Positions 1 to 64,000 of a stretch of DNA of 64,000 nucleotides are shown piece by piece. The position numbers and the translations under genes are program-made. The notes below the pieces were generated by a model, which worked only from the letters and a program-made list of their open reading frames with translations, was not told the origin of the DNA and did no database searches. Location of the stretch: positions 65,735-129,734 of the forward strand of contig CAJXLF010000006.1 of the NCBI GenBank assembly GCA_913055805.1, given 5' to 3'. How positions within the stretch are numbered: the stretch's first letter is position 1; each line of letters starts with the position of its first letter. The DNA comes from an uncultured Salinisphaerales bacterium (GTDB taxonomy: Bacteria > Pseudomonadota > Gammaproteobacteria > Nevskiales > CAJXLF01).

Positions 1-981
1 TTTGACTGGATCAACAAACACGGGAAAGTAAGCCCCGGGCGACTTTGAACGTACACCATTTGCACCTGTTCTCGTAAGCCCGCGCCACCGAACAGCTCTA
101 CTCTTTGGGGCTTCGCCGTTGAGAGAGTCCCACCACTTCACGGGAACCGCATTGCCAATCGCTGTATACAGGTAGTACTCGTCTATCCGAGCAAAACCAT
201 TCTCCGGTGTCCCCTTAGGATTCATCGCAACTGAACAAACTGTCGTTGTGTATTCTGGAAAGGTCTGCTCAGTAAGAAGAAGAAGACGGGCCAATTCATT
301 CTCATCGATTGTTTGAATGAGCACTGCGTTTTCCGGATTCAGCAGCCGCTTGGCCAGCTTCAGGCGTCGTTCCATCATCGCCAGCCATTTGGAATGGCGG
401 TAGGAATCGTCGGCGTCTACGTAATCGTTGTTGTATTTCCAGTCCTTCGCCCCGGTGTTGTAGGGTGGGTCGATATAGATGGCGTCGAGCTTCCCTTCGT
501 GGGTATAGAGCAGAGCTTGCAGTGCGTGGTAGTTCTCAGCGTTGATTACCGTGTGAAAGGGCTTGTCGCCGCCACGCTCAACCTTGCCGGTTGAAAACAG
601 GCCAGGGTAGATTGGATCTCTGAATTCGGCTACTACCACCAGGTCGTCACAGGAGCGGGTAGCCGCTTCGAGTTCCGCATCCTGGTTGTCCTGACGAACC
701 AATTCGGCGACCCGACCGGTCTGCGTCGTGTTGATCTTCACGACCCGCCATAGCTTCTTATCCACGCTGTTGGCAGGCTGACCGCGCTCCGGCAGAAACC
801 TCACTTTGTCGCCCCGACGAATCTGTCTTCCAGGTAGTTCGACGGACTCCGGCACATGCCGCTCAAAGTTCAGCCCGAAGGCCCGGCGTGATTCCAGCGC
901 CTTTACTTCCCTGGCTAAATCTGAAGCGAGTTGTGCGTCTTTTTGTTCTACCTGCCGTAGCAGGTTCCTAAGTGTCGACAA
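1..981 (-). CDS. Type III-like N6-adenine DNA methyltransferase (Mod), 3' part missing
   Basis: This gene runs off the left edge; 327 codons are visible. Residues 171-174 are DPPY, catalytic motif IV of amino-methyltransferases, inside the stretch YIDPPYNTGAKDW. No FxGxG SAM motif precedes it, so the order fits the beta class used by type III Mod subunits, where the SAM motif follows DPPY and would lie outside the window. The N-terminal 160 residues are charged and helical, as in Mod proteins. I chose the TTG at 981 because AGGGGG lies six bases upstream and no in-frame ATG exists before the stop at 1036. A restriction (Res) subunit would be expected further left but cannot be seen. It is probably defence cargo of the island. 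It could also be an orphan methyltransferase. Confidence 0.85.
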   Translation of the reverse strand, partial: MSTLRNLLRQVEQKDAQLASDLAREVKALESRRAFGLNFERHVPESVELPGRQIRRGDKVRFLPERGQPANSVDKKLWRVVKINTTQTGRVAELVRQDNQDAELEAATRSCDDLVVVAEFRDPIYPGLFSTGKVERGGDKPFHTVINAENYHALQALLYTHEGKLDAIYIDPPYNTGAKDWKYNNDYVDADDSYRHSKWLAMMERRLKLAKRLLNPENAVLIQTIDENELARLLLLTEQTFPEYTTTVCSVAMNPKGTPENGFARIDEYYLYTAIGNAVPVKWWDSLNGEAPKSRAVRWRGLTRTGANGVRSKSPGAYFPVFVDPVK

Positions 982-1088
982 ACTGCCCCCTACCCTCGTT
1001 CCAGTTCCAAATCCATTAAGCCGAGAAAGGATATATCAACTTCATGCTCAGACAATGAGCCTGTAGTTACCCAACGCAGCACAGAGAT

Positions 1089-1175
1089 TATCGAAAACCG
1101 TTCTCAAACTGTACTGATACCGTTTCGAAACCGTTTCCAGACCCTATTCGAACAGTATCGAAACCCTTTCGATAC
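1089..1175. repeat. Iteron-like TCGAAA repeats with a 9-bp-arm palindrome
   Basis: TCGAAA begins at 1091, 1125 and 1158, a spacing of 34 and 33 bases, or about three helical turns. Each is followed by a version of ACCGTT or CCCTTT. The third copy lies in a perfect inverted repeat at 1155-1175 with arms GTATCGAAA and TTTCGATAC around CCC. The second contains the palindrome GTTTCGAAAC at 1122-1131. This looks like a multi-site protein binding region, either an operator or origin iterons. The function is inferred. Confidence 0.55.
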
Positions 1176-1450
1176 CCCTGGGAAAGTATCTCAAACGATT
1201 TCCTAGCGTTCAGCTTTCAATCAGTTCGGCAGGGCGGCGTCATTACCTCGACCCGCCTACCCCGCCATCCAGACCATGTGCAATCACCCTGTAGCGCCGC
1301 TAGAGCGTTCTAACGGCCCCTGTGTACTAAGGGGCCTAGTTCCCGCTCGTATCCTCGCTTCCGGCGCGATACGCGCCCACCGGTCGGCCGGGCCGGCCGA
1401 TCTGGCACGAATTGTCGCACCCACAACCACCCTCTTTATGTCACCGCAGC

Positions 1451-1474
1451 GTGACAAGTCACGTTACAAGTAAC
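1451..1474. promoter_or_regulatory. Two abutting palindromes before the gene at 1485 (operator candidate)
   Basis: GTGACAAGTCAC (1451-1462) and GTTACAAGTAAC (1463-1474) are adjacent 12-bp inverted repeats, each with 5-bp arms around AA. They differ by one base per arm. The second runs straight into the AGGAG ribosome binding site at 1474-1478. A regulator dimer bound to each would block translation or transcription start of the downstream gene. The pair layout resembles operators of ribbon-helix-helix autorepressors; that link is inference. Confidence 0.55.
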
Positions 1475-1484
1475 AGGAGTGGTT

Positions 1485-1907
1485 GTGAAACAGGAAAATG
1501 AGAACCAGGTTGAGGTGTTAACCAAAGAAGGTGAATTGGAATCTCTGCCCGATATTCTGAAGAAGGCAGGCTACGATAAGACTGAGGCATGGCTTCCACC
1601 GCGCGGAGTGCAACGACGGCGAAGCCAGAGCCCCTCTGCGAAACGCCAAGCCAAGAAACGGGCTAGGGACGCGCAGAAGGGTGTTATTACGCACACGATC
1701 CGTATCCCAGCCGCTGATAAGCAGAGGTTTGATAAGTTGGCAAAACACCGACTGGATGGAGGGTCCTGGCCCGGGGAACGCGACTGTCCTCAAGAAGGTC
1801 AACGCGAGCCATTTAAACATTCGTCGGCTTCATCGGGCATCGCCCTGGGCTTCGTGCTGGGGCTCCTCTCTGGAGTCTTGGTAAGCCTGGCTGCCATCGC
1901 CAGCTAA
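1485..1907 (+). CDS. Hypothetical protein with a basic middle, possible ribbon-helix-helix and C-terminal membrane segment
   Basis: I do not recognise this 140-residue protein. GTG at 1485 is preferred over GTG at 1479 because AGGAG ends six bases before it. The N-terminal 40 residues are acidic. The middle is strongly basic (RRRSQSPSAKRQAKKRARD). Next comes THTIRIPAADKQRFDKLAKH, which reads like a ribbon-helix-helix strand followed by a helix. The last 25 residues are hydrophobic (GIALGFVLGLLSGVLVSLAA) and could form one membrane segment. The upstream twin palindromes fit autoregulation. It converges with the DksA-like gene. The change from RHH-like to membrane-like character might also reflect an old frameshift, so the C-terminus is uncertain. 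Confidence 0.55.
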   Translation: MKQENENQVEVLTKEGELESLPDILKKAGYDKTEAWLPPRGVQRRRSQSPSAKRQAKKRARDAQKGVITHTIRIPAADKQRFDKLAKHRLDGGSWPGERDCPQEGQREPFKHSSASSGIALGFVLGLLSGVLVSLAAIAS

Positions 1908-1947
1908 GCGCACAAGACACCCTAATGCGACAATTGGACCAGGCTGG

Positions 1948-2136
1948 TCAACCTGGTCGGCCTCGTCCAAATTTCCATTCCCTTCCATCGCATTCAGCAC
2001 AGGTCTGAATGCCAGGCCGTAGTTCACGGCGTAGATCAGGGATAGGATTACCGCATCGCTCGCAATTAGTCGCAGAAGTCTGTCTGGTAGGGCCAAGCTG
2101 GCGCTTTAAGCTGCTGTTATCTGATTTAGGCTTCAT
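1948..2136 (-). CDS. Short DksA/TraR-type C4 zinc-finger protein
   Basis: This 62-residue protein has CERC at residues 25-28 and CAEC at 46-49, the C4 zinc finger of the DksA/TraR family (CxxCG...CxxC). It lacks the long coiled coil of DksA, so it resembles the short TraR-like proteins of plasmids and prophages that bind the RNA polymerase secondary channel. The ATG at 2136 overlaps the rep stop codon as ATGA and has GGAGG upstream, so it is probably translationally coupled to rep. Such proteins are common on conjugative and integrative elements. Whether it regulates RNA polymerase is inferred from the family. Confidence 0.75.
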   Translation of the reverse strand: MKPKSDNSSLKRQLGPTRQTSATNCERCGNPIPDLRRELRPGIQTCAECDGREWKFGRGRPG

Positions 2137-3083
2137 TGCCGGTCCTCCGCTTCCCATTGGCGAACTGTTCTCTCGCTAACACCTAGATGCTTTGCGACTT
2201 CGACTTGTGTCATGCCCTTTGCTCGCATGAGCCTGGCTGATGAGCGTTTGTTTTCCGAAGCAGCCCTGCGTGACTCTGCGGACCGTTTCCCACCCATGGC
2301 GCCTTTCACCGCTTGGCGAGCAATAAATGCAGCTTTAGCCTCTGGGTCCCTCTTCCAGACCCACTTGGCAACGCTCTTGGCAATATGACCGACCTCCTGA
2401 TTCATCAGTGGATTTCTGAAATCACCATTTAGCGTAAGCGCCTTATCCAGAACTTCGGTTTGCCAATGAATATAGTTCCTCAGACCGCGATGCTGCCTCA
2501 CAGCAACGTAGGCCCATACACGTATGCGATGAAACAGGATGCAATTTCGGCCGAGGCCAATCTCCTCAGGTTGTCCTCTAGGGAGATGCTTTGAAAGGTC
2601 GACGTACTCGGCTAGTTCCTCTAGTGACCATAATTTCTGCTGACCTGCCAACACCCGCCACCTCGTATGGGCAGGGTTTTTAGTGACGAGGCCAGAATAT
2701 CCGGGATCTGCTTCTAGCTTGGCACTGAATGCCGATTCCAAAGCAGCCAGGTAATTAAGCGGTCGCAAGCGAGCTGCGTCACACGTAAGTACAGGTGCGC
2801 TGAGCCCCCAGGCAATATGCGCATGAGTATTTACCGGATTGGCTGCAGCCCATGCCGGCGATGGAAGCAAAGCATCCTCCCATGCAATCGCACCACCTGG
2901 CCGGTCCACGTCAAATACCATCCAAACCCTCAAGTGTGGAGGATTGACCTGGATATAAGGCAGCCTGAGCGCAGTTTTCAAAGAACGTATCTTCAAACCA
3001 TACTGCAGCTCATCTGCGCAATACGGCCGATGAGGTAATCGATTTGTCGCGAACAGGGGCAGCTGCTCGCAAATAGCAGCCAC
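2133..3083 (-). CDS. Replicase-family plasmid replication initiator (Rep)
   Basis: This 316-residue protein matches the plasmid Replicase (ColE2-type Rep) plus PriCT pattern: an N-terminal LPHRPYCADELQYGLKIR block, the segment VWMVFDVDRPGGAIAWEDA, NTHAHIAWGLSAPV, GYSGLVTKNPAHTRW and GLGRNCILFHRIRVWAY, then a C-terminal helix-turn-helix (MTQVEVAKHLGVSERTVRQW). Rep proteins of this family bind their origin and prime leading-strand synthesis. The start is GTG at 3083 with a weak ribosome binding site, so the exact start is uncertain. It lies in the leftward group HTH protein, rep, dksA-like. Its presence beside a tRNA points to an integrated plasmid-like element. Whether replication still works cannot be judged. 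Confidence 0.82.
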   Translation of the reverse strand: MAAICEQLPLFATNRLPHRPYCADELQYGLKIRSLKTALRLPYIQVNPPHLRVWMVFDVDRPGGAIAWEDALLPSPAWAAANPVNTHAHIAWGLSAPVLTCDAARLRPLNYLAALESAFSAKLEADPGYSGLVTKNPAHTRWRVLAGQQKLWSLEELAEYVDLSKHLPRGQPEEIGLGRNCILFHRIRVWAYVAVRQHRGLRNYIHWQTEVLDKALTLNGDFRNPLMNQEVGHIAKSVAKWVWKRDPEAKAAFIARQAVKGAMGGKRSAESRRAASENKRSSARLMRAKGMTQVEVAKHLGVSERTVRQWEAEDRQ

Positions 3084-3160
3084 GGGTAAGTACTTGGCAG
3101 AGACGCCAACGCAGCAGGATTTGCCGCAAGCAATGCAGCATGCAGGTCAGCGTCGTCTGG

Positions 3161-3475
3161 CTACTTGCCCGATGACTTTTTCAATTGCTTGTAGTGCGCT
3201 CCCCTGGCGCGCAACTTCGCAATTTGCTCAGCCTTGGTCGGCCTACCTCGTTTTCGTGGGAAATCTGTAAAGCTGGTTTTGTGCTCTACGTCAACATGCT
3301 TGGCTAGCCACGCTTCCACATCCTCAATTCGCCACAACAACCGCTTTGTATGCGGCAACCGGCATATCGGCGGCAAAGCCTTTGGATTGCGCGTCGAATC
3401 GCTTCGAACGGTGGCAACAGTTTTATGAAGCAGCGGAGCAAGCTGTTCCGCATTCAAAAGGAGTTGGGAGGTCAT
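3161..3475 (-). CDS. Helix-turn-helix DNA-binding protein with AT-hook-like motif
   Basis: This 104-residue basic protein begins at the ATG at 3475, with GGAG about ten bases upstream; a longer frame opens further upstream but has no better signal. Residues 5-60 (LNAEQLAPLLHKTVATVRS, then RLLWRIEDVEAWL) look like the winged helix-turn-helix of the AlpA/excisionase group. Residues 75-81 (KRGRPTK) carry a GRP core like an AT-hook, followed by a helix resembling a second small DNA-binding unit (AEQIAKLRARGAHYKQLKK). Its position between rep and the tRNA suggests an island regulator or recombination directionality factor. The specific role is inferred. Confidence 0.65.
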   Translation of the reverse strand: MTSQLLLNAEQLAPLLHKTVATVRSDSTRNPKALPPICRLPHTKRLLWRIEDVEAWLAKHVDVEHKTSFTDFPRKRGRPTKAEQIAKLRARGAHYKQLKKSSGK

Positions 3476-3551
3476 CTGACGTCTCCGGCAACACCGCGCG
3501 GCTGACCGGAAACGTAAGGTCAAAAAAAATGTGAACGCCGCACGACTGGTT

Positions 3552-3616
3552 CTAGATGTTCTGTGTCCTCAATGTTGCCGGCGTTGCGCCGACCATCTAG
3601 TACCTCGTGCACAGAA
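3552..3616. other. Interleaved inverted repeats, possible pseudoknot
   Basis: CTAGATG (3552-3558) pairs with CATCTAG (3594-3600), and the directly following TTCTGTG (3559-3565) pairs with CACAGAA (3610-3616). The partners come in the order A-B-A'-B', which is pseudoknot rather than nested order. Between them lies a small hairpin, CGGCG-TTG-CGCCG, at 3579-3591. It sits upstream of the HTH gene, in what would be its leader on the minus strand. Function is unknown; chance pairing is possible. Confidence 0.35.
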
Positions 3617-3780
3617 AAGCCGTCTTACGGTTAATCTGAGACGTGTTCGAATATTGCGTGCATTTCAGTGCGATGTCAAACGCCGAATCGCGATGCACTA
3701 AACTTCCGCGCACATAATGAGCTGTAAGATGCGATATTTAGCGGATTCAACCACTTGTAGTTGCGCAGAATTTCATTTGC

Positions 3781-3840
3781 TTGCCACAATTTTGCCACAC
3801 TAAGATTGCAAAATACTGCAAAACAACGCAAAACAGCGCA
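3781..3840. repeat. Short direct repeats beside the tRNA-Ala attachment site
   Basis: TTGCCACA occurs twice, at 3781-3788 and 3792-3799, an 11-base period. Then GCAAAATACT, GCAAAACAAC and GCAAAACAGC follow as three consecutive 10-base units from 3808 to 3837. Short direct repeats beside an integration site are typical of arm-type binding sites for tyrosine recombinases and their accessory proteins. No integrase gene is inside the window to test this against. Confidence 0.5.
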
Positions 3841-3869
3841 TTACATTGCTATTTGTAATGCGCTGTTTT
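3830..3869 (-). terminator. 16-bp perfect hairpin downstream of tRNA-Ala
   Basis: The arms AAAACAGCGCATTACA (3830-3845) and TGTAATGCGCTGTTTT (3854-3869) are perfectly complementary around an 8-base loop. Each arm ends in a run of A or T, so it can work as an intrinsic terminator in either direction. It lies 13 bases beyond the tRNA 3' end and is the obvious tRNA terminator. It may also be part of the recombination site of the island. Confidence 0.7.
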
Positions 3870-3881
3870 GACTGGGAAATG

Positions 3882-3957
3882 TGGTGGAGCTGGGCGGGAT
3901 CGAACCGCCGACCTTAGCATTGCGAACGCTACGCTCTCCCAACTGAGCTACAGCCCC
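3882..3957 (-). tRNA. tRNA-Ala(CGC)
   Basis: The minus strand folds into a full cloverleaf: acceptor GGGGCTG/CAGCTCC, D-arm GCTC...GAGC, anticodon loop TTCGCAA with anticodon CGC, T-arm GGCGG-TTCGATC-CCGCC, discriminator A and an encoded CCA. It decodes GCG alanine codons. The gene is complete. Its 3' end faces the accessory DNA at lower coordinates, so it is probably the attachment site of that island. Confidence 0.95.
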
Positions 3958-4053
3958 AATGTTCGGCACCTGACCACAGACTGGCCCGGCCTTGGCGAAG
4001 GCCAGTATTCTAGCACCACCTCTGCTGATATCGACAAACCGGAACTGCACTTC

Positions 4054-4683
4054 ATGCCTGAACTTCCCAGTTGTAGCGTGGCTATCATGGCCAAGGCCCC
4101 GATTCCCGGCTATTGTAAAACCCGGCTTATTCCGCAACTGGGGGCGGACAACGCTGCACGCCTGCAGCAAAGACTTATCCAGAGAACTCTCAAGACAGCC
4201 ATGGCAGCGGAAATCGGCCCGGTCACCCTTTATTGCACACCGGACTGCGGGCATGGCGTCTTCAAACGTGCGCGTTGGTCACGGGGTGCAAGGCTAAGGC
4301 GCCAGTTCGGCGCCAATCTCGGGCAACGCATGCTGACCGCCATCCGACATGAGCTGAAACAACACAGGCGTGTTGTCATACTCGGTACCGACTGTCCGGC
4401 CTTGGAGGCAGCGGATATACGCAACGCCCTCTACTCGCTGGATCACGTGGAACATGTGTTCAAACCCGCCGAGGATGGCGGCTATGTGATGCTGGCCACG
4501 CGAAGGTATGAGCCCGCCCTGTTCAGACATATTCACTGGGGAACAGCGGGCGTGATGCGGCAGACACGCCACCGCCTCAAGTTGCTGGGACATCGCTGGG
4601 AAGAAAGCGCCCCCTCATGGGATCTGGATGAGTGGCCGGATTATTTGCGGGCCAAAGAACTGCTTCGGCGTCATTCTCCATAA
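4054..4683 (+). CDS. TIGR04282-family (DUF2064) glycosyltransferase
   Basis: This 209-residue protein has the nucleotide-sugar-binding start MAKAPIPGYCKTRL (residues 13-26), then GTDCPAL and KPAEDGGYVML, which are the signature blocks of the TIGR04282 GT-A-fold glycosyltransferases. Some family members act in arsenosugar biosynthesis, but no arsenic genes are nearby, so the substrate is unknown. The frame is open further upstream across the tRNA, but ATG 4054 is the first sensible start. The 3' end overlaps the convergent yjbQ gene by 13 bases. Confidence 0.85.
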   Translation: MPELPSCSVAIMAKAPIPGYCKTRLIPQLGADNAARLQQRLIQRTLKTAMAAEIGPVTLYCTPDCGHGVFKRARWSRGARLRRQFGANLGQRMLTAIRHELKQHRRVVILGTDCPALEAADIRNALYSLDHVEHVFKPAEDGGYVMLATRRYEPALFRHIHWGTAGVMRQTRHRLKLLGHRWEESAPSWDLDEWPDYLRAKELLRRHSP

Positions 4684-5087
4684 ACGGTTAGCGTCAGCCT
4701 GCGCCGATGCCCATGCAACCGGTGCTCCCATAGATACAAGCCTTGCCAGGTACCCAGGACCGGCCGGTTCTGACCGACTGGAAAACCCAGATCACTGCCA
4801 GTAAGGATAGAACGCACATGCGCCGGCATATCATCCGGTCCCTCCATGGTATGTACGAAATCACGGTCACCATCCGGCACCAGTCGTTGCATGAAGGTTT
4901 CCATATCCCGCCGCACATCGGGGTCAGCGTTCTCGCATAGCATCAAGGACGCGCTGGTGTGATGAACGAATAGCTGGGCGAGGCCCGTTCTTATGCCGGA
5001 AGCGGCAACCATGTCGCAAACTTCCTCGGTCAGTTCCGTTGTGCCCCGCCCCCGGGTCTGAATTTCAAAAGCCTGTTGCCAGATCAT
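4671..5087 (-). CDS. yjbQ: YjbQ-family protein (UPF0047)
   Basis: This 138-residue protein carries LFVHHTSASLMLCENADPDVRRDM near residues 39-62 and ends with LWEHRLHGHRRRLTLTVYGE, the conserved histidine-rich blocks of the YjbQ/UPF0047 family. E. coli YjbQ has weak thiamine-phosphate synthase activity in vitro, and the physiological role is unsettled. I chose ATG 5087 over GTG 5090 as the family start. It is a single-gene unit convergent with the glycosyltransferase. Confidence 0.85.
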   Translation of the reverse strand: MIWQQAFEIQTRGRGTTELTEEVCDMVAASGIRTGLAQLFVHHTSASLMLCENADPDVRRDMETFMQRLVPDGDRDFVHTMEGPDDMPAHVRSILTGSDLGFPVGQNRPVLGTWQGLYLWEHRLHGHRRRLTLTVYGE

Positions 5088-5239
5088 CACATCACCCCGT
5101 TGAATTCATGCCGTTCGAACTTCCGACCGACCTTAAAAAGCTAGCGCAAAATGCGCCTTCAGATACCACCGCCCCACCTTAAAAGCATTCCGCAGCTCAA
5201 TGTATATATTGATTTTTTCCAATATTCACAGGAATTCAA

Positions 5240-5267
5240 TTGACAGCCGCCAAAAACATGTTAAAAC
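5240..5267 (+). promoter_or_regulatory. Sigma-70 promoter for the small acidic protein
   Basis: TTGACA (5240-5245) is followed after 16 bases by TAAAAC (5262-5267). It lies about 65 bases before the start at 5331. The -35 box is perfect and the -10 box is moderate. Confidence 0.55.
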
Positions 5268-5330
5268 GCGCGGAAAAACCGGGCGATGCCCGTGTCTGTG
5301 TACTTTTTCAGGATTCAGGAGTGTGCAGTC

Positions 5331-5570
5331 ATGGTTACAAAGAGTTCTCACGATGATGATGACGAGGATTTCATGGTAGACGCCGACAACTGGAGTGACG
5401 AGGACGCCAGCGAAGATGGCGAGAATGCAGCCTCGTCGCGCCACTTGCATAATGGCCAGCGCCAGCGCGACTGGCGCGACATGGAACGCTACAAGGAAGA
5501 GCGCGAACTGCGTCGCATCATGGAAGACGATTATCTGCTCGACGACGACAAGCCCAGCTGGCGTCATTAA
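5331..5570 (+). CDS. Small acidic protein resembling the PA3496 family
   Basis: This 79-residue protein begins at the ATG at 5331 after AGGAG; the frame is open upstream without a better site. The first half is highly acidic (HDDDDEDFMVDADNW). The second half is WRDMERYKEERELRRIMEDD followed by YLLDDDKPSW, a charged helix pattern seen in the PA3496-like proteins of pseudomonads. No membrane or catalytic features are visible. Function is unknown. It is monocistronic and converges with the LOG-family gene. Confidence 0.7.
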   Translation: MVTKSSHDDDDEDFMVDADNWSDEDASEDGENAASSRHLHNGQRQRDWRDMERYKEERELRRIMEDDYLLDDDKPSWRH

Positions 5571-5588
5571 GCGGCGCCCACACTGATC

Positions 5589-6293
5589 CTATTCCAGATG
5601 CGCCTCTAAATAGGCCATAGACTCGTCCAGAGAATCCGTCAGCAGAAATCTCTGCAGATCTTCTTCCGATATGAGTTCGTGCTCGGCAAAGACCCGGAAG
5701 TTGATCAACTTATCCCAGAACTTTTTGCCATACAGCACAATGGGCATCTGCTCCGACTTGCCCGTCTGCACCAGGGTGAGGACCTCGAACAATTCATCCA
5801 TGGTTCCAAATCCGCCAGGAAAAATCACCAGCCCTCGCGCCAGATTCATGAACCAGAACTTGCGCATGAAAAAGTAGTGAAAACTGAATGCCAGGCGCGG
5901 ATCCACATAGCGGTTGAGGCCCTGCTCAAAAGGCAGGGAAATATTGAATCCCATGGATAGTTCGGGGCAGACCTCATAAGCGCCCCGGTTAGCCGCCTCC
6001 ATAATACCGGGACCACCGCCGGTACAAATGTGATAACGCTGGTCATGCGCATGCGTGGACATCGTCCAGTTGGCAACCTGCCCGGCCAGCCGGCGCGCCG
6101 CTTCGTAATAATCCACGTGCTCCGGCCCAACCGTATTGCCGCCCTGGGTGCGCGCCGAACCAAAAAAGATAATGGCCCTCTGCACACCCAGCCTGCGGAA
6201 GCGCTGTTGAGGCTCCATGTATTCCGCCAGAATGCGCAAGCTGCGCGCATCCTCGCTCATAAGAAATTCATGGTTCTTGTAAGCCTTGTCCAT
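5589..6293 (-). CDS. LOG-family Rossmann-fold protein (TIGR00730-like)
   Basis: This 234-residue protein has GGGPGIMEAANRGA (residues 92-105) and PGGFGTMDE (159-167). The second is the PGGxGTxxE nucleotide-binding and catalytic motif of the LOG/TIGR00730 family. Members hydrolyse the N-glycosidic bond of nucleoside monophosphates, and some produce cytokinins. In bacteria of this type the physiological substrate is usually unknown. GGAG precedes ATG 6293. It is divergent from hsp20. Confidence 0.88.
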   Translation of the reverse strand: MDKAYKNHEFLMSEDARSLRILAEYMEPQQRFRRLGVQRAIIFFGSARTQGGNTVGPEHVDYYEAARRLAGQVANWTMSTHAHDQRYHICTGGGPGIMEAANRGAYEVCPELSMGFNISLPFEQGLNRYVDPRLAFSFHYFFMRKFWFMNLARGLVIFPGGFGTMDELFEVLTLVQTGKSEQMPIVLYGKKFWDKLINFRVFAEHELISEEDLQRFLLTDSLDESMAYLEAHLE

Positions 6294-6391
6294 CCGGGCT
6301 CCCTGCTTAGCGGGCGAAGATACGCCTCATCAGAATCTTGCAGCCATCATAGCCAACTCTGTGACATCAGCGTGGCACAAACCGGACGGAC

Positions 6392-6418
6392 CTTGAAAAT
6401 TTTCATATCAGTCCCCAG
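6392..6418 (+). promoter_or_regulatory. Sigma-32 heat-shock promoter of hsp20
   Basis: CTTGAAA (6392-6398) and CCCCAG (6413-6418) are separated by 14 bases, close to the sigma-32 consensus CTTGAAA-N11-16-CCCCATNT. It lies about 50 bases before the hsp20 start, so heat-shock induction is expected. Confidence 0.75.
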
Positions 6419-6464
6419 AAAAATGCTGTACGTGGAGTCATGCCCCAAGGGCAAGGAGATAACA

Positions 6465-6905
6465 ATGAGCCTGAGACTTTATCAACCCAATACATTACTG
6501 AACCGTCTTCATGACGAGATTGGCCGCATGTTTGATGAGGGTGATCTGGGGATTGGCGAACTGACAGCCGCCAGCAATGTCTGGTCACCCGCGGTGGACA
6601 TCCAGGAAGAAGAAAACCGTTACCTGCTGCATGTCGATCTCCCCGGTGTCAAAGCCGAGGATATCGACATCACCCTGGAACACGGCGTACTTACCCTGCA
6701 AGGTACGCGCAAACTTGTAAGCACGGAGGAGAAGAGTGGTTACCGTCGTGTTGAACGCATGCGTGGCCGCTTCGTACGCAGCTTCGCCCTGCCCGACACA
6801 GCCGATAACGAAAAAGTGGATGCCCGTTTATCCGAGGGCGTTCTCGAAATCGTGATCGACAAAAAAGAACGGGCGAAACCGCGCAAAATTTCCATCAAGC
6901 ATTAA
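6465..6905 (+). CDS. Small heat-shock protein, Hsp20/alpha-crystallin family
   Basis: This 146-residue chaperone has an N-terminal arm, an alpha-crystallin domain from about residue 40 (WSPAVDIQEEENRYLLHVDL, then the GVLTL block) and a C-terminal tail with the I-x-I motif ISI that docks in oligomers. Such proteins hold unfolding proteins for later refolding by DnaK and ClpB. AAGGAG lies before ATG 6465. It has a sigma-32 promoter and a strong terminator, so it is a monocistronic heat-shock gene. The clpB gene with the same promoter type lies 1 kb downstream. Confidence 0.93.
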   Translation: MSLRLYQPNTLLNRLHDEIGRMFDEGDLGIGELTAASNVWSPAVDIQEEENRYLLHVDLPGVKAEDIDITLEHGVLTLQGTRKLVSTEEKSGYRRVERMRGRFVRSFALPDTADNEKVDARLSEGVLEIVIDKKERAKPRKISIKH

Positions 6906-6923
6906 TTGCGACACCCTCTCCCA

Positions 6924-6947
6924 AGGCGGGCATTGCCCGCCTTTTTT
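6924..6947 (+). terminator. Intrinsic terminator of hsp20
   Basis: GGCGGGC-ATT-GCCCGCC followed by six T residues, 20 bases after the hsp20 stop. Confidence 0.9.
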
Positions 6948-6957
6948 ATGCCTGCTC

Positions 6958-7785
6958 TCAGGCTGCCAGATCCAGCAAACCTGCCAGTTTCTGCCGCATC
7001 CTATCGCAGTCCGGCACATCAATACCGAAAACCCCGGCCAACACCTCTTCCACCTCGGAGGGCTCAGACAACCTGCGGCGCTCCACATCACCTGTACCGT
7101 GGTAAACCGAAAACTGGTTATTGTTCAGGGTATAGCGGCATCCTTCGGCCGGCAGGGAAACAATCAGGTTATTGACGAATCTGGAATCCGGATGATTCGA
7201 CAGATACCAGCTGGTCAACTCGTAATCCTCCTGGTAGTGCTCCACCAACTCGAACTGATAAAGCGCCTTCCATTCGTTCCTTAGCTCGGCCTGGAGGATG
7301 AACTCCTCACGGTCACGCAACAGCCGCACTCTTTCATGCGATGTGTCTTGCAGCGTCAGCGGTTCCAGCAGCAGTGGCTTCGTTGTAGTGAGGGCGCCAA
7401 AACCCGTATCGGCGATATAGAAACGGTCATTGAGTTCCACACCTAGCAACATGTGCGTGCGTGGCAGTCTCTTGTCAGCCGGAAGCTCCCAACGCACCCG
7501 CGCCGCCAGGCCCGTAACCTCATACCCCAATGCACGCAACACATGACTGAAAAGCAGGTTTTGCTCATAGCAGTATCCGCCACGACGGCTGCCTGTCAGT
7601 TTGGCCTGCAGGGCAGCAGGATCAAGGCGCACAGGTATACCCAGAAAGGGGTTCAGGTTTTCAAAGGGTATATGCGTGACATGCTGGTAATGCAGGGCCT
7701 GCAGTGTAGCCAGATCCGCCTGTGTATCACCGCCATATTCGATGCGGCTGAAATAAGCATCCAGATCAATAGTTTCCATACTCAC
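6958..7785 (-). CDS. nat: Arylamine N-acetyltransferase
   Basis: This 275-residue enzyme transfers acetyl groups from acetyl-CoA to arylamines or hydrazines. The catalytic triad is visible: Cys72 in RRGGYCYEQN, His111 in RTHMLL and Asp126 in ADTGFG. Length and order are normal for bacterial NATs. GTG 7785 has AGGAG at a good spacing; the in-frame ATG two codons later is the alternative. It is convergent with hsp20 and divergent from clpB. Its natural substrate cannot be deduced. Confidence 0.92.
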   Translation of the reverse strand: MSMETIDLDAYFSRIEYGGDTQADLATLQALHYQHVTHIPFENLNPFLGIPVRLDPAALQAKLTGSRRGGYCYEQNLLFSHVLRALGYEVTGLAARVRWELPADKRLPRTHMLLGVELNDRFYIADTGFGALTTTKPLLLEPLTLQDTSHERVRLLRDREEFILQAELRNEWKALYQFELVEHYQEDYELTSWYLSNHPDSRFVNNLIVSLPAEGCRYTLNNNQFSVYHGTGDVERRRLSEPSEVEEVLAGVFGIDVPDCDRMRQKLAGLLDLAA

Positions 7786-7913
7786 AACGCGTTCTCCTGG
7801 TCAGCCGGGAAACAGAACCCTGGCACATATCCATGACAGGAGATGTGTCATTGCAGGCAGGATATTTCCTCAAGTTAAGTTGAGGTCAAGCGCCTGTCCA
7901 TTGATTTAAGTCA

Positions 7914-7941
7914 TTGAAAACATCCACGGCCCGCCCCATAT
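7914..7941 (+). promoter_or_regulatory. Sigma-32 heat-shock promoter of clpB
   Basis: TTGAAA (7914-7919), a 14-base spacer and CCCCATAT (7934-7941) match the sigma-32 consensus very well. It lies about 57 bases before the clpB start. Confidence 0.85.
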
Positions 7942-7998
7942 ATAAGACAGTCAATTATCAAGCCGCAGGCACACACAGTGCCTGCACAGGAGTACCGC

Positions 7999-10578
7999 AT
8001 GCGAATGGACAAACTGACCAGCAAATTCCAGATTGCCCTGGCCGATGCCCAGAGTCTGGCGGTAGGTCGCGACCATAATGAAATCAGTCCGATCCATGTC
8101 ATGCTGGCGCTGCTCAACCAGGAAGGCGGTACGGTACGCCCCTTGCTTGAACAGTCAGGCGTTAATTTGCGCCAGTTGCGCAGCAAGCTGGACCAGGCCC
8201 TGGATAACCGGCCTCAGATAAGTGAAGCCACCGGCGAGGTTCAGGTCAGCCAGGAACTTGGACGACTGCTGAATCTCTGCGACAAACTTGCCCAGGATCG
8301 CAAGGACCAGTTTGTATCCTCCGAGCTGTTTGCACTCGCTGCCGCGACTGACAAGTCGGACCTGGGCCAGATTTTGCGGGATGCAGGCGCGAGCAGGCAG
8401 GCTCTGGAGAAAACCATTGATGACCTGCGTGGCGGTGCAGCAGTCAACGATCCCAATGCCGAAGAACAGCGCCAGGCATTGGAGAAATACACTATCGATC
8501 TCACCGAGCGCGCCGAACAGGGCAAGCTTGATCCGGTTATCGGCCGTGATGATGAGATTCGCCGTGTTATCCAGGTACTGTCACGCCGCACCAAGAACAA
8601 CCCGGCCCTTATTGGCGAACCCGGTGTGGGCAAGACCGCGATCGTTGAAGGGTTGGCCCTGCGCATCATCAACAGCGAAGTGCCCGAAGGCCTCAAGGAC
8701 AAGCGCCTGCTCAGCCTGGATCTGGGCGCATTGGTGGCCGGCGCCAAGTTCCGCGGAGAATTCGAGGAACGCCTCAAGGCGGTCCTCAATGACCTGGCCA
8801 AGCAGGAAGGCCGCATCATTCTCTTCATTGACGAAATTCACACCCTGGTCGGCGCCGGCAAAGCCGAAGGCGCCATGGACGCCGGTAACATGCTAAAGCC
8901 GGCCCTGGCGCGTGGCGAATTGCATTGCATCGGCGCCACCACACTGGATGAATACCGCAAATACATCGAGAAGGACGCCGCCCTGGAACGCCGCTTCCAG
9001 AAAGTGCAGGTGGACGAACCCTCTGTGGAGGACACCATCGCTATCCTGCGCGGCCTCAAGGAACGCTACGAAGTGCACCACGGCGTGGATATCTCCGACG
9101 GCGCCATTATCGAAGCAGCCAAGCTCTCGCATCGTTATATCAGCGACCGTCAGCTGCCGGACAAAGCCATCGATCTGGTGGACGAAGCGGCATCGCGTAT
9201 TCGCATTGAAATCGACTCCAAACCCGAGGAACTCGACCGTCTCGACCGGCGCATCATCCAGCTCAAAATGGAACGTGAAGCGCTGAAGAAGGAAACCGAC
9301 GCCGCCTCCAGGGAACGACTGGTCAAACTTGAAGAGGATCTGGGTCAACTCGAGCGTGAGTACAGCGATCTGGAAGAAGTGTGGAAATCGGAAAAGGCCC
9401 AGGTGGCGGGCGCCAGCGGGGTGAAGGAAGAACTCGAAAGAGCCAAACTGGAAATGGAAGCCGCGCGCCGTGCGGGTGACCTGGCGCGCATGTCAGAACT
9501 ACAGTACGGGCGTATCCCGGAACTGGAGAAAAAACTCGAGAGCGCCTCAGGTGAAGAGCAAAAGGAATTCACCCTGCTGAGAAACAAGGTCAGCGAAGAC
9601 GAAATTGCTGAAATTGTTTCCAAGTGGACCGGCATCCCGGTATCGAAATTGCTTGAGGGCGAACGCGACAAACTGCTGCGCATGGAAGACGTGCTGCATC
9701 AGCGCGTCGTCGGTCAGAACGAAGCCGTCAGTGCGGTCGCAGACGCCATTCGGCGTTCACGCGCTGGCCTGTCCGACCCCAACCGTCCGATTGGCTCCTT
9801 TCTGTTTCTGGGCCCGACCGGCGTCGGCAAGACAGAGCTTTGCAAGTCGCTGGCCGCTTTCCTGTTCGACACCGAGGAAGCCATGGTGCGCATCGACATG
9901 AGTGAATTCATGGAGAAACACTCGGTGGCCCGCCTGATCGGCGCTCCTCCCGGTTACGTCGGTTACGAAGAAGGCGGCTATCTGACCGAAGCCATACGGC
10001 GTAAACCTTATTCCGTCATCCTGCTGGATGAAGTCGAAAAGGCACATCCAGATGTCTTCAATGTGCTGCTTCAGGTTCTGGATGACGGACGCCTGACGGA
10101 TGGCCAGGGCCGTACCGTCGACTTCCGCAATGCTGTGGTCGTCATGACTTCCAACCTGGGCTCTTCCCTGATCCAGGAAATGGCCGGCGAAGAAAACTAC
10201 GAGGAAATGAAGGCAGCCGTCATGGAAGTGGTGAGCAAGGAATTCAGACCCGAGTTTATCAACCGCATTGATGAAACCGTGGTATTCCATCCGCTTGCGA
10301 AGGAACAGATCCGGGATATTGCCCGCATCCAGACGGAAGGGCTGCGCCGGCGGTTGGTGGAACGGGATATCGAACTCGTTCTGACCGCCGCCGCACTGGA
10401 CAAACTGGCCGAGGCTGGCTTTGACCCGGTCTATGGGGCCCGTCCGCTGAAACGTTCAGTACAGCAGCTGATTGAAAACCCGCTGGCCAGGCGCATTCTC
10501 GAAGGCGAGTTCAAGCCCGGGCAAACGGTAAACGCGGATGTCAGTGAGGACAGTATCGTTTTTAAAACAAATAGTTAA
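7999..10578 (+). CDS. clpB: ClpB disaggregase (Hsp100)
   Basis: This 859-residue AAA+ chaperone threads aggregated proteins through its central pore together with DnaK/DnaJ. In order it has the N-domain (residues 1-145), the first AAA+ domain with Walker A GEPGVGKT at 206-213, the long coiled-coil middle domain (about 405-525), the second AAA+ domain with GPTGVGKT at 605-612 and the C-terminal D2 small domain ([15 protein letters not shown]). The start at 7999 (MRMDKLT) aligns with E. coli ClpB and has AGGAG upstream; a GTG 21 bases earlier would add seven residues not found in the family. It is monocistronic under sigma-32 control. Confidence 0.97.
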
Positions 10579-10581
10579 GCC

Positions 10582-10607
10582 GACCTGTCAGCGCTGGCTG
10601 ACAGGTC
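10582..10607 (+). terminator. Hairpin after clpB
   Basis: GACCTGTCAGC and GCTGACAGGTC form an 11-bp stem around GCTG four bases after the clpB stop. There is no T-tract, so it may protect the mRNA end or act with Rho rather than terminate on its own. Confidence 0.5.
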
Positions 10608-10749
10608 GTAAGTGCATGCCGTCATGCATTAGCAGATATCGGATGACAGCTCGCCACTACAGCGACTGATAATCGAATCGTCCACGCCTCTCTAAAGTCT
10701 CAGAACAGGGATTTCTCCCTGAACTGATTCTCGGCATGAGGAGGCGTAC

Positions 10750-12147
10750 ATGTTTCTTTCCAAACAATGGGCAGCAGTTTTGTTAGCCCTTTTTCTAGGT
10801 TTGTCATTCGGCCTTACCGGCTGTGGTGGCGGCAGTGATAACGACGGCCCCGTCGTTACTCCAGGTGATGGCGATGGCGACGGTGACGGTGACGGTGACG
10901 GTGACGGTGACGGTGACGGTGACGGTGACGGTGACGGTGACGGCGACGGAGATGGTGACGGCGATGCCGGTTTCTCCGGGGTAGAAGGTCCACTTGATCC
11001 GGTCCAGACCCAACTGAGCGGTCTGGTCGGCGATCAGGTGGGCGGCGCGTTGCCCGACCCGCTTGGCAGCACCGTCATGTGTGCAGATGAAGCCGTCGAA
11101 GCCCTGGTGGATGCACCGGATGCGCTGTTGGCCGCCTTTGCAGCCCTGCCTGGTGGTGCGGACCCGGCGGAAGCCTTCAACGGCGCGGCCGGTGATATCT
11201 CGGCCACACTGCAGGTCTTCGCGGCCAAGCTGCAATCCACTCTGATGATCCTTGCTGGCCAGTCCAGCGTTTGCGACACAGGCACGGTGGGCGGCAATCC
11301 GTTTGCCGGCACACCTCTGGAACCTGTGGGTACCCCACTGGCAGCCCTCATCGCAGCCCTGCAGTCCGCAGGTGACGGTGGTGGCGGCGGCGACCCCAAC
11401 CTGTCAGTTCTGGTGGCCACCATCGCTCCGCTTCTTGATCAGCTGAGCGCTGGTATGGGCATGGTGCCTGCCGAAGTACAGGATGCGCCGGTTGTCGGCG
11501 GCCTGCTGGCAACCGTGGATGGTCTGCTTGGCGATCTTTCCACCACGCTGACCGCGGCGGGCGACTATGACGCCCCGGCCACTGAAGCGGCGCTGGAAAC
11601 CCTGCTGGGCAATGTACTGGGCAATGTATTGCTGGGCGTACTGCCCGTAGCTGACATTGATGCAGCCTCCGGCCAGGATTTCAGCACCGAAATCCAGAAC
11701 GGCATCGACACGCTGACCGCAGCCCTGGGCGACGGCCTCGGCATGTTGATCACCCCGCTCTTCAATGACGGCCTGGATGGCGCCTTGTCACCGATCCTGG
11801 ATCCGGTGGAGGGCCTGATCACCCAACTGCTCGCTGCAGGTGACGGTGGCACCGGCAATCCGCTCGACGGCCTGTTGGCCGCCCTGGCCGGTGACGGCGC
11901 CTCACCCCTGGATGCCTTCCTGGCTCTGCTGACCGCAGGCGCGGATGGCGTACCTCTGGGCAATCTGGCGGGTGAGTTCCCCGATGGTGGCACCGGTTCA
12001 CCGCTGGACGACCTGCTCGTCCTGCTTGATCCGGCCAACGCGGGTGATCTCGACGGCCTGCTGGGCGCCCTGAGCATCCTGTTCGGCGACGACATCCTGG
12101 GCGACATCCTGGGCGGCATCCTGGATGGCCTGGGCCTGGGGCTTTAA
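10750..12147 (+). CDS. Lipoprotein of unknown function with (Gly-Asp)17 linker; first of three paralogues
   Basis: This 465-residue protein begins with a signal peptide ending in the lipobox LTGC, with the acylated Cys at 25. Residues 39-72 are seventeen Gly-Asp pairs. The body starts with VEGPLDPVQTQLSGLV and is rich in Gly, Leu, Asp and Pro. It has GTPLEPVGTPLAALIAAL, AEVQDAPVVGGLLATVDGLL and a C-terminal series of GxPLDGLLAAL-type segments. The two following genes share the same plan: a VEGPLD-like start, a middle with APVLGGLLSTL and repeated GTPLDLLLGPL blocks. I recognise no enzymatic domain. It is probably anchored in the outer membrane. It has its own terminator, so the three genes are separate units. 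Confidence 0.8.
   Translation: MFLSKQWAAVLLALFLGLSFGLTGCGGGSDNDGPVVTPGDGDGDGDGDGDGDGDGDGDGDGDGDGDGDGDGDAGFSGVEGPLDPVQTQLSGLVGDQVGGALPDPLGSTVMCADEAVEALVDAPDALLAAFAALPGGADPAEAFNGAAGDISATLQVFAAKLQSTLMILAGQSSVCDTGTVGGNPFAGTPLEPVGTPLAALIAALQSAGDGGGGGDPNLSVLVATIAPLLDQLSAGMGMVPAEVQDAPVVGGLLATVDGLLGDLSTTLTAAGDYDAPATEAALETLLGNVLGNVLLGVLPVADIDAASGQDFSTEIQNGIDTLTAALGDGLGMLITPLFNDGLDGALSPILDPVEGLITQLLAAGDGGTGNPLDGLLAALAGDGASPLDAFLALLTAGADGVPLGNLAGEFPDGGTGSPLDDLLVLLDPANAGDLDGLLGALSILFGDDILGDILGGILDGLGLGL
10864..10965 (+). repeat. Hexanucleotide microsatellite, 17 units of GGTGAC and variants
   Basis: Seventeen in-frame six-base units encode alternating Gly and Asp. Ten consecutive units from 10882 to 10941 are identical GGTGAC; the flanking units carry silent variants (GGCGAT, GGCGAC, GGAGAT). 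Slippage would change linker length by two residues at a time without breaking the frame. Confidence 0.95.
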
Positions 12148-12472
12148 CAAGTCCGTATACAACGGCAGGGGCAGTTCCGGAGTGACGAGGCTAGTTTCGG
12201 ATCTGCGATTTGAGGGTGGTTAATTTTGCCTCCTTGTTCGTTAACCGCCCGGAGCCCGGTCTTTGACCGGGCTTTTTTTGTTTCCACCATCTCCTTTACC
12301 TCCCGTCTCCGCAAGCTGTCGTGCCCCACCCCTACATTGGCTGTAAGGTCAGTCGTACATATCTATCAGCCAAGTGCGCTATGCCCGTATGGCAAGAGGC
12401 TGATACGCGGCTGCCTGCCTTCTCCCTACAGTAGACAGTGATTTTCCTTAACGTCACCTGGCAGGAGACAAA
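12148..12472. other. Intergenic region between lipoprotein paralogues 1 and 2
   Basis: About 325 bases hold the terminator at 12253-12280 and then roughly 190 bases of leader or promoter DNA before the next lipoprotein. I see no small gene. The ribosome binding site CAGGAGA lies just before 12473. Confidence 0.5.
12253..12280 (+). terminator. Intrinsic terminator after lipoprotein 1
   Basis: AGCCCGGT-CTTTG-ACCGGGCT followed by seven T residues. Confidence 0.9.
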
Positions 12473-13888
12473 ATGCTTAATCGCTTAACATCACGGCTTG
12501 TTCCGGCCGCTATTCTCGGCTTCATTCTGATCCTCAGTGGCTGCGGCGGCGGCAGCAGCAGTTCCGACAACTCTATTCTCAATAACGATGCCCCCTCCCC
12601 CCAGCAGAACACCAGTGTGCAGGATGGCGTGGAAGGCCCACTGGACATGCTGCAGGAGCCTCTGTCCGCCAGTGTGCTGACACAATTGGAGGCGGCACTC
12701 GCGGGCACACCCCTGGCCGGCGTGATCGACTGTGTCGACCAGGCGGTGGTTATCGATCTTCTTGATGTAGTTGATTCCCTTGCACTGGCACTGACGCAGG
12801 CACCTCTGGGCGATCCCGCCGCATCCTTCGAGGAAGCCGCTGGCAACATTCAGGCTTCCCTGAATGAACTGGCCGTCGATCTGCCCAATCTGCTGGTCGC
12901 CTTGACCGGTGGCGATTGCTCCAGCGGAGATACAGGCGGCGGTGGTTTCGCCGGCCTGGATGGCAATCCGCTGTCCGGCACCCCTCTGGAACCTCTGGGC
13001 GCAGCCCTGGCCCCGGTGCTTTCTTTACTGGCTACCAATAATCCGGACCAGGATCTCGACCTGACTACCCTGTCCAACCTGGTCAGCACCCTGAATGAGG
13101 CGTTCCAGGAAGGGCTGGCGCAGTCTCTGGCGCTGGATCCGACGGGCCAGATCGAGTCTGCCCCCGTTCTCGGTGGTCTGCTGAGCACATTGTCTACGAC
13201 GCTCAACGATCTGGACAACACCATGCAGTCGGCCGGTGTTTATGATGCAGAAGGCACCACTGCCGGTATTGAAACCACCCTCAACAATCTGTTGGTTAAC
13301 GTGCTCACGCAAGTCGTACCCATCAGTTTCATTGAAGCCCAGGCTGGCCAGGACGGCCTGTTCAGCAGCCAGATTGAAAACGGCGTAATGATGATCACCA
13401 GCCAGCTTTCTGCCGGCCTGAACACCATCCTGGATCCGCTGTTCGCCACCGCCATGGAAGGTCCGCTCACGTCACTGCTGAACCCCATTGAAAACACGCT
13501 GCTGCCGGCTTTGCTGGGCCCGATTTCGGATGCCCTGATCGGCGGCGGTAGCGGCGGCGCAGGCATTACCGGCACCCCGCTGGATGCTGTCCTCGATCCG
13601 GTACTGGGACCACTGACCAGCTTGCTGGGCGGCGGCCTGGGTGGCGGTGGTGGCTCTACCGGCCCGACCGGCACCCCGCTCGACCTGCTGCTTGGCCCGT
13701 TGGCGGATGCCATTAACGGCGGAGGCGTAGGCGCTTGCCCGGTAGCCGGCTCACCACTTGAGCCCTTGTGCCCGGTTGTCGACGGTCTGCTGGGCGCCTT
13801 GTCCGCCGACCCTTCGGGTGATCCTCTGGCCATACTGACCGGCCTGGTCAACACCCTGTTGGGCGGCTTGCTGGGCGGTCTTGGCTAG
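12473..13888 (+). CDS. Lipoprotein of unknown function; second of three paralogues
   Basis: This 471-residue protein has lipobox LSGC (Cys24) followed by Gly- and Ser-rich residues. It shares with its neighbours VEGPLDMLQEPL near residue 53, a Cys-containing stretch around VIDCVDQAVVIDLLDVVD, the pattern NPLSGTPLEPLGAALAPVL, and APVLGGLLSTLSTTLNDLD. The block VNVLTQVVPISFIEAQAGQ is almost identical in paralogue 3. The C-terminus has repeated GTPLDxxLxPxLGPLTSLL motifs broken by Gly runs. Two Cys residues near the end (ACPVAGSPLEPLCPVV) recur as a pair in paralogue 3. It is monocistronic with CAGGAGA upstream. No known fold is recognised. Confidence 0.8.
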   Translation: MLNRLTSRLVPAAILGFILILSGCGGGSSSSDNSILNNDAPSPQQNTSVQDGVEGPLDMLQEPLSASVLTQLEAALAGTPLAGVIDCVDQAVVIDLLDVVDSLALALTQAPLGDPAASFEEAAGNIQASLNELAVDLPNLLVALTGGDCSSGDTGGGGFAGLDGNPLSGTPLEPLGAALAPVLSLLATNNPDQDLDLTTLSNLVSTLNEAFQEGLAQSLALDPTGQIESAPVLGGLLSTLSTTLNDLDNTMQSAGVYDAEGTTAGIETTLNNLLVNVLTQVVPISFIEAQAGQDGLFSSQIENGVMMITSQLSAGLNTILDPLFATAMEGPLTSLLNPIENTLLPALLGPISDALIGGGSGGAGITGTPLDAVLDPVLGPLTSLLGGGLGGGGGSTGPTGTPLDLLLGPLADAINGGGVGACPVAGSPLEPLCPVVDGLLGALSADPSGDPLAILTGLVNTLLGGLLGGLG

Positions 13889-13948
13889 CCCCTTTCCAGT
13901 CCCTCTGGCGCAACTCCCCCCTCCCTCTCTGTTGTTGCCAGAACCCGA

Positions 13949-13974
13949 AGCCCGGCCATTGGCCGGGCTTTTTT
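13949..13974 (+). terminator. Intrinsic terminator after lipoprotein 2
   Basis: AGCCCGGCC-ATT-GGCCGGGCT followed by a T-tract. Confidence 0.9.
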
Positions 13975-14113
13975 CTGTGTCAGTCGGTAGTTACCCGCAT
14001 GGCCCTTGCTAGAAACCCGAAAGAGAGGAAGGCAAGGCTGTTATTTAGTGTTTTGCTCTCTTATCATGCCCGCGCTTTTCACTCACTTGAGTAACCGGTA
14101 AGGAGATAAATAG

Positions 14114-15439
14114 ATGTCGTTTGAAAAAGCACGAATATTCGGCCTGGCAACACTGCTGGGACTGAGTATCGGGATCACAGCTTGTGGAGGCGACTCCGCA
14201 GATGACCTGGTCAAGGAAGACGCTGGATCGTCCGCCCAGGACAGCAACAACGATACCGTTGCTGAAGGTGTTGTCGGCCCGCTGGATGCGGTTCAGACTC
14301 CGCTCGATGAGCAGGTATTCGGCGCCCTGGTCGATGCCACCGCTGGCACGCCGCTGGAAGGCACGCTGGATTGTGCCGGCCAATCGGTAGTCATTGACGT
14401 TATCGACGTCCTGGACTCCATTGCCCTGGCCCTGATGGAAGCTGCTGAATCCCAGGACCCCGCAGCCGCCTTTGAAGCCGCCGCGGGCAATATCCAGTTT
14501 TCTGTGCAGGAACTGGCGAACGATCTGCCAGGCGCACTGACCGCGCTGGCTGGCGACGACTGTAATAACGGCGATGCTGGTGACAACGGCGGCAACGGTG
14601 ATGCTGGCGACAACCCGCTGGCAGGCACACCGCTGGCTCCCCTGGGCGATGCGCTTGCACCTGTACTCAGCCAATTCCCCACCGGGGGCGACGGCGACAA
14701 CGAAGACCTGGACCTGCAGTCCCTGTCCGCTCTGGTGCATGCCCTGGCCACTGCCTTCCATGGCGGCCTGTCCATGGTGCCCGCCGAAGCAACGGAAGCT
14801 CCGATTATCGGCGGCCTGCTGACCACGCTGGATACGGCATTGCTGGACCTGGATGACACGCTGATGCACCTCGGCGTCTACGACGGCGCTGCAACCGCCG
14901 AAGCCCTGGAAGCAACGCTGAATCATCTGCTGGTCAATGTGCTGACCCAGGTTGTACCGATCAGCTTCATTGAAGCCCAGGCCGGCCAGGAAGGCGTTAT
15001 CAGCGGTCCGATTGCCGATGGCGTCGACCAGGTAACCGCCGCCCTCGGCGACAACCTTCTGTCAGCAGCTCTGCCGCCGTTAAGTGATGCCCTGAACGGC
15101 CCACTGGCTGTTCTGCTTGATCCCATCGAGAACCAGTTGCTGCCGGCCATTCTGGGTCCGATTACGGATGCCATTGCCGGATTTGGCGGCGGTGACAGCG
15201 GTGGCGATGCGGGTGGCCCGACCGGTACCCCGCTGGATCTGCTGCTTGGCCCGATCACGGACGCGCTGGGTGGTGGACTGCCCGGTGGCGATGGCGGTGA
15301 CGGCCCCACCGGTACGCCGCTGGACCTGATCCTGGGTCCGCTGATGGACGCTGCCGGCGGAGCCGGTGGTGACTGCCCGCTGGCAGGCACGCCGCTGGAA
15401 CCGGCCTGTGCCCTCTTCGACGCCATCCCGGCGCCCTGA
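14114..15439 (+). CDS. Lipoprotein of unknown function; third of three paralogues
   Basis: This 441-residue protein has lipobox ITAC (Cys24). The conserved plan is VVGPLDAVQTPLDEQV, then TLDCAGQSVVIDVIDVLDSI, NPLAGTPLAPLGDALAPVL, EAPIIGGLLTTLDTALLDLD and NVLTQVVPISFIEAQAGQ. The C-terminal half has three GPTGTPLDLLLGP-type repeats and ends with CPLAGTPLEPACALF. It is closest to paralogue 2. AAGGAG precedes ATG 14114, and a strong terminator follows. The conserved segments are amphipathic and Leu-rich, so the protein may bind another surface protein or lipid. That is a guess. Confidence 0.8.
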   Translation: MSFEKARIFGLATLLGLSIGITACGGDSADDLVKEDAGSSAQDSNNDTVAEGVVGPLDAVQTPLDEQVFGALVDATAGTPLEGTLDCAGQSVVIDVIDVLDSIALALMEAAESQDPAAAFEAAAGNIQFSVQELANDLPGALTALAGDDCNNGDAGDNGGNGDAGDNPLAGTPLAPLGDALAPVLSQFPTGGDGDNEDLDLQSLSALVHALATAFHGGLSMVPAEATEAPIIGGLLTTLDTALLDLDDTLMHLGVYDGAATAEALEATLNHLLVNVLTQVVPISFIEAQAGQEGVISGPIADGVDQVTAALGDNLLSAALPPLSDALNGPLAVLLDPIENQLLPAILGPITDAIAGFGGGDSGGDAGGPTGTPLDLLLGPITDALGGGLPGGDGGDGPTGTPLDLILGPLMDAAGGAGGDCPLAGTPLEPACALFDAIPAP

Positions 15440-15461
15440 ACACAGGCACTGGTACTAAGAA

Positions 15462-15487
15462 AGCCCCGCTCCATGCGGGGCTTTTTT
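15462..15487 (+). terminator. Intrinsic terminator after lipoprotein 3
   Basis: AGCCCCGC-TCCAT-GCGGGGCT followed by seven T residues. Confidence 0.9.
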
Positions 15488-15562
15488 ATGTCCATCATCT
15501 CGCACCAGAAAAATAAGTCATGGTTTGCGCTGAACACACAAAGACGCGGAAGGAAAAGAAAG

Positions 15563-15810
15563 GATCCACAGATGCACACAGATGTACACAGATTTTTTTA
15601 TGAGGTTGTTATTACGAAGCTCCCTTATAGTGAGCTGCTCAGCGAGAAGCCGAAGCAATTCCCGGGTAACGTCACTCCCGCGGATGCGGGAGTCCACGGG
15701 GGAGAACGTTGATTGATCATCTGGCACTTGCGGATTACGTCGGCCCTAAACACGCCTCGCAATGACCTTTTTATTATGAATCTGTGTACATCTGTGTGTA
15801 TCTGTGGATT
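15563..15810. mobile_element. MITE-like element, copy A
   Basis: The left end at 15563-15594 and the right end at 15779-15810 are inverted repeats matching at 30 of 32 bases. The core of both is CACACAGATGTACACAGATT. The 248-bp unit has no coding frame. Its interior carries the hairpin CTCCCGC-GGAT-GCGGGAG near 15674-15691. A second, shorter element with related ends lies at 40559-40708, so this looks like a non-autonomous repeat family. No target duplication is obvious. Confidence 0.6.
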
Positions 15811-15872
15811 CTCTTTATTTGGCTTCTCTATTATTTCATCCCTCTGTGCTTCACCCGCTTTGCATAAGACAT

Positions 15873-15903
15873 AAAAAAGCCGGGCACCAGGCCCGGCTTT
15901 TTA
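15873..15903 (-). terminator. Bidirectional terminator after fadA
   Basis: GCCGGGC-ACCAG-GCCCGGC is flanked by A and T runs on both sides. It serves fadA on the minus strand and stops readthrough from the other side. Confidence 0.88.
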
Positions 15904-15921
15904 TCCAGAGCGGGAAGCGCT

Positions 15922-17112
<1,191 letters not shown>

Positions 17113-19266
17113 TTAGGCGCCGTAATAGCTTTCACCGTTGGCAGCCATTTCCTTCATGCGCTCGGTTGGCTCATAAAGTTTGCCCAGGTGTTCGTATTTC
17201 TTGGCGGCTTCAACCACATTCGCCAAACCCAGAGTGTCTGCGTACTTCAGCGCACCACCGCGGAACGGCGGGAAACCGACGCCCATGATGAGGCCCATAT
17301 CGGCTTCCTGTGCGGTTTCCACAATGCCGTCTTCCAGGCAGCGAGCAGTTTCAATAATCATCGGAATCATATGACGCTCAATGATTTCTTCTTCGCTGAA
17401 TTCCTTCTGACCCTCGGGCTGTACCGTGGCGACCAACTTGTAGGCTTCTTCGTCGACCAGTTTCTTGGGCTTGCCCTTCTTGTCGGTCTCGTATTTGTAG
17501 AAGCCCTTGCCATTCTTCTGGCCAAAGCGCTCGTTTTCGTACATGACGTCCAGAGCGGAACGGAAGGTCTTGCCCATACGATCCGGATAGCCTTCGGCCA
17601 GTACGTCGCCCACATGGTGCGAGGTATCGATACCGACCACGTCCTGCAGATAGGCCGGGCCCATTGGCCAGCCGAACTTTTCCATGACCTTGTCGACCAC
17701 GGCAAAGTCAGCACCGTCGCTGAGCAACTGCAGACTGCAGCCCATGTAGGGGAACAGGATGCGGTTGACCAGGAAGCCGGGGCAGTTCTTCACCACAATG
17801 GGTGTCTTGCCCATCCTGGAAGCGTAGTTCACGATCGTGGCGATCGCTTCCTTGCTGGTCTTCTCGCCATAGATCACTTCCACCAGCGGCATGCGATGCA
17901 CCGGATTAAAGAAATGCATACCCAGGAAGTTCTCCGGACGTTTCAGATCTTCAGCCAGGGTTTCGATCGAAATAGATGATGTATTGGAGGCAATGATGGT
18001 GTCCTCGCGGGCAGCATCCTCAACCTCGGCCAATACAGCTTTTTTGATCTTGGGGTTCTCGACGACGGCCTCGACCACCACGTCGACTTCCTTGAAGTCA
18101 CCGTAATTAAGTGTCGGGCGAATCGCAGACAGTACCTTGGCCATCTTCGGCGCATCCATCTTGCCACGCTCAACCTGCTTGCTGAGCAGCTTGGAAGCTT
18201 CGGACAGACCCAGGTCCAGTGCCTTCTCGGCGATGTCCTTCATGATGATGGGCGTACCCTTGGAAGCGGACTGGTAGGCAATACCACCGCCCATGATGCC
18301 CGCGCCCAGCACAGCTGCCTGATTCACGTCTCTTGCGATCTTGGCGTAGCCCTTGCCCTTCTTCTTGATGAGCTGATCATTCAGAAACAGACCAATGAGC
18401 GCATCCGCAACGCTGGTACGCGCCACTTTGGCAAAGCCTTCGGCCTCAACCTTGAGCGCTGCATCGCGCTCCATGCCGGCAGCCTTCTGTATGCCCTTGA
18501 CGGCCGTCAGCGGGGCCGGATAGTTCGGGCCGGCCTGGCCAGCGATGAAGCCCTTGGCGGTCTCAAACACCATCATGGATTCAACCATGTTGAGTTGCAG
18601 CTTGCCTTTCTTCTGGGCGCGGCGGGCCTGCCAGTCGTACTTGCCGGCCACGGCCTGCTTGAGCAGATCGATGGCCGCGCTCTTCACATTGTCGCCAGAC
18701 ACCACGGCATCAACAGCCCCGGTGGCCAGAGCAGCATCAGGCTTGTTGTTACCACCGGCTGCAATCCATTCAATGGCGTTATCGGCGCCGATCAGGCGCG
18801 GCAGGCGCACCGTGCCGCCGAACCCGGGATAAATACCCAGCTTCACTTCGGGCAGACCAATGATCGCCTTATCTGACATGACCCGGTAATCGGTGGTCAG
18901 AGCCATTTCCAGTCCACCACCCAGGGCGGTGCCGTTGATGGCGGTCACGCTCGGCATGTCAAGGTCTTCCACGCCATTGAAGATGGCATTGGCCTCAGCC
19001 AGCCAGTTCAGCAGATCTTCTTCAGTACCTGTGAAAATACTGCCGAACTCCGTGATATCCGCGCCGACAATAAATACATCCTTGCCACTGGTTACCAGCA
19101 GACCCCTGGCGTCGGCGCAGGCCTTGATGGCGTCGGTTGCTTTCTTGAGCTCTTTGACAGTAGCAGCGTCGAACTTGTTGACCGACTCATCCTGACGGTC
19201 AAACTTCAGTTCAACGATACCGTCGTCGAGCAGTTCGCATTGAATCGAATTGCCTGTATACAACAT
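17113..19266 (-). CDS. fadB: Multifunctional fatty-acid oxidation complex alpha subunit FadB
   Basis: This 717-residue protein has an N-terminal enoyl-CoA hydratase/isomerase domain (catalytic Glu120 in GGGLEMAL and Glu140 in [12 protein letters not shown]) and a C-terminal 3-hydroxyacyl-CoA dehydrogenase domain ([12 protein letters not shown] for NAD, then [14 protein letters not shown] and the two C-terminal dehydrogenase folds). The start at 19266 (MLYTG) aligns with E. coli FadB; an ATG three codons earlier is less likely. It is the first gene of fadBA. I found no clear FadR or PsrA site in the 290 bases upstream. Confidence 0.97.
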
Positions 19267-19487
19267 AGGTATCAATCCTTATGGGTGTGAAACTTTTCGA
19301 CGCATGGCAGACATGTGCGGAGTCGCCTGTTGCGGGTCCGGATACGTTCTGTAAAAGGGATTACGCCGATTTGGACGCAGTAGGGTAGCGGCCCTCCAGG
19401 CCGGAGTAAATACTTCACCGGTTTTTTTGAAATTCCGCAGCTGTAAATTTCACCGCAAAATTTTTTTATGAATATGCAATTTTTCCT

Positions 19488-19528
19488 TTGATATTTTTCA
19501 TGGGCAGGCATAGACTCAGACCTGCCCA
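19488..19528 (+). promoter_or_regulatory. Promoter with overlapping inverted repeat for the phasin/H1-like gene
   Basis: TTGATA (19488-19493), a 17-base spacer and TAGACT (19511-19516) form a fair sigma-70 promoter. TGGGCAGG (19501-19508) and CCTGCCCA (19521-19528) are perfect 8-bp inverted arms bracketing the -10 box, as an operator would. Confidence 0.5.
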
Positions 19529-19560
19529 GTCAATAAACCATGCGAGGAGGAGTCCGCTTC

Positions 19561-20565
19561 ATGGCTATCCAAGACAGACTCAATAAACTGAAGGGTCAAG
19601 TAGAGGACCTGCGCAAGAATTATGCAAAGGCCGTCACCGATGCTAACAAGGTGCTCACCAAGGGTCTCGATACTTTGGCCGACAAGGAAATAAAGGCCAT
19701 TAAGAAGACTTACGATGACGCATTGCGTGATCTGAAGAAAGCAACCGACAAGGGAAGTGTCAAGGACATTGCCCAGGCCCAGGCAAAAGTTCTGCAGGCA
19801 TCCATGGACCGTGTTATCAGATCTGCACGAGACAGTGCTGCACTGATCACCAAGACCGGTAAGGAAGTTGCCAAGATCATGCAGTCGGCAAACAGTGCCG
19901 CAGCCAAGAAGGCTTCTTCGACGACCGCTGCAGCCCGTAAAAAAACACCTGCACGGAAACCGGCTGCCCGCAAAACTCCAGCCCGTAAAAAACCTGCCGC
20001 CAAACGGCCAGCTGCCAAATCGGCCGCCAAACGGCCGGCCGCCAAGAAAAGCACTGTGAGACCGGCTCCGGCTAAAAAGGCGCCTGCTGCCAAAAAGCCT
20101 GCTGCCAAGAAACCGGCAGCCGCCAAAAAGCCTGCTGCGAAGAAACCAGCAGCCAAGAAACCGGCAGCCGCCAAAAAGCCCGCTGCAAAGAAACCAGCAG
20201 CCAAGAAACCGGCAGCTGCTAAAAGGCCTGCTGCAAAGAAACCAGCAGCAAAGAAACCTGCGGCTAAAAAGCCGGCCGCCAGGAAACCTGCTGCCAAACC
20301 AGCAGCCGCTAAAAAGCCTGCTGCAAAGAAACCAGCAGCAAAGAAGCCGGCAGCCGCTAAAAAACCTGCAGCTAAAAAGCCAGCAGCCAAGAAACCGGCA
20401 GCCGTCAAAAAGCCTGCTGCCAAAAAGCCGGCCGCTAAAAAACCTGTGGCTAAAAAGCCAGCCGCCAGGAAACCTGCTGCCAAACCGGCAGCAGCGAAAA
20501 AACCGGCTGCTGCGGGTGGTGCGAGAGGTTCAACGCGTACTCGCAGAACAGGTGCCGCCAAGTAG
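19561..20565 (+). CDS. Phasin-like protein with histone H1-like lysine/alanine/proline tail (PhaF/AlgP type)
   Basis: This 334-residue protein starts at ATG 19561 after GAGGAGGAG. Residues 1-115 are a charged coiled helix (QDRLNKLKGQVEDLRKNY and following) resembling phasins. From about residue 125 the chain is a repetitive AAKKPAAKKPA tail with KRP and RKP variants, like eukaryotic histone H1 and the tails of PhaF and AlgP of pseudomonads. Such tails bind DNA without sequence preference. In PhaF the head binds polyhydroxyalkanoate granules and the tail tethers them to the nucleoid. No PHA synthase gene is in the window, so granule binding is inference. Repeat number probably varies between strains. 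Confidence 0.75.
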   Translation: MAIQDRLNKLKGQVEDLRKNYAKAVTDANKVLTKGLDTLADKEIKAIKKTYDDALRDLKKATDKGSVKDIAQAQAKVLQASMDRVIRSARDSAALITKTGKEVAKIMQSANSAAAKKASSTTAAARKKTPARKPAARKTPARKKPAAKRPAAKSAAKRPAAKKSTVRPAPAKKAPAAKKPAAKKPAAAKKPAAKKPAAKKPAAAKKPAAKKPAAKKPAAAKRPAAKKPAAKKPAAKKPAARKPAAKPAAAKKPAAKKPAAKKPAAAKKPAAKKPAAKKPAAVKKPAAKKPAAKKPVAKKPAARKPAAKPAAAKKPAAAGGARGSTRTRRTGAAK

Positions 20566-20590
20566 CTTACGCCGCTTGACTGCCCACTCT

Positions 20591-20617
20591 ACCGCCCCTC
20601 ACGGGGCGGTTTTGTTT
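20591..20617 (+). terminator. Intrinsic terminator after the phasin/H1-like gene
   Basis: ACCGCCCC-TCA-CGGGGCGGT followed by TTTGTTT. Confidence 0.88.
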
Positions 20618-20639
20618 CTGCCTACCGGAATTACTTTTG

Positions 20640-21575
20640 ATGCACCGAAGTCTGGATGACAGCACCCAGTTATGCCGCTTGTTCGCGGACAACACACGCC
20701 TGCGCATTCTTATACTGCTGGACGAGTACGCGCTTAGCGTGGCCGAACTCACACGCATCACCGGATTGGCACAAAGCCGCATATCCACGCATCTGGGCAA
20801 ATTACGTGATGCCGGTCTGTTACAGGATCAACGGCTGGGCACTTCCACGCTTTACGCAGCCCAGGCTATCGATAACGACAGCTTTGCCCGCAGTCTCTGG
20901 ATGACATTAAGAGACGGACTGGATGATGATCAACTGGCTCGCGACCGGGAAACCGCCGAAGAATTGATCCGCGGCCGAGAAGCCGGCAAGTCCTGGGCGG
21001 ATTCAGTAGCCGGCCGCATGGAAACACAGTATTCACCGGGTCGCACCTGGGAAACCACAACGCGGGCACTGATGGAACTGGTAGAACTCGGCGACGTTCT
21101 GGATGTGGCTTCAGGCGACGGCGTGCTCGCTGAATTACTGGCCCGCCATGCCAGGAAAGTCACATGCGTGGATGTCAGCCATACGGTTATCGAGGCAGCC
21201 CGCAAACGCCTGCGCGAATATGACAATGTCGACTTTCATGAAGGCGATATGCACGACCTGCCTTTTCCGGACAAAAGCTTTAATCAGGTCTTTGTCATGC
21301 ATGCCCTGCCCTATACCAAACGTCCGGAGACTGTTATTCAACAGGCTGCACGTGTACTCAGGCCTGGCGGAAAATTGATTCTTGCCACCCTGGCACATCA
21401 TCGGCATGAAGCCACGGTCAATGCCTATGATCATGTCAACCTGGGCTTTACTGAACATGAAGTGCAGACACTCCTGGAGAAATCCGGACTCAAGGTTGAT
21501 TTCTGTGCTATCAGCTCACGTGAAACCCGGCCACCTTATTTCGAGGTCATTACCGCCAGCGCCACCCTTGGCTGA
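20640..21575 (+). CDS. ArsR-type regulator fused to a SAM-dependent methyltransferase
   Basis: This 311-residue protein has an N-terminal winged helix-turn-helix of the ArsR/SmtB class (LCRLFADNTRLRILILLDEY, then LTRITGLAQSRISTHLGKLR). After a helical linker follows a class I methyltransferase domain with VLDVASGDG around residue 155 and a C-terminal LRPGGKLILATLA block. No ArsR-type metal-binding cysteines are visible. Proteins of this build are often found with SAM-cycle genes and may sense SAM or SAH, but here the neighbours are a phasin-like gene and the Mrp operon. ATG 20640 follows the terminator by only 23 bases. Target and regulation are unknown. Confidence 0.82.
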   Translation: MHRSLDDSTQLCRLFADNTRLRILILLDEYALSVAELTRITGLAQSRISTHLGKLRDAGLLQDQRLGTSTLYAAQAIDNDSFARSLWMTLRDGLDDDQLARDRETAEELIRGREAGKSWADSVAGRMETQYSPGRTWETTTRALMELVELGDVLDVASGDGVLAELLARHARKVTCVDVSHTVIEAARKRLREYDNVDFHEGDMHDLPFPDKSFNQVFVMHALPYTKRPETVIQQAARVLRPGGKLILATLAHHRHEATVNAYDHVNLGFTEHEVQTLLEKSGLKVDFCAISSRETRPPYFEVITASATLG

Positions 21576-21687
21576 AGCCGGGCCTGTGCGAAACAGCGGT
21601 TGACGACCCGGGCATCCCCGCATAGAGTCTTTAGCCATAACGAAGCAAGGTGCGCAGCAGATGCACTCCCACCGGGGTTCCTTTGAC

Positions 21688-22158
21688 ATGAAAAGAATAC
21701 TTGGCCTGTTAGTGGCCTTGGCGGTGATGTGGTGGCTGTGGTCCGGTTACGCCACAGGCTTGCTACTCAGCTTCGGGCTGCTGTCCTGCCTGCTCGTCGT
21801 GTGGCTTTCACACCGCATGCAGCTGACTGATCACGAAAGTATTCCCCTGCATCGCCTGCACCGAATCGCCTTTTACTGGTTATGGCTGGCAGGCCAGATA
21901 CTGAAGTCCAATATTCAGGTGACCCGGCAGATCATTACCCAGGATATTCATCCCGCCACCAGAAAGCTGCCCACCACACAGCAAACCGATCAGGGCCGTG
22001 TCACGTATGCCAACTCGATTACGCTGACGCCAGGCACGCTGAGCTATGAAGTCGAGTCAGATGTCATCCATGTGCATGCACTGCACCGTTCCAGCTTCAA
22101 GGATTTGGCCAAGGGCGTGATGGACAGCAAGGTCAATAACGTGGAAGAACGCAACTGA
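21688..22158 (+). CDS. mrpE: Na+/H+ antiporter subunit MrpE/MnhE
   Basis: This 156-residue membrane protein has two N-terminal hydrophobic segments (LLVALAVMWWLWSGY, LLLSFGLLSCLLVVWL) and the E-subunit signature YANSITLTPGTLSYEV in the soluble C-terminal part. It opens the Mrp operon. I took ATG 21688, which gives the usual N-terminus; ATG 21661 is an alternative. Its stop overlaps the mrpF start as TGATG. Confidence 0.88.
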   Translation: MKRILGLLVALAVMWWLWSGYATGLLLSFGLLSCLLVVWLSHRMQLTDHESIPLHRLHRIAFYWLWLAGQILKSNIQVTRQIITQDIHPATRKLPTTQQTDQGRVTYANSITLTPGTLSYEVESDVIHVHALHRSSFKDLAKGVMDSKVNNVEERN

Positions 22159-22442
22159 TGTTTACCACAGCCCTGGTAGCCATCCTGATCGCCATGTCAC
22201 TGGCCCTGGCAAGAGCCCTGCTCGGGCCGACCGTATATGACCGCATCCTAGCCATTAACGCTTTCGGCACCAAGACTGTTCTGTTCATCGCCGTGCTGGG
22301 TTTCTTCAATGGCCGACCCGAATTTCTCGACATCGCTCTGGTTTACGCACTGATCAACTTTGTCGGCACTGTCGCGGTTCTGCGTTTCATGCATTACCCG
22401 GCCGAAATCTTCCAGTCGGATAATGACGGGGGGGGCTCATGA
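22158..22442 (+). CDS. mrpF: Na+/H+ antiporter subunit MrpF/MnhF
   Basis: This 94-residue protein has three hydrophobic segments and the family pattern RALLGPTVYDRILAINAFGT. It overlaps mrpE by one base and mrpG by four, so the genes are translationally coupled. It is a small membrane subunit of the multi-subunit antiporter. Confidence 0.9.
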   Translation: MFTTALVAILIAMSLALARALLGPTVYDRILAINAFGTKTVLFIAVLGFFNGRPEFLDIALVYALINFVGTVAVLRFMHYPAEIFQSDNDGGGS

Positions 22443-22753
22443 CATTGCTCATCGAGAGTCTGAGCTGGGTGCTGCTGGTTGCGGGTAGCCTGATGCTGGT
22501 GGTTGGCGCTGTTGGCCTGCATCGTCTGCCGGAATTCTTTACCCGCACGCATGCCGGCAGCCTGACCGATACCGGAGGCGCAGGACTCATTCTCACCGGG
22601 TTGATGCTGCAGGCCGGCCCCAATCTGATTGCCGTCAAACTGGCCCTTATTCTTCTGTTTCTGTGGTTCACCAGTCCCACCGCCTCGCACGTACTGGCCC
22701 AGAGTGCGCTGAGGGATGGCATAAAACCTGAGGCGGAGGATGAGACATCATGA
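22439..22753 (+). CDS. mrpG: Na+/H+ antiporter subunit MrpG/MnhG
   Basis: This 104-residue protein has three hydrophobic helices and the MrpG block GAVGLHRLPEFFTRTHAGSL followed by TDTGGAGLILTGL. It overlaps the genes on both sides by four bases. MrpE-F-G normally sit at the end of mrp operons; here they come first. Confidence 0.92.
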   Translation: MTLLIESLSWVLLVAGSLMLVVGAVGLHRLPEFFTRTHAGSLTDTGGAGLILTGLMLQAGPNLIAVKLALILLFLWFTSPTASHVLAQSALRDGIKPEAEDETS

Positions 22754-23316
22754 ATTTCGAACTCATTATTGATGTTGTCCTGCTGGCTCTGTTGGTAGCT
22801 ACCGCCATTGGTATCGCCAGCCTGCGGCAACTCTTTCCAGTGGCCATGCTGGCGGGTATTTACAGCCTGCTGTCCGCCTGTTTTTTTGTACTCATGGATG
22901 CGGTCGATGTCGCCTTTACCGAAGCGGCGGTGGGAGCCGGCATGGTCACAGTACTGTTCCTGGCCACTTTTGCCCTGACCTCAAGAACCGAGTTGCCCAC
23001 ACGCCCGCGGCGGCGGCAGGCAGCATTGATTGCCGTGTTTCTGACGGGTGCATTGCTAATGCTTGCGACTCGCGATATGCCCCATTTTGCAGCCGCAGAC
23101 GCACCGATTCACAGCCATCCACTGTATGAACGCTACACCGTTACCTCGAATGAGGAAATTGCAGTTCCGAATGTCGTGACCTCGGTGCTCGCCAGTTATC
23201 GTGGTTATGACACCCTGGGCGAAGTCACGGTGATCTTCACCGCCGGCATAGCGGTATGGATGTTGCTTGCTGGTCGTAGCCGCAGAAACAAATCAGCGAA
23301 GGGCATGCAACATTGA
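22750..23316 (+). CDS. Split MrpA C-terminal part (DUF4040/MbhE-like subunit)
   Basis: This 188-residue membrane protein matches the C-terminal end of MrpA rather than a free-standing family: FTEAAVGAGMVTVLFLATF is the DUF4040 block, and SYRGYDTLGEVTVIFTAGIA is the MbhE-like block. In Bacillus these are fused to the large ND5-like MrpA, whereas here the gene is separate, as in archaeal Mbh/Mbx modules and several proteobacterial Mrp clusters. It overlaps mrpG and mrpB by four bases. Confidence 0.82.
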   Translation: MNFELIIDVVLLALLVATAIGIASLRQLFPVAMLAGIYSLLSACFFVLMDAVDVAFTEAAVGAGMVTVLFLATFALTSRTELPTRPRRRQAALIAVFLTGALLMLATRDMPHFAAADAPIHSHPLYERYTVTSNEEIAVPNVVTSVLASYRGYDTLGEVTVIFTAGIAVWMLLAGRSRRNKSAKGMQH

Positions 23317-23744
23317 AGTTACGTGAAGAACAGACCATTCTCCGGATCGTCAGCAAACTGCTGCTGCCTTTCATTCTGCTGTTCGCCCTCTATGTACAGT
23401 TTCACGGCGACTACGGTCCTGGCGGCGGTTTTCAGGCTGGAGTGATCTTTGCAACCGGTATTGTGCTTTACGGCCTGGTTTTCGGACTTGAGGCGGCCGA
23501 AACCGCCCTGCCGCCACGCTGGCTACAGGTGCTCATGCCTCTGGGCCTGCTGTTATATGCCGGCGTTGGTGTAGCCAATATCCTGCTCGGCGGCGAATAC
23601 CTGAACTACAACACATTGGATGCGCATGATCCGGTGCATGGCCAGCATCTGGGCATCCTGCTGGTGGAACTGGGGGTCGGTATCACCGTCGCAGCTGTGA
23701 TGGTGTCCGTTTTTTATGCATTTTCCGACCGAGGAAAAGACTGA
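23313..23744 (+). CDS. mrpB: Na+/H+ antiporter subunit MrpB/MnhB
   Basis: This 143-residue protein with four hydrophobic segments has the MrpB signature HGDYGPGGGFQAGVIFATGI and the late block GILLVELGVGITVAAVMVSV. TTG at 23313 is the likely start because it overlaps the preceding stop. It is part of the antiporter membrane complex. Confidence 0.9.
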   Translation: MKLREEQTILRIVSKLLLPFILLFALYVQFHGDYGPGGGFQAGVIFATGIVLYGLVFGLEAAETALPPRWLQVLMPLGLLLYAGVGVANILLGGEYLNYNTLDAHDPVHGQHLGILLVELGVGITVAAVMVSVFYAFSDRGKD

Positions 23745-23747
23745 CCG

Positions 23748-24107
23748 ATGCTCGACGCCATCCTTGGTCTATTCAATTACTGGATTGCCATCGGCCTGAT
23801 GATGACCGGGCTGTACATCGTGATTGCGCACACCAATCTGGTGAAAAAAATCATCGGGCTGAATATCTTCCAGACCTCCGTTTTCATCCTCTACATCAGC
23901 ATGGGCAAGATACAGGGCGGCACGGCCCCGATTCTGGCCGAGGGAACCTTGATCTATTCCAACCCCCTGCCCCATGTACTGATTCTCACCGCGATTGTCG
24001 TGGGCGTGGCAACAACTGCCCTGGGGCTGGCGCTGATTGTGCGCATCTACGAAGCCTACGGCAGCGCCGAGGAAGACGAAATCGTCAACAAGGATCGCCG
24101 GGCATGA
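23748..24107 (+). CDS. mrpC: Na+/H+ antiporter subunit MrpC/MnhC (NuoK-like)
   Basis: This 119-residue protein resembles NuoK and MrpC: NLVKKIIGLNIFQTSVFILY, then NPLPHVLILTAIVVGVATTA and a C-terminal LGLALIVRIYEAYG helix. It starts three bases after mrpB and overlaps the next gene by four bases. Confidence 0.9.
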   Translation: MLDAILGLFNYWIAIGLMMTGLYIVIAHTNLVKKIIGLNIFQTSVFILYISMGKIQGGTAPILAEGTLIYSNPLPHVLILTAIVVGVATTALGLALIVRIYEAYGSAEEDEIVNKDRRA

Positions 24108-25615
24108 CCGGCCTGGCTCTGCTACTTGAACAACTGCCTGCCCTGCAGGTGGTCCTGCCCTTGCTGGCGGCCCCTGTCTGTGTACTGTTACGGCGGCCGA
24201 ACCTGGTCTGGGCACTGAGTTGCCTCACCAGTCTGGGCTGCCTGGGGATAGCCCTTACACTGGCGCGGCAGATATATCCCCACGGCGTGATCAGTTACGC
24301 CATGGGCGGCTGGGCGCCACCCTTTGGCATCGAGTACCGGCTGGATGAGCTCAGCGTCTTCATGCTGGTGGTCGTCAGTCTGGCTGCCAGTCTGGTTCTG
24401 ATCGGCGCCCGACAGAGCATTCAGCGTGAAATTCCTGCTGACCGCATACATCTGCTGTATGCCGCTGTCCTGCTCATGTTGACGGGCTCCCTGGGCATTA
24501 TCAGCACCGGGGACGCGTTCAACCTGTTCGTCTTCCTTGAAATTGCTTCGCTGTCGACCTATGCGCTGGTAGCCATGGGCAGACAACGGCGTGCCCTTGT
24601 AGCTGCTTTCCAGTATCTGGTGCTGGGCACCATCGGCGGTACTTTCATCCTCATCGGCGTGGGCCTTCTGTACATGATGACCGGCACGCTGAACATGCAG
24701 GACATGGCAGAACGTCTGCCGCCCGTGCTGCACACTACGACGGCGCTTGCAGCCCTGGCGTTTCTGGTGATTGGCGCGGCACTGAAACTGGCATTGCTGC
24801 CACTGCATATCTGGTTGCCCAATGCCTACACCTTCGCGCCCTCGATGATCAGCGCCCTGCTGGCCGCCATCTCCACCAAAGTCGCGGCCTATGTACTGAT
24901 CCGCTTTGTCTATGGCATCTATGATCTGCGCTGGTCCGGCCTGAATTTACCCCTGAACGACGTATTGGCCCTGCTGGCTGTAGCAGCCATGCTGTTTGCT
25001 TCTTACGTTGCCGTACGCCAGCAGGAAGTGAAACGACTGCTGGCCTGGTCCAGCCTGGCGCAGATCGGCTATATCGTGCTTGGCCTGAGCCTGGCCACCA
25101 GCGCCGGACTGGCTGCCAGCACCCTGCATATCCTTAATCACGCTGTCATCAAGGCCGGCCTGTTTGTCGCCGTCGCCGCGGTGCTGTTCCGCCAGGGTGG
25201 CAGTACCCTGCAGCTGGCCGACCTGGCCGGCCTGAGCCGGGGCATGCCGTGGACCACGGCAGCCATCATCGCCGGCGGCCTGGGACTTATCGGTGTGCCG
25301 CTGACTGCCGGTTTCGTCAGCAAATGGGCGCTACTGCAGGCCCTGATCGAAAGTGGCACCTGGCTCTACGTGGCCGCCCTGCTGGCCAGTTCCCTGCTGG
25401 CGGTGATCTATGTCTGGCGCATCATCGAAGCCTGCACCGCCAGTACCGGTGACCGGGATATCCAGCGACGCGAGGCGCCGTTGGGGCTGCAACTGAGCAT
25501 CTGGGCACTGGTCGCCATGAATCTCTACCTGGGCATCAACAGCAGTCCGGGCATGCGCCTGGCCACCGAGGCCTCCGGACGCCTGCTGGCGCCAACCGCG
25601 GGAGTGCCGCTGTAA
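24104..25615 (+). CDS. Large antiporter-like subunit 1 (MrpD/NuoN-M family)
   Basis: This 503-residue polytopic protein belongs to the proton-translocating antiporter family. It has the conserved Glu in FNLFVFLEIASLSTYALVAM, the Lys in GAALKLALLPLHIWLPNAY and a second Lys in AISTKVAAYVLI. These Glu/Lys pairs drive ion movement in MrpD and complex I. It is the first of three large subunits in the operon and is probably the true MrpD counterpart because it follows mrpC. It overlaps the next gene by one base. Confidence 0.88.
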   Translation: MTGLALLLEQLPALQVVLPLLAAPVCVLLRRPNLVWALSCLTSLGCLGIALTLARQIYPHGVISYAMGGWAPPFGIEYRLDELSVFMLVVVSLAASLVLIGARQSIQREIPADRIHLLYAAVLLMLTGSLGIISTGDAFNLFVFLEIASLSTYALVAMGRQRRALVAAFQYLVLGTIGGTFILIGVGLLYMMTGTLNMQDMAERLPPVLHTTTALAALAFLVIGAALKLALLPLHIWLPNAYTFAPSMISALLAAISTKVAAYVLIRFVYGIYDLRWSGLNLPLNDVLALLAVAAMLFASYVAVRQQEVKRLLAWSSLAQIGYIVLGLSLATSAGLAASTLHILNHAVIKAGLFVAVAAVLFRQGGSTLQLADLAGLSRGMPWTTAAIIAGGLGLIGVPLTAGFVSKWALLQALIESGTWLYVAALLASSLLAVIYVWRIIEACTASTGDRDIQRREAPLGLQLSIWALVAMNLYLGINSSPGMRLATEASGRLLAPTAGVPL

Positions 25616-27084
25616 TGTCTTTTGAACCGGCAAGCGCCATGCTGCTGGCCGTGCTGCTGCCCCTGGCGGGCGCAGGCCTGATCGCGCTGTGTCACCGCTG
25701 GCCTAATCTGCGCGAAACGGTCACCCTGGTCACCGCTGCTGCCCTGTTTGCCAATGTGCTCACCCTGGTCGGCCCGGTACTGGAAGGCATCCGGCCCGAT
25801 CTTCTTCTGATAGAAATCCTGCCTGGCCTGGGCCTGCGCCTGACCCTGGAACCCCTGGGCATGCTGTTCGCGCTGGTCGCCTCAGGGCTGTGGATCGTGA
25901 ATTCGGTCTACTCCATCGGCTATATGCGCGGCAACAATGAGCAGCACCAGACCGGTTTCTACGTCTGCTTTGCCATTGCCCTGGCCGCCACCCAGCTACT
26001 GGCCATGTCCGGCAACCTGCTGACCCTGCTGATCGGATACGAGGTGCTGACCTTTTCCACCTATCCGCTGGTTACCCACAAGCGCAATGCCGAAGCCCGG
26101 GCCGGTGGGCGCACCTACCTGGGTGTATTGCTGTTTACCTCCATTGCCCTGCTGCTGCCGGCCATCGTGGCAGTCTGGTACCTGGCGGGTACCATCGAAT
26201 TCCGTGACGGCGGCGTGCTGCAGGGGATGGTGACACCTGCCACCGCCACTGCCCTGTTCGCGTTGTTCCTGTTCGGCACCGGCAAAGCGGCACTGATGCC
26301 CTTCCACCGCTGGTTGCCGGCCGCCATGGTGGCGCCCACCCCGGTATCCGCCCTGTTGCACGCGGTGGCGGTGGTCAAGGCCGGCGTGTTCACGGTCACC
26401 AAGGTGGCGGTCTACATCTTCGGACTGGATTTCCTGAGCGTCAGCGGGGCGGCCGCGCCCATGCTGTGGGTCGCGGTTTTCACGCTGCTGGCCGCTTCGC
26501 TGGTGGCGCTGAGCCGCGACAACCTCAAGGCGCGGCTGGCCTACTCCACTGTCAGCCAGCTTGCCTACATCGTGCTGGGCGCCAGCCTGGCGACTTCCAT
26601 GGGCGTGGCGGGCGGCGCCTTTCACCTGGTCGCCCACGCTCTGGGCAAGATCACCCTGTTTTTCTGTGCCGGCGCCATCTATACCGCCATGCACAAGACA
26701 CAGGTCAGCGAGCTGGACGGTATGGGCCGGGTCATGCCCTTTACTTTCGGCGCCTTCCTGGTGGCCTCACTGTCGATCATCGGCCTGCCGCCGATGGGCG
26801 GCACCTGGAGCAAATGGCTGCTGATGAGCGGCGCGGCGGATGCCGGCCTGACCATTGTGCTGGCAGTGCTGGCGATCAGTTCACTGTTGAATATCGTCTA
26901 CCTGCTGGAGATACCCATGCGCGGCTTCCTGCGTCCGCCCGCCCAGACCGGCGGAAACGGCGGCATCCGCGAGGCACCGCTGCTGTGCGTCGCGCCGCTA
27001 TGCCTGACCGCGGCCGGCTGCGTTGTGCTGTTCTTCTACCCGCAACCGGTGCTGATGTTGCTGGACACCTGGAGGCTGCAATGA
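25615..27084 (+). CDS. Large antiporter-like subunit 2 (MrpD/NuoN-M family)
   Basis: This 489-residue polytopic protein is paralogous to its neighbours. It carries the conserved Glu in LLIGYEVLTFSTYPLV, the Lys in FGTGKAALMPFHRWLPAAM, and AVAVVKAGVFTVTKVAVYIF for the second Lys site. The loop NNEQHQTGFYVCFAIALAAT resembles the MrpA/ND5 N-terminal half. It overlaps the small gene at 27081 by four bases. It may replace part of the missing long MrpA. Confidence 0.86.
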   Translation: MSFEPASAMLLAVLLPLAGAGLIALCHRWPNLRETVTLVTAAALFANVLTLVGPVLEGIRPDLLLIEILPGLGLRLTLEPLGMLFALVASGLWIVNSVYSIGYMRGNNEQHQTGFYVCFAIALAATQLLAMSGNLLTLLIGYEVLTFSTYPLVTHKRNAEARAGGRTYLGVLLFTSIALLLPAIVAVWYLAGTIEFRDGGVLQGMVTPATATALFALFLFGTGKAALMPFHRWLPAAMVAPTPVSALLHAVAVVKAGVFTVTKVAVYIFGLDFLSVSGAAAPMLWVAVFTLLAASLVALSRDNLKARLAYSTVSQLAYIVLGASLATSMGVAGGAFHLVAHALGKITLFFCAGAIYTAMHKTQVSELDGMGRVMPFTFGAFLVASLSIIGLPPMGGTWSKWLLMSGAADAGLTIVLAVLAISSLLNIVYLLEIPMRGFLRPPAQTGGNGGIREAPLLCVAPLCLTAAGCVVLFFYPQPVLMLLDTWRLQ

Positions 27085-27341
27085 ACCGGGACGCGAACTC
27101 GCCCTTCCTGCTGCGCCCGCCGGTGGTCAACCGCATCGTTTACAGCCTGTATGCGGTGTGTGCACTGAGTGTGCTGCTGGATTTCGCCATTCACCGTCAT
27201 GAACAACTGGGCTTCGCCGGATCCTTCGGCTTCTATGCCTGGTTCGGCTTCGTGGCCTGCGTGGGCCTGGTGCTGGCCGCCAAGGGACTGCGCAGAATAC
27301 TCAAGCGGCCGGAAGACTACTACGGAGAAGACGAACCATGA
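27081..27341 (+). CDS. Small two-helix membrane protein of the Mrp operon, unknown
   Basis: This 86-residue protein starts at ATG 27081 after GGAGG, overlapping the upstream stop by four bases. A longer frame is open but would lie inside the preceding gene. It has two membrane helices (IVYSLYAVCALSVLLDFAI and FYAWFGFVACVGLVLAAKG), a short loop with HRHEQLGF, and a charged C-terminus RRILKRPEDYYGEDEP. It matches no standard Mrp subunit that I recognise. The tight coupling suggests an accessory or structural subunit of this Mrp variant. Confidence 0.75.
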   Translation: MNRDANSPFLLRPPVVNRIVYSLYAVCALSVLLDFAIHRHEQLGFAGSFGFYAWFGFVACVGLVLAAKGLRRILKRPEDYYGEDEP

Positions 27342-29017
27342 CGGCCTGGCTCGCCAATCCCGGCTGGCTGCTGATCGCAGCGGGCCTGCTGCTGCCCGCC
27401 CTGCCGCTGCGCCTGCGCCAGGGCCTGCTGCTGGCCGCCCCCCTGGCGGCCATCGCCTGGCTGTGGCAGATGCCGCAGCCGACCATTGTCGAGGCGGAAT
27501 TTCTCGGCTACATGCTTACACCCTTGCGCCTGGACAGTCTGTCCTTCGTCTTCGCGCTGATTTTCGCCATCGCCACCTTCCTGTGCGGCCTGTTCATGCT
27601 ACAGGTACGCAGCCGCCTGGAACCGGCCGCGGCACTGGTCTATGCGGGCGCCGCACTGGCCGCGGCCCTGGCCGGCGACCTGATCACCTTGTTTGTCTAC
27701 TGGGAGGTCACCGCCATCGCCTCGGCACTGGTGATCCTGGCCAACGGCAGGCAAACCTACCCGGTGGTGCTGCGTTACCTGCTGATCCAGGTCACATCCG
27801 GATTGCTGCTGATGGCCGGCGCCATTATCTATATCCGCAGCACCGGCGGCGTGGATTTTGGCCGTCTGGGTCTCAACGTGCCCGGCGGCTGGCTCATGTT
27901 CCTGGCTTTCGGCATCAAGGCGGCTTTCCCGCTGCTGCACAACTGGCTGCAGGACGCCTACCCAGCCGCCAGTCCCACCGGCACGGTAGTGCTGTCGGCC
28001 TTCACCACCAAGCTGGCCATCTATGCCCTTGCACGGGCCTATCCAGGCACCGAGATACTGATTCCGATCGGCGCGGTCATGACCGCTTTCCCGATTTTCT
28101 ACGCGGTGATCGAGAACGACCTGCGCCGCGTACTGGCCTACAGCCTCAACAACCAGCTCGGCTTCATGGTAGTGGGCGTGGGCATCGGCACCGAGCTGTC
28201 TCTGAACGGCACCGCCGCACATGCCTTCACGCATATCCTCTACAAGGCCCTGCTGTTCATGAGCATGGGTGCAGTATTGATGCGTGCCGGCACCATCAAA
28301 GGTTCAGAGCTTGGCGGGCTGTACAAGTCCATGCCCTTTACCACCGTGTTCTGCATTATAGGCGCGGCCTCGATCTCGGCCTTCCCGCTGTTTTCCGGCT
28401 TTGTGAGCAAGTCCCTGATCCTCAGCGCAACGGCCTACCAGGGCGCCTGGATCGTCTGGCTGGTGCTGCTGTTTGCCTCGGCCGGCGTGTTTCATCACTC
28501 CGGCATCAAGATTCCCTTCTTCGCCTTCTTCGCCCACGACTCGGGCATACGCTGCAAGGAGGCACCTCTGAACATGCTCATCGCCATGGGCCTGACAGCC
28601 GCGGCCTGTATCGGTATCGGCTGCGCGCCTGGGCTGCTGTACGGGATTCTGCCTTATGAAGTGAATTACCAGCCCTATACCGGCGGCCATGTGCTTTCGC
28701 AGATGCAGCTGTTGCTGTTTTCGGCACTGGCATTCACGGTGCTGATGCGCACCGGCATCTATCCGCCGGAGCTGCGCTCCACCAACCTCGACTTTGACTG
28801 GGCTTACCGGCGGTTTGCCCCGGCGCTGCTGGCGGGCGGCAACCGTGCCCTGGCTCGACTGCAACTGCAACAGGGGATTGAACGGGTTCAGCGCAAACTG
28901 CTGCCCCGACTGGGCGACCTGCTGGCCCGGCCAGGCCCGGTATGGGGCACCGGCGCCATGACGTCCGCTGTTATCCTGATGCTGGCTTTTTATCTGCTGC
29001 TGTTCTATGCCAGCTGA
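27338..29017 (+). CDS. Large antiporter-like subunit 3 (MrpA/D, NuoL-like)
   Basis: This 559-residue polytopic protein has the conserved Glu in LFVYWEVTAIASALVIL, the Lys in FGIKAAFPLLHNWLQDAYP and the Lys in AFTTKLAIYALAR. A C-terminal extension of about 100 residues with a final hydrophobic helix (SAVILMLAFYLLLFY) is reminiscent of the long lateral arm of NuoL-type subunits. It overlaps the small gene by four bases and ends the operon, converging with nhaD. No terminator is visible between the two stops. Confidence 0.86.
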   Translation: MTAWLANPGWLLIAAGLLLPALPLRLRQGLLLAAPLAAIAWLWQMPQPTIVEAEFLGYMLTPLRLDSLSFVFALIFAIATFLCGLFMLQVRSRLEPAAALVYAGAALAAALAGDLITLFVYWEVTAIASALVILANGRQTYPVVLRYLLIQVTSGLLLMAGAIIYIRSTGGVDFGRLGLNVPGGWLMFLAFGIKAAFPLLHNWLQDAYPAASPTGTVVLSAFTTKLAIYALARAYPGTEILIPIGAVMTAFPIFYAVIENDLRRVLAYSLNNQLGFMVVGVGIGTELSLNGTAAHAFTHILYKALLFMSMGAVLMRAGTIKGSELGGLYKSMPFTTVFCIIGAASISAFPLFSGFVSKSLILSATAYQGAWIVWLVLLFASAGVFHHSGIKIPFFAFFAHDSGIRCKEAPLNMLIAMGLTAAACIGIGCAPGLLYGILPYEVNYQPYTGGHVLSQMQLLLFSALAFTVLMRTGIYPPELRSTNLDFDWAYRRFAPALLAGGNRALARLQLQQGIERVQRKLLPRLGDLLARPGPVWGTGAMTSAVILMLAFYLLLFYAS

Positions 29018-29024
29018 AGCAGAG

Positions 29025-30470
29025 CTAGAACAGGGACTTGTTGATCAGGAAGTGAGCCCAGATACTGGCTGCGTAACCCAGCCCGATCGCCCAGGTCCAC
29101 TTGAGGTGGGCGAAAAAGGTATAGACCCCACGCGCCTGCCCCATAACCGCAACACCGGCCGCCGAACCCACCGACAGCAATGAGCCACCCACCCCGGCAG
29201 TCAGGGTGACCAGCAGCCACTGTCCGTGGCTGAGTTCCGGCATCATGGTCAGCACGGCAAACATCACCGGTACGTTATCAACGATGGCGGAAATAATCCC
29301 GATCAGCACATTGGCCGTGGTATCACCGAGTCCGCCGTAGAGCCACTCCGAACCCACCGTCAGATAGCCGAAGCTGGCCAGGCCACCCACGCAAAGAATG
29401 ATGCCGTAGAAGAACATCAGCGTATCCCATTCTGCGCGTTCCACTTGCTTGTAGATGTCGAAGCGCTGACCGGCAGGCGGCTCGAACTGCTCTTCTTCAT
29501 TATCCAGGTGGATATGGTCCGGACCCTGCGATTCCGCCGTGGGGATTTCCACATGGTCGTGAAAGGCCAGGTAGTAGGCGTAGAGGTTGAGCAATCCCAG
29601 ACCGGTGGTCATACCGATCACCGGCGGCAGGTGCAGCAGGCTGTGCATGGCGACGGCAATACAGATGGTCAGAATGAACAAACCCACCACGATCCAGGCG
29701 CCCATTTTGATCACTACCGCTTCCTTGAGCGGCTCCGGTTTCAGCTTTTCCACAGTCAGACTCATGATGAATGCTGGAATAAGCCAGTTGATCAACGAAG
29801 GAATAAACAGGTCGAAGAACTCGACAAAACTCAGCACACCCTTCTGCCACACCATCAGGGTCGTCAGGTCGCCGAAAGGACTGAAGGCGCCGCCGGCATT
29901 GGCCGCCACCACCACGTTGATGCAGCCGATGACAATGAAGCGGCTATTGGTGCCGCCAACAGCAATAACCACCGTACTCATCAGCAGCGCGGTGGTCAGG
30001 TTATCGGCAACTGCCGACAGGAAAAACGAGAGCACGCCGGTAAGCCAGAAAATGGTTCGCAGGGAGAAACCGCGCGAAACCAGCCAGGATCTCAAGGCGT
30101 CAAATACGCCGCGCTCTTCCATGGTATTGATGTAGGTCATGGCCGCCAGAAGGAACAGGAACAGCTCACCGAATTCCAGCAAGCTGTGCTTGATGGCGGC
30201 TTCCGCATCGCCCTTGAGCCCCGCCTGCAGATAGGCGATGCCTACCAGCGCCCAGATAATACCTGCAGCCACCATCACCGGCTTGGATTTACGCAGGTGA
30301 ATCACGTCTTCGACGATCACCAGCAGATAAGCCAGTACAAAAGCCGCCAATGCGGTATATCCGGCCCAGGTATTGATCAGAGAAACGGAAGCTGCTGCTT
30401 CGGAAGCCAGAGCGGCAGGTGCGGCGCACAGCAGAGCGGCGCCACACAGAAGTGCGGAGCGTAGACGCAT
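29025..30470 (-). CDS. nhaD: NhaD-type Na+/H+ antiporter
   Basis: This 481-residue protein starts with a cleavable-looking signal segment (LLCGAALLCAAPAALASEA), then about twelve hydrophobic helices of the ion-transporter superfamily. Characteristic stretches are FLSAVADNLTTALLMSTVV, NVVVAANAGGAFSPFGDLTT and SAIVDNVPVMFAVLTMM. NhaD proteins exchange Na+ or Li+ for H+ at alkaline pH and are typical of halophilic and marine bacteria. It lies tail to tail with the Mrp operon, and alr lies upstream on the same strand with a 91-base gap. Confidence 0.92.
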   Translation of the reverse strand: MRLRSALLCGAALLCAAPAALASEAAASVSLINTWAGYTALAAFVLAYLLVIVEDVIHLRKSKPVMVAAGIIWALVGIAYLQAGLKGDAEAAIKHSLLEFGELFLFLLAAMTYINTMEERGVFDALRSWLVSRGFSLRTIFWLTGVLSFFLSAVADNLTTALLMSTVVIAVGGTNSRFIVIGCINVVVAANAGGAFSPFGDLTTLMVWQKGVLSFVEFFDLFIPSLINWLIPAFIMSLTVEKLKPEPLKEAVVIKMGAWIVVGLFILTICIAVAMHSLLHLPPVIGMTTGLGLLNLYAYYLAFHDHVEIPTAESQGPDHIHLDNEEEQFEPPAGQRFDIYKQVERAEWDTLMFFYGIILCVGGLASFGYLTVGSEWLYGGLGDTTANVLIGIISAIVDNVPVMFAVLTMMPELSHGQWLLVTLTAGVGGSLLSVGSAAGVAVMGQARGVYTFFAHLKWTWAIGLGYAASIWAHFLINKSLF

Positions 30471-30561
30471 AATATTATTTCCAAGCCGTCGCCCGCCGTA
30501 TGCAGGCGAATCGGTGCGCTAGTCTACGTGTTGCAGCGCAGCAGTCAAGATGACGAAGCCG

Positions 30562-31641
30562 TCATTCACTTTCATAAATGAACTCGACCCGCCCGGTCAA
30601 ACGGCAGAAAAGCTCGTAACTGATCGTTCCCGCAGCCCGGGCCACCCGGTCTGCTTCAACGTTTGCTCCCCATAACTCCACGGTATCGCCAACCCGTGCC
30701 TGAGGACTGCCGCGCAAATCGACACAGATCATATCCATGGACACACGCCCCACCATCGGCACGGTTGTACCGCCCACCCATACCGGAGTGCCATTCGGCG
30801 CATGTCTGGGATAGCCGTCACCATAACCGATACCTACCACACCCACAGGCATAGCCTCCGGACAGGTCCAGGTTTGGCCATAGCCGATGCTCTCGCCGGC
30901 CTTGATTTCGTGCACGGCTATCAGCTTGCTCTGCAGGGTCATCACCGGTTGCAAGTCAAAGTCAGCGGGCCAGTGATCAATAATCGGCGCGGAACCATAA
31001 AGCATGATGCCTGGCCGGACCCAGTCCGCATGACTTTCTGGCCAGGCTACAATGCCGGCGGAATTGGCGATGCTGCGATCACCCGGCCGCCCGGCCGTTG
31101 CCTGTTCAAAAACGGTCAGTTGCTTGCGTGTGAAATCATTCTGCAGATCATCGGCACAGGCCAGATGAGTCATCCAGCCAAGCAACCTGATATTGGGCCT
31201 TGCCGCCAGACGCTGTTCAACCTCGTCCAGATCGGCAGGTGCGAAACCCAGCCGGTGCATACCGCTGTCCACTTTCACCCATACATCCAGGGCTAAAGCC
31301 GGCTCCAGTTCAGCCAGCACATCCAGTTGTGAATAATCATGCATGACGATCTGCAGGCGCTGTTCCGCAGCGCCTCTGGCCTCCTGCAGATCCAGAATGC
31401 CCCCCAGCACCACCACCGGACGCCGCTCACCGGCAAATCTCAGTTGGGCCGCTTCTTCATAACTGGCAACCGCCAGTGCGTCAGCATCGGCCAGCGCATT
31501 GGCGGCTTTCAGATAACCATGACCATAGGCATCGGCCTTGATAGCGACCATGACTTTCCTGCCGGGCGCATGGTCCCGCACCCTTTGCAGGTTATGTCTG
31601 AGTGCCGCGAGATTGATGCGTGCGAGGGCGCGGGCAGCCAT
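30562..31641 (-). CDS. alr: Alanine racemase
   Basis: This 359-residue PLP enzyme makes D-alanine for peptidoglycan. The PLP lysine is in VMVAIKADAYGHGYLKA near residue 34, and the second catalytic base (Tyr) is in IMLYGSAP. The start at 31641 (MAARALARI) is chosen because it aligns with the family and lies just after the dnaB stop at 31643; the frame is open further upstream inside dnaB. It forms the common dnaB-alr operon. Confidence 0.95.
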   Translation of the reverse strand: MAARALARINLAALRHNLQRVRDHAPGRKVMVAIKADAYGHGYLKAANALADADALAVASYEEAAQLRFAGERRPVVVLGGILDLQEARGAAEQRLQIVMHDYSQLDVLAELEPALALDVWVKVDSGMHRLGFAPADLDEVEQRLAARPNIRLLGWMTHLACADDLQNDFTRKQLTVFEQATAGRPGDRSIANSAGIVAWPESHADWVRPGIMLYGSAPIIDHWPADFDLQPVMTLQSKLIAVHEIKAGESIGYGQTWTCPEAMPVGVVGIGYGDGYPRHAPNGTPVWVGGTTVPMVGRVSMDMICVDLRGSPQARVGDTVELWGANVEADRVARAAGTISYELFCRLTGRVEFIYESE

Positions 31642-31642
31642 C

Positions 31643-32998
31643 TCACGCAAAGCTTTCGACGTCGTAATGATCCGGCGCCAGATTCTCGAAACGGGTGTAC
31701 TGGCCAAGGAAGGCAGTTTCGCAGGTACCGATAGGACCATTACGCTGCTTGCCGATAATCACTTCGGCCACGCCCTTGCGGTCGGTTTCCTTGTTATAGA
31801 CCTCATCACGGTAGATGAAGACGATAACGTCGGCGTCCTGCTCGATACTGCCCGATTCACGCAGATCCGACATCATCGGACGCTTGTTGGGACGCTGCTC
31901 CAGACTGCGATTAAGCTGCGAAAGGGCGATAACCGGAACATTAAGCTCCTTCGCCAATGCCTTGAGCCCACGAGATATTTCTGATATTTCCGTAGTGCGG
32001 TTCTCACTCGTGCCCGGCACCTGCATCAATTGCAGATAGTCGACTACGATCAGGTCCAGACCATGTTCACGCTGCAGACGACGTGACCGAGCACGCAACT
32101 CGGCCGGGCTCAGTGCCGGCGTATCATCAATAAACAGCGGCGCCTCGGACATAATGGAAACACTGGAGGTGACCCGCGGCCAGTCCGACTCCTGCAGATC
32201 ACCGGTACGCAGCCGTTTCTGGTCTACCCGGCCCAGCGAGGAAATCATACGCACCGCCAGTTGCTCACCCGGCATTTCCATGCTGAACACAGCCGTCGGC
32301 TGCTTGTCGCGGATGCAGATATGCTCCACCAGGTTCATCGCGAAGCTGGTCTTGCCCATTGAGGGACGCCCGGCAACGATCACCAGATCACCGCGCTGCA
32401 AACCGCCCGTCATATCATCGAAATCCGTCAGCCCTGTGGCCAGACCACTGATGGCGTTACCGGAACGAAACATCTCATCGATATGATCGATCGCCTTGGT
32501 CAGCAGGCGCTTGATAGGCTGGAAACCGGAACCACTGCGCCGCCGGTCATCGGCAATGGCGAAGACCTTGGCCTCCGCCTCGTTGATCAGGTCATTACTC
32601 TTGCGGCCCTGGCTGGCAAAGCCCATATCGCTGATCTCGGTACCCACCTTGACCAGCGCGCGCAGAATGGAACGTTCGCGCACAATGTCGGCGTATGCGC
32701 GGATGTTGGCCGCACTGGGCGTGTCCTTCGCCAGGGTGCCGAGATAAGCCAGACCCCCGGCCTCCTCCAGCTTGCCCTGCTCCTTGAGCCACTCGGACAG
32801 GGTAACCGTGTCGCGCGGCTCGTTGGAGTCGGCCAGAAACTGAATGGAGCGGAAGATCAGGCGGTGATCCGCCCGATAGAAATCTTCTTCGCTGACCCGG
32901 TCAGCGACCGTGTCCCATGCCTCATTGTCCAGCATGAGGCCGCCCAGTACAGCCTGCTCAGCTTCCAGTGAATAGGGCGGCAATTTGTTATCGGACAT
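31643..32998 (-). CDS. dnaB: Replicative DNA helicase DnaB
   Basis: This 451-residue hexameric helicase unwinds DNA at the replication fork. The N-terminal domain (EAEQAVLGGLMLD) is followed by the RecA-like domain with Walker A GRPSMGKT, the Walker B region LIVVDYLQLM and KRPMMSDLRESGSIEQDADV. The start at 32998 (MSDNKLPP) corresponds to a short N-terminus; the open frame extends to 33067 without family similarity. No intein is present. It precedes alr and follows the rplI terminator. Confidence 0.96.
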   Translation of the reverse strand: MSDNKLPPYSLEAEQAVLGGLMLDNEAWDTVADRVSEEDFYRADHRLIFRSIQFLADSNEPRDTVTLSEWLKEQGKLEEAGGLAYLGTLAKDTPSAANIRAYADIVRERSILRALVKVGTEISDMGFASQGRKSNDLINEAEAKVFAIADDRRRSGSGFQPIKRLLTKAIDHIDEMFRSGNAISGLATGLTDFDDMTGGLQRGDLVIVAGRPSMGKTSFAMNLVEHICIRDKQPTAVFSMEMPGEQLAVRMISSLGRVDQKRLRTGDLQESDWPRVTSSVSIMSEAPLFIDDTPALSPAELRARSRRLQREHGLDLIVVDYLQLMQVPGTSENRTTEISEISRGLKALAKELNVPVIALSQLNRSLEQRPNKRPMMSDLRESGSIEQDADVIVFIYRDEVYNKETDRKGVAEVIIGKQRNGPIGTCETAFLGQYTRFENLAPDHYDVESFA

Positions 32999-33125
32999 GG
33001 ATGGTTTCAGCGCCGGAGAAATATATGAATGACTGGCAAGCATAGCCCACTGCCGGGCATGAGTCACCCGCCTTTGCCAGAATGTCTATTCTCTCGTGCA
33101 ACGGCAAAAGGCGGGACCGCCGTCA

Positions 33126-33157
33126 TAAAAAAAGCCCCTCGACCGGAGGGGCTTTTA
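33126..33157 (-). terminator. Terminator of the rpsF-rpsR-rplI operon
   Basis: On the minus strand AGCCCCTC-CGGTC-GAGGGGCT is followed by seven T residues. Confidence 0.9.
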
Positions 33158-33176
33158 ACTGACTTTGGCAGCCGGA

Positions 33177-33629
33177 TCAGGCGGTTTCAGCTTCCACCAG
33201 CACCGTCACCTGTACCTGCACTTCTGCATGCAACTGGGCGACCACATGATATTCACCGATTTCGTGAATCGGACCTTCCGGCATATCAATTTCACTCTTG
33301 TGCAGTTCCACACCCAGCGCTTCGGCAGCCTTTTCGATCTCCTGCGGACCCACTGAACCATACAACTTGGTCTCGTCGGACACGCGTGCGCTGATTGTCA
33401 GGCTCAGCCCTTCCATGCCCTGCGCACGTGCCTGGGCACGGGTCAGCACATCAGTGGCGTGCTTCTCGAGTTCCGCACGGCGGGCCTCGAAAACTTCCAG
33501 GTTGGTTTTGGTCGCCGGCAGGGCAAGACCCTGCGGAATCAGAAAATTACGGCCATAACCGGGGCGCACACTAACCTTTTCACCCAGGCCACCCAGGTTT
33601 TTCACGTTCTGGAGCAAGATAACTTCCAT
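33177..33629 (-). CDS. rplI: 50S ribosomal protein L9
   Basis: This 150-residue protein begins MEVILLQNVKNLGGLGEKVS and has the L9 pattern VRPGYGRNFLIPQGLAL, then the long helix and the C-terminal domain. It is last in rpsF-rpsR-rplI, with 12 bases between rpsR and rplI, and is followed by a strong terminator. Confidence 0.98.
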   Translation of the reverse strand: MEVILLQNVKNLGGLGEKVSVRPGYGRNFLIPQGLALPATKTNLEVFEARRAELEKHATDVLTRAQARAQGMEGLSLTISARVSDETKLYGSVGPQEIEKAAEALGVELHKSEIDMPEGPIHEIGEYHVVAQLHAEVQVQVTVLVEAETA

Positions 33630-33641
33630 GCTGGGCTCCCC

Positions 33642-33866
33642 TTAGTGGCTATCGGTGTAGGGCAGCAGCGCAATAAAGCGGGCACGCTTGATAGCGGCGG
33701 CCAGCTGACGCTGATACTGCGACTTGGTGCCGGTAATACGGCTGGGTACGATCTTGCCGGTTTCGGTAACGAACTGCTTCAGGGTTGCGAGATCCTTGTA
33801 GTCAATCTCGTTCACGCCTTCAGCTGTGAAGCGGCAAAACTTTCTGCGACGGTTAAAACGTGACAT
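33642..33866 (-). CDS. rpsR: 30S ribosomal protein S18
   Basis: This 74-residue protein reads [17 protein letters not shown], then [19 protein letters not shown] and [19 protein letters not shown], the S18 signature. It pairs with S6 on the small-subunit platform. No priB gene lies between rpsF and rpsR, unlike in enterics. Confidence 0.98.
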
Positions 33867-33877
33867 GGTGAGACTCC

Positions 33878-34342
33878 TTATTCCTTCGCTTCGGCCACTT
33901 CAGACTCGTCCTCGACCTCATCATCGGTCTCGGCATCCTCTTCCACTTCCTCTTCGGCTTCCGCAGCGGCTCTTTCAGCGCGCGCGGCTGCCCGGGCAGC
34001 GGCCTCTTCTTCCTCTTCCTTGGACTTGGCCAGCGGAGAGGGTTCGCTTACTGCATCTTCACGGCGCATGACCATGTTACGGATCACGGCATCATTGAAG
34101 CGGAAGGCGCTTTCGATTTCAGCCAGCACCTCACTGTCGCACTCGATATTCATCAGAACATAGTGCGCCTTGTGAACTTTCTGTATGGGGTATGCAAGCT
34201 GGCGGCGGCCCCAGTCCTCAAGACGGTGGACTGTGCCCTTGCCAGCGTCGATGATGCTGCGATAACGCTCGATCATCGCGGGAACCTGCTCGCTCTGATC
34301 CGGGTGGACCAGGAAGACGATTTCATAGTGTCGCATTGTCAT
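33878..34342 (-). CDS. rpsF: 30S ribosomal protein S6 with a long acidic tail
   Basis: The first 100 residues are a standard S6 ([19 protein letters not shown], then [20 protein letters not shown]). Residues from about 106 to 154 form an extension of Glu, Ala and Arg blocks ([19 protein letters not shown]) ending in acidic residues. E. coli S6 has a short tail to which RimK adds glutamates; here a long acidic tail is encoded directly. It is first in the operon. Confidence 0.97.
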
Positions 34343-34510
34343 TCCTTTCGGTTAAAAGCCCCCCGACAGACATAACGACGGTGGAGCAAGGAAATCGGCA
34401 TGAAAAACCACCAGGCAAAATTCACACTAAGGAAAACTCACCCAGAGCAATCCACGCCGGAAGGGCGCGAATTGTACGCATATCAGGGTTTTCGCGCAAT
34501 AAGCGCCAAT

Positions 34511-35263
34511 TCAGGGCCTGCGTTGACGACATGCCTCGTAAATGCAGACGGCCGCAGCTACCGATACATTCAGGCTTTCAACACTGCCCCACATAGGAAT
34601 ACGCACCAGTTCGTCGCACAACTCACTCGTTAAACGTCGAAGGCCAACAGCTTCGGCCCCCATGGCCAGTGCCAGCGGCCCCGTCAGTTTGCTGGCGTAA
34701 AGATCGTTCTGCGCCGTACCGGCCAGACCGACAAGCCAGATACCTCTGTCCTGCAAGTCGCGCAGGCAACGCGCCAGGTTGCTGACCTGAAACAAAGGCA
34801 CGGTCTCGGCGGCGCCGGCTGCGGCCTTGCGCGCTGCTGCGGTCAGGTTGGCGGTCTTGTCGCGCGGAGTGATCACTGCATGCACACCCGCGGCGTCTGC
34901 GGTACGCAGACAGGCCCCCAGATTCCGGGGGTCTTCCACGCAATCCAGCACCAGCAGGAATGGAGGCTCTTCCAGACCGTCCAGCAGGATATCAAGGTCG
35001 TTCTGGTTTCCCGGCGCCAGTGGCAATACCCAGGCGAGCACACCCTGATGGCGCAGCCCTGCTGCCTCACGGTCTATGTCGGCGCGCTTGACACTGGTCT
35101 GCCTGATTCCGGCAGCGGAAGCCTGCTTCCTCAGCTCAGTAACCCGGCCATCCTCCCTGCCCTCCTGCAACCAGAGTTGCAACACAGCATCCGGACGGCG
35201 CTCGATCACCGCACTGACGGCATGCCAACCGGCAATTTTCTCTGCATCACTTAACTTGGCCAT
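34511..35263 (-). CDS. rlmB: 23S rRNA (guanosine-2'-O)-methyltransferase RlmB
   Basis: This 250-residue SPOUT enzyme methylates G2251 of 23S rRNA. It has the N-terminal substrate-binding domain (AGWHAVSAVIERRPDAVLQL) and the knotted SpoU domain with LVLDCVEDPRNLGACLRTAD, LALAMGAEAVGLRRLTSELC and IPMWGSVESLNVSVAAAVC. It lies between rpsF and the OmpA-like gene, downstream of rnr as in many Gammaproteobacteria. Confidence 0.95.
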   Translation of the reverse strand: MAKLSDAEKIAGWHAVSAVIERRPDAVLQLWLQEGREDGRVTELRKQASAAGIRQTSVKRADIDREAAGLRHQGVLAWVLPLAPGNQNDLDILLDGLEEPPFLLVLDCVEDPRNLGACLRTADAAGVHAVITPRDKTANLTAAARKAAAGAAETVPLFQVSNLARCLRDLQDRGIWLVGLAGTAQNDLYASKLTGPLALAMGAEAVGLRRLTSELCDELVRIPMWGSVESLNVSVAAAVCIYEACRQRRP

Positions 35264-35279
35264 TCGGATACCCGGACAG

Positions 35280-35313
35280 AAAAAGGCCGGAGCCTGCCTG
35301 CAGACTCCGGCCT
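35280..35313 (-). terminator. Terminator between the OmpA-like gene and rlmB
   Basis: On the minus strand AGGCCGGAG and CTCCGGCCT form a 9-bp stem around a 12-base loop followed by TTTTT. Confidence 0.8.
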
Positions 35314-35330
35314 GTAGTAAATATCAGTGA

Positions 35331-36023
35331 TCAGCTGCCCAGGTACGGCGGCGGCGCGTAAGCCTCATGCTCACGCCCTTCAACGATAGGCTTGATCACG
35401 ATATCCACGCGTCGATTGCGGGTGCGGCCTTCCGGCGTATCGTTGCTGGCAATCGGCTCGCGCTCACCGCGACCTTCCAGACGCACACGGGTATTGTCCA
35501 CACTCTGATGAATCAGCTCGGTACCTACAGCATTGGAACGACGCTCGGACAGGGTCTGATTGTACTGATCAGAACCCGTACTATCGGTATGCCCCACGAC
35601 GTGGATAATGGTCTTGTCATAGGATTTCAGAATACTGCCGATCTTCTGATAGGTCGGTAAAGCAGAAGGCTTGATGGCGAACTTGTCGACATCAAAGCTG
35701 ACTTCGCTGGCCAGGCCGATCTTCAGCGCGTCACCCGGCAGCTCCACGATCTGCAGTTCGTTGCGCGCAGCCTCTTCAGCCAGCTGCTTCTGCAACTCGG
35801 CATGCTGCTTGTCCATGTAGTTGCCCACGGCAGCACCGGCAATAGCGCCAACTACGGCACCTACATACTTGCCCTTGCCGTCATCGGCCTGGTGTCCCAC
35901 CACGCCGCCCACCACGGCGCCGATAGCTGCGCCAATCTTGCTGCGTTTGTTGGGATCATCCGTTGCACAGCCTGCAGTCGCCAGGATCACGGCTGCACAC
36001 GTAATGGCTATCACACGTTTCAT
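35331..36023 (-). CDS. OmpA-family outer-membrane lipoprotein (YiaD-like)
   Basis: This 230-residue protein has a lipobox ending at Cys19 (LATAGC), a glycine-zipper pair (IGAAIGAVVGGVVGHQ and VGAVVGAIAGAAVGNY) and a C-terminal OmpA domain with IIHVVGHTDSTGSDQYNQTL and the peptidoglycan-binding NRRVDIVI. It probably links outer membrane and cell wall. It is coupled to rnr: its ATG shares one base with the rnr stop (TGATG). Confidence 0.93.
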   Translation of the reverse strand: MKRVIAITCAAVILATAGCATDDPNKRSKIGAAIGAVVGGVVGHQADDGKGKYVGAVVGAIAGAAVGNYMDKQHAELQKQLAEEAARNELQIVELPGDALKIGLASEVSFDVDKFAIKPSALPTYQKIGSILKSYDKTIIHVVGHTDSTGSDQYNQTLSERRSNAVGTELIHQSVDNTRVRLEGRGEREPIASNDTPEGRTRNRRVDIVIKPIVEGREHEAYAPPPYLGS

Positions 36024-38359
36024 CAGTTTCTCCTCTTGCCCCTTGAGGCCTTACCCGTACTTGATCGTTTCTTACCGGAATTGCGGCGCTTGCCGTTAGT
36101 CGCCTTTGACCGCCTGGGTCCCGACTTGTTCATTCGCGCTTTTTGATCCGGCCGACGCGCCTGCCCGGCAACGGACACCAGCTCGAAATCAATCTTGCGC
36201 TCGTCCAGATCCACTCGGACCACTTTTACGCGCAAACGGTCCGCCACATGATACTCGACTCCGCTGCGTTCGCCACGCAGGCAATGGCTGCGCGGATCAT
36301 GCTGGTAATAATCGCCCGGCAGGCTGCTGACATGCACCAGCCCTTCAACGAATACCTCGTCCAGCTCCACGAACAGCCCAAACGGCACAGCCGAGGCAAT
36401 CATGCCCTCGAATTCCTCGCCTACCCGATCCTGCATGTATTCGCACTTGAGCCAGTCAACCGCATCGCGAGTAGCGTCATCGGCACGCCGTTCGGTCATC
36501 GAGCAATGGGCACCCAGTTGCTGCATGTCGCTATGGCTATAGCTGAAGTGTTTTGCACTACCGCCGTCCAGCACGTGCTTTATCGCGCGATGCACCAACA
36601 GATCCGGATAACGGCGAATCGGCGACGTGAAATGTGCATAGCAATCCAGCGCCAGACCAAAATGTCCGGCTTCGTCATCAGCCGCCGGCGCATAGACCGC
36701 CTGCATCAGCGAACGCAGCAACACCATCTGGATCAGTCGCGCATCAGGGCGTTCGCTCACCGCGTCCAGCACCTTGGCGTAATGGCGCGCCTCCGGTGTC
36801 TCGCCGCCGCCCAGGCTCAGACCGTTCTCGGCCAGAAAGGCTCGCAGTTCCTCGACCTTGTCGGCTGCCGGTGTTTCATGCAGCCGGTAAAGCTGCGGCA
36901 TCTTGTGTTTGCGCAGAAATTTGGCCGCCTGCACATTCGCCGCAATCATGCACTCCTCGATCATCTTGTGCGCATCGTTGCGCACCACCGGCACGATCTT
37001 CTCGATCTTGCGATCCGCGCCGAAAATGATGCGCGTCTCCATGGTTTCAAAATCAATGGCGCCACGGTTGCGTCGCGCCTTGGCAAACGCCTTGTAAAGC
37101 GCGTGCAGGTCTTTCAGATGCGGCAATAAATGCTCGATGCCTTCCTGCTTCGCCACCTGCGGGTTTTCCAGCGCCTCGGCCACCAGGTCGTAAGTCAGGC
37201 GCGCATGCGAACGCATCAATGCCTGATAGAACTTCGATCCCGTTACCTTGCCGCCGGTATCCACACGCATTTCGCAGACCATGCACAGGCGGTTGACCTT
37301 GGGATTCAGTGAACACAGGCCGTTGGAGAGTTCCTCGGGCAGCATGGGAATCACACGCTCGGGGAAATACACGGAGTTGCCTCGTTTATGGCCCTCCTGA
37401 TCCAGCGCACTGCCTACCGGCACATAACTGGACACATCGGCAATCGCCACCCACAGGCGCCAGCCATTGCCGGCCGGCTCACAGAACACGGCATCGTCAA
37501 AATCGCGCGCATCGGCGCCATCAATGGTCACCAGCGGCAGCTTGCGCAAATCCCTGCGCCCCTCGGCTGCGCTGTCCGGCACCTCGCGGCCCAGTCTGGA
37601 CGCCTCTTCCATCACTGCTTCCGGCCACTCAAACGGCAGCCCGTGAGCACGAATGGCAACATCGATTTCCATACCCGGCGCCATATGCTCACCCAGCACT
37701 TCCACCACCTTGCCAATCGGCGGATTGCGCTTGCTGGGCTGCTCAACGATGGCAACGGTAACAATCTGCCCGGCCTGAGCTTCACCACGGTATTCCGGCG
37801 GCACCAGAATATCCTGGCTGATGCGCGCATTGTCCGGAATCACGAAGGTAATACCGCGTTCGTGCACGAAGCGCCCGACCATGCTTTCGTTGCGCCGCTC
37901 CAGCACATCCACCAGGGAACCTTCTTCGCGTCCGCGGTGATCCACACCACTGATACGCACCAGCGCGCGGTCGCCATGCAGCAGACTGCGCATCTGGCGT
38001 GGCGGCAGGAACAGATCATCGCCCCCGTCATCGCGCTTGAGAAAGCCAAAGCCATCGCGATGGCCGATCACCGTACCGGCAATCAGGCTCATTTCACTGA
38101 CCGGGCCATAAGCGCCCTTGCGGTTCTGCACCAGCTGCCCGTCGCGCAGCATGGCTTCAAGGCGGCGGCTGAAAGCCACCTGATCCTGCTCTGCAGCAAG
38201 ATTAAAGCCCTTGAGTAACTGCTTGTAGCCGAGAGGACCGCCCTGCTCTCTCAGGTACTCCAGAATAAGTGTACGGCTGGGCACCGGGCGGTCATATTTA
38301 CGCGCTTCACGCTCAGCTTCGGGGTCTCGATCCTGCCATTGTGTTGTTTTTTTGCTCAC
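36023..38359 (-). CDS. rnr: Ribonuclease R
   Basis: This roughly 778-residue 3'-5' exoribonuclease degrades structured RNA. It has N-terminal helix-turn-helix and cold-shock domains (GTVIGHRDGFGFLKRDDGG), the RNB catalytic domain with DGADARDFDDAV, an S1 domain near the end (GLFVELDEVFVEGLVHVSSL) and a Lys/Arg-rich tail. I prefer GTG 38359, which gives MSKKTTQWQDRDPEAERE like other RNase R proteins. An ATG at 38395 would overlap the tRNA-Leu promoter. It is followed by the OmpA-like gene in the same operon. Confidence 0.95.
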   Translation of the reverse strand: MSKKTTQWQDRDPEAEREARKYDRPVPSRTLILEYLREQGGPLGYKQLLKGFNLAAEQDQVAFSRRLEAMLRDGQLVQNRKGAYGPVSEMSLIAGTVIGHRDGFGFLKRDDGGDDLFLPPRQMRSLLHGDRALVRISGVDHRGREEGSLVDVLERRNESMVGRFVHERGITFVIPDNARISQDILVPPEYRGEAQAGQIVTVAIVEQPSKRNPPIGKVVEVLGEHMAPGMEIDVAIRAHGLPFEWPEAVMEEASRLGREVPDSAAEGRRDLRKLPLVTIDGADARDFDDAVFCEPAGNGWRLWVAIADVSSYVPVGSALDQEGHKRGNSVYFPERVIPMLPEELSNGLCSLNPKVNRLCMVCEMRVDTGGKVTGSKFYQALMRSHARLTYDLVAEALENPQVAKQEGIEHLLPHLKDLHALYKAFAKARRNRGAIDFETMETRIIFGADRKIEKIVPVVRNDAHKMIEECMIAANVQAAKFLRKHKMPQLYRLHETPAADKVEELRAFLAENGLSLGGGETPEARHYAKVLDAVSERPDARLIQMVLLRSLMQAVYAPAADDEAGHFGLALDCYAHFTSPIRRYPDLLVHRAIKHVLDGGSAKHFSYSHSDMQQLGAHCSMTERRADDATRDAVDWLKCEYMQDRVGEEFEGMIASAVPFGLFVELDEVFVEGLVHVSSLPGDYYQHDPRSHCLRGERSGVEYHVADRLRVKVVRVDLDERKIDFELVSVAGQARRPDQKARMNKSGPRRSKATNGKRRNSGKKRSSTGKASRGKRRN

Positions 38360-38388
38360 TAATTTCTCTTTAAAACACGGTTCAGGCA

Positions 38389-38417
38389 TTGACAATACAC
38401 GAGTCTGGCACTAACTT
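38389..38417 (+). promoter_or_regulatory. Promoter of tRNA-Leu
   Basis: TTGACA (38389-38394), 17 bases, then TAACTT (38412-38417), about 38 bases before the tRNA 5' end. Confidence 0.65.
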
Positions 38418-38454
38418 GTGCGCCCTCTCAACATTGAGAGCGCATAGTGCATAT

Positions 38455-38541
38455 GCCCAGGTGGCGGAATTGGTAGACGCGCCAGCTTCAGGTGCTGGTT
38501 ATCGAAAGGTAGTGGAGGTTCAAGTCCTCTCCTGGGCACCA
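38455..38541 (+). tRNA. tRNA-Leu(CAG)
   Basis: An 87-base class II tRNA with a long variable arm (TATCGAAAGGTA), anticodon stem CCAGC/GCTGG around loop TTCAGGT with anticodon CAG, T-arm GGAGG-TTCAAGT-CCTCT and an encoded CCA. It reads CUG, the usual major leucine codon in GC-rich genomes. It is a separate unit from the tRNA operon that follows. Confidence 0.96.
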
Positions 38542-38720
38542 TCTTCTAGACACTCCGCACGAACGAATCCATCCCGCACAGGGCAACCCTGCGTAGAGTG
38601 CTGCCAGCAGCAGCATGCTGAGTAATCGCCGTGACTCGTTGTTTGTACTCAATATTGAGCTGACAGGAGGTCATTGCAATGATGGGACTGCATAGCAGGA
38701 TTTTCGCCCCCCCTTTTTCA

Positions 38721-38749
38721 TTGACCGCCAGTCGCCCCCCGCGTATTAT
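38721..38749 (+). promoter_or_regulatory. Stable-RNA promoter of the tRNA-Pro/Arg/His/Lys operon
   Basis: TTGACC (38721-38726), exactly 17 bases, then TATTAT (38744-38749), followed by a GC-rich discriminator (TCGCGGCC). GC-rich discriminators are a feature of stringently controlled stable-RNA promoters. It lies 44 bases before tRNA-Pro. Confidence 0.75.
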
Positions 38750-38792
38750 TCGCGGCCTTGCGCAGGGCGTTGTCTGGCGTGAAGACCATTGT

Positions 38793-38869
<77 letters not shown>

Positions 38870-38884
38870 GCTTGCGACTTATGA

Positions 38885-38961
38885 GCGCCTGTAGCTCAGC
38901 TGGATAGAGCATCGGCCTTCTAAGCCGGCGGTCGCAGGTTCGAGTCCTGCCAGGCGCGCCA
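38885..38961 (+). tRNA. tRNA-Arg(TCT)
   Basis: 77 bases. Acceptor GCGCCTG/CAGGCGC, anticodon loop CTTCTAA with anticodon TCT, T-loop TTCGAGT and an encoded CCA. It lies 15 bases after tRNA-Pro. Confidence 0.97.
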
Positions 38962-39000
38962 TATTCGCGTAAAGAAATAAATGCTGACTCAGTTTCAGTG

Positions 39001-39076
39001 GTGGGCGTAGCTCAGTTGGTAGAGCCCCGGGTTGTGATCCCGGTGGTCGTGGGTTCGAGTCCCATCGTCCACCCCA
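39001..39076 (+). tRNA. tRNA-His(GTG)
   Basis: Anticodon loop TTGTGAT with anticodon GTG, T-loop TTCGAGT and an encoded CCA. Base 39000 is G and pairs with the discriminator C, giving the extra 5' G(-1) required by histidyl-tRNA synthetase. Confidence 0.97.
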
Positions 39077-39108
39077 TATAGATTCGTTGCTAAAATGCAA
39101 CGGGTTTT

Positions 39109-39306
39109 TTGGTACATGGAAGTACCAACGCGAAGCGAAGGCTTTGGAAAACCACGCTTTTCCGAAGCCGTACCGGCGCGAGGCAGGAGCCGAATCGCCG
39201 GAAGAACTTGGTACATGGAAGTACCAACGCGAAGCGGAGGCTTTGGAAAACCACGTTTTTCCGAAGCCGTACCGGCGCGAGGCAGGAGCCGAGTCGCCGG
39301 AAGAAC
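39109..39306 (+). repeat. Two 99-bp tandem repeats inside the tRNA operon
   Basis: Copy 1 (39109-39207) and copy 2 (39208-39306) differ at only three positions. Each contains the hairpins TTGGTAC/GTACCAA and GGCTTTGGAAAA/TTTTCCGAAGCC, and a third possible stem CGGCG/CGCCG. The second copy ends three bases before tRNA-Lys. All three forward frames are open because 99 is a multiple of three, but the hairpins argue for RNA structure. Both copies should be transcribed as tRNA precursor spacer. Confidence 0.9.
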
Positions 39307-39309
39307 AAG

Positions 39310-39384
39310 GGGCTGCTAGCTCAGTGGTAGAGCAGGTGACTCTTAATCACTCGGTCCGGGGTTCGAATCCCTGGCAGCCCACCA
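39310..39384 (+). tRNA. tRNA-Lys(CTT)
   Basis: 75 bases. Acceptor GGGCTGC/GCAGCCC, anticodon loop CTCTTAA with anticodon CTT, T-loop TTCGAAT and an encoded CCA. Last gene of the operon. The last 22 bases of the gene are repeated downstream. Confidence 0.95.
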
Positions 39385-39390
39385 AACCAC

Positions 39391-39423
39391 AGCCTGCCTG
39401 TCTCCGATGGGCAGGCTTTTTTT
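39391..39423 (+). terminator. Terminator of the tRNA operon, first copy
   Basis: AGCCTGCC and GGCAGGCT form the stem, followed by seven T residues. It begins six bases after tRNA-Lys. Confidence 0.85.
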
Positions 39424-39555
39424 ATGCTTGGCGCCTCACCCCGGACAAGCCCGGGGTTGATGACGGCCATCCATGGCCGTCACCCTGCGGGCGCCTGCGG
39501 CGTCCCGTTCTGTTCCCGACAGAACGGTCGAATCCCTGGCAGCCCACCAAACCAC

Positions 39556-39588
39556 AGCCTGCCTGTCTCCGATGGGCAGGCTTTTTTT
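39556..39588 (+). terminator. Terminator of the tRNA operon, second copy
   Basis: Identical to the first copy, within the downstream 73-bp repeat. It would catch transcripts that pass the first terminator. Confidence 0.85.
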
Positions 39589-39685
39589 ATGCTTGGCGCC
39601 GCGCTTTTCGGGCGGAGTTTTTTGTTTCCGTGGCCGACATGCGAAAATGCGCGCTTTCCGTCAGCCAGCAAGCGAGTAGTGTTTC

Positions 39686-40552
39686 ATGAGCGCGAAGATT
39701 ATCGATGGCAAGGCCGTTGCCGCCAGTATCCGCAGTGACATCAAGCAGGCCATCGATGCGCGCAAAGCAGAGGGGCTGCGGGCACCCGGACTGGCGGTGA
39801 TTCTGGTGGGCAACGACCCTGCGTCGCAGGTCTATGTGAATCACAAGCGCAAGGCCTGCGAGGAAGTGGGCATTATCTCCACGGTTCTGACACCCGAGGC
39901 AGATATCGAGCAACATGAACTCCTGGAACTGGTGGACCGCTTCAACGCCGATCCCGACGTGGATGGAATCCTGGTTCAACTGCCGCTGCCGGAGCACATC
40001 AACGAAAGCACGGTGACCGAGCGTATTCGGCCCGACAAGGATGTGGACGGCTTTCACCCCTACAACATCGGCCGTCTGGCGCAAAAACGCCCCGAACTGC
40101 GGCCCTGCACGCCCTACGGCGTGATGAAGCTGCTGGAAAGCACCGGCATTACCACCCGCGGCGCGCGTGCCGTGATCGTCGGCGCCTCCAATATTGTTGG
40201 CCGCCCGATGGCGCTGGAACTGCTCTACGCTGATGCCACCATTACGGTGTGCAACAGCAAGACACAGGACCTGCCCGGCGTGATTTCGCAGGCCGATATC
40301 GTGGTTGTGGCTGTGGGTCGCCGCCATTTTGTAAAAGGCGAATGGATCAAACCCGGCGCTGTGGTGATTGATGTAGGCATGCACCGCGGCGAAGACGGCA
40401 AACTCAGTGGCGACGTGGAATTCGAAGCCGCCGCCGAGCGCGCTGGCTGGATTACGCCGGTGCCGGGTGGTGTCGGTCCCATGACGGTTGCCATGCTGAT
40501 GCAGAACACACTGGAAGCCTGCCAGCTACATAACGAGCCGCCGCTGGACTGA
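39686..40552 (+). CDS. folD: Methylenetetrahydrofolate dehydrogenase/cyclohydrolase FolD
   Basis: This 288-residue bifunctional enzyme interconverts 5,10-methylene- and 10-formyl-tetrahydrofolate using NADP. Visible motifs are [20 protein letters not shown] (with the catalytic Lys), [23 protein letters not shown], the Rossmann stretch [18 protein letters not shown] and [15 protein letters not shown]. It is monocistronic just after the tRNA operon. It matches glyA elsewhere in the window in one-carbon metabolism. Confidence 0.97.
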
Positions 40553-40558
40553 AGAGGA

Positions 40559-40708
40559 CTATCCACAGATTACACAGATGTACACAGATTAATAAAGCCC
40601 GGTCATTCCGGCCAAATGAGTGTAACGAGTGCGCCAGATGTGACAATCTGGATTCCGGAATGACGACTTTCACACTGAATCCGTGAAATCTGTGCAATCT
40701 GTGGATAG
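40559..40708. mobile_element. MITE-like element, copy B
   Basis: The left end at 40559-40590 and the inverted right end at 40678-40708 share CTATCCACAGATT and CACAGAT, and the outer 20 of 21 bases are identical. The left end matches copy A near 15563 over most of 32 bases. Inside, GTCATTCCGG (40602-40611) and CCGGAATGAC (40655-40664) form a second nested inverted repeat. The 150-bp unit has no coding frame and fills most of the gap between folD and the dehalogenase. Confidence 0.6.
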
Positions 40709-40735
40709 TCTTTTGATTTGCGCCTTCGCCTAATT

Positions 40736-41638
40736 CTAATCTCTCTCGAAATGCGCCAGCGCTGCGTCGGCGATTTCTTTGCCCCACTCCTGCACAAAGT
40801 GCCCGCCTTCGGCGATTTCCAGGGGCGGCGGGCAGCCAGGAATCAGCTTGTGCAGGGCCTGCATGGCCGGCGGCCCCAGCACCGGGTCCTTCATGCCGAT
40901 GGCCATGAAGCTCTTGCCTTGCCATTCGTGCTGCCACCAGTCACGCGCCCGGCGTGAAGTTTCCGCGCCCGGCGCGTCCGGACGGTCCGGCACCAGCTGT
41001 GGAAAACGCCGCACACCGGCCTTGTAACGCCCATCGGGAAACGGCGCATCGTAGGCCGCCGCCTCAGCATCCGTCATTTTCGACGTTGAACGCTTGAACA
41101 ACGGGCCTACCGGCAGGTCATGCGTGGAGCCGCAATAGGCGCGCCAGTCCTCGAAACCCTTGCCCAGCGGCCGGTCACCGGTGCCCAGTGCGGTATTCAT
41201 CACGATCAGACGGGAGAAACGGCCCGGCATATCCATGGGCAAGGTCAGGCCCAGCAAGCCACCCCAGTCCTGGCACACCAGCGTGATATTGCGCAGATCC
41301 AGGCGCTCGATGAAGCGCACCAACATGTTGCGGTGGAAGTCCCAGGTATAGACGGCGTCGTCCTCGGGCTTGTCGGAGCGACCGAAGCCGAACAGATCCG
41401 GCGCCACCGCGCGGCCACCTGCGGCGGCAAACACCGGAATCATGAAGCGATAGAGATAACACCAGCTGGGCTCGCCATGCAGGCACAGAAAGGTCTCCGA
41501 CGCACCGGACGGCCCTTCGTCAAGGTAATGCAAGCGCAGGCCCTCGTAGCCCGGCAAGTCCTCGATGTAATTGGGTCGGAAAGCGTAATCCGGCAGATTG
41601 TCGAAACGCTCGTCGGGGGTTCGAAGGATCTCTGCCAT
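40736..41638 (-). CDS. Haloalkane dehalogenase, HLD-I (DhlA-like) type
   Basis: This 300-residue alpha/beta hydrolase has HGEPSW at residues 54-59 (oxyanion hole), nucleophile Asp124 with halide-stabilising Trp125 in VCQDWGG, Trp165 in the cap, a catalytic acid candidate Asp251 in GMKDPVLGP and His280 in GGHFVQEWG. Asp124-Trp125 has the same numbering as the Xanthobacter enzyme DhlA. Such enzymes hydrolyse carbon-halogen bonds to alcohols. ATG 41638 has AGGAG upstream. It is downstream of cysS on the same strand but probably separate (63-base gap). An epoxide hydrolase is less likely because the Trp is adjacent to the nucleophile. Confidence 0.88.
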   Translation of the reverse strand: MAEILRTPDERFDNLPDYAFRPNYIEDLPGYEGLRLHYLDEGPSGASETFLCLHGEPSWCYLYRFMIPVFAAAGGRAVAPDLFGFGRSDKPEDDAVYTWDFHRNMLVRFIERLDLRNITLVCQDWGGLLGLTLPMDMPGRFSRLIVMNTALGTGDRPLGKGFEDWRAYCGSTHDLPVGPLFKRSTSKMTDAEAAAYDAPFPDGRYKAGVRRFPQLVPDRPDAPGAETSRRARDWWQHEWQGKSFMAIGMKDPVLGPPAMQALHKLIPGCPPPLEIAEGGHFVQEWGKEIADAALAHFERD

Positions 41639-41701
41639 GCCCTGGCTCCTGCTCTGGATGTTTATTTGTATCGCAGAGCATGGCACAGCTTGGCCAGTTA
41701 T

Positions 41702-43081
41702 TTAACTGCGGCTCCAGGTAGTGCCCTGCGGTCCGTCCTCCAGACGCACGCCCTGAGCGGCCAGCTCATCGCGGATACGGTCAGCCTCCGCGTAATCCTT
41801 GGCGGCCCTGGCTTGCAGACGCCGCGCGATCAAAGCCTCGATCTCCTCAGCGCCGGGACCATCCGCGACCTCGGACTTGAAGAAGTTTTCCGGGTCCTGT
41901 TGCAACAGGCCCAACTCAGCTCCCAGACCCTTGAGAACGGCGGCCAGCTCGCCGGCCCGCATGACATCCACTTCCCGATGACGATTGATTTCGCGGGCCA
42001 GGTCAAACAATACGGCTATGGCTTCAGGCGTGTTGAAGTCATCTTGCATTGCCGCATGAAAACGCTGGTGGTACTCCGAAGCCTCGTCCGCCACGCCGGG
42101 CTCTACACCGCGCAATGCGGTATAGAGTCGTTCAAGCGCGGCTGAAGCGTGCCCCATCTGCTCCTGACTGTAAGCCAACGGGCTGCGGTAATGACTGTTA
42201 AGAATGAAAAAACGCACGATCTCGGCGCGATACTCGGCCAGCACGTCGCGGATGGTGAAGAAATTGCCCAGGGACTTGGACATCTTCTCGTCGTTGATCT
42301 GCACGAAGCCGTTATGCATCCACAGGTTGGCGAATGTCTCGCCGGTGGCGGCTTCGCTCTGTGCAATTTCGTTTTCGTGATGCGGGAACTTCAGGTCCAT
42401 GCCACCGCCATGGATATCGAAGTGATTACCCAGGCAGCAGGTGGACATAGCCGAACACTCGATGTGCCAACCGGGACGGCCCGCACCCCAGGGGGATTCC
42501 CAACTCGGCTCCCCCGGTTTGGCCGCTTTCCACAGCACGAAGTCCAGCGCATCCTGCTTGGCCTCGTCGACCGCCACACGGGCGCCGACCCGCAACTGTT
42601 CCGGATTCTTGCCGGACAGCTTGCCGTAACCCTCGAACCGGCTCACATCGTAGTAAACGTCACCATTATCCGCCGCATAGGCATAACCCTTGTCGATCAA
42701 GGCCTGCACCATGGTAATAATGTCATCCATATGTACCGTGGCGCGCGGCTCCTGATCGGGCGGCAGCAACCCAAGCGCCTGCGTATCTTCATTCATGTGC
42801 CCAATGAAGCGCTCGGTCAGCTCACGATAGTCCACACCCTCTTCATTCGCGCGTTTGATGATTTTGTCATCGATATCAGTGATGTTGCGCACATAGGTCA
42901 CCTCGTAACCGCGCGCGCGCAGGTAACGCGCCACCAGATCGAACACCACCAGGAAACGGGCATGGCCCAGATGGCAATAATCATAAACAGTGATGCCGCA
43001 GACATACATGCGCACCTTGCCGGCTTCAATGGGTTGGAACTCTTCCTTTTTGCCGCTGAGGCTGTTGTGAATCTTCAGCAT
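41702..43081 (-). CDS. cysS: Cysteinyl-tRNA synthetase
   Basis: This 459-residue class I synthetase has the signature HLGHAR (in [14 protein letters not shown]) and KMSKSLGN, plus the zinc-binding Cys and His near [11 protein letters not shown] 43081 gives MLKIHNS as in the family; an ATG three codons earlier is possible. It reads toward the dehalogenase. Confidence 0.97.
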
Positions 43082-43150
43082 GTTTCTCAATTAAAGTGGG
43101 TTCTGGCGCCGTCTGCGAAGCGCGTATTGTGCCTGAAACAGAGACCGCAA

Positions 43151-43909
43151 TCACAGCAGAAGGCTTGCACCCACGGCCAGCGTAATGACCTCGTAGCTGC
43201 GCTTGACCAGGCGGTTGCCCTTGACGATGGCCAGATGCGCACCGGTATAACCACCCAGCAAACTGCCCAGAATCAGGGCCGGCAGCCAGGACCATTGAAT
43301 GGCATGCAGCCAACCCAGCGTCAGTGCGCCTGAAGCGTTCCAGAACAGACCGACCAGGATCAGGGTGTAGGTCACGGCCTGCCGGTAATCAAGACCGAAC
43401 CAGCGCACCAGCAACATGGTGACGAATAGCCCGGTACCCGACGTGAGGGAGCCATTGAGCACTCCCACGGCAAACAATCCAAGACCGCCTAACAGATAAC
43501 CCTGACGATGCCGGTTACGCTGCTCGGCCTGCTGCCCCAGTCCAGGTGAAAGAATGGAATAGACACCCAGACCCATGGTCAACAGCCCGAGGGCTATTTC
43601 ACCCACGCGTGGCGGAATCTCCAGCACCAGCACTGCGCCAAGCACCACACCAGGCAATCCACAGATCAGAATGTAGCTGGCGAAACGCCAGTTCAGTGCG
43701 CCTTCGCGAGCGTGCCGCAGGGTGGCCCCCACGCCCAGCGCCACAGAGGCCACCTTGTGCGTCGCCAGCGCCAACTGGAACGGCAGGCCCAGAAAAATGA
43801 GTACCGGGAACTGGATGAGGCCGGCCCCGCCACCTGCCAGGGCTGAAAAGGTGTTGGCCGCAAAAGCTATCAGGAACAGCAGCCCCTGCAGCAACAGTTC
43901 CTCGCTCAA
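43151..43909 (-). CDS. TauE/SafE (TSUP) family membrane permease
   Basis: This 252-residue protein has seven or eight hydrophobic helices and the TSUP pattern FLIAFAANTFSALAGGGAGL near the N-terminus, repeated in weaker form as GVLNGSLTSGTGLFVTMLLV. The family exports sulfite, sulfoacetate or related anions, and the substrate here is unknown. It overlaps pgpA by four bases and is the last gene of the glyA-to-pgpA run. Confidence 0.85.
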   Translation of the reverse strand: MSEELLLQGLLFLIAFAANTFSALAGGGAGLIQFPVLIFLGLPFQLALATHKVASVALGVGATLRHAREGALNWRFASYILICGLPGVVLGAVLVLEIPPRVGEIALGLLTMGLGVYSILSPGLGQQAEQRNRHRQGYLLGGLGLFAVGVLNGSLTSGTGLFVTMLLVRWFGLDYRQAVTYTLILVGLFWNASGALTLGWLHAIQWSWLPALILGSLLGGYTGAHLAIVKGNRLVKRSYEVITLAVGASLLL

Positions 43910-44433
43910 GCAGCGGCCGGAATTTTCAGCAGAAGCAGAGCCATCACTGCGGCGGCGTAAACACCCGCCAGCAGATCATCGAACATGATGCCGAAACCGC
44001 CATGAATCCGTTTGTCTGCCCAGCGGATAGGCGGCGGCTTGATAATGTCGAATACTCTAAAGACAACAAACCCGAGCAGCATGAGCACGGCCGGAGAAAG
44101 CCAGGCGGCCTGCGGCGTCAGTACGAGAACCGGCAGCATGGTGACCAGATATCCCACCACTTCGTCCCATACAATACCGCCATGATCGTGTACGCCCAGC
44201 ACATGGGTCGCATGTCCGCACAAACCGATGCCGGCCACGAAAAAGCCTGCGGTAATCATGGAAAAATGCAGCAGGTCGAGATCCTGCATGAACCAGAAGA
44301 ACAGCACTCCCACCAGTGTTCCCGCCGTACCTGGCGCCTTTGGTGACAGGCCAGTGCCGAAACCGAATGCGGCCAGCATCAATGGATCACGTAAAACCTG
44401 TCTGGCATCGGCTTGCTTGTCGCTGCTCATCAA
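43906..44433 (-). CDS. pgpA: Phosphatidylglycerophosphatase A
   Basis: This 175-residue membrane enzyme removes phosphate from phosphatidylglycerol phosphate. The motifs GTGLSPKAPGTAGTLVGVL, HDHGGIVWDEVVGYLVTM and VFRVFDIIKPPPIRWAD are diagnostic. It starts eight bases after thiL, with which pgpA is commonly linked. Confidence 0.95.
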   Translation of the reverse strand: MMSSDKQADARQVLRDPLMLAAFGFGTGLSPKAPGTAGTLVGVLFFWFMQDLDLLHFSMITAGFFVAGIGLCGHATHVLGVHDHGGIVWDEVVGYLVTMLPVLVLTPQAAWLSPAVLMLLGFVVFRVFDIIKPPPIRWADKRIHGGFGIMFDDLLAGVYAAAVMALLLLKIPAAA

Positions 44434-44441
44434 AAATCCTG

Positions 44442-45401
44442 TTACCCGTTTTCCTTGAAATGGTCGAATCCGGCTCGGCCCAGTTCAACCGTTTTGCCCT
44501 CTGCATTAAACACCTGCAAGCCCGTCTGAGTTCCCAGGCGACCAATAACGGTCAGCCCGGGCACTGCAGCCCGGGCTTCATCCAGCCTGTCCTCGGACAA
44601 ACAAACACAGAGCTCATAGTCATCGCCACCCGTCAAAACCATGGATTCCATCAGGCCTTCGGGACAATGCGCCCTGAATTCCGAACTTAAGGGCAGCTTG
44701 TCCAGTTCCAGAACGGCGCCGACACCGCTGGCTTCAAGTACATGTCCCAGATCCGCCGCCAGGCCATCAGAAATATCAATAGCAGCATGTGCCAGGCCTG
44801 CCAGTGCCCGGCCCGCATCCAGCCTGGGTGCCGGACGATTCAAACGCCCGAGTAACGCTTCGGGTACCGGCGCAGCACTGTTATCCAGCAAATACAGAGC
44901 CAACGCCGCATCACCCAGCGCACCGGTCACGGCGACCAGATCACCGGGACAGGCAGCATCACGCCTGAGAGCCTCACGCTCGCCCACATGCCCCAGGGCC
45001 TGCACCGTAATACTTGTAGGACCGGAGGTCAGATCTCCACCCACAACCGCGACATCGTGGGCCTTGGCCAGATCGTGGACGCCCTCGCAGAAAGCCTGCA
45101 TCCATGCTTCCCTGCCCTCGAGTTCCCTTGGCAATGTCAGGGCAACGGTTAACCAGGCAGCCTCGGCGCCCATCGCCGCCAGATCACTGAGGTTGACTGC
45201 CACGGACTTCCAGCCAATGTCGTAAGGATTTGTTTTCTCAGGGAAATGACGGCCCTGAACCAGAGTGTCAACGGTCGCCGCCAGGACCCTGCCCGCGGGT
45301 ACTTGCAACAGCGCTGCATCATCGCCCGAACCCAGCAGCACATCACTACGGTCAGCGCCCCGCGGGGCATAACGCTTGATCAGATCGAATTCCCCGGCCA
45401 T
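44442..45401 (-). CDS. thiL: Thiamine-monophosphate kinase
   Basis: This 319-residue enzyme phosphorylates thiamine phosphate to the diphosphate cofactor. Signatures are GEFDLIKRYAPR, GSGDDAALL, TVDTLVQGRHF and DISDGLAADLGHVLEASGVG. The start ATG 45401 lies 12 bases after the nusB stop. No TPP riboswitch is visible, as expected inside the operon. Confidence 0.96.
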   Translation of the reverse strand: MAGEFDLIKRYAPRGADRSDVLLGSGDDAALLQVPAGRVLAATVDTLVQGRHFPEKTNPYDIGWKSVAVNLSDLAAMGAEAAWLTVALTLPRELEGREAWMQAFCEGVHDLAKAHDVAVVGGDLTSGPTSITVQALGHVGEREALRRDAACPGDLVAVTGALGDAALALYLLDNSAAPVPEALLGRLNRPAPRLDAGRALAGLAHAAIDISDGLAADLGHVLEASGVGAVLELDKLPLSSEFRAHCPEGLMESMVLTGGDDYELCVCLSEDRLDEARAAVPGLTVIGRLGTQTGLQVFNAEGKTVELGRAGFDHFKENG

Positions 45402-45413
45402 CACGCCAGCAGG

Positions 45414-45878
45414 TTAAAGGCCCGCCTTGATCTCCACTTCACGCAGCCGCCTGGCCAGCCGGTCCATGACGCCATTGATATATTTGTGGCTGTCGGTGGC
45501 GCCATAGCGCTTGGCCAGTTCAACAGCTTCATTAATCACCACGCGGTAAGGGATCTCCGGGTGATTGCTCAGCTCATAGGCGCCCACCAGCAAGGTGGCT
45601 CGCTCGATGGGGTCGAGCTGCTCCACCGGCCGGTCCAGCACCTTGGCGAATTCGGCATCCAGCTCCGGTTCGTTACTCAATATCCCTTCGACCAGATCCG
45701 CGAAATATGCCGAATCGCAGCGAATCATGTCCGGCTCTGAACGAAACTGCGCAAGCAGATCACCGCGGGTGGTTTCAGCGATCTGCCATTGATAGATCGC
45801 CTGCATGGCAAAGCGCCTGGCCTGCTGACGACTCGGCTTGCGCTTTTCCGGCGAATTTTCGGCGGCGGTTTCGGTCAT
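45414..45878 (-). CDS. nusB: Transcription antitermination factor NusB
   Basis: This 154-residue all-helical protein has RRFAMQAIYQWQIAET at the N-terminus and VVINEAVELAKRYGATDSHK with YINGVMDRLAR at the C-terminus. With NusE it binds boxA in rRNA leaders. The start at 45878 lies four bases after ribH; the frame is open further upstream inside ribH. Confidence 0.96.
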   Translation of the reverse strand: MTETAAENSPEKRKPSRQQARRFAMQAIYQWQIAETTRGDLLAQFRSEPDMIRCDSAYFADLVEGILSNEPELDAEFAKVLDRPVEQLDPIERATLLVGAYELSNHPEIPYRVVINEAVELAKRYGATDSHKYINGVMDRLARRLREVEIKAGL

Positions 45879-45882
45879 GCGC

Positions 45883-46413
45883 TCAGACCTTGTCCAGCAG
45901 ACGGAGAGTATTGAGCGTCTGTAATACTGCGTGCACGGCTTCCCGTCCCTTGTTTTCAGGTCCCGGCGCCGCACGCACTTCGGCCTGCTGCTGGTTATCG
46001 GTGGTCAGCACGCCAAAGGCTATCGGCAGTTCATGCTTGTGCACCACAGCGACCACACCGTCTGTGCAGGCGCCGGCAACATAGTCGAAATGCGGCGTAT
46101 CGCCACGCACTACGCAGGCCAGCGCCACCAGGGCGTCAAACTTGCCGCTGGCGGCCGCCTTGTCCAGAACCAGGGGTACCTCGAAGGCGCCGGGAACACG
46201 CAACAGGGTAATGTCCTGCTCCGCTACGCCGCACTCGGCCAGGGTTTCCAGAGCCCCCTGCAACAGGCCGTTAATAACGCCCTCGTTCCAGCGGGTAGCG
46301 ATGATGGCGACACGCGTGCCGGGCGCATCCACGCCACCTTCCAGCGTACGGATGTTTTTCAGAGCGGGCACATCAGCATCACTGCCCTGATATCGGGGAC
46401 GATCAGTACTCAT
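45883..46413 (-). CDS. ribH: 6,7-dimethyl-8-ribityllumazine synthase
   Basis: This 176-residue enzyme condenses 5-amino-6-ribitylaminouracil with dihydroxybutanone phosphate. The motifs RWNEGVINGLLQGALETL, PGAFEVPLVLDKAA, ACVVRGDTPHFDYVA and PIAFGVLTTDN are clear, including the catalytic His in the GDTPHF segment. It lies between ribB and nusB. Confidence 0.96.
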   Translation of the reverse strand: MSTDRPRYQGSDADVPALKNIRTLEGGVDAPGTRVAIIATRWNEGVINGLLQGALETLAECGVAEQDITLLRVPGAFEVPLVLDKAAASGKFDALVALACVVRGDTPHFDYVAGACTDGVVAVVHKHELPIAFGVLTTDNQQQAEVRAAPGPENKGREAVHAVLQTLNTLRLLDKV

Positions 46414-46443
46414 GGATGGGTGAACCTGTGTTCCGTATATGGG

Positions 46444-47553
46444 TTAATCGCAATGGACATATTCGACCACTTCCAGGCCGAAGCCGGAAATGGCGTGCAT
46501 ACGCTTGGGCGCCGACAGCACGCGCATGCGCTGCACGCCCAGATCCTTCAGTATCTGGGCGCCGATGCCATGGGTACGTAATTCATTGTCGTCATCATCT
46601 TCGGCATAGGTGATGGGCAGCCCCCGGCTGATCTGTTCAATCCGCTGAGCCAGTTCCAGAGGCGTTTCAGGCTTGCGCAGGACCAGCACCACGCCACTGT
46701 CTTCTTCAGCTACACGGCGCATGGCGTGATCAAGCGGCCAACCGAAACTTTCATGCTCCACGCCGAGTGTATCGTTCAGCGTATTACGCACATGCACCCT
46801 CACCAGGGTAGGTTCTCTGGAGTCTATTTCACCCTTGACCATGGCGATGTGCAGTGTCTTGTCGATGCGGTCCTCGAAAGCGATCATGCGAAATTCGCCG
46901 AAACGGGTTTTGACCCGGGTCTCGCTGACGCGCTCGACGCTATGCTCATTGGCCAGCCGATAACGGATCAGATCAGCAATGGTCCCCAGCTTGAGATCAT
47001 GCTCGGTGGCGAATTTTTCCAGATCGGGACGGCGCGCCATGCTGCCATCCTCATTCATGATTTCCACGATCACCGCAGCCGGTTCCAGGCCAGCCAGGTG
47101 GGACAGGTCGCAACCGGCTTCGGTATGTCCGGCACGGGTCAGCACGCCGCCCGGACGGGCCATGATCGGGAATACATGTCCCGGCTGCACAATGTCTTCC
47201 GGCTTGGCATCCGCGGCCACAGCTGCCTGCACGGTACGGGCCCGGTCGTAGGCGGAAATGCCTGTCGTCACACCTTCGGCCGCCTCGATGGAAACGGTAA
47301 AGCGGGTGCCATGACTTTCCCGGTTGCGGTCTACCATCAGTGGCAGATGCAACTGCCGGCAGCGTTCTTCGGTTACGGTCAGGCAAATGAGGCCACGCGC
47401 ATGGCGTGACATGAAGTTGATGTCCTCGGGCCGGACATGCTGGGCGGCCATGATCAGATCGCCCTCGTTTTCCCGGTCTTCATCATCCATGATGATGACC
47501 ATCCGCCCCTGGCGGATATCTTCAATAATTTCTTCGGTTGTATGCAGGCCCAT
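46444..47553 (-). CDS. ribB: 3,4-dihydroxy-2-butanone-4-phosphate synthase with degenerate GTP cyclohydrolase II-like domain (RibBX)
   Basis: This 369-residue protein has a full N-terminal synthase domain ([10 protein letters not shown] at 23-32, [10 protein letters not shown] and [15 protein letters not shown]). From about residue 205 the C-terminal domain follows the cyclohydrolase II fold, but the CxxG...CxC zinc cysteines are replaced ([16 protein letters not shown]). It should therefore make only the butanone phosphate, like the RibBX proteins of pseudomonads, and a separate ribA must supply the cyclohydrolase. The start overlaps the ribE stop by one base. Confidence 0.93.
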
Positions 47554-48221
47554 CAGGCTTTGATTCCTTCATTGTTCTGCAGGCTGTGCCGCAGTCCGGC
47601 AAGCAGCAGTGGTTCGCCCTGTTCGCGTGAGTCACCCATGAGCAGGCGTTCCAGATAACGTGCTACCAGATCCACTTCAAGATTCACGGCGTCGCCCGGC
47701 TGCAGGCTGCCCAGATTGGTCTCCTGCAGGGTATGCGGTATCAGATTCACCCCGAAATGTCGCCCTTTCACGTCGTTCACTGTCAGGCTGACACCGTTAA
47801 TGGTGATGGAACCCTTGCGCGCAACGTAACGGCTCAGATCCTGCGGCACTTCAAACTCCATGCGCAAGGAACGAGCTTCCTCATGCATGCCCGTGACTTG
47901 GCCAATACCATCAACGTGGCCACTGACCAGATGTCCGCCCAGCGGCTGATTCAGTGTCAGGGCTTTTTCCAGGTTGACCGGATCACCCTCACCCAGAGCG
48001 CCCAGCGTGGTCAGATTGAGCGTCTCTTGCGACACATCTGCGGCAAAGCCCCGCTCACTCAGCTCCACGGCGGTCAGACAGACGCCATTCACGGCAATAC
48101 TGTCGCCCAGGGCAACGCTGCTCAGGTCAAGCTTGTCCGTATCCAGCCACAGACGGCGGTCGCCGCCCTGCGTTTCTGTTTTCTGAAGACGCCCTTGCGC
48201 CTGAATGATTCCGGTAAACAT
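47553..48221 (-). CDS. ribE: Riboflavin synthase alpha subunit
   Basis: This 222-residue enzyme contains two lumazine-binding repeats: [12 protein letters not shown], then [16 protein letters not shown], and again [15 protein letters not shown]. It dismutates dimethylribityllumazine to riboflavin. It overlaps ribB by one base and lies 96 bases after ribD. No FMN riboswitch is visible in that gap. Confidence 0.96.
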
Positions 48222-48317
48222 AGAATGAAGTCAGCAATAACTGGCTGCACATTTTCTCATATTGCAGGGCACAACGCCTGCACAAATGCATGAGGCAGCT
48301 GGCAGACTTTGCCGCTA

Positions 48318-49403
48318 CTAAAGCAGCGTAGCAGTAATGCGCCAGTCCTCACCCACCGCACGCATATCCACAACCTTCAGCTCCAGCGCCTGATCAATGC
48401 TGTGCACAGCAGGCAACGCCATCAAGCCTCTGCCCGAGTCACCCAGGAGTTTGGGCGCCAGGTAGGTTATGACTTCGTCGGCGAGTCCGGCCTGCAGAAA
48501 AGCCCCGGCCAGTTCGGCCCCGGCTTCAACCAGCACTTCATTCACAGCCTGTGACCCGAGCCAGTCCAGCACCGCCTGAAGATCAAGCCTGCCGGCATTG
48601 GCAGGGAACACTTCCACTTGCGCCCCTGCATCAAGCAATGCAGCAGTCGACTCGCGGCTATCCGCACAGGTCAGCACCGTTGTGATGCCTTCTATCGTCA
48701 GCATGCGGGCGCTTGCAGGCATGCGCAGCCGCGAATCCAGCACAATGCGCCGGGGCTGCAGCCCCGAGTAATGCTCAAGACGCACATTAAGCGCGGGATT
48801 ATCTGCCAGTACAGTGCCGATACCCGTGAGCACAGCACCCGCCTCGGCCCGCAGTCGATGCACGTCCTGCCGCGCCGCCTCACCGGTAATCCATTGACTG
48901 CTGCCATCTGCAGCAGCGCTGCGCCCGTCCAGGCTCATGGCCAGTTTGACCGTAACCCAGGGCCGCCCCGCCTGCATGCGCTTCACGAAGCCCCGGTTGA
49001 GGCGCAGGGCTTCGCTCTCCATCAATCCGGATTCTACTGTGATGCCGGCGGTCTGCAGTGCTGCCATGCCCCGGCCGGAAACTTCCGGATTGGGGTCCTG
49101 CATGGCTGCCACAACTCGATCAACGCGCGCTGCAATCAGTGCTTCTGCGCAGGGAGGGGTGCGACCATGATGACTGCAAGGCTCGAGTGTGACATAGGCG
49201 GTAGCGCCTTCGGAACCATCACCGGCTGCCTGCAGGGCCATCACCTCGGCATGCGGCCCACCGGCGCGCTCATGCCAGCCTTCGCCAATGATCTTGCCAT
49301 CCCTGACCAGAACACAGCCAACACGCGGATTCGGATGCGTGGTCGCCAGCCCGCGGCGCGCCAGTTGCAACGCCCGGGCCATAAACCGGGCATCAGTCGT
49401 CAT
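48318..49403 (-). CDS. ribD: Bifunctional riboflavin deaminase/reductase RibD
   Basis: This 361-residue enzyme has an N-terminal cytidine-deaminase-like zinc domain ([12 protein letters not shown] and [11 protein letters not shown]) and a C-terminal NADPH-dependent reductase domain ([19 protein letters not shown] and RIVLDSRLR). ATG 49403 lies 11 bases inside the end of nrdR, so the two are coupled. Confidence 0.96.
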
Positions 49404-49899
49404 CGTTCTTGATCAGGGCCATCTGCCGCCTGCGTTCTTCCGGGTTGGGTATTTCCTGCAGGCGTTCGATTTCTTCGCGGAAGGCGTTTACGTCTTCGAA
49501 ACGACGATAAACCGAGGCAAAACGCACGTAAGCCACCTGGTCCAGCTTGCCCAGTTCATCCATGACCCACTCACCCACCTTCAGCGAAGGTACTTCGCGT
49601 TCGCCCAGCGTACGCAGGCGATGCATGATGTGATCAAGGGCCACTTCCAGGTCTTCCGCCGATACCGGGCGCTTGTACAGCGCGCGCTGCATGCCGGTAC
49701 GCAGCTTCTGTTCGTCGAACGGTACCCGTGAGCCATCACTCTTGAGGATGGCGGGCATCACCAGTTCAGCGGTTTCGAAAGTGGTGAAACGCTCGTTGCA
49801 GTCTACGCATTCGCGGCGGCGGCGCACCTGGTGGCCTTCCGCCGCCAGGCGCGAGTCAATCACCCGGGTATCGTCGGCGCCGCAGAAAGGGCAATGCAT
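49393..49899 (-). CDS. nrdR: Transcriptional repressor NrdR
   Basis: This 168-residue protein has a zinc ribbon with Cys3, Cys6, Cys31 and Cys34, and an ATP-cone domain ([20 protein letters not shown]). It represses ribonucleotide reductase genes in response to ATP/dATP. No nrd genes or NrdR boxes were noticed in the window. The gene sits between glyA and ribD, its common position. Confidence 0.97.
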
Positions 49900-49914
49900 G
49901 ACGCTGTACTGTTA

Positions 49915-51219
49915 TCAGGCGACTTGACGCGTATTCATGGCGCCGCTGTAAACCGGGAAACGCGCGCACAGGGCTTCGACTTCGCCACGGATACGGTCCA
50001 CTACGGCTTGGTCTGCTCCGTTCTCGCCGCCTGCTGCCAAAGCATCGAGAATATCGCAGATCCAGGTGGCCACCTGCCGCACCTCTGTCTCACCGAAACC
50101 ACGGGTGGTGGCCGCCGGGGTACCGATACGCAGGCCGCTGGTGACGAAGGGTGAGCGCGGATCATTGGGCACGGCGTTCTTGTTCACGGTGAGATGGGCA
50201 AGGCCCAGCGTCTCCTCGGCATCCTTGCCGGTGATGTCCTGACGAATCAGGGAAATCAGCATGAGGTGATCATCGGTACCGCCGGAAACCACATCGTAAC
50301 CACGGTCCACGAATACCTTGGCCATGGCCTGGGCATTGATCAGTACCTGCTTCTGGTAATCGGCAAAAGCCGGCTCCAGCGCTTCCTTGAAAGCCACCGC
50401 CTTGGCCGCAATCACATGCATCAACGGGCCGCCCTGGGCGCCGGGGAAGACAGCCGAATTCAGTTTCTTGTACAGATCCTCACCCTGGCCCTTGGACAGG
50501 ATCAGGCCGCCACGCGGGCCGCGCAGGGTTTTGTGGGTGGTGGTGGTCACTACATGCGCATGCGGCAGCGGGCTGGGATAGATACCGGCGGCAATCAGGC
50601 CGGCCACGTGCGCCATGTCGACGAACAGCCAGGCACCGACCTTGTCGGCGATCTCGCGCATACGCGCCCAGTCCACCACGCGCGAGTAGGCGGAAAAACC
50701 GGCAATGATCATTTTAGGCTGATGTTCGTCGGCCAGTTTCTCGACCTCGTCGTAGTCGATCAGGCCGGTATCCGGATCAATACCGTACTGCACCGCGTTG
50801 TAGTGCTTGCCGGAAAAATTGGGCGCCGCGCCGTGCGTCAGATGCCCGCCATGCGCCAGGCTCATACCCAGGATGGTGTCACCCGGCTTGACCAGCGCCA
50901 TGAAGACCGCAAAGTTGGCCGACGCGCCGGAATGCGGCTGTACATTGGCGTAGTCGCAATCGAACAGCTGCTTGGCACGATCAATCGCCAGTTGTTCAGC
51001 AATGTCAACGAATTCGCAGCCGCCGTAATAACGCTTGGCCGGATAGCCTTCGGCGTACTTGTTGGTGAGTACCGAACCCTGGGCCGCCATCACGCGCGGG
51101 CTGGCGTAGTTTTCCGAGGCAATCAGCTCGATATGCGCTTCCTGGCGCTCCAATTCGGCATCCAGGGCCTTCTGCAAATCGGGATCAAAACTGGCGATAT
51201 CGAAACTGGCGTCGAACAT
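49915..51219 (-). CDS. glyA: Serine hydroxymethyltransferase
   Basis: This 434-residue PLP enzyme converts serine and tetrahydrofolate to glycine and methylene-tetrahydrofolate. The PLP Lys is in [16 protein letters not shown], and the N-terminal block [20 protein letters not shown] is intact. It leads the glyA-nrdR-rib-nusB-thiL-pgpA run, with 125 bases to cysC upstream. No glycine riboswitch or PurR site is evident. Confidence 0.97.
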
Positions 51220-51344
51220 GCTGCACCTGTGGCTTGAAAGCGAATGAACCCGCTCTTCGGGCGGCCGGAGAACGGTAGGAGCGGAATTTTACATCAGGAC
51301 GGCGCCAAACCCCAGATATTGGGCTGCCATGGCAAACGCGACGG

Positions 51345-51959
51345 TTAAAGACGCGATATGAAGTGATGTGTTTCCAGGTATTCCAGCACCGACTGTACAT
51401 TTTCTTCCACGGTCTGCTGATCGGTGCGCAGGTGAATCTCCGGATTCCCGGGTGGCTCGTAAGGCGCATCGATGCCGGTGAAGTTGGGAATCTCGCCCTT
51501 GCGCGCCTTCTGGTACAGGCCCTTGGGATCGCGCTGCTCACAGACTTCCAGGGGGCAGTCAACAAACACCTCGACGAAATCACCGTCCGCACTCAGGTCG
51601 CGGGCGATGGCGCGGTCCGAACGGTAGGGGGAAATAAAGGCGGTCAGAATGATGATGCCGCTCTCGCGGAACAGTTTGGCAATCTCGCCGATGCGGCGAA
51701 TATTTTCTACCCGGTCATCCGGACTAAAGCCAAGGTCCCTGCACAGGCCACCGCGCACATTGTCGCCGTCCAGGATAAAGGTGCGGCACCCGCGTTCGTA
51801 CAGCGCTTCTTCCACGGCCACCGCCAGTGTCGACTTGCCTGAAGCCGACAAGCCGGTAAACCAGAGGGTGAAACCACGATGACCGTTCAAACGTTCACGA
51901 TCGTGGCGCGCGACCTTGCCCTGATGCGTCGTGATATTCGTTGCTTTCTGTTCGACCAC
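51345..51959 (-). CDS. cysC: Adenylyl-sulfate kinase (APS kinase)
   Basis: This 204-residue P-loop enzyme phosphorylates APS to PAPS. Walker A is GLSASGKST, and the family blocks LDGDNVRGGLCRDLGFS and FVDCPLEVCEQRDPKGLYQKA are present. It stands alone here, with no cysD or cysN beside it. It lies between nadA and glyA on the same strand. Confidence 0.95.
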   Translation of the reverse strand: MVEQKATNITTHQGKVARHDRERLNGHRGFTLWFTGLSASGKSTLAVAVEEALYERGCRTFILDGDNVRGGLCRDLGFSPDDRVENIRRIGEIAKLFRESGIIILTAFISPYRSDRAIARDLSADGDFVEVFVDCPLEVCEQRDPKGLYQKARKGEIPNFTGIDAPYEPPGNPEIHLRTDQQTVEENVQSVLEYLETHHFISRL

Positions 51960-51985
51960 GTTCGCCCCCTTTCTTTTTTTCTTCG

Positions 51986-53089
51986 CTAGTTCGATACCTG
52001 CAACATCAGATCCAGCGCCTTGCGGGCCTGGTCGGCCTCATCATCCGGTACCTTGATCTGATTCACGACCTTGCCGTCAACCAGATTCTCCAGCACCCAG
52101 GCCAGATGCTGGGGATCAGTACGAAACATGGTGGAACACATGCAAACCGTCGGCGACATGAACTGCACCTGGACGTTCTTCGGCTTCATTTCATGGTGCA
52201 GACGGTTCACCAGATTGAGTTCAGTACCTACCAGCCATTTCGAGCCCGGCTCGGCCTGACGCACAGTATTCAGGATGTATTCGGTAGAACCGACGAAATC
52301 GGATTTCTGGCAGACCTCAAAGGCATTCTCGGGATGGCTGATAACGATGCCATCCGGGTGGTCCTGCTTCCAGTTCTCAATATGCTGCGGGCGGAACATC
52401 TGGTGCACCGAGCAGAAACCTTTCCAGAGAATCATGCGGGCGTTCAGAATTTCATCCCGGGACAGCCCACCCATCGGCTGATCGAAATCCCAGACCACCA
52501 TTTCATCCAGGCTGATATCCATACCGAAACCGGTATTGCGTCCCAGGTGCTGATCGGGGAAAAACAGCACTTTTTCCCGCTGCGCGAAGGACCACTCGAG
52601 CACCTGGCGGGCATTGGTGGAGGTGCAGACAATACCGCCGTGGCGGCCGCAGAAAGCTTTCAGGTCGGCGGCGGAATTGATGTAGGTGACCGGCGTCACA
52701 GCCGCATCGGCATCGCCCAGCACTTCATTCAGTTCGCGCCAGGCGCGCTCGACATTACGCAGGTTGGCCATGTCAGCCATGGAACACCCGGCGGCCATGT
52801 CAGGCAGGATTGCAACCTGATCGCGACGGGAAAGAATATCCGCCACTTCGGCCATGAAATGCACACCGCAAAACACGATGTACTCAGCGTCACAGCTGGC
52901 GGCCTCACGGGAAAGCTTCAGGGAATCACCGGAAAAATGAGCGTGTTTGAACACCTCATCACGTTGATAATGGTGACCAAGAATAACCACACGATCACCG
53001 AGCGCCGCTTTGGCGGCTTCAATGCGTGCATCGCATTCCTGATCATCCAGGAGTGAAAACTCCTGAATTTCCATAGCTGTTGCTGCCAT
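51986..53089 (-). CDS. nadA: Quinolinate synthase A
   Basis: This 367-residue Fe-S enzyme condenses iminoaspartate and dihydroxyacetone phosphate to quinolinate for NAD. Visible are VILGHHYQRDEV, FCGVHFMAEVADIL, PDMAAGCSMADMA, CTSTNARQVLEW and a C-terminal SPTVCMCSTMFR holding cluster cysteines. TATAAT at 53139-53144 on the minus strand is a good -10 box for it, though no matching -35 is clear. Confidence 0.96.
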   Translation of the reverse strand: MAATAMEIQEFSLLDDQECDARIEAAKAALGDRVVILGHHYQRDEVFKHAHFSGDSLKLSREAASCDAEYIVFCGVHFMAEVADILSRRDQVAILPDMAAGCSMADMANLRNVERAWRELNEVLGDADAAVTPVTYINSAADLKAFCGRHGGIVCTSTNARQVLEWSFAQREKVLFFPDQHLGRNTGFGMDISLDEMVVWDFDQPMGGLSRDEILNARMILWKGFCSVHQMFRPQHIENWKQDHPDGIVISHPENAFEVCQKSDFVGSTEYILNTVRQAEPGSKWLVGTELNLVNRLHHEMKPKNVQVQFMSPTVCMCSTMFRTDPQHLAWVLENLVDGKVVNQIKVPDDEADQARKALDLMLQVSN

Positions 53090-53151
53090 GTTCGACTCCT
53101 GGCCCTATGGGCCTCGTCCCCCTTGCCTGAAAGGCATCATTATAGGATAGA

Positions 53152-53184
53152 CGGGCAGGCGCTTGCGGATACCCGGCCTGCCCG
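53152..53184 (-). terminator. Weak hairpin after the Ig-like lipoprotein
   Basis: CGGGCAGGC and GCCTGCCCG are 9-bp arms around a 15-base loop between the lipoprotein stop and nadA. There is no T-tract, so terminator function is uncertain. Confidence 0.4.
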
Positions 53185-53201
53185 GCAATCCAGCTTACCC
53201 G

Positions 53202-55088
53202 CTAGAAACAGATCAGAGGCGGAAGGAGACAGGGCTCTTCCGGTTCCTCGGGTTCTTCCGGCTCCTGGGTGGTACCTTCGACGACGGTGACCGTCGTCGA
53301 TGCGGAAATATCCGTAGTACTGGCAATCTCGCCATCGTCATCGGTAAAGACACGATACAGGCGGGCAGTCACGGTCACCGGCGTTGCATTGGCGGATACG
53401 CCTGTCACCTGCCCGTTACGCGGGCTCAGGTTATCCACCAGGGCCACCGAGGTATCGCTGACGGTATAGATAACCGATCGCGTCAGATCTTGGCCATTAT
53501 TGCCAGTGACCTTGAGCGCCAGCGTTTCACCTTCGCCCACCTGGTCATCGGCCGGCTCAATGGTCAACGCCGTGAGATTGCTATCGTTCACTTCCAGTAC
53601 GGCGCCACCGCCACTGTCGGAGGCGTTAATGATTTCGCCACTCACGAAATCCTGGCGCTCGGCATCGATATTCGCCTGACCGTTCTCCGCCGCAAGAAAA
53701 GCAGCCGCTATACCCTGGAAACCGGAGGAATTACTGATGGCGGCGAGCTCCTCGTCTTCCTCATCGACGGACCAGGCCACACTGCGGCGCAGATTCTGCG
53801 TGGATATGCTGTCCTCGTTGGCCAGCCCATCGTCAAAACGGCCCACGACCTGAAATGCGGCCGAGGTACCCGGAAAAATATTCTGGCTTGCAGGACTGAT
53901 CGTCAGATCCAGCAACTGGTCATCGAGCACGTTAACCGTGAAGCGCTTCTCCAGGAAGCTGCCATCGTCTTCCTGATCGAATTTGATAACCATCTCTGCA
54001 GTTGAGGAAGCCGTGCTCTCTGAAATCTGGTTGGCCAGCAGAGTGATGACATCCGAAAACAGGAACCCGGCGGCGAAACTGGTCGCATCAGGATCCGCAG
54101 GATCTTCGGCAAACAACAGAGGATCTTCTTCCTCGGTCAGGGCGATCAGGTGCTCGCGCAGGATATGGCCGGTGAGATTCTGGGCAAAATAGGCGCTTTC
54201 GTCCCCCTCCTGCTCATGAATACCGAATACACGCAAACCTTCCTGCGTAACCTGCTGTACTTCCAGAGGATCGGGATCAATACCGAAGTTCTCGGACCGC
54301 ACCTGCAGACGATGAATGGTCTTGTCGTTGACGCGAACCTTGTGACGCAGGGTTACATCCTCACAGCCGGCCAGCCGCAGATCCCCCACGATCTCGATAA
54401 AATCACTGTCGCTGCTACCGCCCTGGGTGAAACGCAGCAGGCTTGAATCCTCATCGAATGCCGCTTCGGCGGCGCCATTGTTCTCGACACTCAGGTCAAG
54501 CAACTGTGTGGCCGCAACGGTCTGGCGTCCGTCAAGAATACCCAACGCGGTAAAGAGTTCCGATGTTCCCTGAGCCACTTCCTGCACAGGCGGGCTGATT
54601 TCAAAGTGACTGTCCAGAATGGTCACTTCCACTGTAGCTTCCAGGGACAGAAAACGCGCGGTAATGGTGGCGCTGTCGCCTGGCTGACCCCTTGGGATCA
54701 GCACGCCCTTGGAATACACCGCGCCGTCCAGATTCTCCAGGTCGCCGTTACTGACCTGTATGACATCCGTATCACTCGAAGTCCAGGTCGCCCGGCTGGT
54801 CGCGTTCTCCCGTTCACCATTGGTAAAAGTGCCAATCAGAACCAGTGACACCGGGAAACAGCGAAACACGCTGGCCGTGCTTGCTGACCGGCTGACCACA
54901 TCCAGATCGATGCTGACGTCCGCCGATCCCAGAGCAGAAAGGTCATTGACCGTGAGGAATTCCATGCGGTTACCATCACCCACATCGGAACCGCAGGCCG
55001 CTATGACAGCCACGAGCAAGGCCGTTGCCGCTGAAAGCGTGAATCTGGTCAGTGACCGGAAGAATTTCGGACGCGAAATCTGATACAT
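53202..55088 (-). CDS. Large lipoprotein with Ig-like (Big2-type) repeats
   Basis: This 628-residue protein has lipobox VIAAC (Cys32). It contains several 90-residue beta-rich segments of the bacterial Ig-like type, with phrases such as TWTSSDTDVIQVSNGDL, VSDTSVALVDNLSPRNGQV and VTARFLSLEATVEVTIL. The C-terminus has EPEEPEEPEEP and then a short Cys-containing end (CLLPPLICF). It is probably a surface or periplasm-facing adhesin-like or structural protein. Exact function is unknown. It is flanked by nadA and aspS and appears to be transcribed alone. Confidence 0.75.
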   Translation of the reverse strand: MYQISRPKFFRSLTRFTLSAATALLVAVIAACGSDVGDGNRMEFLTVNDLSALGSADVSIDLDVVSRSASTASVFRCFPVSLVLIGTFTNGERENATSRATWTSSDTDVIQVSNGDLENLDGAVYSKGVLIPRGQPGDSATITARFLSLEATVEVTILDSHFEISPPVQEVAQGTSELFTALGILDGRQTVAATQLLDLSVENNGAAEAAFDEDSSLLRFTQGGSSDSDFIEIVGDLRLAGCEDVTLRHKVRVNDKTIHRLQVRSENFGIDPDPLEVQQVTQEGLRVFGIHEQEGDESAYFAQNLTGHILREHLIALTEEEDPLLFAEDPADPDATSFAAGFLFSDVITLLANQISESTASSTAEMVIKFDQEDDGSFLEKRFTVNVLDDQLLDLTISPASQNIFPGTSAAFQVVGRFDDGLANEDSISTQNLRRSVAWSVDEEDEELAAISNSSGFQGIAAAFLAAENGQANIDAERQDFVSGEIINASDSGGGAVLEVNDSNLTALTIEPADDQVGEGETLALKVTGNNGQDLTRSVIYTVSDTSVALVDNLSPRNGQVTGVSANATPVTVTARLYRVFTDDDGEIASTTDISASTTVTVVEGTTQEPEEPEEPEEPCLLPPLICF

Positions 55089-55168
55089 AACACCTTGCCA
55101 ATTAGTTACGGTTTGAGCCTGGCAGGAGGCTGGAGCTTACCACAGCTCCAAGCATGCTCCGCCGGGCG

Positions 55169-56956
55169 CTAACCCTGCGATTCCTTTTCCTGTGTCTGGC
55201 GCAAACGCAATCCCAGTTCACGCAACTGCCGGGCATCCACGGCGCCTGGCGCCTCGGTCAACGGACAGCTGGCGCTTTGCGTCTTGGGGAACGCAATCAC
55301 ATCCCGGATGCTGGACGAACCGGACATCAGCATCACCAGTCGATCCAGACCAAAGGCCAGCCCACCATGTGGAGGGCAGCCATATTTCAGCGCATCGAGC
55401 AGGAAGCCGAACTTCTCACGAGCCTCTTCCTCACCAATGCCAAGCACCTGGAATATGGTCGACTGCATGGCCGTATCGTGAATACGCACCGAGCCTCCGC
55501 CCAGTTCGGTGCCGTTAAGCACCAGATCATAGGCACGCGACAACTGCGCACCGGGATCGGCCTTCACCTCAGCCGGATCACGCGTTTTAGGCGCAGTAAA
55601 CGGATGATGCAGAGCCTGCCACCTGTTTTCCTGCTCGTCCCATTCAAACATGGGGAAATCCACCACCCACAAGGGCTTCCATGCGGATTCCACCAGTCCC
55701 AGATCCTGCCCCAACCGCACGCGCAGAGCACCCAGGGCCTCATTGACTACCTTGGCCTTGTCCGCTCCGAAGAACAGGATATCGCCATCCGCAGCAGCGC
55801 TGCGTTCACAGATCCCCTGAATCGCTTCATCGCTGAGGAACTTCAGGATGGGAGACTGTAGACCCTCACGGCCGGCCGCAAGTTCATTCACCTTGATATA
55901 AGCAAGTCCCTTGGCGCCGAACTGGGCTACATAAGCTGTGTAGTCATCGATTTCCTTACGGCTCAACTGACCACCGCCCGGCGCACGCAGTACCGCTACC
56001 CGGCCGTCGTCGTCGCGCGCCGGTCCGGAGAACACCTTGAATTCGGCGTCTGCCACCAGGTCGGCCACTTCAACCAGCTCCAGGGAAATACGCAGATCCG
56101 GCCGGTCCGAACCAAAACGCTGCATGGCTTCAGCCCAGGTCATGCGCGGGAAAGGTTGTGGCAGATGGACATCCAGCACCTGGGCAAAACATTCACGAAT
56201 CATGCGCTCATTTAACTGCATGATCTCCTCTTCGCCCATGAACGAAGTTTCGATATCCAGCTGCGTAAATTCCGGCTGACGGTCAGCACGCAGGTCTTCG
56301 TCACGGAAACAACGGGCAATCTGATAGTAACGGTCGAAACCGGACATCATCAGCAACTGCTTGAACAACTGCGGTGACTGGGGCAGCGCGTAGAACTGGC
56401 CGTTATGCACACGGCTGGGCACCAGGTAGTCACGGGCGCCTTCCGGTGTCGCCTTGGTCAACACCGGCGTTTCCATATCCAGGAAACCTTCCCCGTCCAG
56501 GAAGCGGCGCAAATTGCGGCTCACTTCTGCACGCAGGCGCAGCTTGGCCTGCATGGCGGGTTTACGCAGGTCGATGTAACGGTAACGCAGACGCAGTTCT
56601 TCGCCGGTCTCGTCTTCATCCAGCTGAATCGGCGGTGTTTCCGCACGATTCAGCACTTCGAGCTCCAGCGCATAGACCTCAATCTGGCCGGTCGGCAGCT
56701 TGTCGTTTTCAGTACCGGCAGGACGGCGCCGCACACGACCCTTCACACGAATAACAAATTCGCTGCGCAGGCGCTCGGCCTCGGCAAACATATCGGGTTC
56801 ATCGGGATCAAACACCACCTGCAGCAGACCTTCGCGGTCGCGCAGATCGATAAAAATCACACCGCCATGGTCACGGCGGCGGTGCACCCAGCCAACCACT
56901 GAAACATGTTCATCCAGCAGGTTTTCAGTTACCTGCCCGCAATAATGAGTTCGCAT
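55169..56956 (-). CDS. aspS: Aspartyl-tRNA synthetase
   Basis: This 595-residue class IIb enzyme has the N-terminal OB anticodon domain ([20 protein letters not shown]), class II motifs ([39 protein letters not shown]), the bacterial insertion domain (about 290-410) and motif 3 ([16 protein letters not shown]). It ends the fmdB-DUF502-aspS run. Confidence 0.97.
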
Positions 56957-57051
56957 AGTGTTCTTTCGACTTTATACAGACGATGGTCAAAACGGTCATT
57001 CGCCCGGCAAGGGCGTCAGGAAGCGCGCAATCTTAGCGCAATCCGGCCGTC

Positions 57052-57717
57052 CTATTCAGCTTTTTGCTCAGATTTTCCGGCGGTAGCCGCCTGGATTTCG
57101 GGCGATTCGGGGGTGACCACCCCGAGCGAGATGATCATACGCAGCGCCTGCTCCACAGTCATATCAAGCGCGATCGCATCCGTCCTGGGCACCATGACAA
57201 TAAAACCGGAGGTCGGATTAGGCGTGGTGGGCACGAATACTGTCACTACTTCCTGTCCGGTCTTGCGCTGCACCTCGCCCGCAGGTTCACCTGTCTGAAA
57301 GGCCAGGGTCCAGAGTCCTTTTCTCGGGTATTCAATCAGCAGTACCTTGCGAAAAGAATTGCCCGAGCCGGTCAACACCGTATCCGCCAGGCTCTTCATT
57401 CCTCCGTACACCGAGCGCACCAGCGGTACCCGCTGCACCAGCTGGTCCAGCAGGGCCAGCAACTTCTCGCCGAAGTAATTGGCTGCCAGGAAGCCGGTCA
57501 GCAAAACGATGGCGAATGTCAGCAATACGCCCAGGCCCGGAATATTAAAACCCAGTAATGTTTCCGGGCGATAAGCAGGCGGCAGCAGCAAAAGGCTGCG
57601 ATCCATCAGGTCAATCAGGAACAGGACAACCAGAATGGTTGCGCCCAGTGGCAGCCATACTGCCAGACCGGCGATCAGCCAGCGCCGCATCAGCGGCCAG
57701 AGAGCGGCTTTAGTCAT
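57052..57717 (-). CDS. DUF502 family membrane protein
   Basis: This 221-residue protein has two N-terminal membrane helices (LIAGLAVWLPLGATILVVLF and LGVLLTFAIVLLTGFLA). It then has the DUF502 blocks LVQRVPLVRSVYGGMKSLAD and FVPTTPNPTSGFIVMVPR, and an Ala/Glu-rich tail. Function is unknown. It begins two bases after fmdB and precedes aspS, a conserved arrangement. Confidence 0.9.
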   Translation of the reverse strand: MTKAALWPLMRRWLIAGLAVWLPLGATILVVLFLIDLMDRSLLLLPPAYRPETLLGFNIPGLGVLLTFAIVLLTGFLAANYFGEKLLALLDQLVQRVPLVRSVYGGMKSLADTVLTGSGNSFRKVLLIEYPRKGLWTLAFQTGEPAGEVQRKTGQEVVTVFVPTTPNPTSGFIVMVPRTDAIALDMTVEQALRMIISLGVVTPESPEIQAATAGKSEQKAE

Positions 57718-57719
57718 TC

Positions 57720-58022
57720 TCAGGCAGCTTCGCTACCGGCTTTTGGCGTCGTTTTCTCGGCCGTCTTGGCGCTACCAGTGTCTGCGGCAGCGCTCTTTTC
57801 CGTCCCTTTCTTGCTGTCGGAAGCCAGATTGCGTTTTCCATCAGACTTGAAATCGGTTTCATACCAGCCGCCACCCTTCAGGCGGAAACCGGCTGCCGAG
57901 ATTTTCTTGACCAGTTCCGGCTGACCACAGGCCGGGCAATCCTTCAGCGGCACATCGCTGATTTTCTGCAGCTTTTCCAGTTCTACGCCACAGGACTGGC
58001 AAACGTACTCATAGATGGGCAT
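57720..58022 (-). CDS. FmdB-family zinc-ribbon protein
   Basis: This 100-residue protein has a zinc ribbon with Cys8, Cys11, Cys29 and Cys32 (MPIYEYVCQSCG, DCPACG) and a Lys/Ala/Ser-rich low-complexity tail. The family was named for a regulator of formamidase, but its general role is unknown. It opens the operon with DUF502 and aspS. Confidence 0.92.
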   Translation of the reverse strand: MPIYEYVCQSCGVELEKLQKISDVPLKDCPACGQPELVKKISAAGFRLKGGGWYETDFKSDGKRNLASDSKKGTEKSAAADTGSAKTAEKTTPKAGSEAA

Positions 58023-58124
58023 GCCACTACCTCACCGTTGTGGAGACTAGATAAATGGGGGTGCAGTTTAGCCGAAACAAGGGGTTAACGCGCTTTTTAC
58101 ATACCGCCAGAGGCGTGCTAGAAG

Positions 58125-59168
58125 ATGGGCATGAACGACGCCACCGTACCGTTTATCACCCTGCCAAACTGGATCAAGGCGGCGGGTTATTGCGGCTTCA
58201 ACATCAACCCGATTTTCAGTCGCTATGGCGTGGAAGCGGACCTGCTGCACCTGGAAGACGCGCGCATTCATGTATCCACGCTGAACCAGTTAATGGCGGC
58301 TTGCGTGGACGCCGCCAATACAACCGGACGCGGTCACCATTTTCCCTTCATTCTCGGAGAAACCTTCACCTTCGAATATCTGCCCGAGATGGAGACCTAC
58401 ATCAATACCAGTAGCAGCCTGCGCGATGCCGCCAAAGTCCTGACCTGGGTACACGAACTCATCAGCCCCTTTGTCGACATTCAGCTGGAGGAAGATGCGC
58501 GTTCGGCCCGCATGGTGCTGGTTTATCCCCCTATCGGCGGCCTCAATGACGGCAGCATGGCCAACCTGCCCTATACCAGCGAGTCGTTCTTCGCCACGCT
58601 GCTCAAATTCACCCGCATGCTGGTGGGTCAGAATACGGCTATCCGCCTGCTGCGCTTCCGCCATCCGCCCCCGTCCTACGCACATCTCTACGAGGAGTTT
58701 TTCCAGGTACCCGTGGCATTCAATCAGGAGCGGGATGTCATGGAACTGGATCAGGAACTGCTCGACCGCCCTTTGCTTGGCGCCTATCCCGATCTGCATC
58801 AGCAAGCTGAATTACTGGTCCAGCAACGGCTGGCGAGGCAGCCGTTGTGGCACGGTACTGCCGCCCAGTTGCACCGCCTGTATCAGACGAACGACGCCTT
58901 GCTTGCGCAGACCCTGGAACACATCGCGGACCGTCTGAACATGCATCCACGCACTCTGCAGCGGCACCTCAGCCAGGAAGGCACCAGCTTCGGAGAATTA
59001 CAGACCGAAGCGCGATTGCGAGCCGCGGTCGATGCCCTGCAGCACCGACGTGAAAACCTGGAATCGCTCAGTGAGCGCCTGGGATTCTCCGACCGGCGCA
59101 GCTTTACACGCGCATTCAAGCGCTGGACCGGTGTTTCACCCAGTCAGTACCGGCACAGTCTGCGTTGA
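58125..59168 (+). CDS. AraC-family transcriptional regulator
   Basis: This 347-residue protein has an N-terminal ligand domain of the arabinose-binding-like type found in regulators of lipid and alkane genes. The C-terminal AraC domain has two helix-turn-helices (ADRLNMHPRTLQRHLSQEGT; LSERLGFSDRRSFTRAFKRW). It lies 132 bases before the di-iron-type gene and SDR, its likely targets. ATG 58131 is an alternative start. Confidence 0.92.
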   Translation: MGMNDATVPFITLPNWIKAAGYCGFNINPIFSRYGVEADLLHLEDARIHVSTLNQLMAACVDAANTTGRGHHFPFILGETFTFEYLPEMETYINTSSSLRDAAKVLTWVHELISPFVDIQLEEDARSARMVLVYPPIGGLNDGSMANLPYTSESFFATLLKFTRMLVGQNTAIRLLRFRHPPPSYAHLYEEFFQVPVAFNQERDVMELDQELLDRPLLGAYPDLHQQAELLVQQRLARQPLWHGTAAQLHRLYQTNDALLAQTLEHIADRLNMHPRTLQRHLSQEGTSFGELQTEARLRAAVDALQHRRENLESLSERLGFSDRRSFTRAFKRWTGVSPSQYRHSLR

Positions 59169-59300
59169 TCTGCCTGAAACAGCGAAACAGCCATACAACA
59201 TAGTCGCAGATAGTTCCTTTTTGGTCGTTAGGGGTCATAGTGCGACAGCATCGGCTTGCCTACTCTGCTATACAACATTTAAAGAAGTGCAGGAGGCGAC

Positions 59301-60179
59301 ATGTCAGAACCAGAACGGGCGGCAACACCCGAGAATCACCAGATAGTGCCGCGCAAGGATCTGGACTTTCAGTTCGACCAGGTGCCGAAATACTGGTTTG
59401 GAGGCGATCCCTTCAAGACCCGCTTCTTTGACGCCATGTCCATGCTGTTCCCCGAAGGTGAAAAATTCTTTATTGAATGCGTGCGCGATTATCGTGACCA
59501 GGTCTCTGATCCGGTCATGCAGGAACATATTCGCGACTTCATTTTCCAGGAAGGCCAGCACGGCATGGTGCACACCCGCTTCAATGACCGCCTCAAAAAG
59601 CAGGGTATTGAAGTGGATGCCATTACCCAGAAGAACAAGGAAATCCTGGCCGCTTACCGGCGTCGCACGCCGAAATGGTTCACGCTGTCACTGACGACGG
59701 GTGGCGAACACATGACCGCGATCATGGCGCATAACTTCCTGCACCGGCCGGAAATTTTCGCCGAGGCTGATCATCGCATGCGCGCCATGTACTACTGGCA
59801 CGCCATTGAGGAAATCGAGCATAAGGCCGTGGCTTTTGACGTACTGCAGAAGATCGCGGGCGCCAATTACTTCCAGCGCATTGCAGGCCTGCTGTGGGAA
59901 ACCTTCCTCTTCCCGTTCCATGTCTTTCTGGTCATGCGGCATATGTTGCAAGTGGACGGCCAGTCAAGCTGGAAAACCTGGATCAAGGGTTTCTGGTGGC
60001 TGTACGGACCGGGCGGGCTTTACATGAAACTGCTGCCGCACTATCTCACCTTCTACCTTCCCGGCTTTCATCCCTGGCGCTTTGGCCGCATGGACGCCAT
60101 GCGACACTGGCTCGACGTCTATGACAAGGATGGCGATCCTATAGCTGCAGGTGATACCGTCGCACGGACATTTTCCTGA
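59301..60179 (+). CDS. PF10118-type 'metal-dependent hydrolase' with a ferritin-like di-iron signature
   Basis: This 292-residue, mostly helical protein belongs to the group annotated as predicted metal-dependent hydrolase. The residue pattern Glu59, Glu84-x-x-His87 (EGQH), Glu136 and Glu171-x-x-His174 (EIEH) is the classical di-iron carboxylate arrangement of ferritin-like oxidases and desaturases. An oxygenase role is thus possible. Further hydrophobic stretches lie near 190-235. AGGAGG precedes ATG 59301. It is followed by an SDR after 22 bases and preceded by an AraC regulator. Confidence 0.8.
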   Translation: MSEPERAATPENHQIVPRKDLDFQFDQVPKYWFGGDPFKTRFFDAMSMLFPEGEKFFIECVRDYRDQVSDPVMQEHIRDFIFQEGQHGMVHTRFNDRLKKQGIEVDAITQKNKEILAAYRRRTPKWFTLSLTTGGEHMTAIMAHNFLHRPEIFAEADHRMRAMYYWHAIEEIEHKAVAFDVLQKIAGANYFQRIAGLLWETFLFPFHVFLVMRHMLQVDGQSSWKTWIKGFWWLYGPGGLYMKLLPHYLTFYLPGFHPWRFGRMDAMRHWLDVYDKDGDPIAAGDTVARTFS

Positions 60180-60201
60180 CCGCATTCAAACAGGGGGAGA
60201 G

Positions 60202-61059
60202 ATGAAGAATTTCAGAGACAAGGTCATTGTCATCACTGGCGCGGGTTCCGGCATCGGCCGTGCGTTGGCGCAGAACTTTGCCGGCCAGGGCGCCAGACTG
60301 GCACTTTCCGACGTCAATCAGGCCAATGTGGAAGAAACCGCCCGCCTCTGCGGAAATGAGGCCTTGACCGACACACTGGACGTTTCAGACCGCGAAGCCG
60401 TTTACGCCTATGCCGATAAAGTGCACAAGCATTTCGGCGCTGTACATATTGTCATCAACAATGCCGGCGTAACGGTGTCCGATACCGTCGCCGACACTCG
60501 CTATGAAGACTTTGAGTGGCTCATGGGGATCAACTTCTGGGGCGTAGTCTACGGCACCAAGGCTTTCCTGCCCTACCTGCAGCAGGCCGACGAGGCCCAC
60601 GTGGTCAACATCTCCAGCATCTTCGGCATCATCGCCTTCCCCAATCAGGCAGCCTATAACGCCAGCAAGTTCGCAGTGCGCGGTTTTACCGAAGCCTTGC
60701 GCCATGAAATGGAAGGCAGCAGCGTCCTGCCTATCTGCGTACATCCGGGCGGCATCAAGACCAACATTGCCCGCAATGCCCGCTTTTACAAGGATTTTGA
60801 CGGCAACACCAACCACGACCAGACAGCCGCCGATTTCGAGCAGATCGCCAAGACCACGCCCGAACAGGCTGCCGAAACCATCATCAAGGGAATCCGCAAC
60901 AACAATCCGCGGGTGCTGATCGGTGGTGATGCCTGGCTACTGGATCGCATCCAGCGCAATGCGCCGGTGCGTTACTGGAGCATGGTCAAGGTCATGCTGG
61001 CGAAAATGCGCCCCAGGCATTCGGCGGAAAACCAGCGCAAGGCCGGCGCCAGCAATTAA
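60202..61059 (+). CDS. Short-chain dehydrogenase/reductase
   Basis: This 285-residue classical SDR has the NAD(P) motif TGAGSGIG near residue 11, NNAG, and the catalytic Ser with YNASK (SSIFGIIAFPNQAAYNASKF). The substrate is unknown. GGGGGAGAG precedes ATG 60202. It forms an operon with the di-iron-type gene, so it may oxidise or reduce that enzyme's product. Confidence 0.93.
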   Translation: MKNFRDKVIVITGAGSGIGRALAQNFAGQGARLALSDVNQANVEETARLCGNEALTDTLDVSDREAVYAYADKVHKHFGAVHIVINNAGVTVSDTVADTRYEDFEWLMGINFWGVVYGTKAFLPYLQQADEAHVVNISSIFGIIAFPNQAAYNASKFAVRGFTEALRHEMEGSSVLPICVHPGGIKTNIARNARFYKDFDGNTNHDQTAADFEQIAKTTPEQAAETIIKGIRNNNPRVLIGGDAWLLDRIQRNAPVRYWSMVKVMLAKMRPRHSAENQRKAGASN

Positions 61060-61063
61060 GTAA

Positions 61064-61825
61064 TCAGGCGGCGTAAGTCTGGTTGAGATAGTCCAGAATC
61101 TGATCGGATTCGAACATTTCCGTACCGGTGTTCGGGTCAACAAGATAGGGCACTTGCACCCTGCCCGCCCTTTCCAGCAAGGCCAGGCGATTCCGGCCTT
61201 TCACCGGCAAATCCGGAAACAGCCGCGCCCGCACCCAGGGTGGCCCCAGATCCTGCGCCATCGCCTTGCCCGTATTGTGCAGCAGGTACGGTATCTCCAG
61301 TTCGCTGAGCCGTTCTCGCACGCGTCTTGAATACGGGCTGGACTCGAAGCTGAAAAGCTCCAGAGGTTTCTCCGCTGCCCTGGAGGCGTGCGCCCTGGTG
61401 CCCGCGGCCGCACGCACGGCGCTGGTCAAGCCGGAAGTTGTCACCTCCAGCGAACGTATGGCCCGTGTCGGCGCCTTGCGCCCGCCATAGGTTTCATACA
61501 GATAATCGATAATATCGGCCGACTCATACATGGCCATGCCCGTGTTGGGGTCAACCAGATAGGGAAACAGTGCCTTTCCACCCATCTCCACGACTCCGGG
61601 ACGAAAGCGCTTACCCCTGGCAGGACAGGGATAGATCATCGCATCCAGGTCCAGTTCGGTCAGTGCTTCCCGGACCAGACGGCAAAACGGACAGCCTTCG
61701 AATTCATATAATTCCAGTACCTGCTCAGGCTGCCTGGCCGCGGGCCTGGCATTGGTACCGCGCCAGTATCTTGCTGTAGAGGCCAGCACCGACCCACCCA
61801 CATCCAGCGAACTTCTGATACCCAT
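61064..61825 (-). CDS. Tandem glutathione S-transferase N-terminal (thioredoxin-fold) protein
   Basis: This 253-residue protein has two related thioredoxin-like halves. The first has Cys45-Pro-Phe-Cys48 and ends with LFPYLVDPNTGMAMYESADI. The second has Ser163-Pro-Tyr-Ser166 in place of the cysteines and ends with PYLVDPNTGTEMFESDQIL. So one half could be redox-active and the other only binding. It converges with the SDR (five-base gap) and is divergent from the cytochrome gene. GGGAG precedes ATG 61825. Confidence 0.85.
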   Translation of the reverse strand: MGIRSSLDVGGSVLASTARYWRGTNARPAARQPEQVLELYEFEGCPFCRLVREALTELDLDAMIYPCPARGKRFRPGVVEMGGKALFPYLVDPNTGMAMYESADIIDYLYETYGGRKAPTRAIRSLEVTTSGLTSAVRAAAGTRAHASRAAEKPLELFSFESSPYSRRVRERLSELEIPYLLHNTGKAMAQDLGPPWVRARLFPDLPVKGRNRLALLERAGRVQVPYLVDPNTGTEMFESDQILDYLNQTYAA

Positions 61826-61969
61826 AAAACTCCCATTAAACAGATTGACGGTCCGATTCCCCGGCTGGCATCAACTGCACATACGAAACATATGCAGAAA
61901 TCATTTGCCTGCCCCGGGACCGCCGATTACTCTTGCGTCTCCCGACGCATGCACATCAGGAGATTATTA

Positions 61970-63100
61970 ATGCGGCCGCCAGCAGCCCTGCCAACTGGAA
62001 ACGCGATAACGCGCCAAGCGAGCGCCCTGCTGCTGGGTCTGACATGCATGTTAATGGCTGCCTGTGATTCCGGCCAGCCGGTCGGCAGTAATGAAAGCGA
62101 CGGCCTGGCTATACCGAACCCGGCCAACAAAGAAGCAGACCCACGCCGTATCAGACTGAGCAAGCAGTCAGCCCAGCTCTTCGCCCCCCTGCCGCAGAGG
62201 GAGGTCGCTGAGAATCAGGCACGCGTCGACCTGGGACGCATGCTGTTTTTCGACCCGCGACTGTCCAAGGCAGGTGATATTTCATGTAACAGCTGCCATC
62301 AACTGACCAATTACGGCGTCGATAATCAGCCCACTTCAGCGGGCCATGAGGACCGGCGTGGCACACGCAACTCGCCCACCGTATACAACGCCGCCTTGCA
62401 CGAGAGCCAGTTCTGGGACGGGCGCGCCTCCAGTCTGATCGAGCAAATCAGAATCCAGGTATTAAATCCGGCAGAGATGGCCATGCCATCCGAGGGCTTC
62501 GTGGTTGCGGTGCTTGCCACCATTCCCGGTTACGTCGAGAAGTTCCAGGCCGCCTTCCCTCAAGGCGATCCGGCCCTGAGTTTCGAGAACATGGCGGCTG
62601 CCATTGCCAGTTTCGAGCAAGGCCTGCTCACGCCCGATCGTTTCGATGCTTTCATGAAAGGCGAGCTAAACGCCCTGAGCGACCCGGAGCTCAATGGCCT
62701 GGAAACATTCATCGAGATTGGCTGCGCCAGTTGCCACAGCGGCCCGGCACTCGGCGGTAACATGTTCCGCAAAATGGGGCTGGTCGAACCCTATCCCTCC
62801 GAAGATCAGGGTCGTTTCGCGATCACCGGCAATGATGACGACCGCCACGTCTTTAAGGTGCCCGGCCTGAGAAACGTCGCCAAGACGGCCCCCTATCTGC
62901 ATGATGGCAGTGTGACGCGCCTGGTGGACAGCGTGCACCTCATGGCCAGACACCAGCTTGGTCTCGAACTGAGTGATGCAGACGCCGCCTCGATCTCCAT
63001 GTTCCTGGAAAGCCTCACCGGCACTCCGGATGCGGACTACATAGCCGCACCAGACTTGCCTGCGGGAAATGAACCTATGCGCGCGCCCGACGCCAGCTGA
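61970..63100 (+). CDS. Di-heme cytochrome c peroxidase/MauG-family lipoprotein
   Basis: This 376-residue protein has two heme c sites, CNSCH (106-110) and CASCH (252-256), in the CcpA/MauG layout. Conserved blocks are RVDLGRMLFFDPRLSK, NSPTVYNAALH, FWDGRASSL and KVPGLRNVAKTAPYLHDGSV. The signal peptide ends LMAAC with the acylated Cys at 32 and Asp at +2, which in enterics keeps lipoproteins in the inner membrane. AGGAG favours ATG 61970 over earlier in-frame starts. It probably reduces hydrogen peroxide in the periplasm. Confidence 0.9.
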   Translation: MRPPAALPTGNAITRQASALLLGLTCMLMAACDSGQPVGSNESDGLAIPNPANKEADPRRIRLSKQSAQLFAPLPQREVAENQARVDLGRMLFFDPRLSKAGDISCNSCHQLTNYGVDNQPTSAGHEDRRGTRNSPTVYNAALHESQFWDGRASSLIEQIRIQVLNPAEMAMPSEGFVVAVLATIPGYVEKFQAAFPQGDPALSFENMAAAIASFEQGLLTPDRFDAFMKGELNALSDPELNGLETFIEIGCASCHSGPALGGNMFRKMGLVEPYPSEDQGRFAITGNDDDRHVFKVPGLRNVAKTAPYLHDGSVTRLVDSVHLMARHQLGLELSDADAASISMFLESLTGTPDADYIAAPDLPAGNEPMRAPDAS

Positions 63101-63147
63101 CCACAGGACAGGCATTACCTGCCAGCAGCCTGTTCTATGCTTGACGC

Positions 63148-63864
63148 ATGATTCTGCTATTCACCGACTTCGGCTACCAGGGTCCCTATATTGGCCAGAT
63201 GCATGCCGCACTCAAACAGGCAGCGCCGGATATTGCGGTGATTGATCTCATGCACGACGCAGCACGCTTCAATCCCGGCGCTTCGGCCTATTTGCTGGCG
63301 GCTCTTGCCCCCCGCATGCCGGAAAAGGCTATCTGCGTAGCCGTGGTTGACCCCGGTGTCGGCACGCAACGCCGTCCACTGGCACTCAAGGCTGGGCAAC
63401 GCTGGTTTGTCGGCCCGGACAATGGCCTGTTCAATGTACTGCCGCATGTCCTCGGGCACGGCCAGTGCTTTGAAATCACCTGGCAACCGCCTGATCTGAG
63501 TAAAAGCTTTCACGGGCGGGATCTGTTTGCCCCGGTCGCCGCAGCCCTGGCCCGTGGCGAGGCAGACGGTTATCTGACGCCGGTGGCATCCCTTGTCCCC
63601 GCTGCCGCAGAAAGCGCCGAAGTTATCTATGTTGATGGCTTTGGCAATGCCATGACCGGCCTCAGGGCCTCGACGCTGAATCCGGCTGCCAGGCTACAGG
63701 CCGGCAGACAGACTTTCATCCCCGCCGACACCTTCGGTGATCGCCCTCCCGGGACCCGGCTCTGGTACGCCAATTCCTCGGGATTGGCGGAACTCAGCAT
63801 CTGCCAGGGCAGTGCCGCCAATGCCTGCGGCCTGAATATCGGCGAGCCAGTTTATATCCTGTGA
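63148..63864 (+). CDS. SAM hydroxide adenosyltransferase (DUF62)
   Basis: This 238-residue protein has the family blocks LFTDFGYQGPYIGQM, VVDPGVGTQRRPLALKAG, GPDNGLFN and SFHGRDLFAPVAAALARG. Members hydrolyse S-adenosylmethionine to adenosine and methionine, and are related to fluorinase and chlorinase. The halogenase-specific insertion is not apparent. Its end overlaps the convergent partial gene by about 13 bases. Confidence 0.9.
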   Translation: MILLFTDFGYQGPYIGQMHAALKQAAPDIAVIDLMHDAARFNPGASAYLLAALAPRMPEKAICVAVVDPGVGTQRRPLALKAGQRWFVGPDNGLFNVLPHVLGHGQCFEITWQPPDLSKSFHGRDLFAPVAAALARGEADGYLTPVASLVPAAAESAEVIYVDGFGNAMTGLRASTLNPAARLQAGRQTFIPADTFGDRPPGTRLWYANSSGLAELSICQGSAANACGLNIGEPVYIL

Positions 63865-64000
63865 CGGTGACTGCGGTAAATTGCACCAAACAGGGCGCCC
63901 GCCAGAATGCTTTCCCCGACAGCGCCCAGCACCCAGTTGAACACCATGCCACCGGGAAACGGCTGCACCGCATAGAACACCAGGTACAGTGACGAGAAAG
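63852..64000 (-). CDS. C-terminal end of a membrane protein (partial)
   Basis: About 49 codons are visible on the minus strand before the stop at 63852, entering from the right edge. The sequence reads FSSLYLVFYAVQPFPGG, then VFNWVLGAVGESILAGALFG and AIYRSHRHRI. It contains one or two hydrophobic helices and a basic end. Family and function cannot be told from this fragment. Confidence 0.6.
   Translation of the reverse strand, partial: FSSLYLVFYAVQPFPGGMVFNWVLGAVGESILAGALFGAIYRSHRHRI

Follow-up and report, generated by a model that had tools for sequence, protein, structure and literature searches.

A short hairpin element beside a tRNA-Lys gene, related to the E. coli RtT repeats, that probably belongs to a family of mobile DNA with a preference for the tRNA T-loop

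Here we identify 69 nucleotides behind a tRNA-Lys gene of an uncultured Salinisphaerales bacterium (positions 39459-39527 of the window, which is the whole 64,000-nucleotide stretch of DNA that was analysed) as a probable member of a family of mobile elements that are short (about 70 nt), multi-hairpin, non-coding and non-autonomous. This family is the RtT family considered as DNA, it shows a preference for the T-loop of tRNA genes, and we estimate the probability of this reading at about 0.7. The copies obey a position rule and occur in both orientations, empty and filled sites are found at two targets that are not tRNA genes, the hairpins covary, and the number of units varies among strains of E. 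coli. The tRNA-Lys element is real and one of many copies. The pattern that emerges across genomes appears to be undescribed: a search of the open literature found no description of RtT as a T-loop insertion.

Results

The tail of tRNA-Lys is repeated on either side of a hairpin-rich interval

The tRNA-Lys(CTT) gene is the final gene of a Leu-Pro-Arg-His-Lys tRNA cluster, and the features at and behind it are:

39310-39384, + strand: intact tRNA-Lys(CTT) gene (ARAGORN; Rfam tRNA, 69.5 bits)
39363-39435, + strand: direct repeat copy 1, from the T-loop TCGA to the CCA (39363-39384), then trailer and terminator
39391-39417, + strand: intrinsic terminator of the tRNA operon, in copy 1, a 12-bp stem followed by T7
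39438-39457, + strand: T-arm decoy hairpin ACCCCGG-acaagc-CCGGGGT with TC in front (sequence, folding)
39450-39458, + strand: copied 5' strand of the T-stem, ending in GGTT, the left target flank of element E
39459-39527, + strand: element E, 69 nt, with four hairpins at 39462-39481, 39483-39491, 39492-39502 and 39505-39527 (RNA model, 87.2 bits; family covariation; folding)
39528-39600, + strand: direct repeat copy 2, TCGA onward, with the tRNA tail (39528-39549) and trailer
39556-39582, + strand: second terminator, inside repeat copy 2

The original prediction described a perfect 73-bp direct repeat that starts in the T-loop of tRNA-Lys and includes the CCA and the terminator, and this was borne out with identity at 73/73 positions, bounds of 39363-39435 and 39528-39600 and no extension on either side; the first copy takes in the final 22 nt of the tRNA, CCA included. 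A perfect repeat of this length, 165 bp apart, is not a product of chance, and an assembly error at the locus is unlikely because the same arrangement is found at many loci and in many genomes. Folding likewise agrees with the 6-, 10- and 9-bp stems that had been claimed for the 92 bases between the copies, giving about 7 bp at 39438-39457, 9 bp at 39462-39481 and 9-10 bp at 39505-39527, with two small hairpins in 39483-39502. The fold before repeat copy 2 reaches -57.9 kcal/mol over 98 nt (z = -5.2) and is more stable than 200 of 200 shuffled sequences.

Element E sits between the GGTT and the TCGA of a partial second copy of the tRNA-Lys T-arm, with repeat copy 2 as its right target flank, and a single unit is present at the locus. 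The 92-base interval between the repeats contains no gene, and no promoter-like site was found at the locus, where the element lies beyond the operon terminator. Since it is placed behind this terminator and ahead of the terminator's duplicate, we expect the tRNA-Lys element to have little or no function in the cell, save as a possible read-through RNA.

The element recurs behind other tRNA genes of the same genome

The 92-base block is not confined to this locus, absence elsewhere being one of the conditions that the original prediction set for its own refutation: relatives lie beside many other tRNA genes. BLAST with the block recovered two further copies in the same genome, directly behind tRNA-Ser(GGA) and tRNA-Asn(GTT). 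A covariance model built from nine copies (R1) gave 17 matches in this genome, alongside 44 tRNA matches. Eleven of these 17 fall no more than 300 bp beyond the 3' end of a tRNA, where the expected fraction is 0.4% (binomial P about 4e-23). Nine tRNA genes are involved, those for Asn, Lys, Ser, Thr (two units), Phe, Leu, Gly (two units) and, twice, Gln, and the element is inverted at both tRNA-Gln genes. Two matches lie a little upstream of a tRNA, each interrupting a pseudo-copy, at Glu (in the T-loop) and at Ser(GCT) (in the D-loop), and four are away from tRNAs.

Two observations concern the atypical copies. At the Ser(GCT) pseudo-copy (L178 1400-1640, contig C10) the element follows a TT in the D-loop rather than the T-loop and reads CGCCTT-element-TCAGCC on the element strand. 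Two of the non-tRNA copies (L175 and L180, on contigs C13 and C2) share a longer left flank, GAATACATCCCTGTA(A/C)GTT, which suggests the existence of a larger, related repeat family.

A search independent of the model looked for each tRNA's own tail downstream of it (at least 16 of 20 nt) among the 41 usable tRNAs of this genome. Repeated tRNA 3' ends, which the original prediction had proposed looking for, were found in 10 of the 41. Eight of these have a full element E, tRNA-Val has an end fragment (GGCAATTTCG|TCGAATCC) and tRNA-Arg(CCG) has weak E-like remains, against an element at only one of the 31 tRNAs with no detected tail copy (Asn, whose tail copy has decayed; Fisher P 4e-6). Copies at other tRNAs of the genome are variously decayed, the Ser copy being 89% identical and the Asn copy almost gone, and it is therefore plausible that the perfect identity at tRNA-Lys is a sign of recency or conversion.

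Compared between tRNAs, the E sequences show homology from end to end and no relationship to the tRNA itself. This bears on the proposal that replication slippage alone produced the locus, with hairpins stalling the fork beside the tRNA and both the tail duplication and the hairpins growing locally, no mobile element being involved. An inverted T-arm copy beside E (described below) resembles a template-switch product and the number of units varies in E. coli, both as slippage would have it. Homology of E between tRNA genes, however, refutes slippage for the element core, and identical families occur at unrelated sites, so we consider slippage alone very improbable; the flanking duplication may still be its work.

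Insertion follows a rule at the T-loop

In each readable case in this genome the break in the tRNA sequence falls at GGTT^CGA, which gives GGTT-element-TCGA. Inverted elements obey this rule on the opposite strand (GGATT-element-TCGAACC); a T-loop of the form TTCGAA is itself palindromic. The T-arm that is cut forms part of a partial second copy of the tRNA, and the intact tRNA stays adjacent. Of 82 copies drawn from many genomes, 54 follow a tRNA at a distance of up to 300 bp, 33 of them in the orientation of the tRNA and 21 inverted, with GG(A/T)TT as the typical left flank and TCGA as the typical right flank.

At many loci the trailer side of the element also bears an inverted T-arm copy, its TCGA changed to TCTC when read along the element, as in GGGACAGAATC-TC-ACTGCC at a tRNA-Phe; its counterpart at tRNA-Lys is TC-ACCCCGG-acaagc-CCGGGGT (39436-39457). 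This motif is on the predicted side in 19/33 same-orientation and 12/21 inverted copies and on the other side in 2/33 and 2/21, counts that are descriptive, the regular expressions having been written after the pattern was seen. The inverted T-arm copy may have arisen during insertion, or it may be a scar of template switching. It counts against our preferred explanation, which does not cover it, and simple insertion likewise fails to account for the duplicated 60-100 bp of tail and trailer.

Phage-type integrases classically use the T-loop for crossover. The original prediction offered, as one possibility, a decayed insertion with attachment sites at the tRNA end. The part of this that stands is site-specific insertion at the tRNA T-loop; what lies there, in a geneless interval, is a complete hairpin element of 69 nt that belongs to a large family, not the stump of an island. 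An island or prophage scar, in which an integrase acting at the T-loop created attL and attR and the hairpins are what remains of the island ends, would share with our locus both the T-loop target and a tail duplicated as at an attachment site. Genomic islands at tRNA 3' ends differ from the element, though, which lacks an integrase and cargo (the space between the repeats is 92 bases only), lies in either orientation and has the trailer and terminator duplicated as well. Furthermore, a complete and conserved element of the same length is found at many tRNAs and in many genomes, the same element occurs at non-tRNA targets with no flanking repeats, and no relative was seen with a multi-kilobase island between repeats that ended at the termini of E. 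We therefore give the scar very little credence.

Empty and filled sites are found outside tRNA genes

The genome of a relative (G002) contains a dispersed repeat of about 430 bp with terminal inverted repeats, within which the element is present at two internal places. At the first, the empty site CTGCGTT|GCTCGTCG compares with the filled site CTGCGTT-[71 nt]-TGCTCGTCG, and at the second, CTGCGTT|GTCGTTCG compares with CTGCGTT-[71 nt]-TGTCGTTCG. The net insertion at both follows GCGTT and is 72 bp, that is 71 nt plus one T at the junction, as at T-loops. Thus at two non-tRNA targets empty and filled sites differ by exactly the element, as is expected of a non-autonomous mobile element, and neither of these insertions has a long duplication or flanking repeats. 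Precise loss could equally have produced the picture in this genome, and either way the element moves as a unit. The clean pairs are these two non-tRNA targets; at tRNA genes, no single locus was found both in an ancestral empty state and in a filled one.

The 430-bp repeat (L115-L132 of G002) has the ends AGGGAAACACTGATC...GATCAGTGTTTCCCT and up to two element copies, in opposite orientations; it is a MITE within which another element has inserted.

The E. coli rtT repeats contain a related element

The repeats at tyrT of E. coli have been known for decades. The original prediction likened the tRNA-Lys locus to a tandem duplication of the tyrT kind, an apt comparison, for the rtT repeats of tyrT and tyrV contain a related element at the same T-loop position in the opposite orientation. 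Those behind tyrV of K-12 read GGTTCGA-[inverted element]-AATCCTTCCCCCACCACCA. All three E. coli units match our models in the opposite orientation, with modest scores (14.1 bits for R1; 24.7 bits for R2, a second model made from 81 matches, with an E value of 1.8e-4 in 20 kb), and the hairpin cores of the two elements are on this basis homologous in sequence and structure.

The RtT family of Rfam (RF00391; 178-bp repeats at E. coli tyrT and tyrV) and the tRNA-Lys locus share an architecture in which an intact tRNA is followed by units of tail from the T-loop, trailer, T-arm look-alike and hairpins, as well as a related element sequence. They differ in that the E. coli element is inverted relative to the tRNA whereas the tRNA-Lys element is not, and in that tRNA-Lys has one unit. 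No match to RF00391, and so none reaching its gathering score, was found at 39300-39650 on either strand up to an E value of 10; the element of the Rfam model lies the other way round from the tRNA-Lys copy that it misses. A tRNA-Gln copy of the same genome scores 55.6 bits with this model (cut-off 45), and the Rfam family is found in 51/274 genomes of the class at an E value of 0.001. The tRNA-Lys element accordingly belongs to the RtT family in the broad sense, and is neither RtT as defined by the Rfam model nor REP/RAYT.

A query made from the rtT repeats matches 4,655 of 5,426 complete E. coli genomes. Annotated RtT units number one to four among the E. coli strains listed, strain AH50 has two tRNA-Tyr genes and zero units, and FDAARGOS_1252 has one, such that the range is 0-4 units per strain with otherwise matching flanks. 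The zero-unit strain could equally reflect a deletion between tail repeats or an ancestral empty site. The annotated E. coli gene tpr ('protamine-like protein', L069 1088-1177) falls inside the rtT element and is probably a spurious gene call.

The family is widespread and its hairpins covary

R1 has matches in 36 of 61 genomes of the order. R2 has matches in 122 of 274 sampled genomes of Gammaproteobacteria (100 of 222 genera), and in a sample of the phylum Pseudomonadota in 78 of 299 genomes, reaching another class. Copy numbers from these searches are lower bounds. R1 and R2 each take in 8-10 nt of T-loop flank at either end and consequently favour matches in T-loops, and many matches lie outside T-loops despite this. 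A strict pattern run on genome contigs returned 44 matches, nearly all of them due to chance; the one real named case is Pseudomonas sp. N040, where the element is beside tRNA-Asn and R2 scores 30.5 bits for the genome.

In the alignment of 81 matches 94.8% of cells are paired, and both partners have changed in 19 of 19 pairs. The covariation score of 0.57 compares with 0.17 in shuffles and a maximum of 0.09 in slid controls; these figures lean toward the structure, to which the alignment was fitted, but the contrast is large. Such constraint on the hairpins fits either an RNA or a DNA element that is recognised as a folded strand.

The main rival is a structured RNA gene, in which RtT is an sRNA cut from the tRNA transcript and kept for regulation, for example in the stringent response, and the repeats are a tandem duplication. 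The E. coli genome annotation has RtT as an sRNA processed from the tyrT transcript, a passage of PMC4986893 (citing Bosl and Kersten, 1991) describes RtT as released from the operons of tyrT and other tRNAs and as possibly acting in amino-acid stress, and expression and a link to amino-acid stress are also described in PMC8092127. The strong covariation of the helices is as this reading would have it, but a DNA element with hairpins that an enzyme recognises would be expected to show it too. The RNA gene is also hard to reconcile with copies in both orientations, inside an unrelated 430-bp MITE and far from tRNAs, with strains of E. coli that carry anywhere from four units to none, and with an element at tRNA-Lys that is beyond the operon terminator and has no promoter-like site that we could find. 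We regard it as unlikely, and prefer a mobile DNA element.

Known mobile systems and candidate enzymes

No transposase or recombinase, among the Y1 and IS110 enzymes searched, was tied to the element. Y1_Tnp (PF01797) is absent from three element-rich genomes (G044, G007 and G012), and no element lies beside any of 20 Y1 genes. The IS110/IS1111 DEDD transposase (PF02371) is absent from the genome of the tRNA-Lys element and from G007 and G012. As to carriers, the strict pattern had one chance match in viral contigs, in a collagen-like repeat, and a plasmid search gave weak partial matches only. Many genomes of one family of another class (f195) have at least 10 element copies each and are a possible place to seek an active mobiliser.

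Insertion sequences of the IS200/IS605 type insert after a short fixed motif ending in TT, with no target duplication of the usual kind, and have hairpin ends. The element resembles them in all of these respects, whereas its four hairpins in 70 nt and the lack of a linked Y1 transposase set it apart. With REP/BIME sequences (RAYT, TnpA-REP) it shares its short, hairpin-rich and intergenic nature, high copy number and frequent paired or tandem arrangement; it differs in that neither strand of 39459-39527 has a GTAG/GGAG foot, its target is the tRNA T-loop, and no Y1 transposase is linked. By analogy, the element might work like a REP or an IS200/IS605-type single-strand insert.

Similarity of rtT to REP/BIME sequences before gatY, rbfA and cvpA has been reported (PMC2965389). 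These regions gave no match to the element model and we read them as ordinary REPs, one of which is also found downstream of tyrT; the report hence does not anticipate the present finding.

Discussion

A model for how such loci are assembled can be proposed. A folded single strand of the element would be inserted after a TT, mostly at GGTT^CGA in the tRNA T-loop and in either orientation, which would give the product GGTT-E-TCGA with a target duplication of at most one T. Insertions into tRNA genes would survive only beside a partial tandem copy that keeps an intact tRNA, and the resulting layout would be the intact tRNA and its trailer, followed by T-stem, E, tail and trailer. The 73-bp repeats could then let recombination gain, lose and homogenise units, and homogenisation of this kind would explain the perfect identity at tRNA-Lys.

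A broader proposal, to which we would give slightly less than even odds, is that the RtT 'sRNA' is hairpin-borne mobile DNA found throughout the Pseudomonadota, which targets the T-loop in either orientation, is moved by an enzyme, and couples its insertion to a duplication of the tail that spares the host tRNA. The repeats at tyrT of E. coli would then be one case of a site-specific element living in tRNA T-loops, the best conserved loop sequence in biology, and many annotated 'RtT sRNA' genes may be copies of a mobile element. The current small-RNA annotation of the tyrT repeats offers no account of why the tail of the tRNA is repeated. The mobile-element reading opens to direct test which enzyme moves the element and how essential tRNA genes can take an insert without the death of the host.

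A different hairpin-rich unit lies close by in the same tRNA cluster, where 39109-39306, between tRNA-His and tRNA-Lys, is a 99-bp tandem duplication (97% identical). A relative of this unit (79%) adjoins the SRP RNA gene elsewhere in the genome (C5:106402-106535), and the element array behind tRNA-Ser is about 0.3 kb away.
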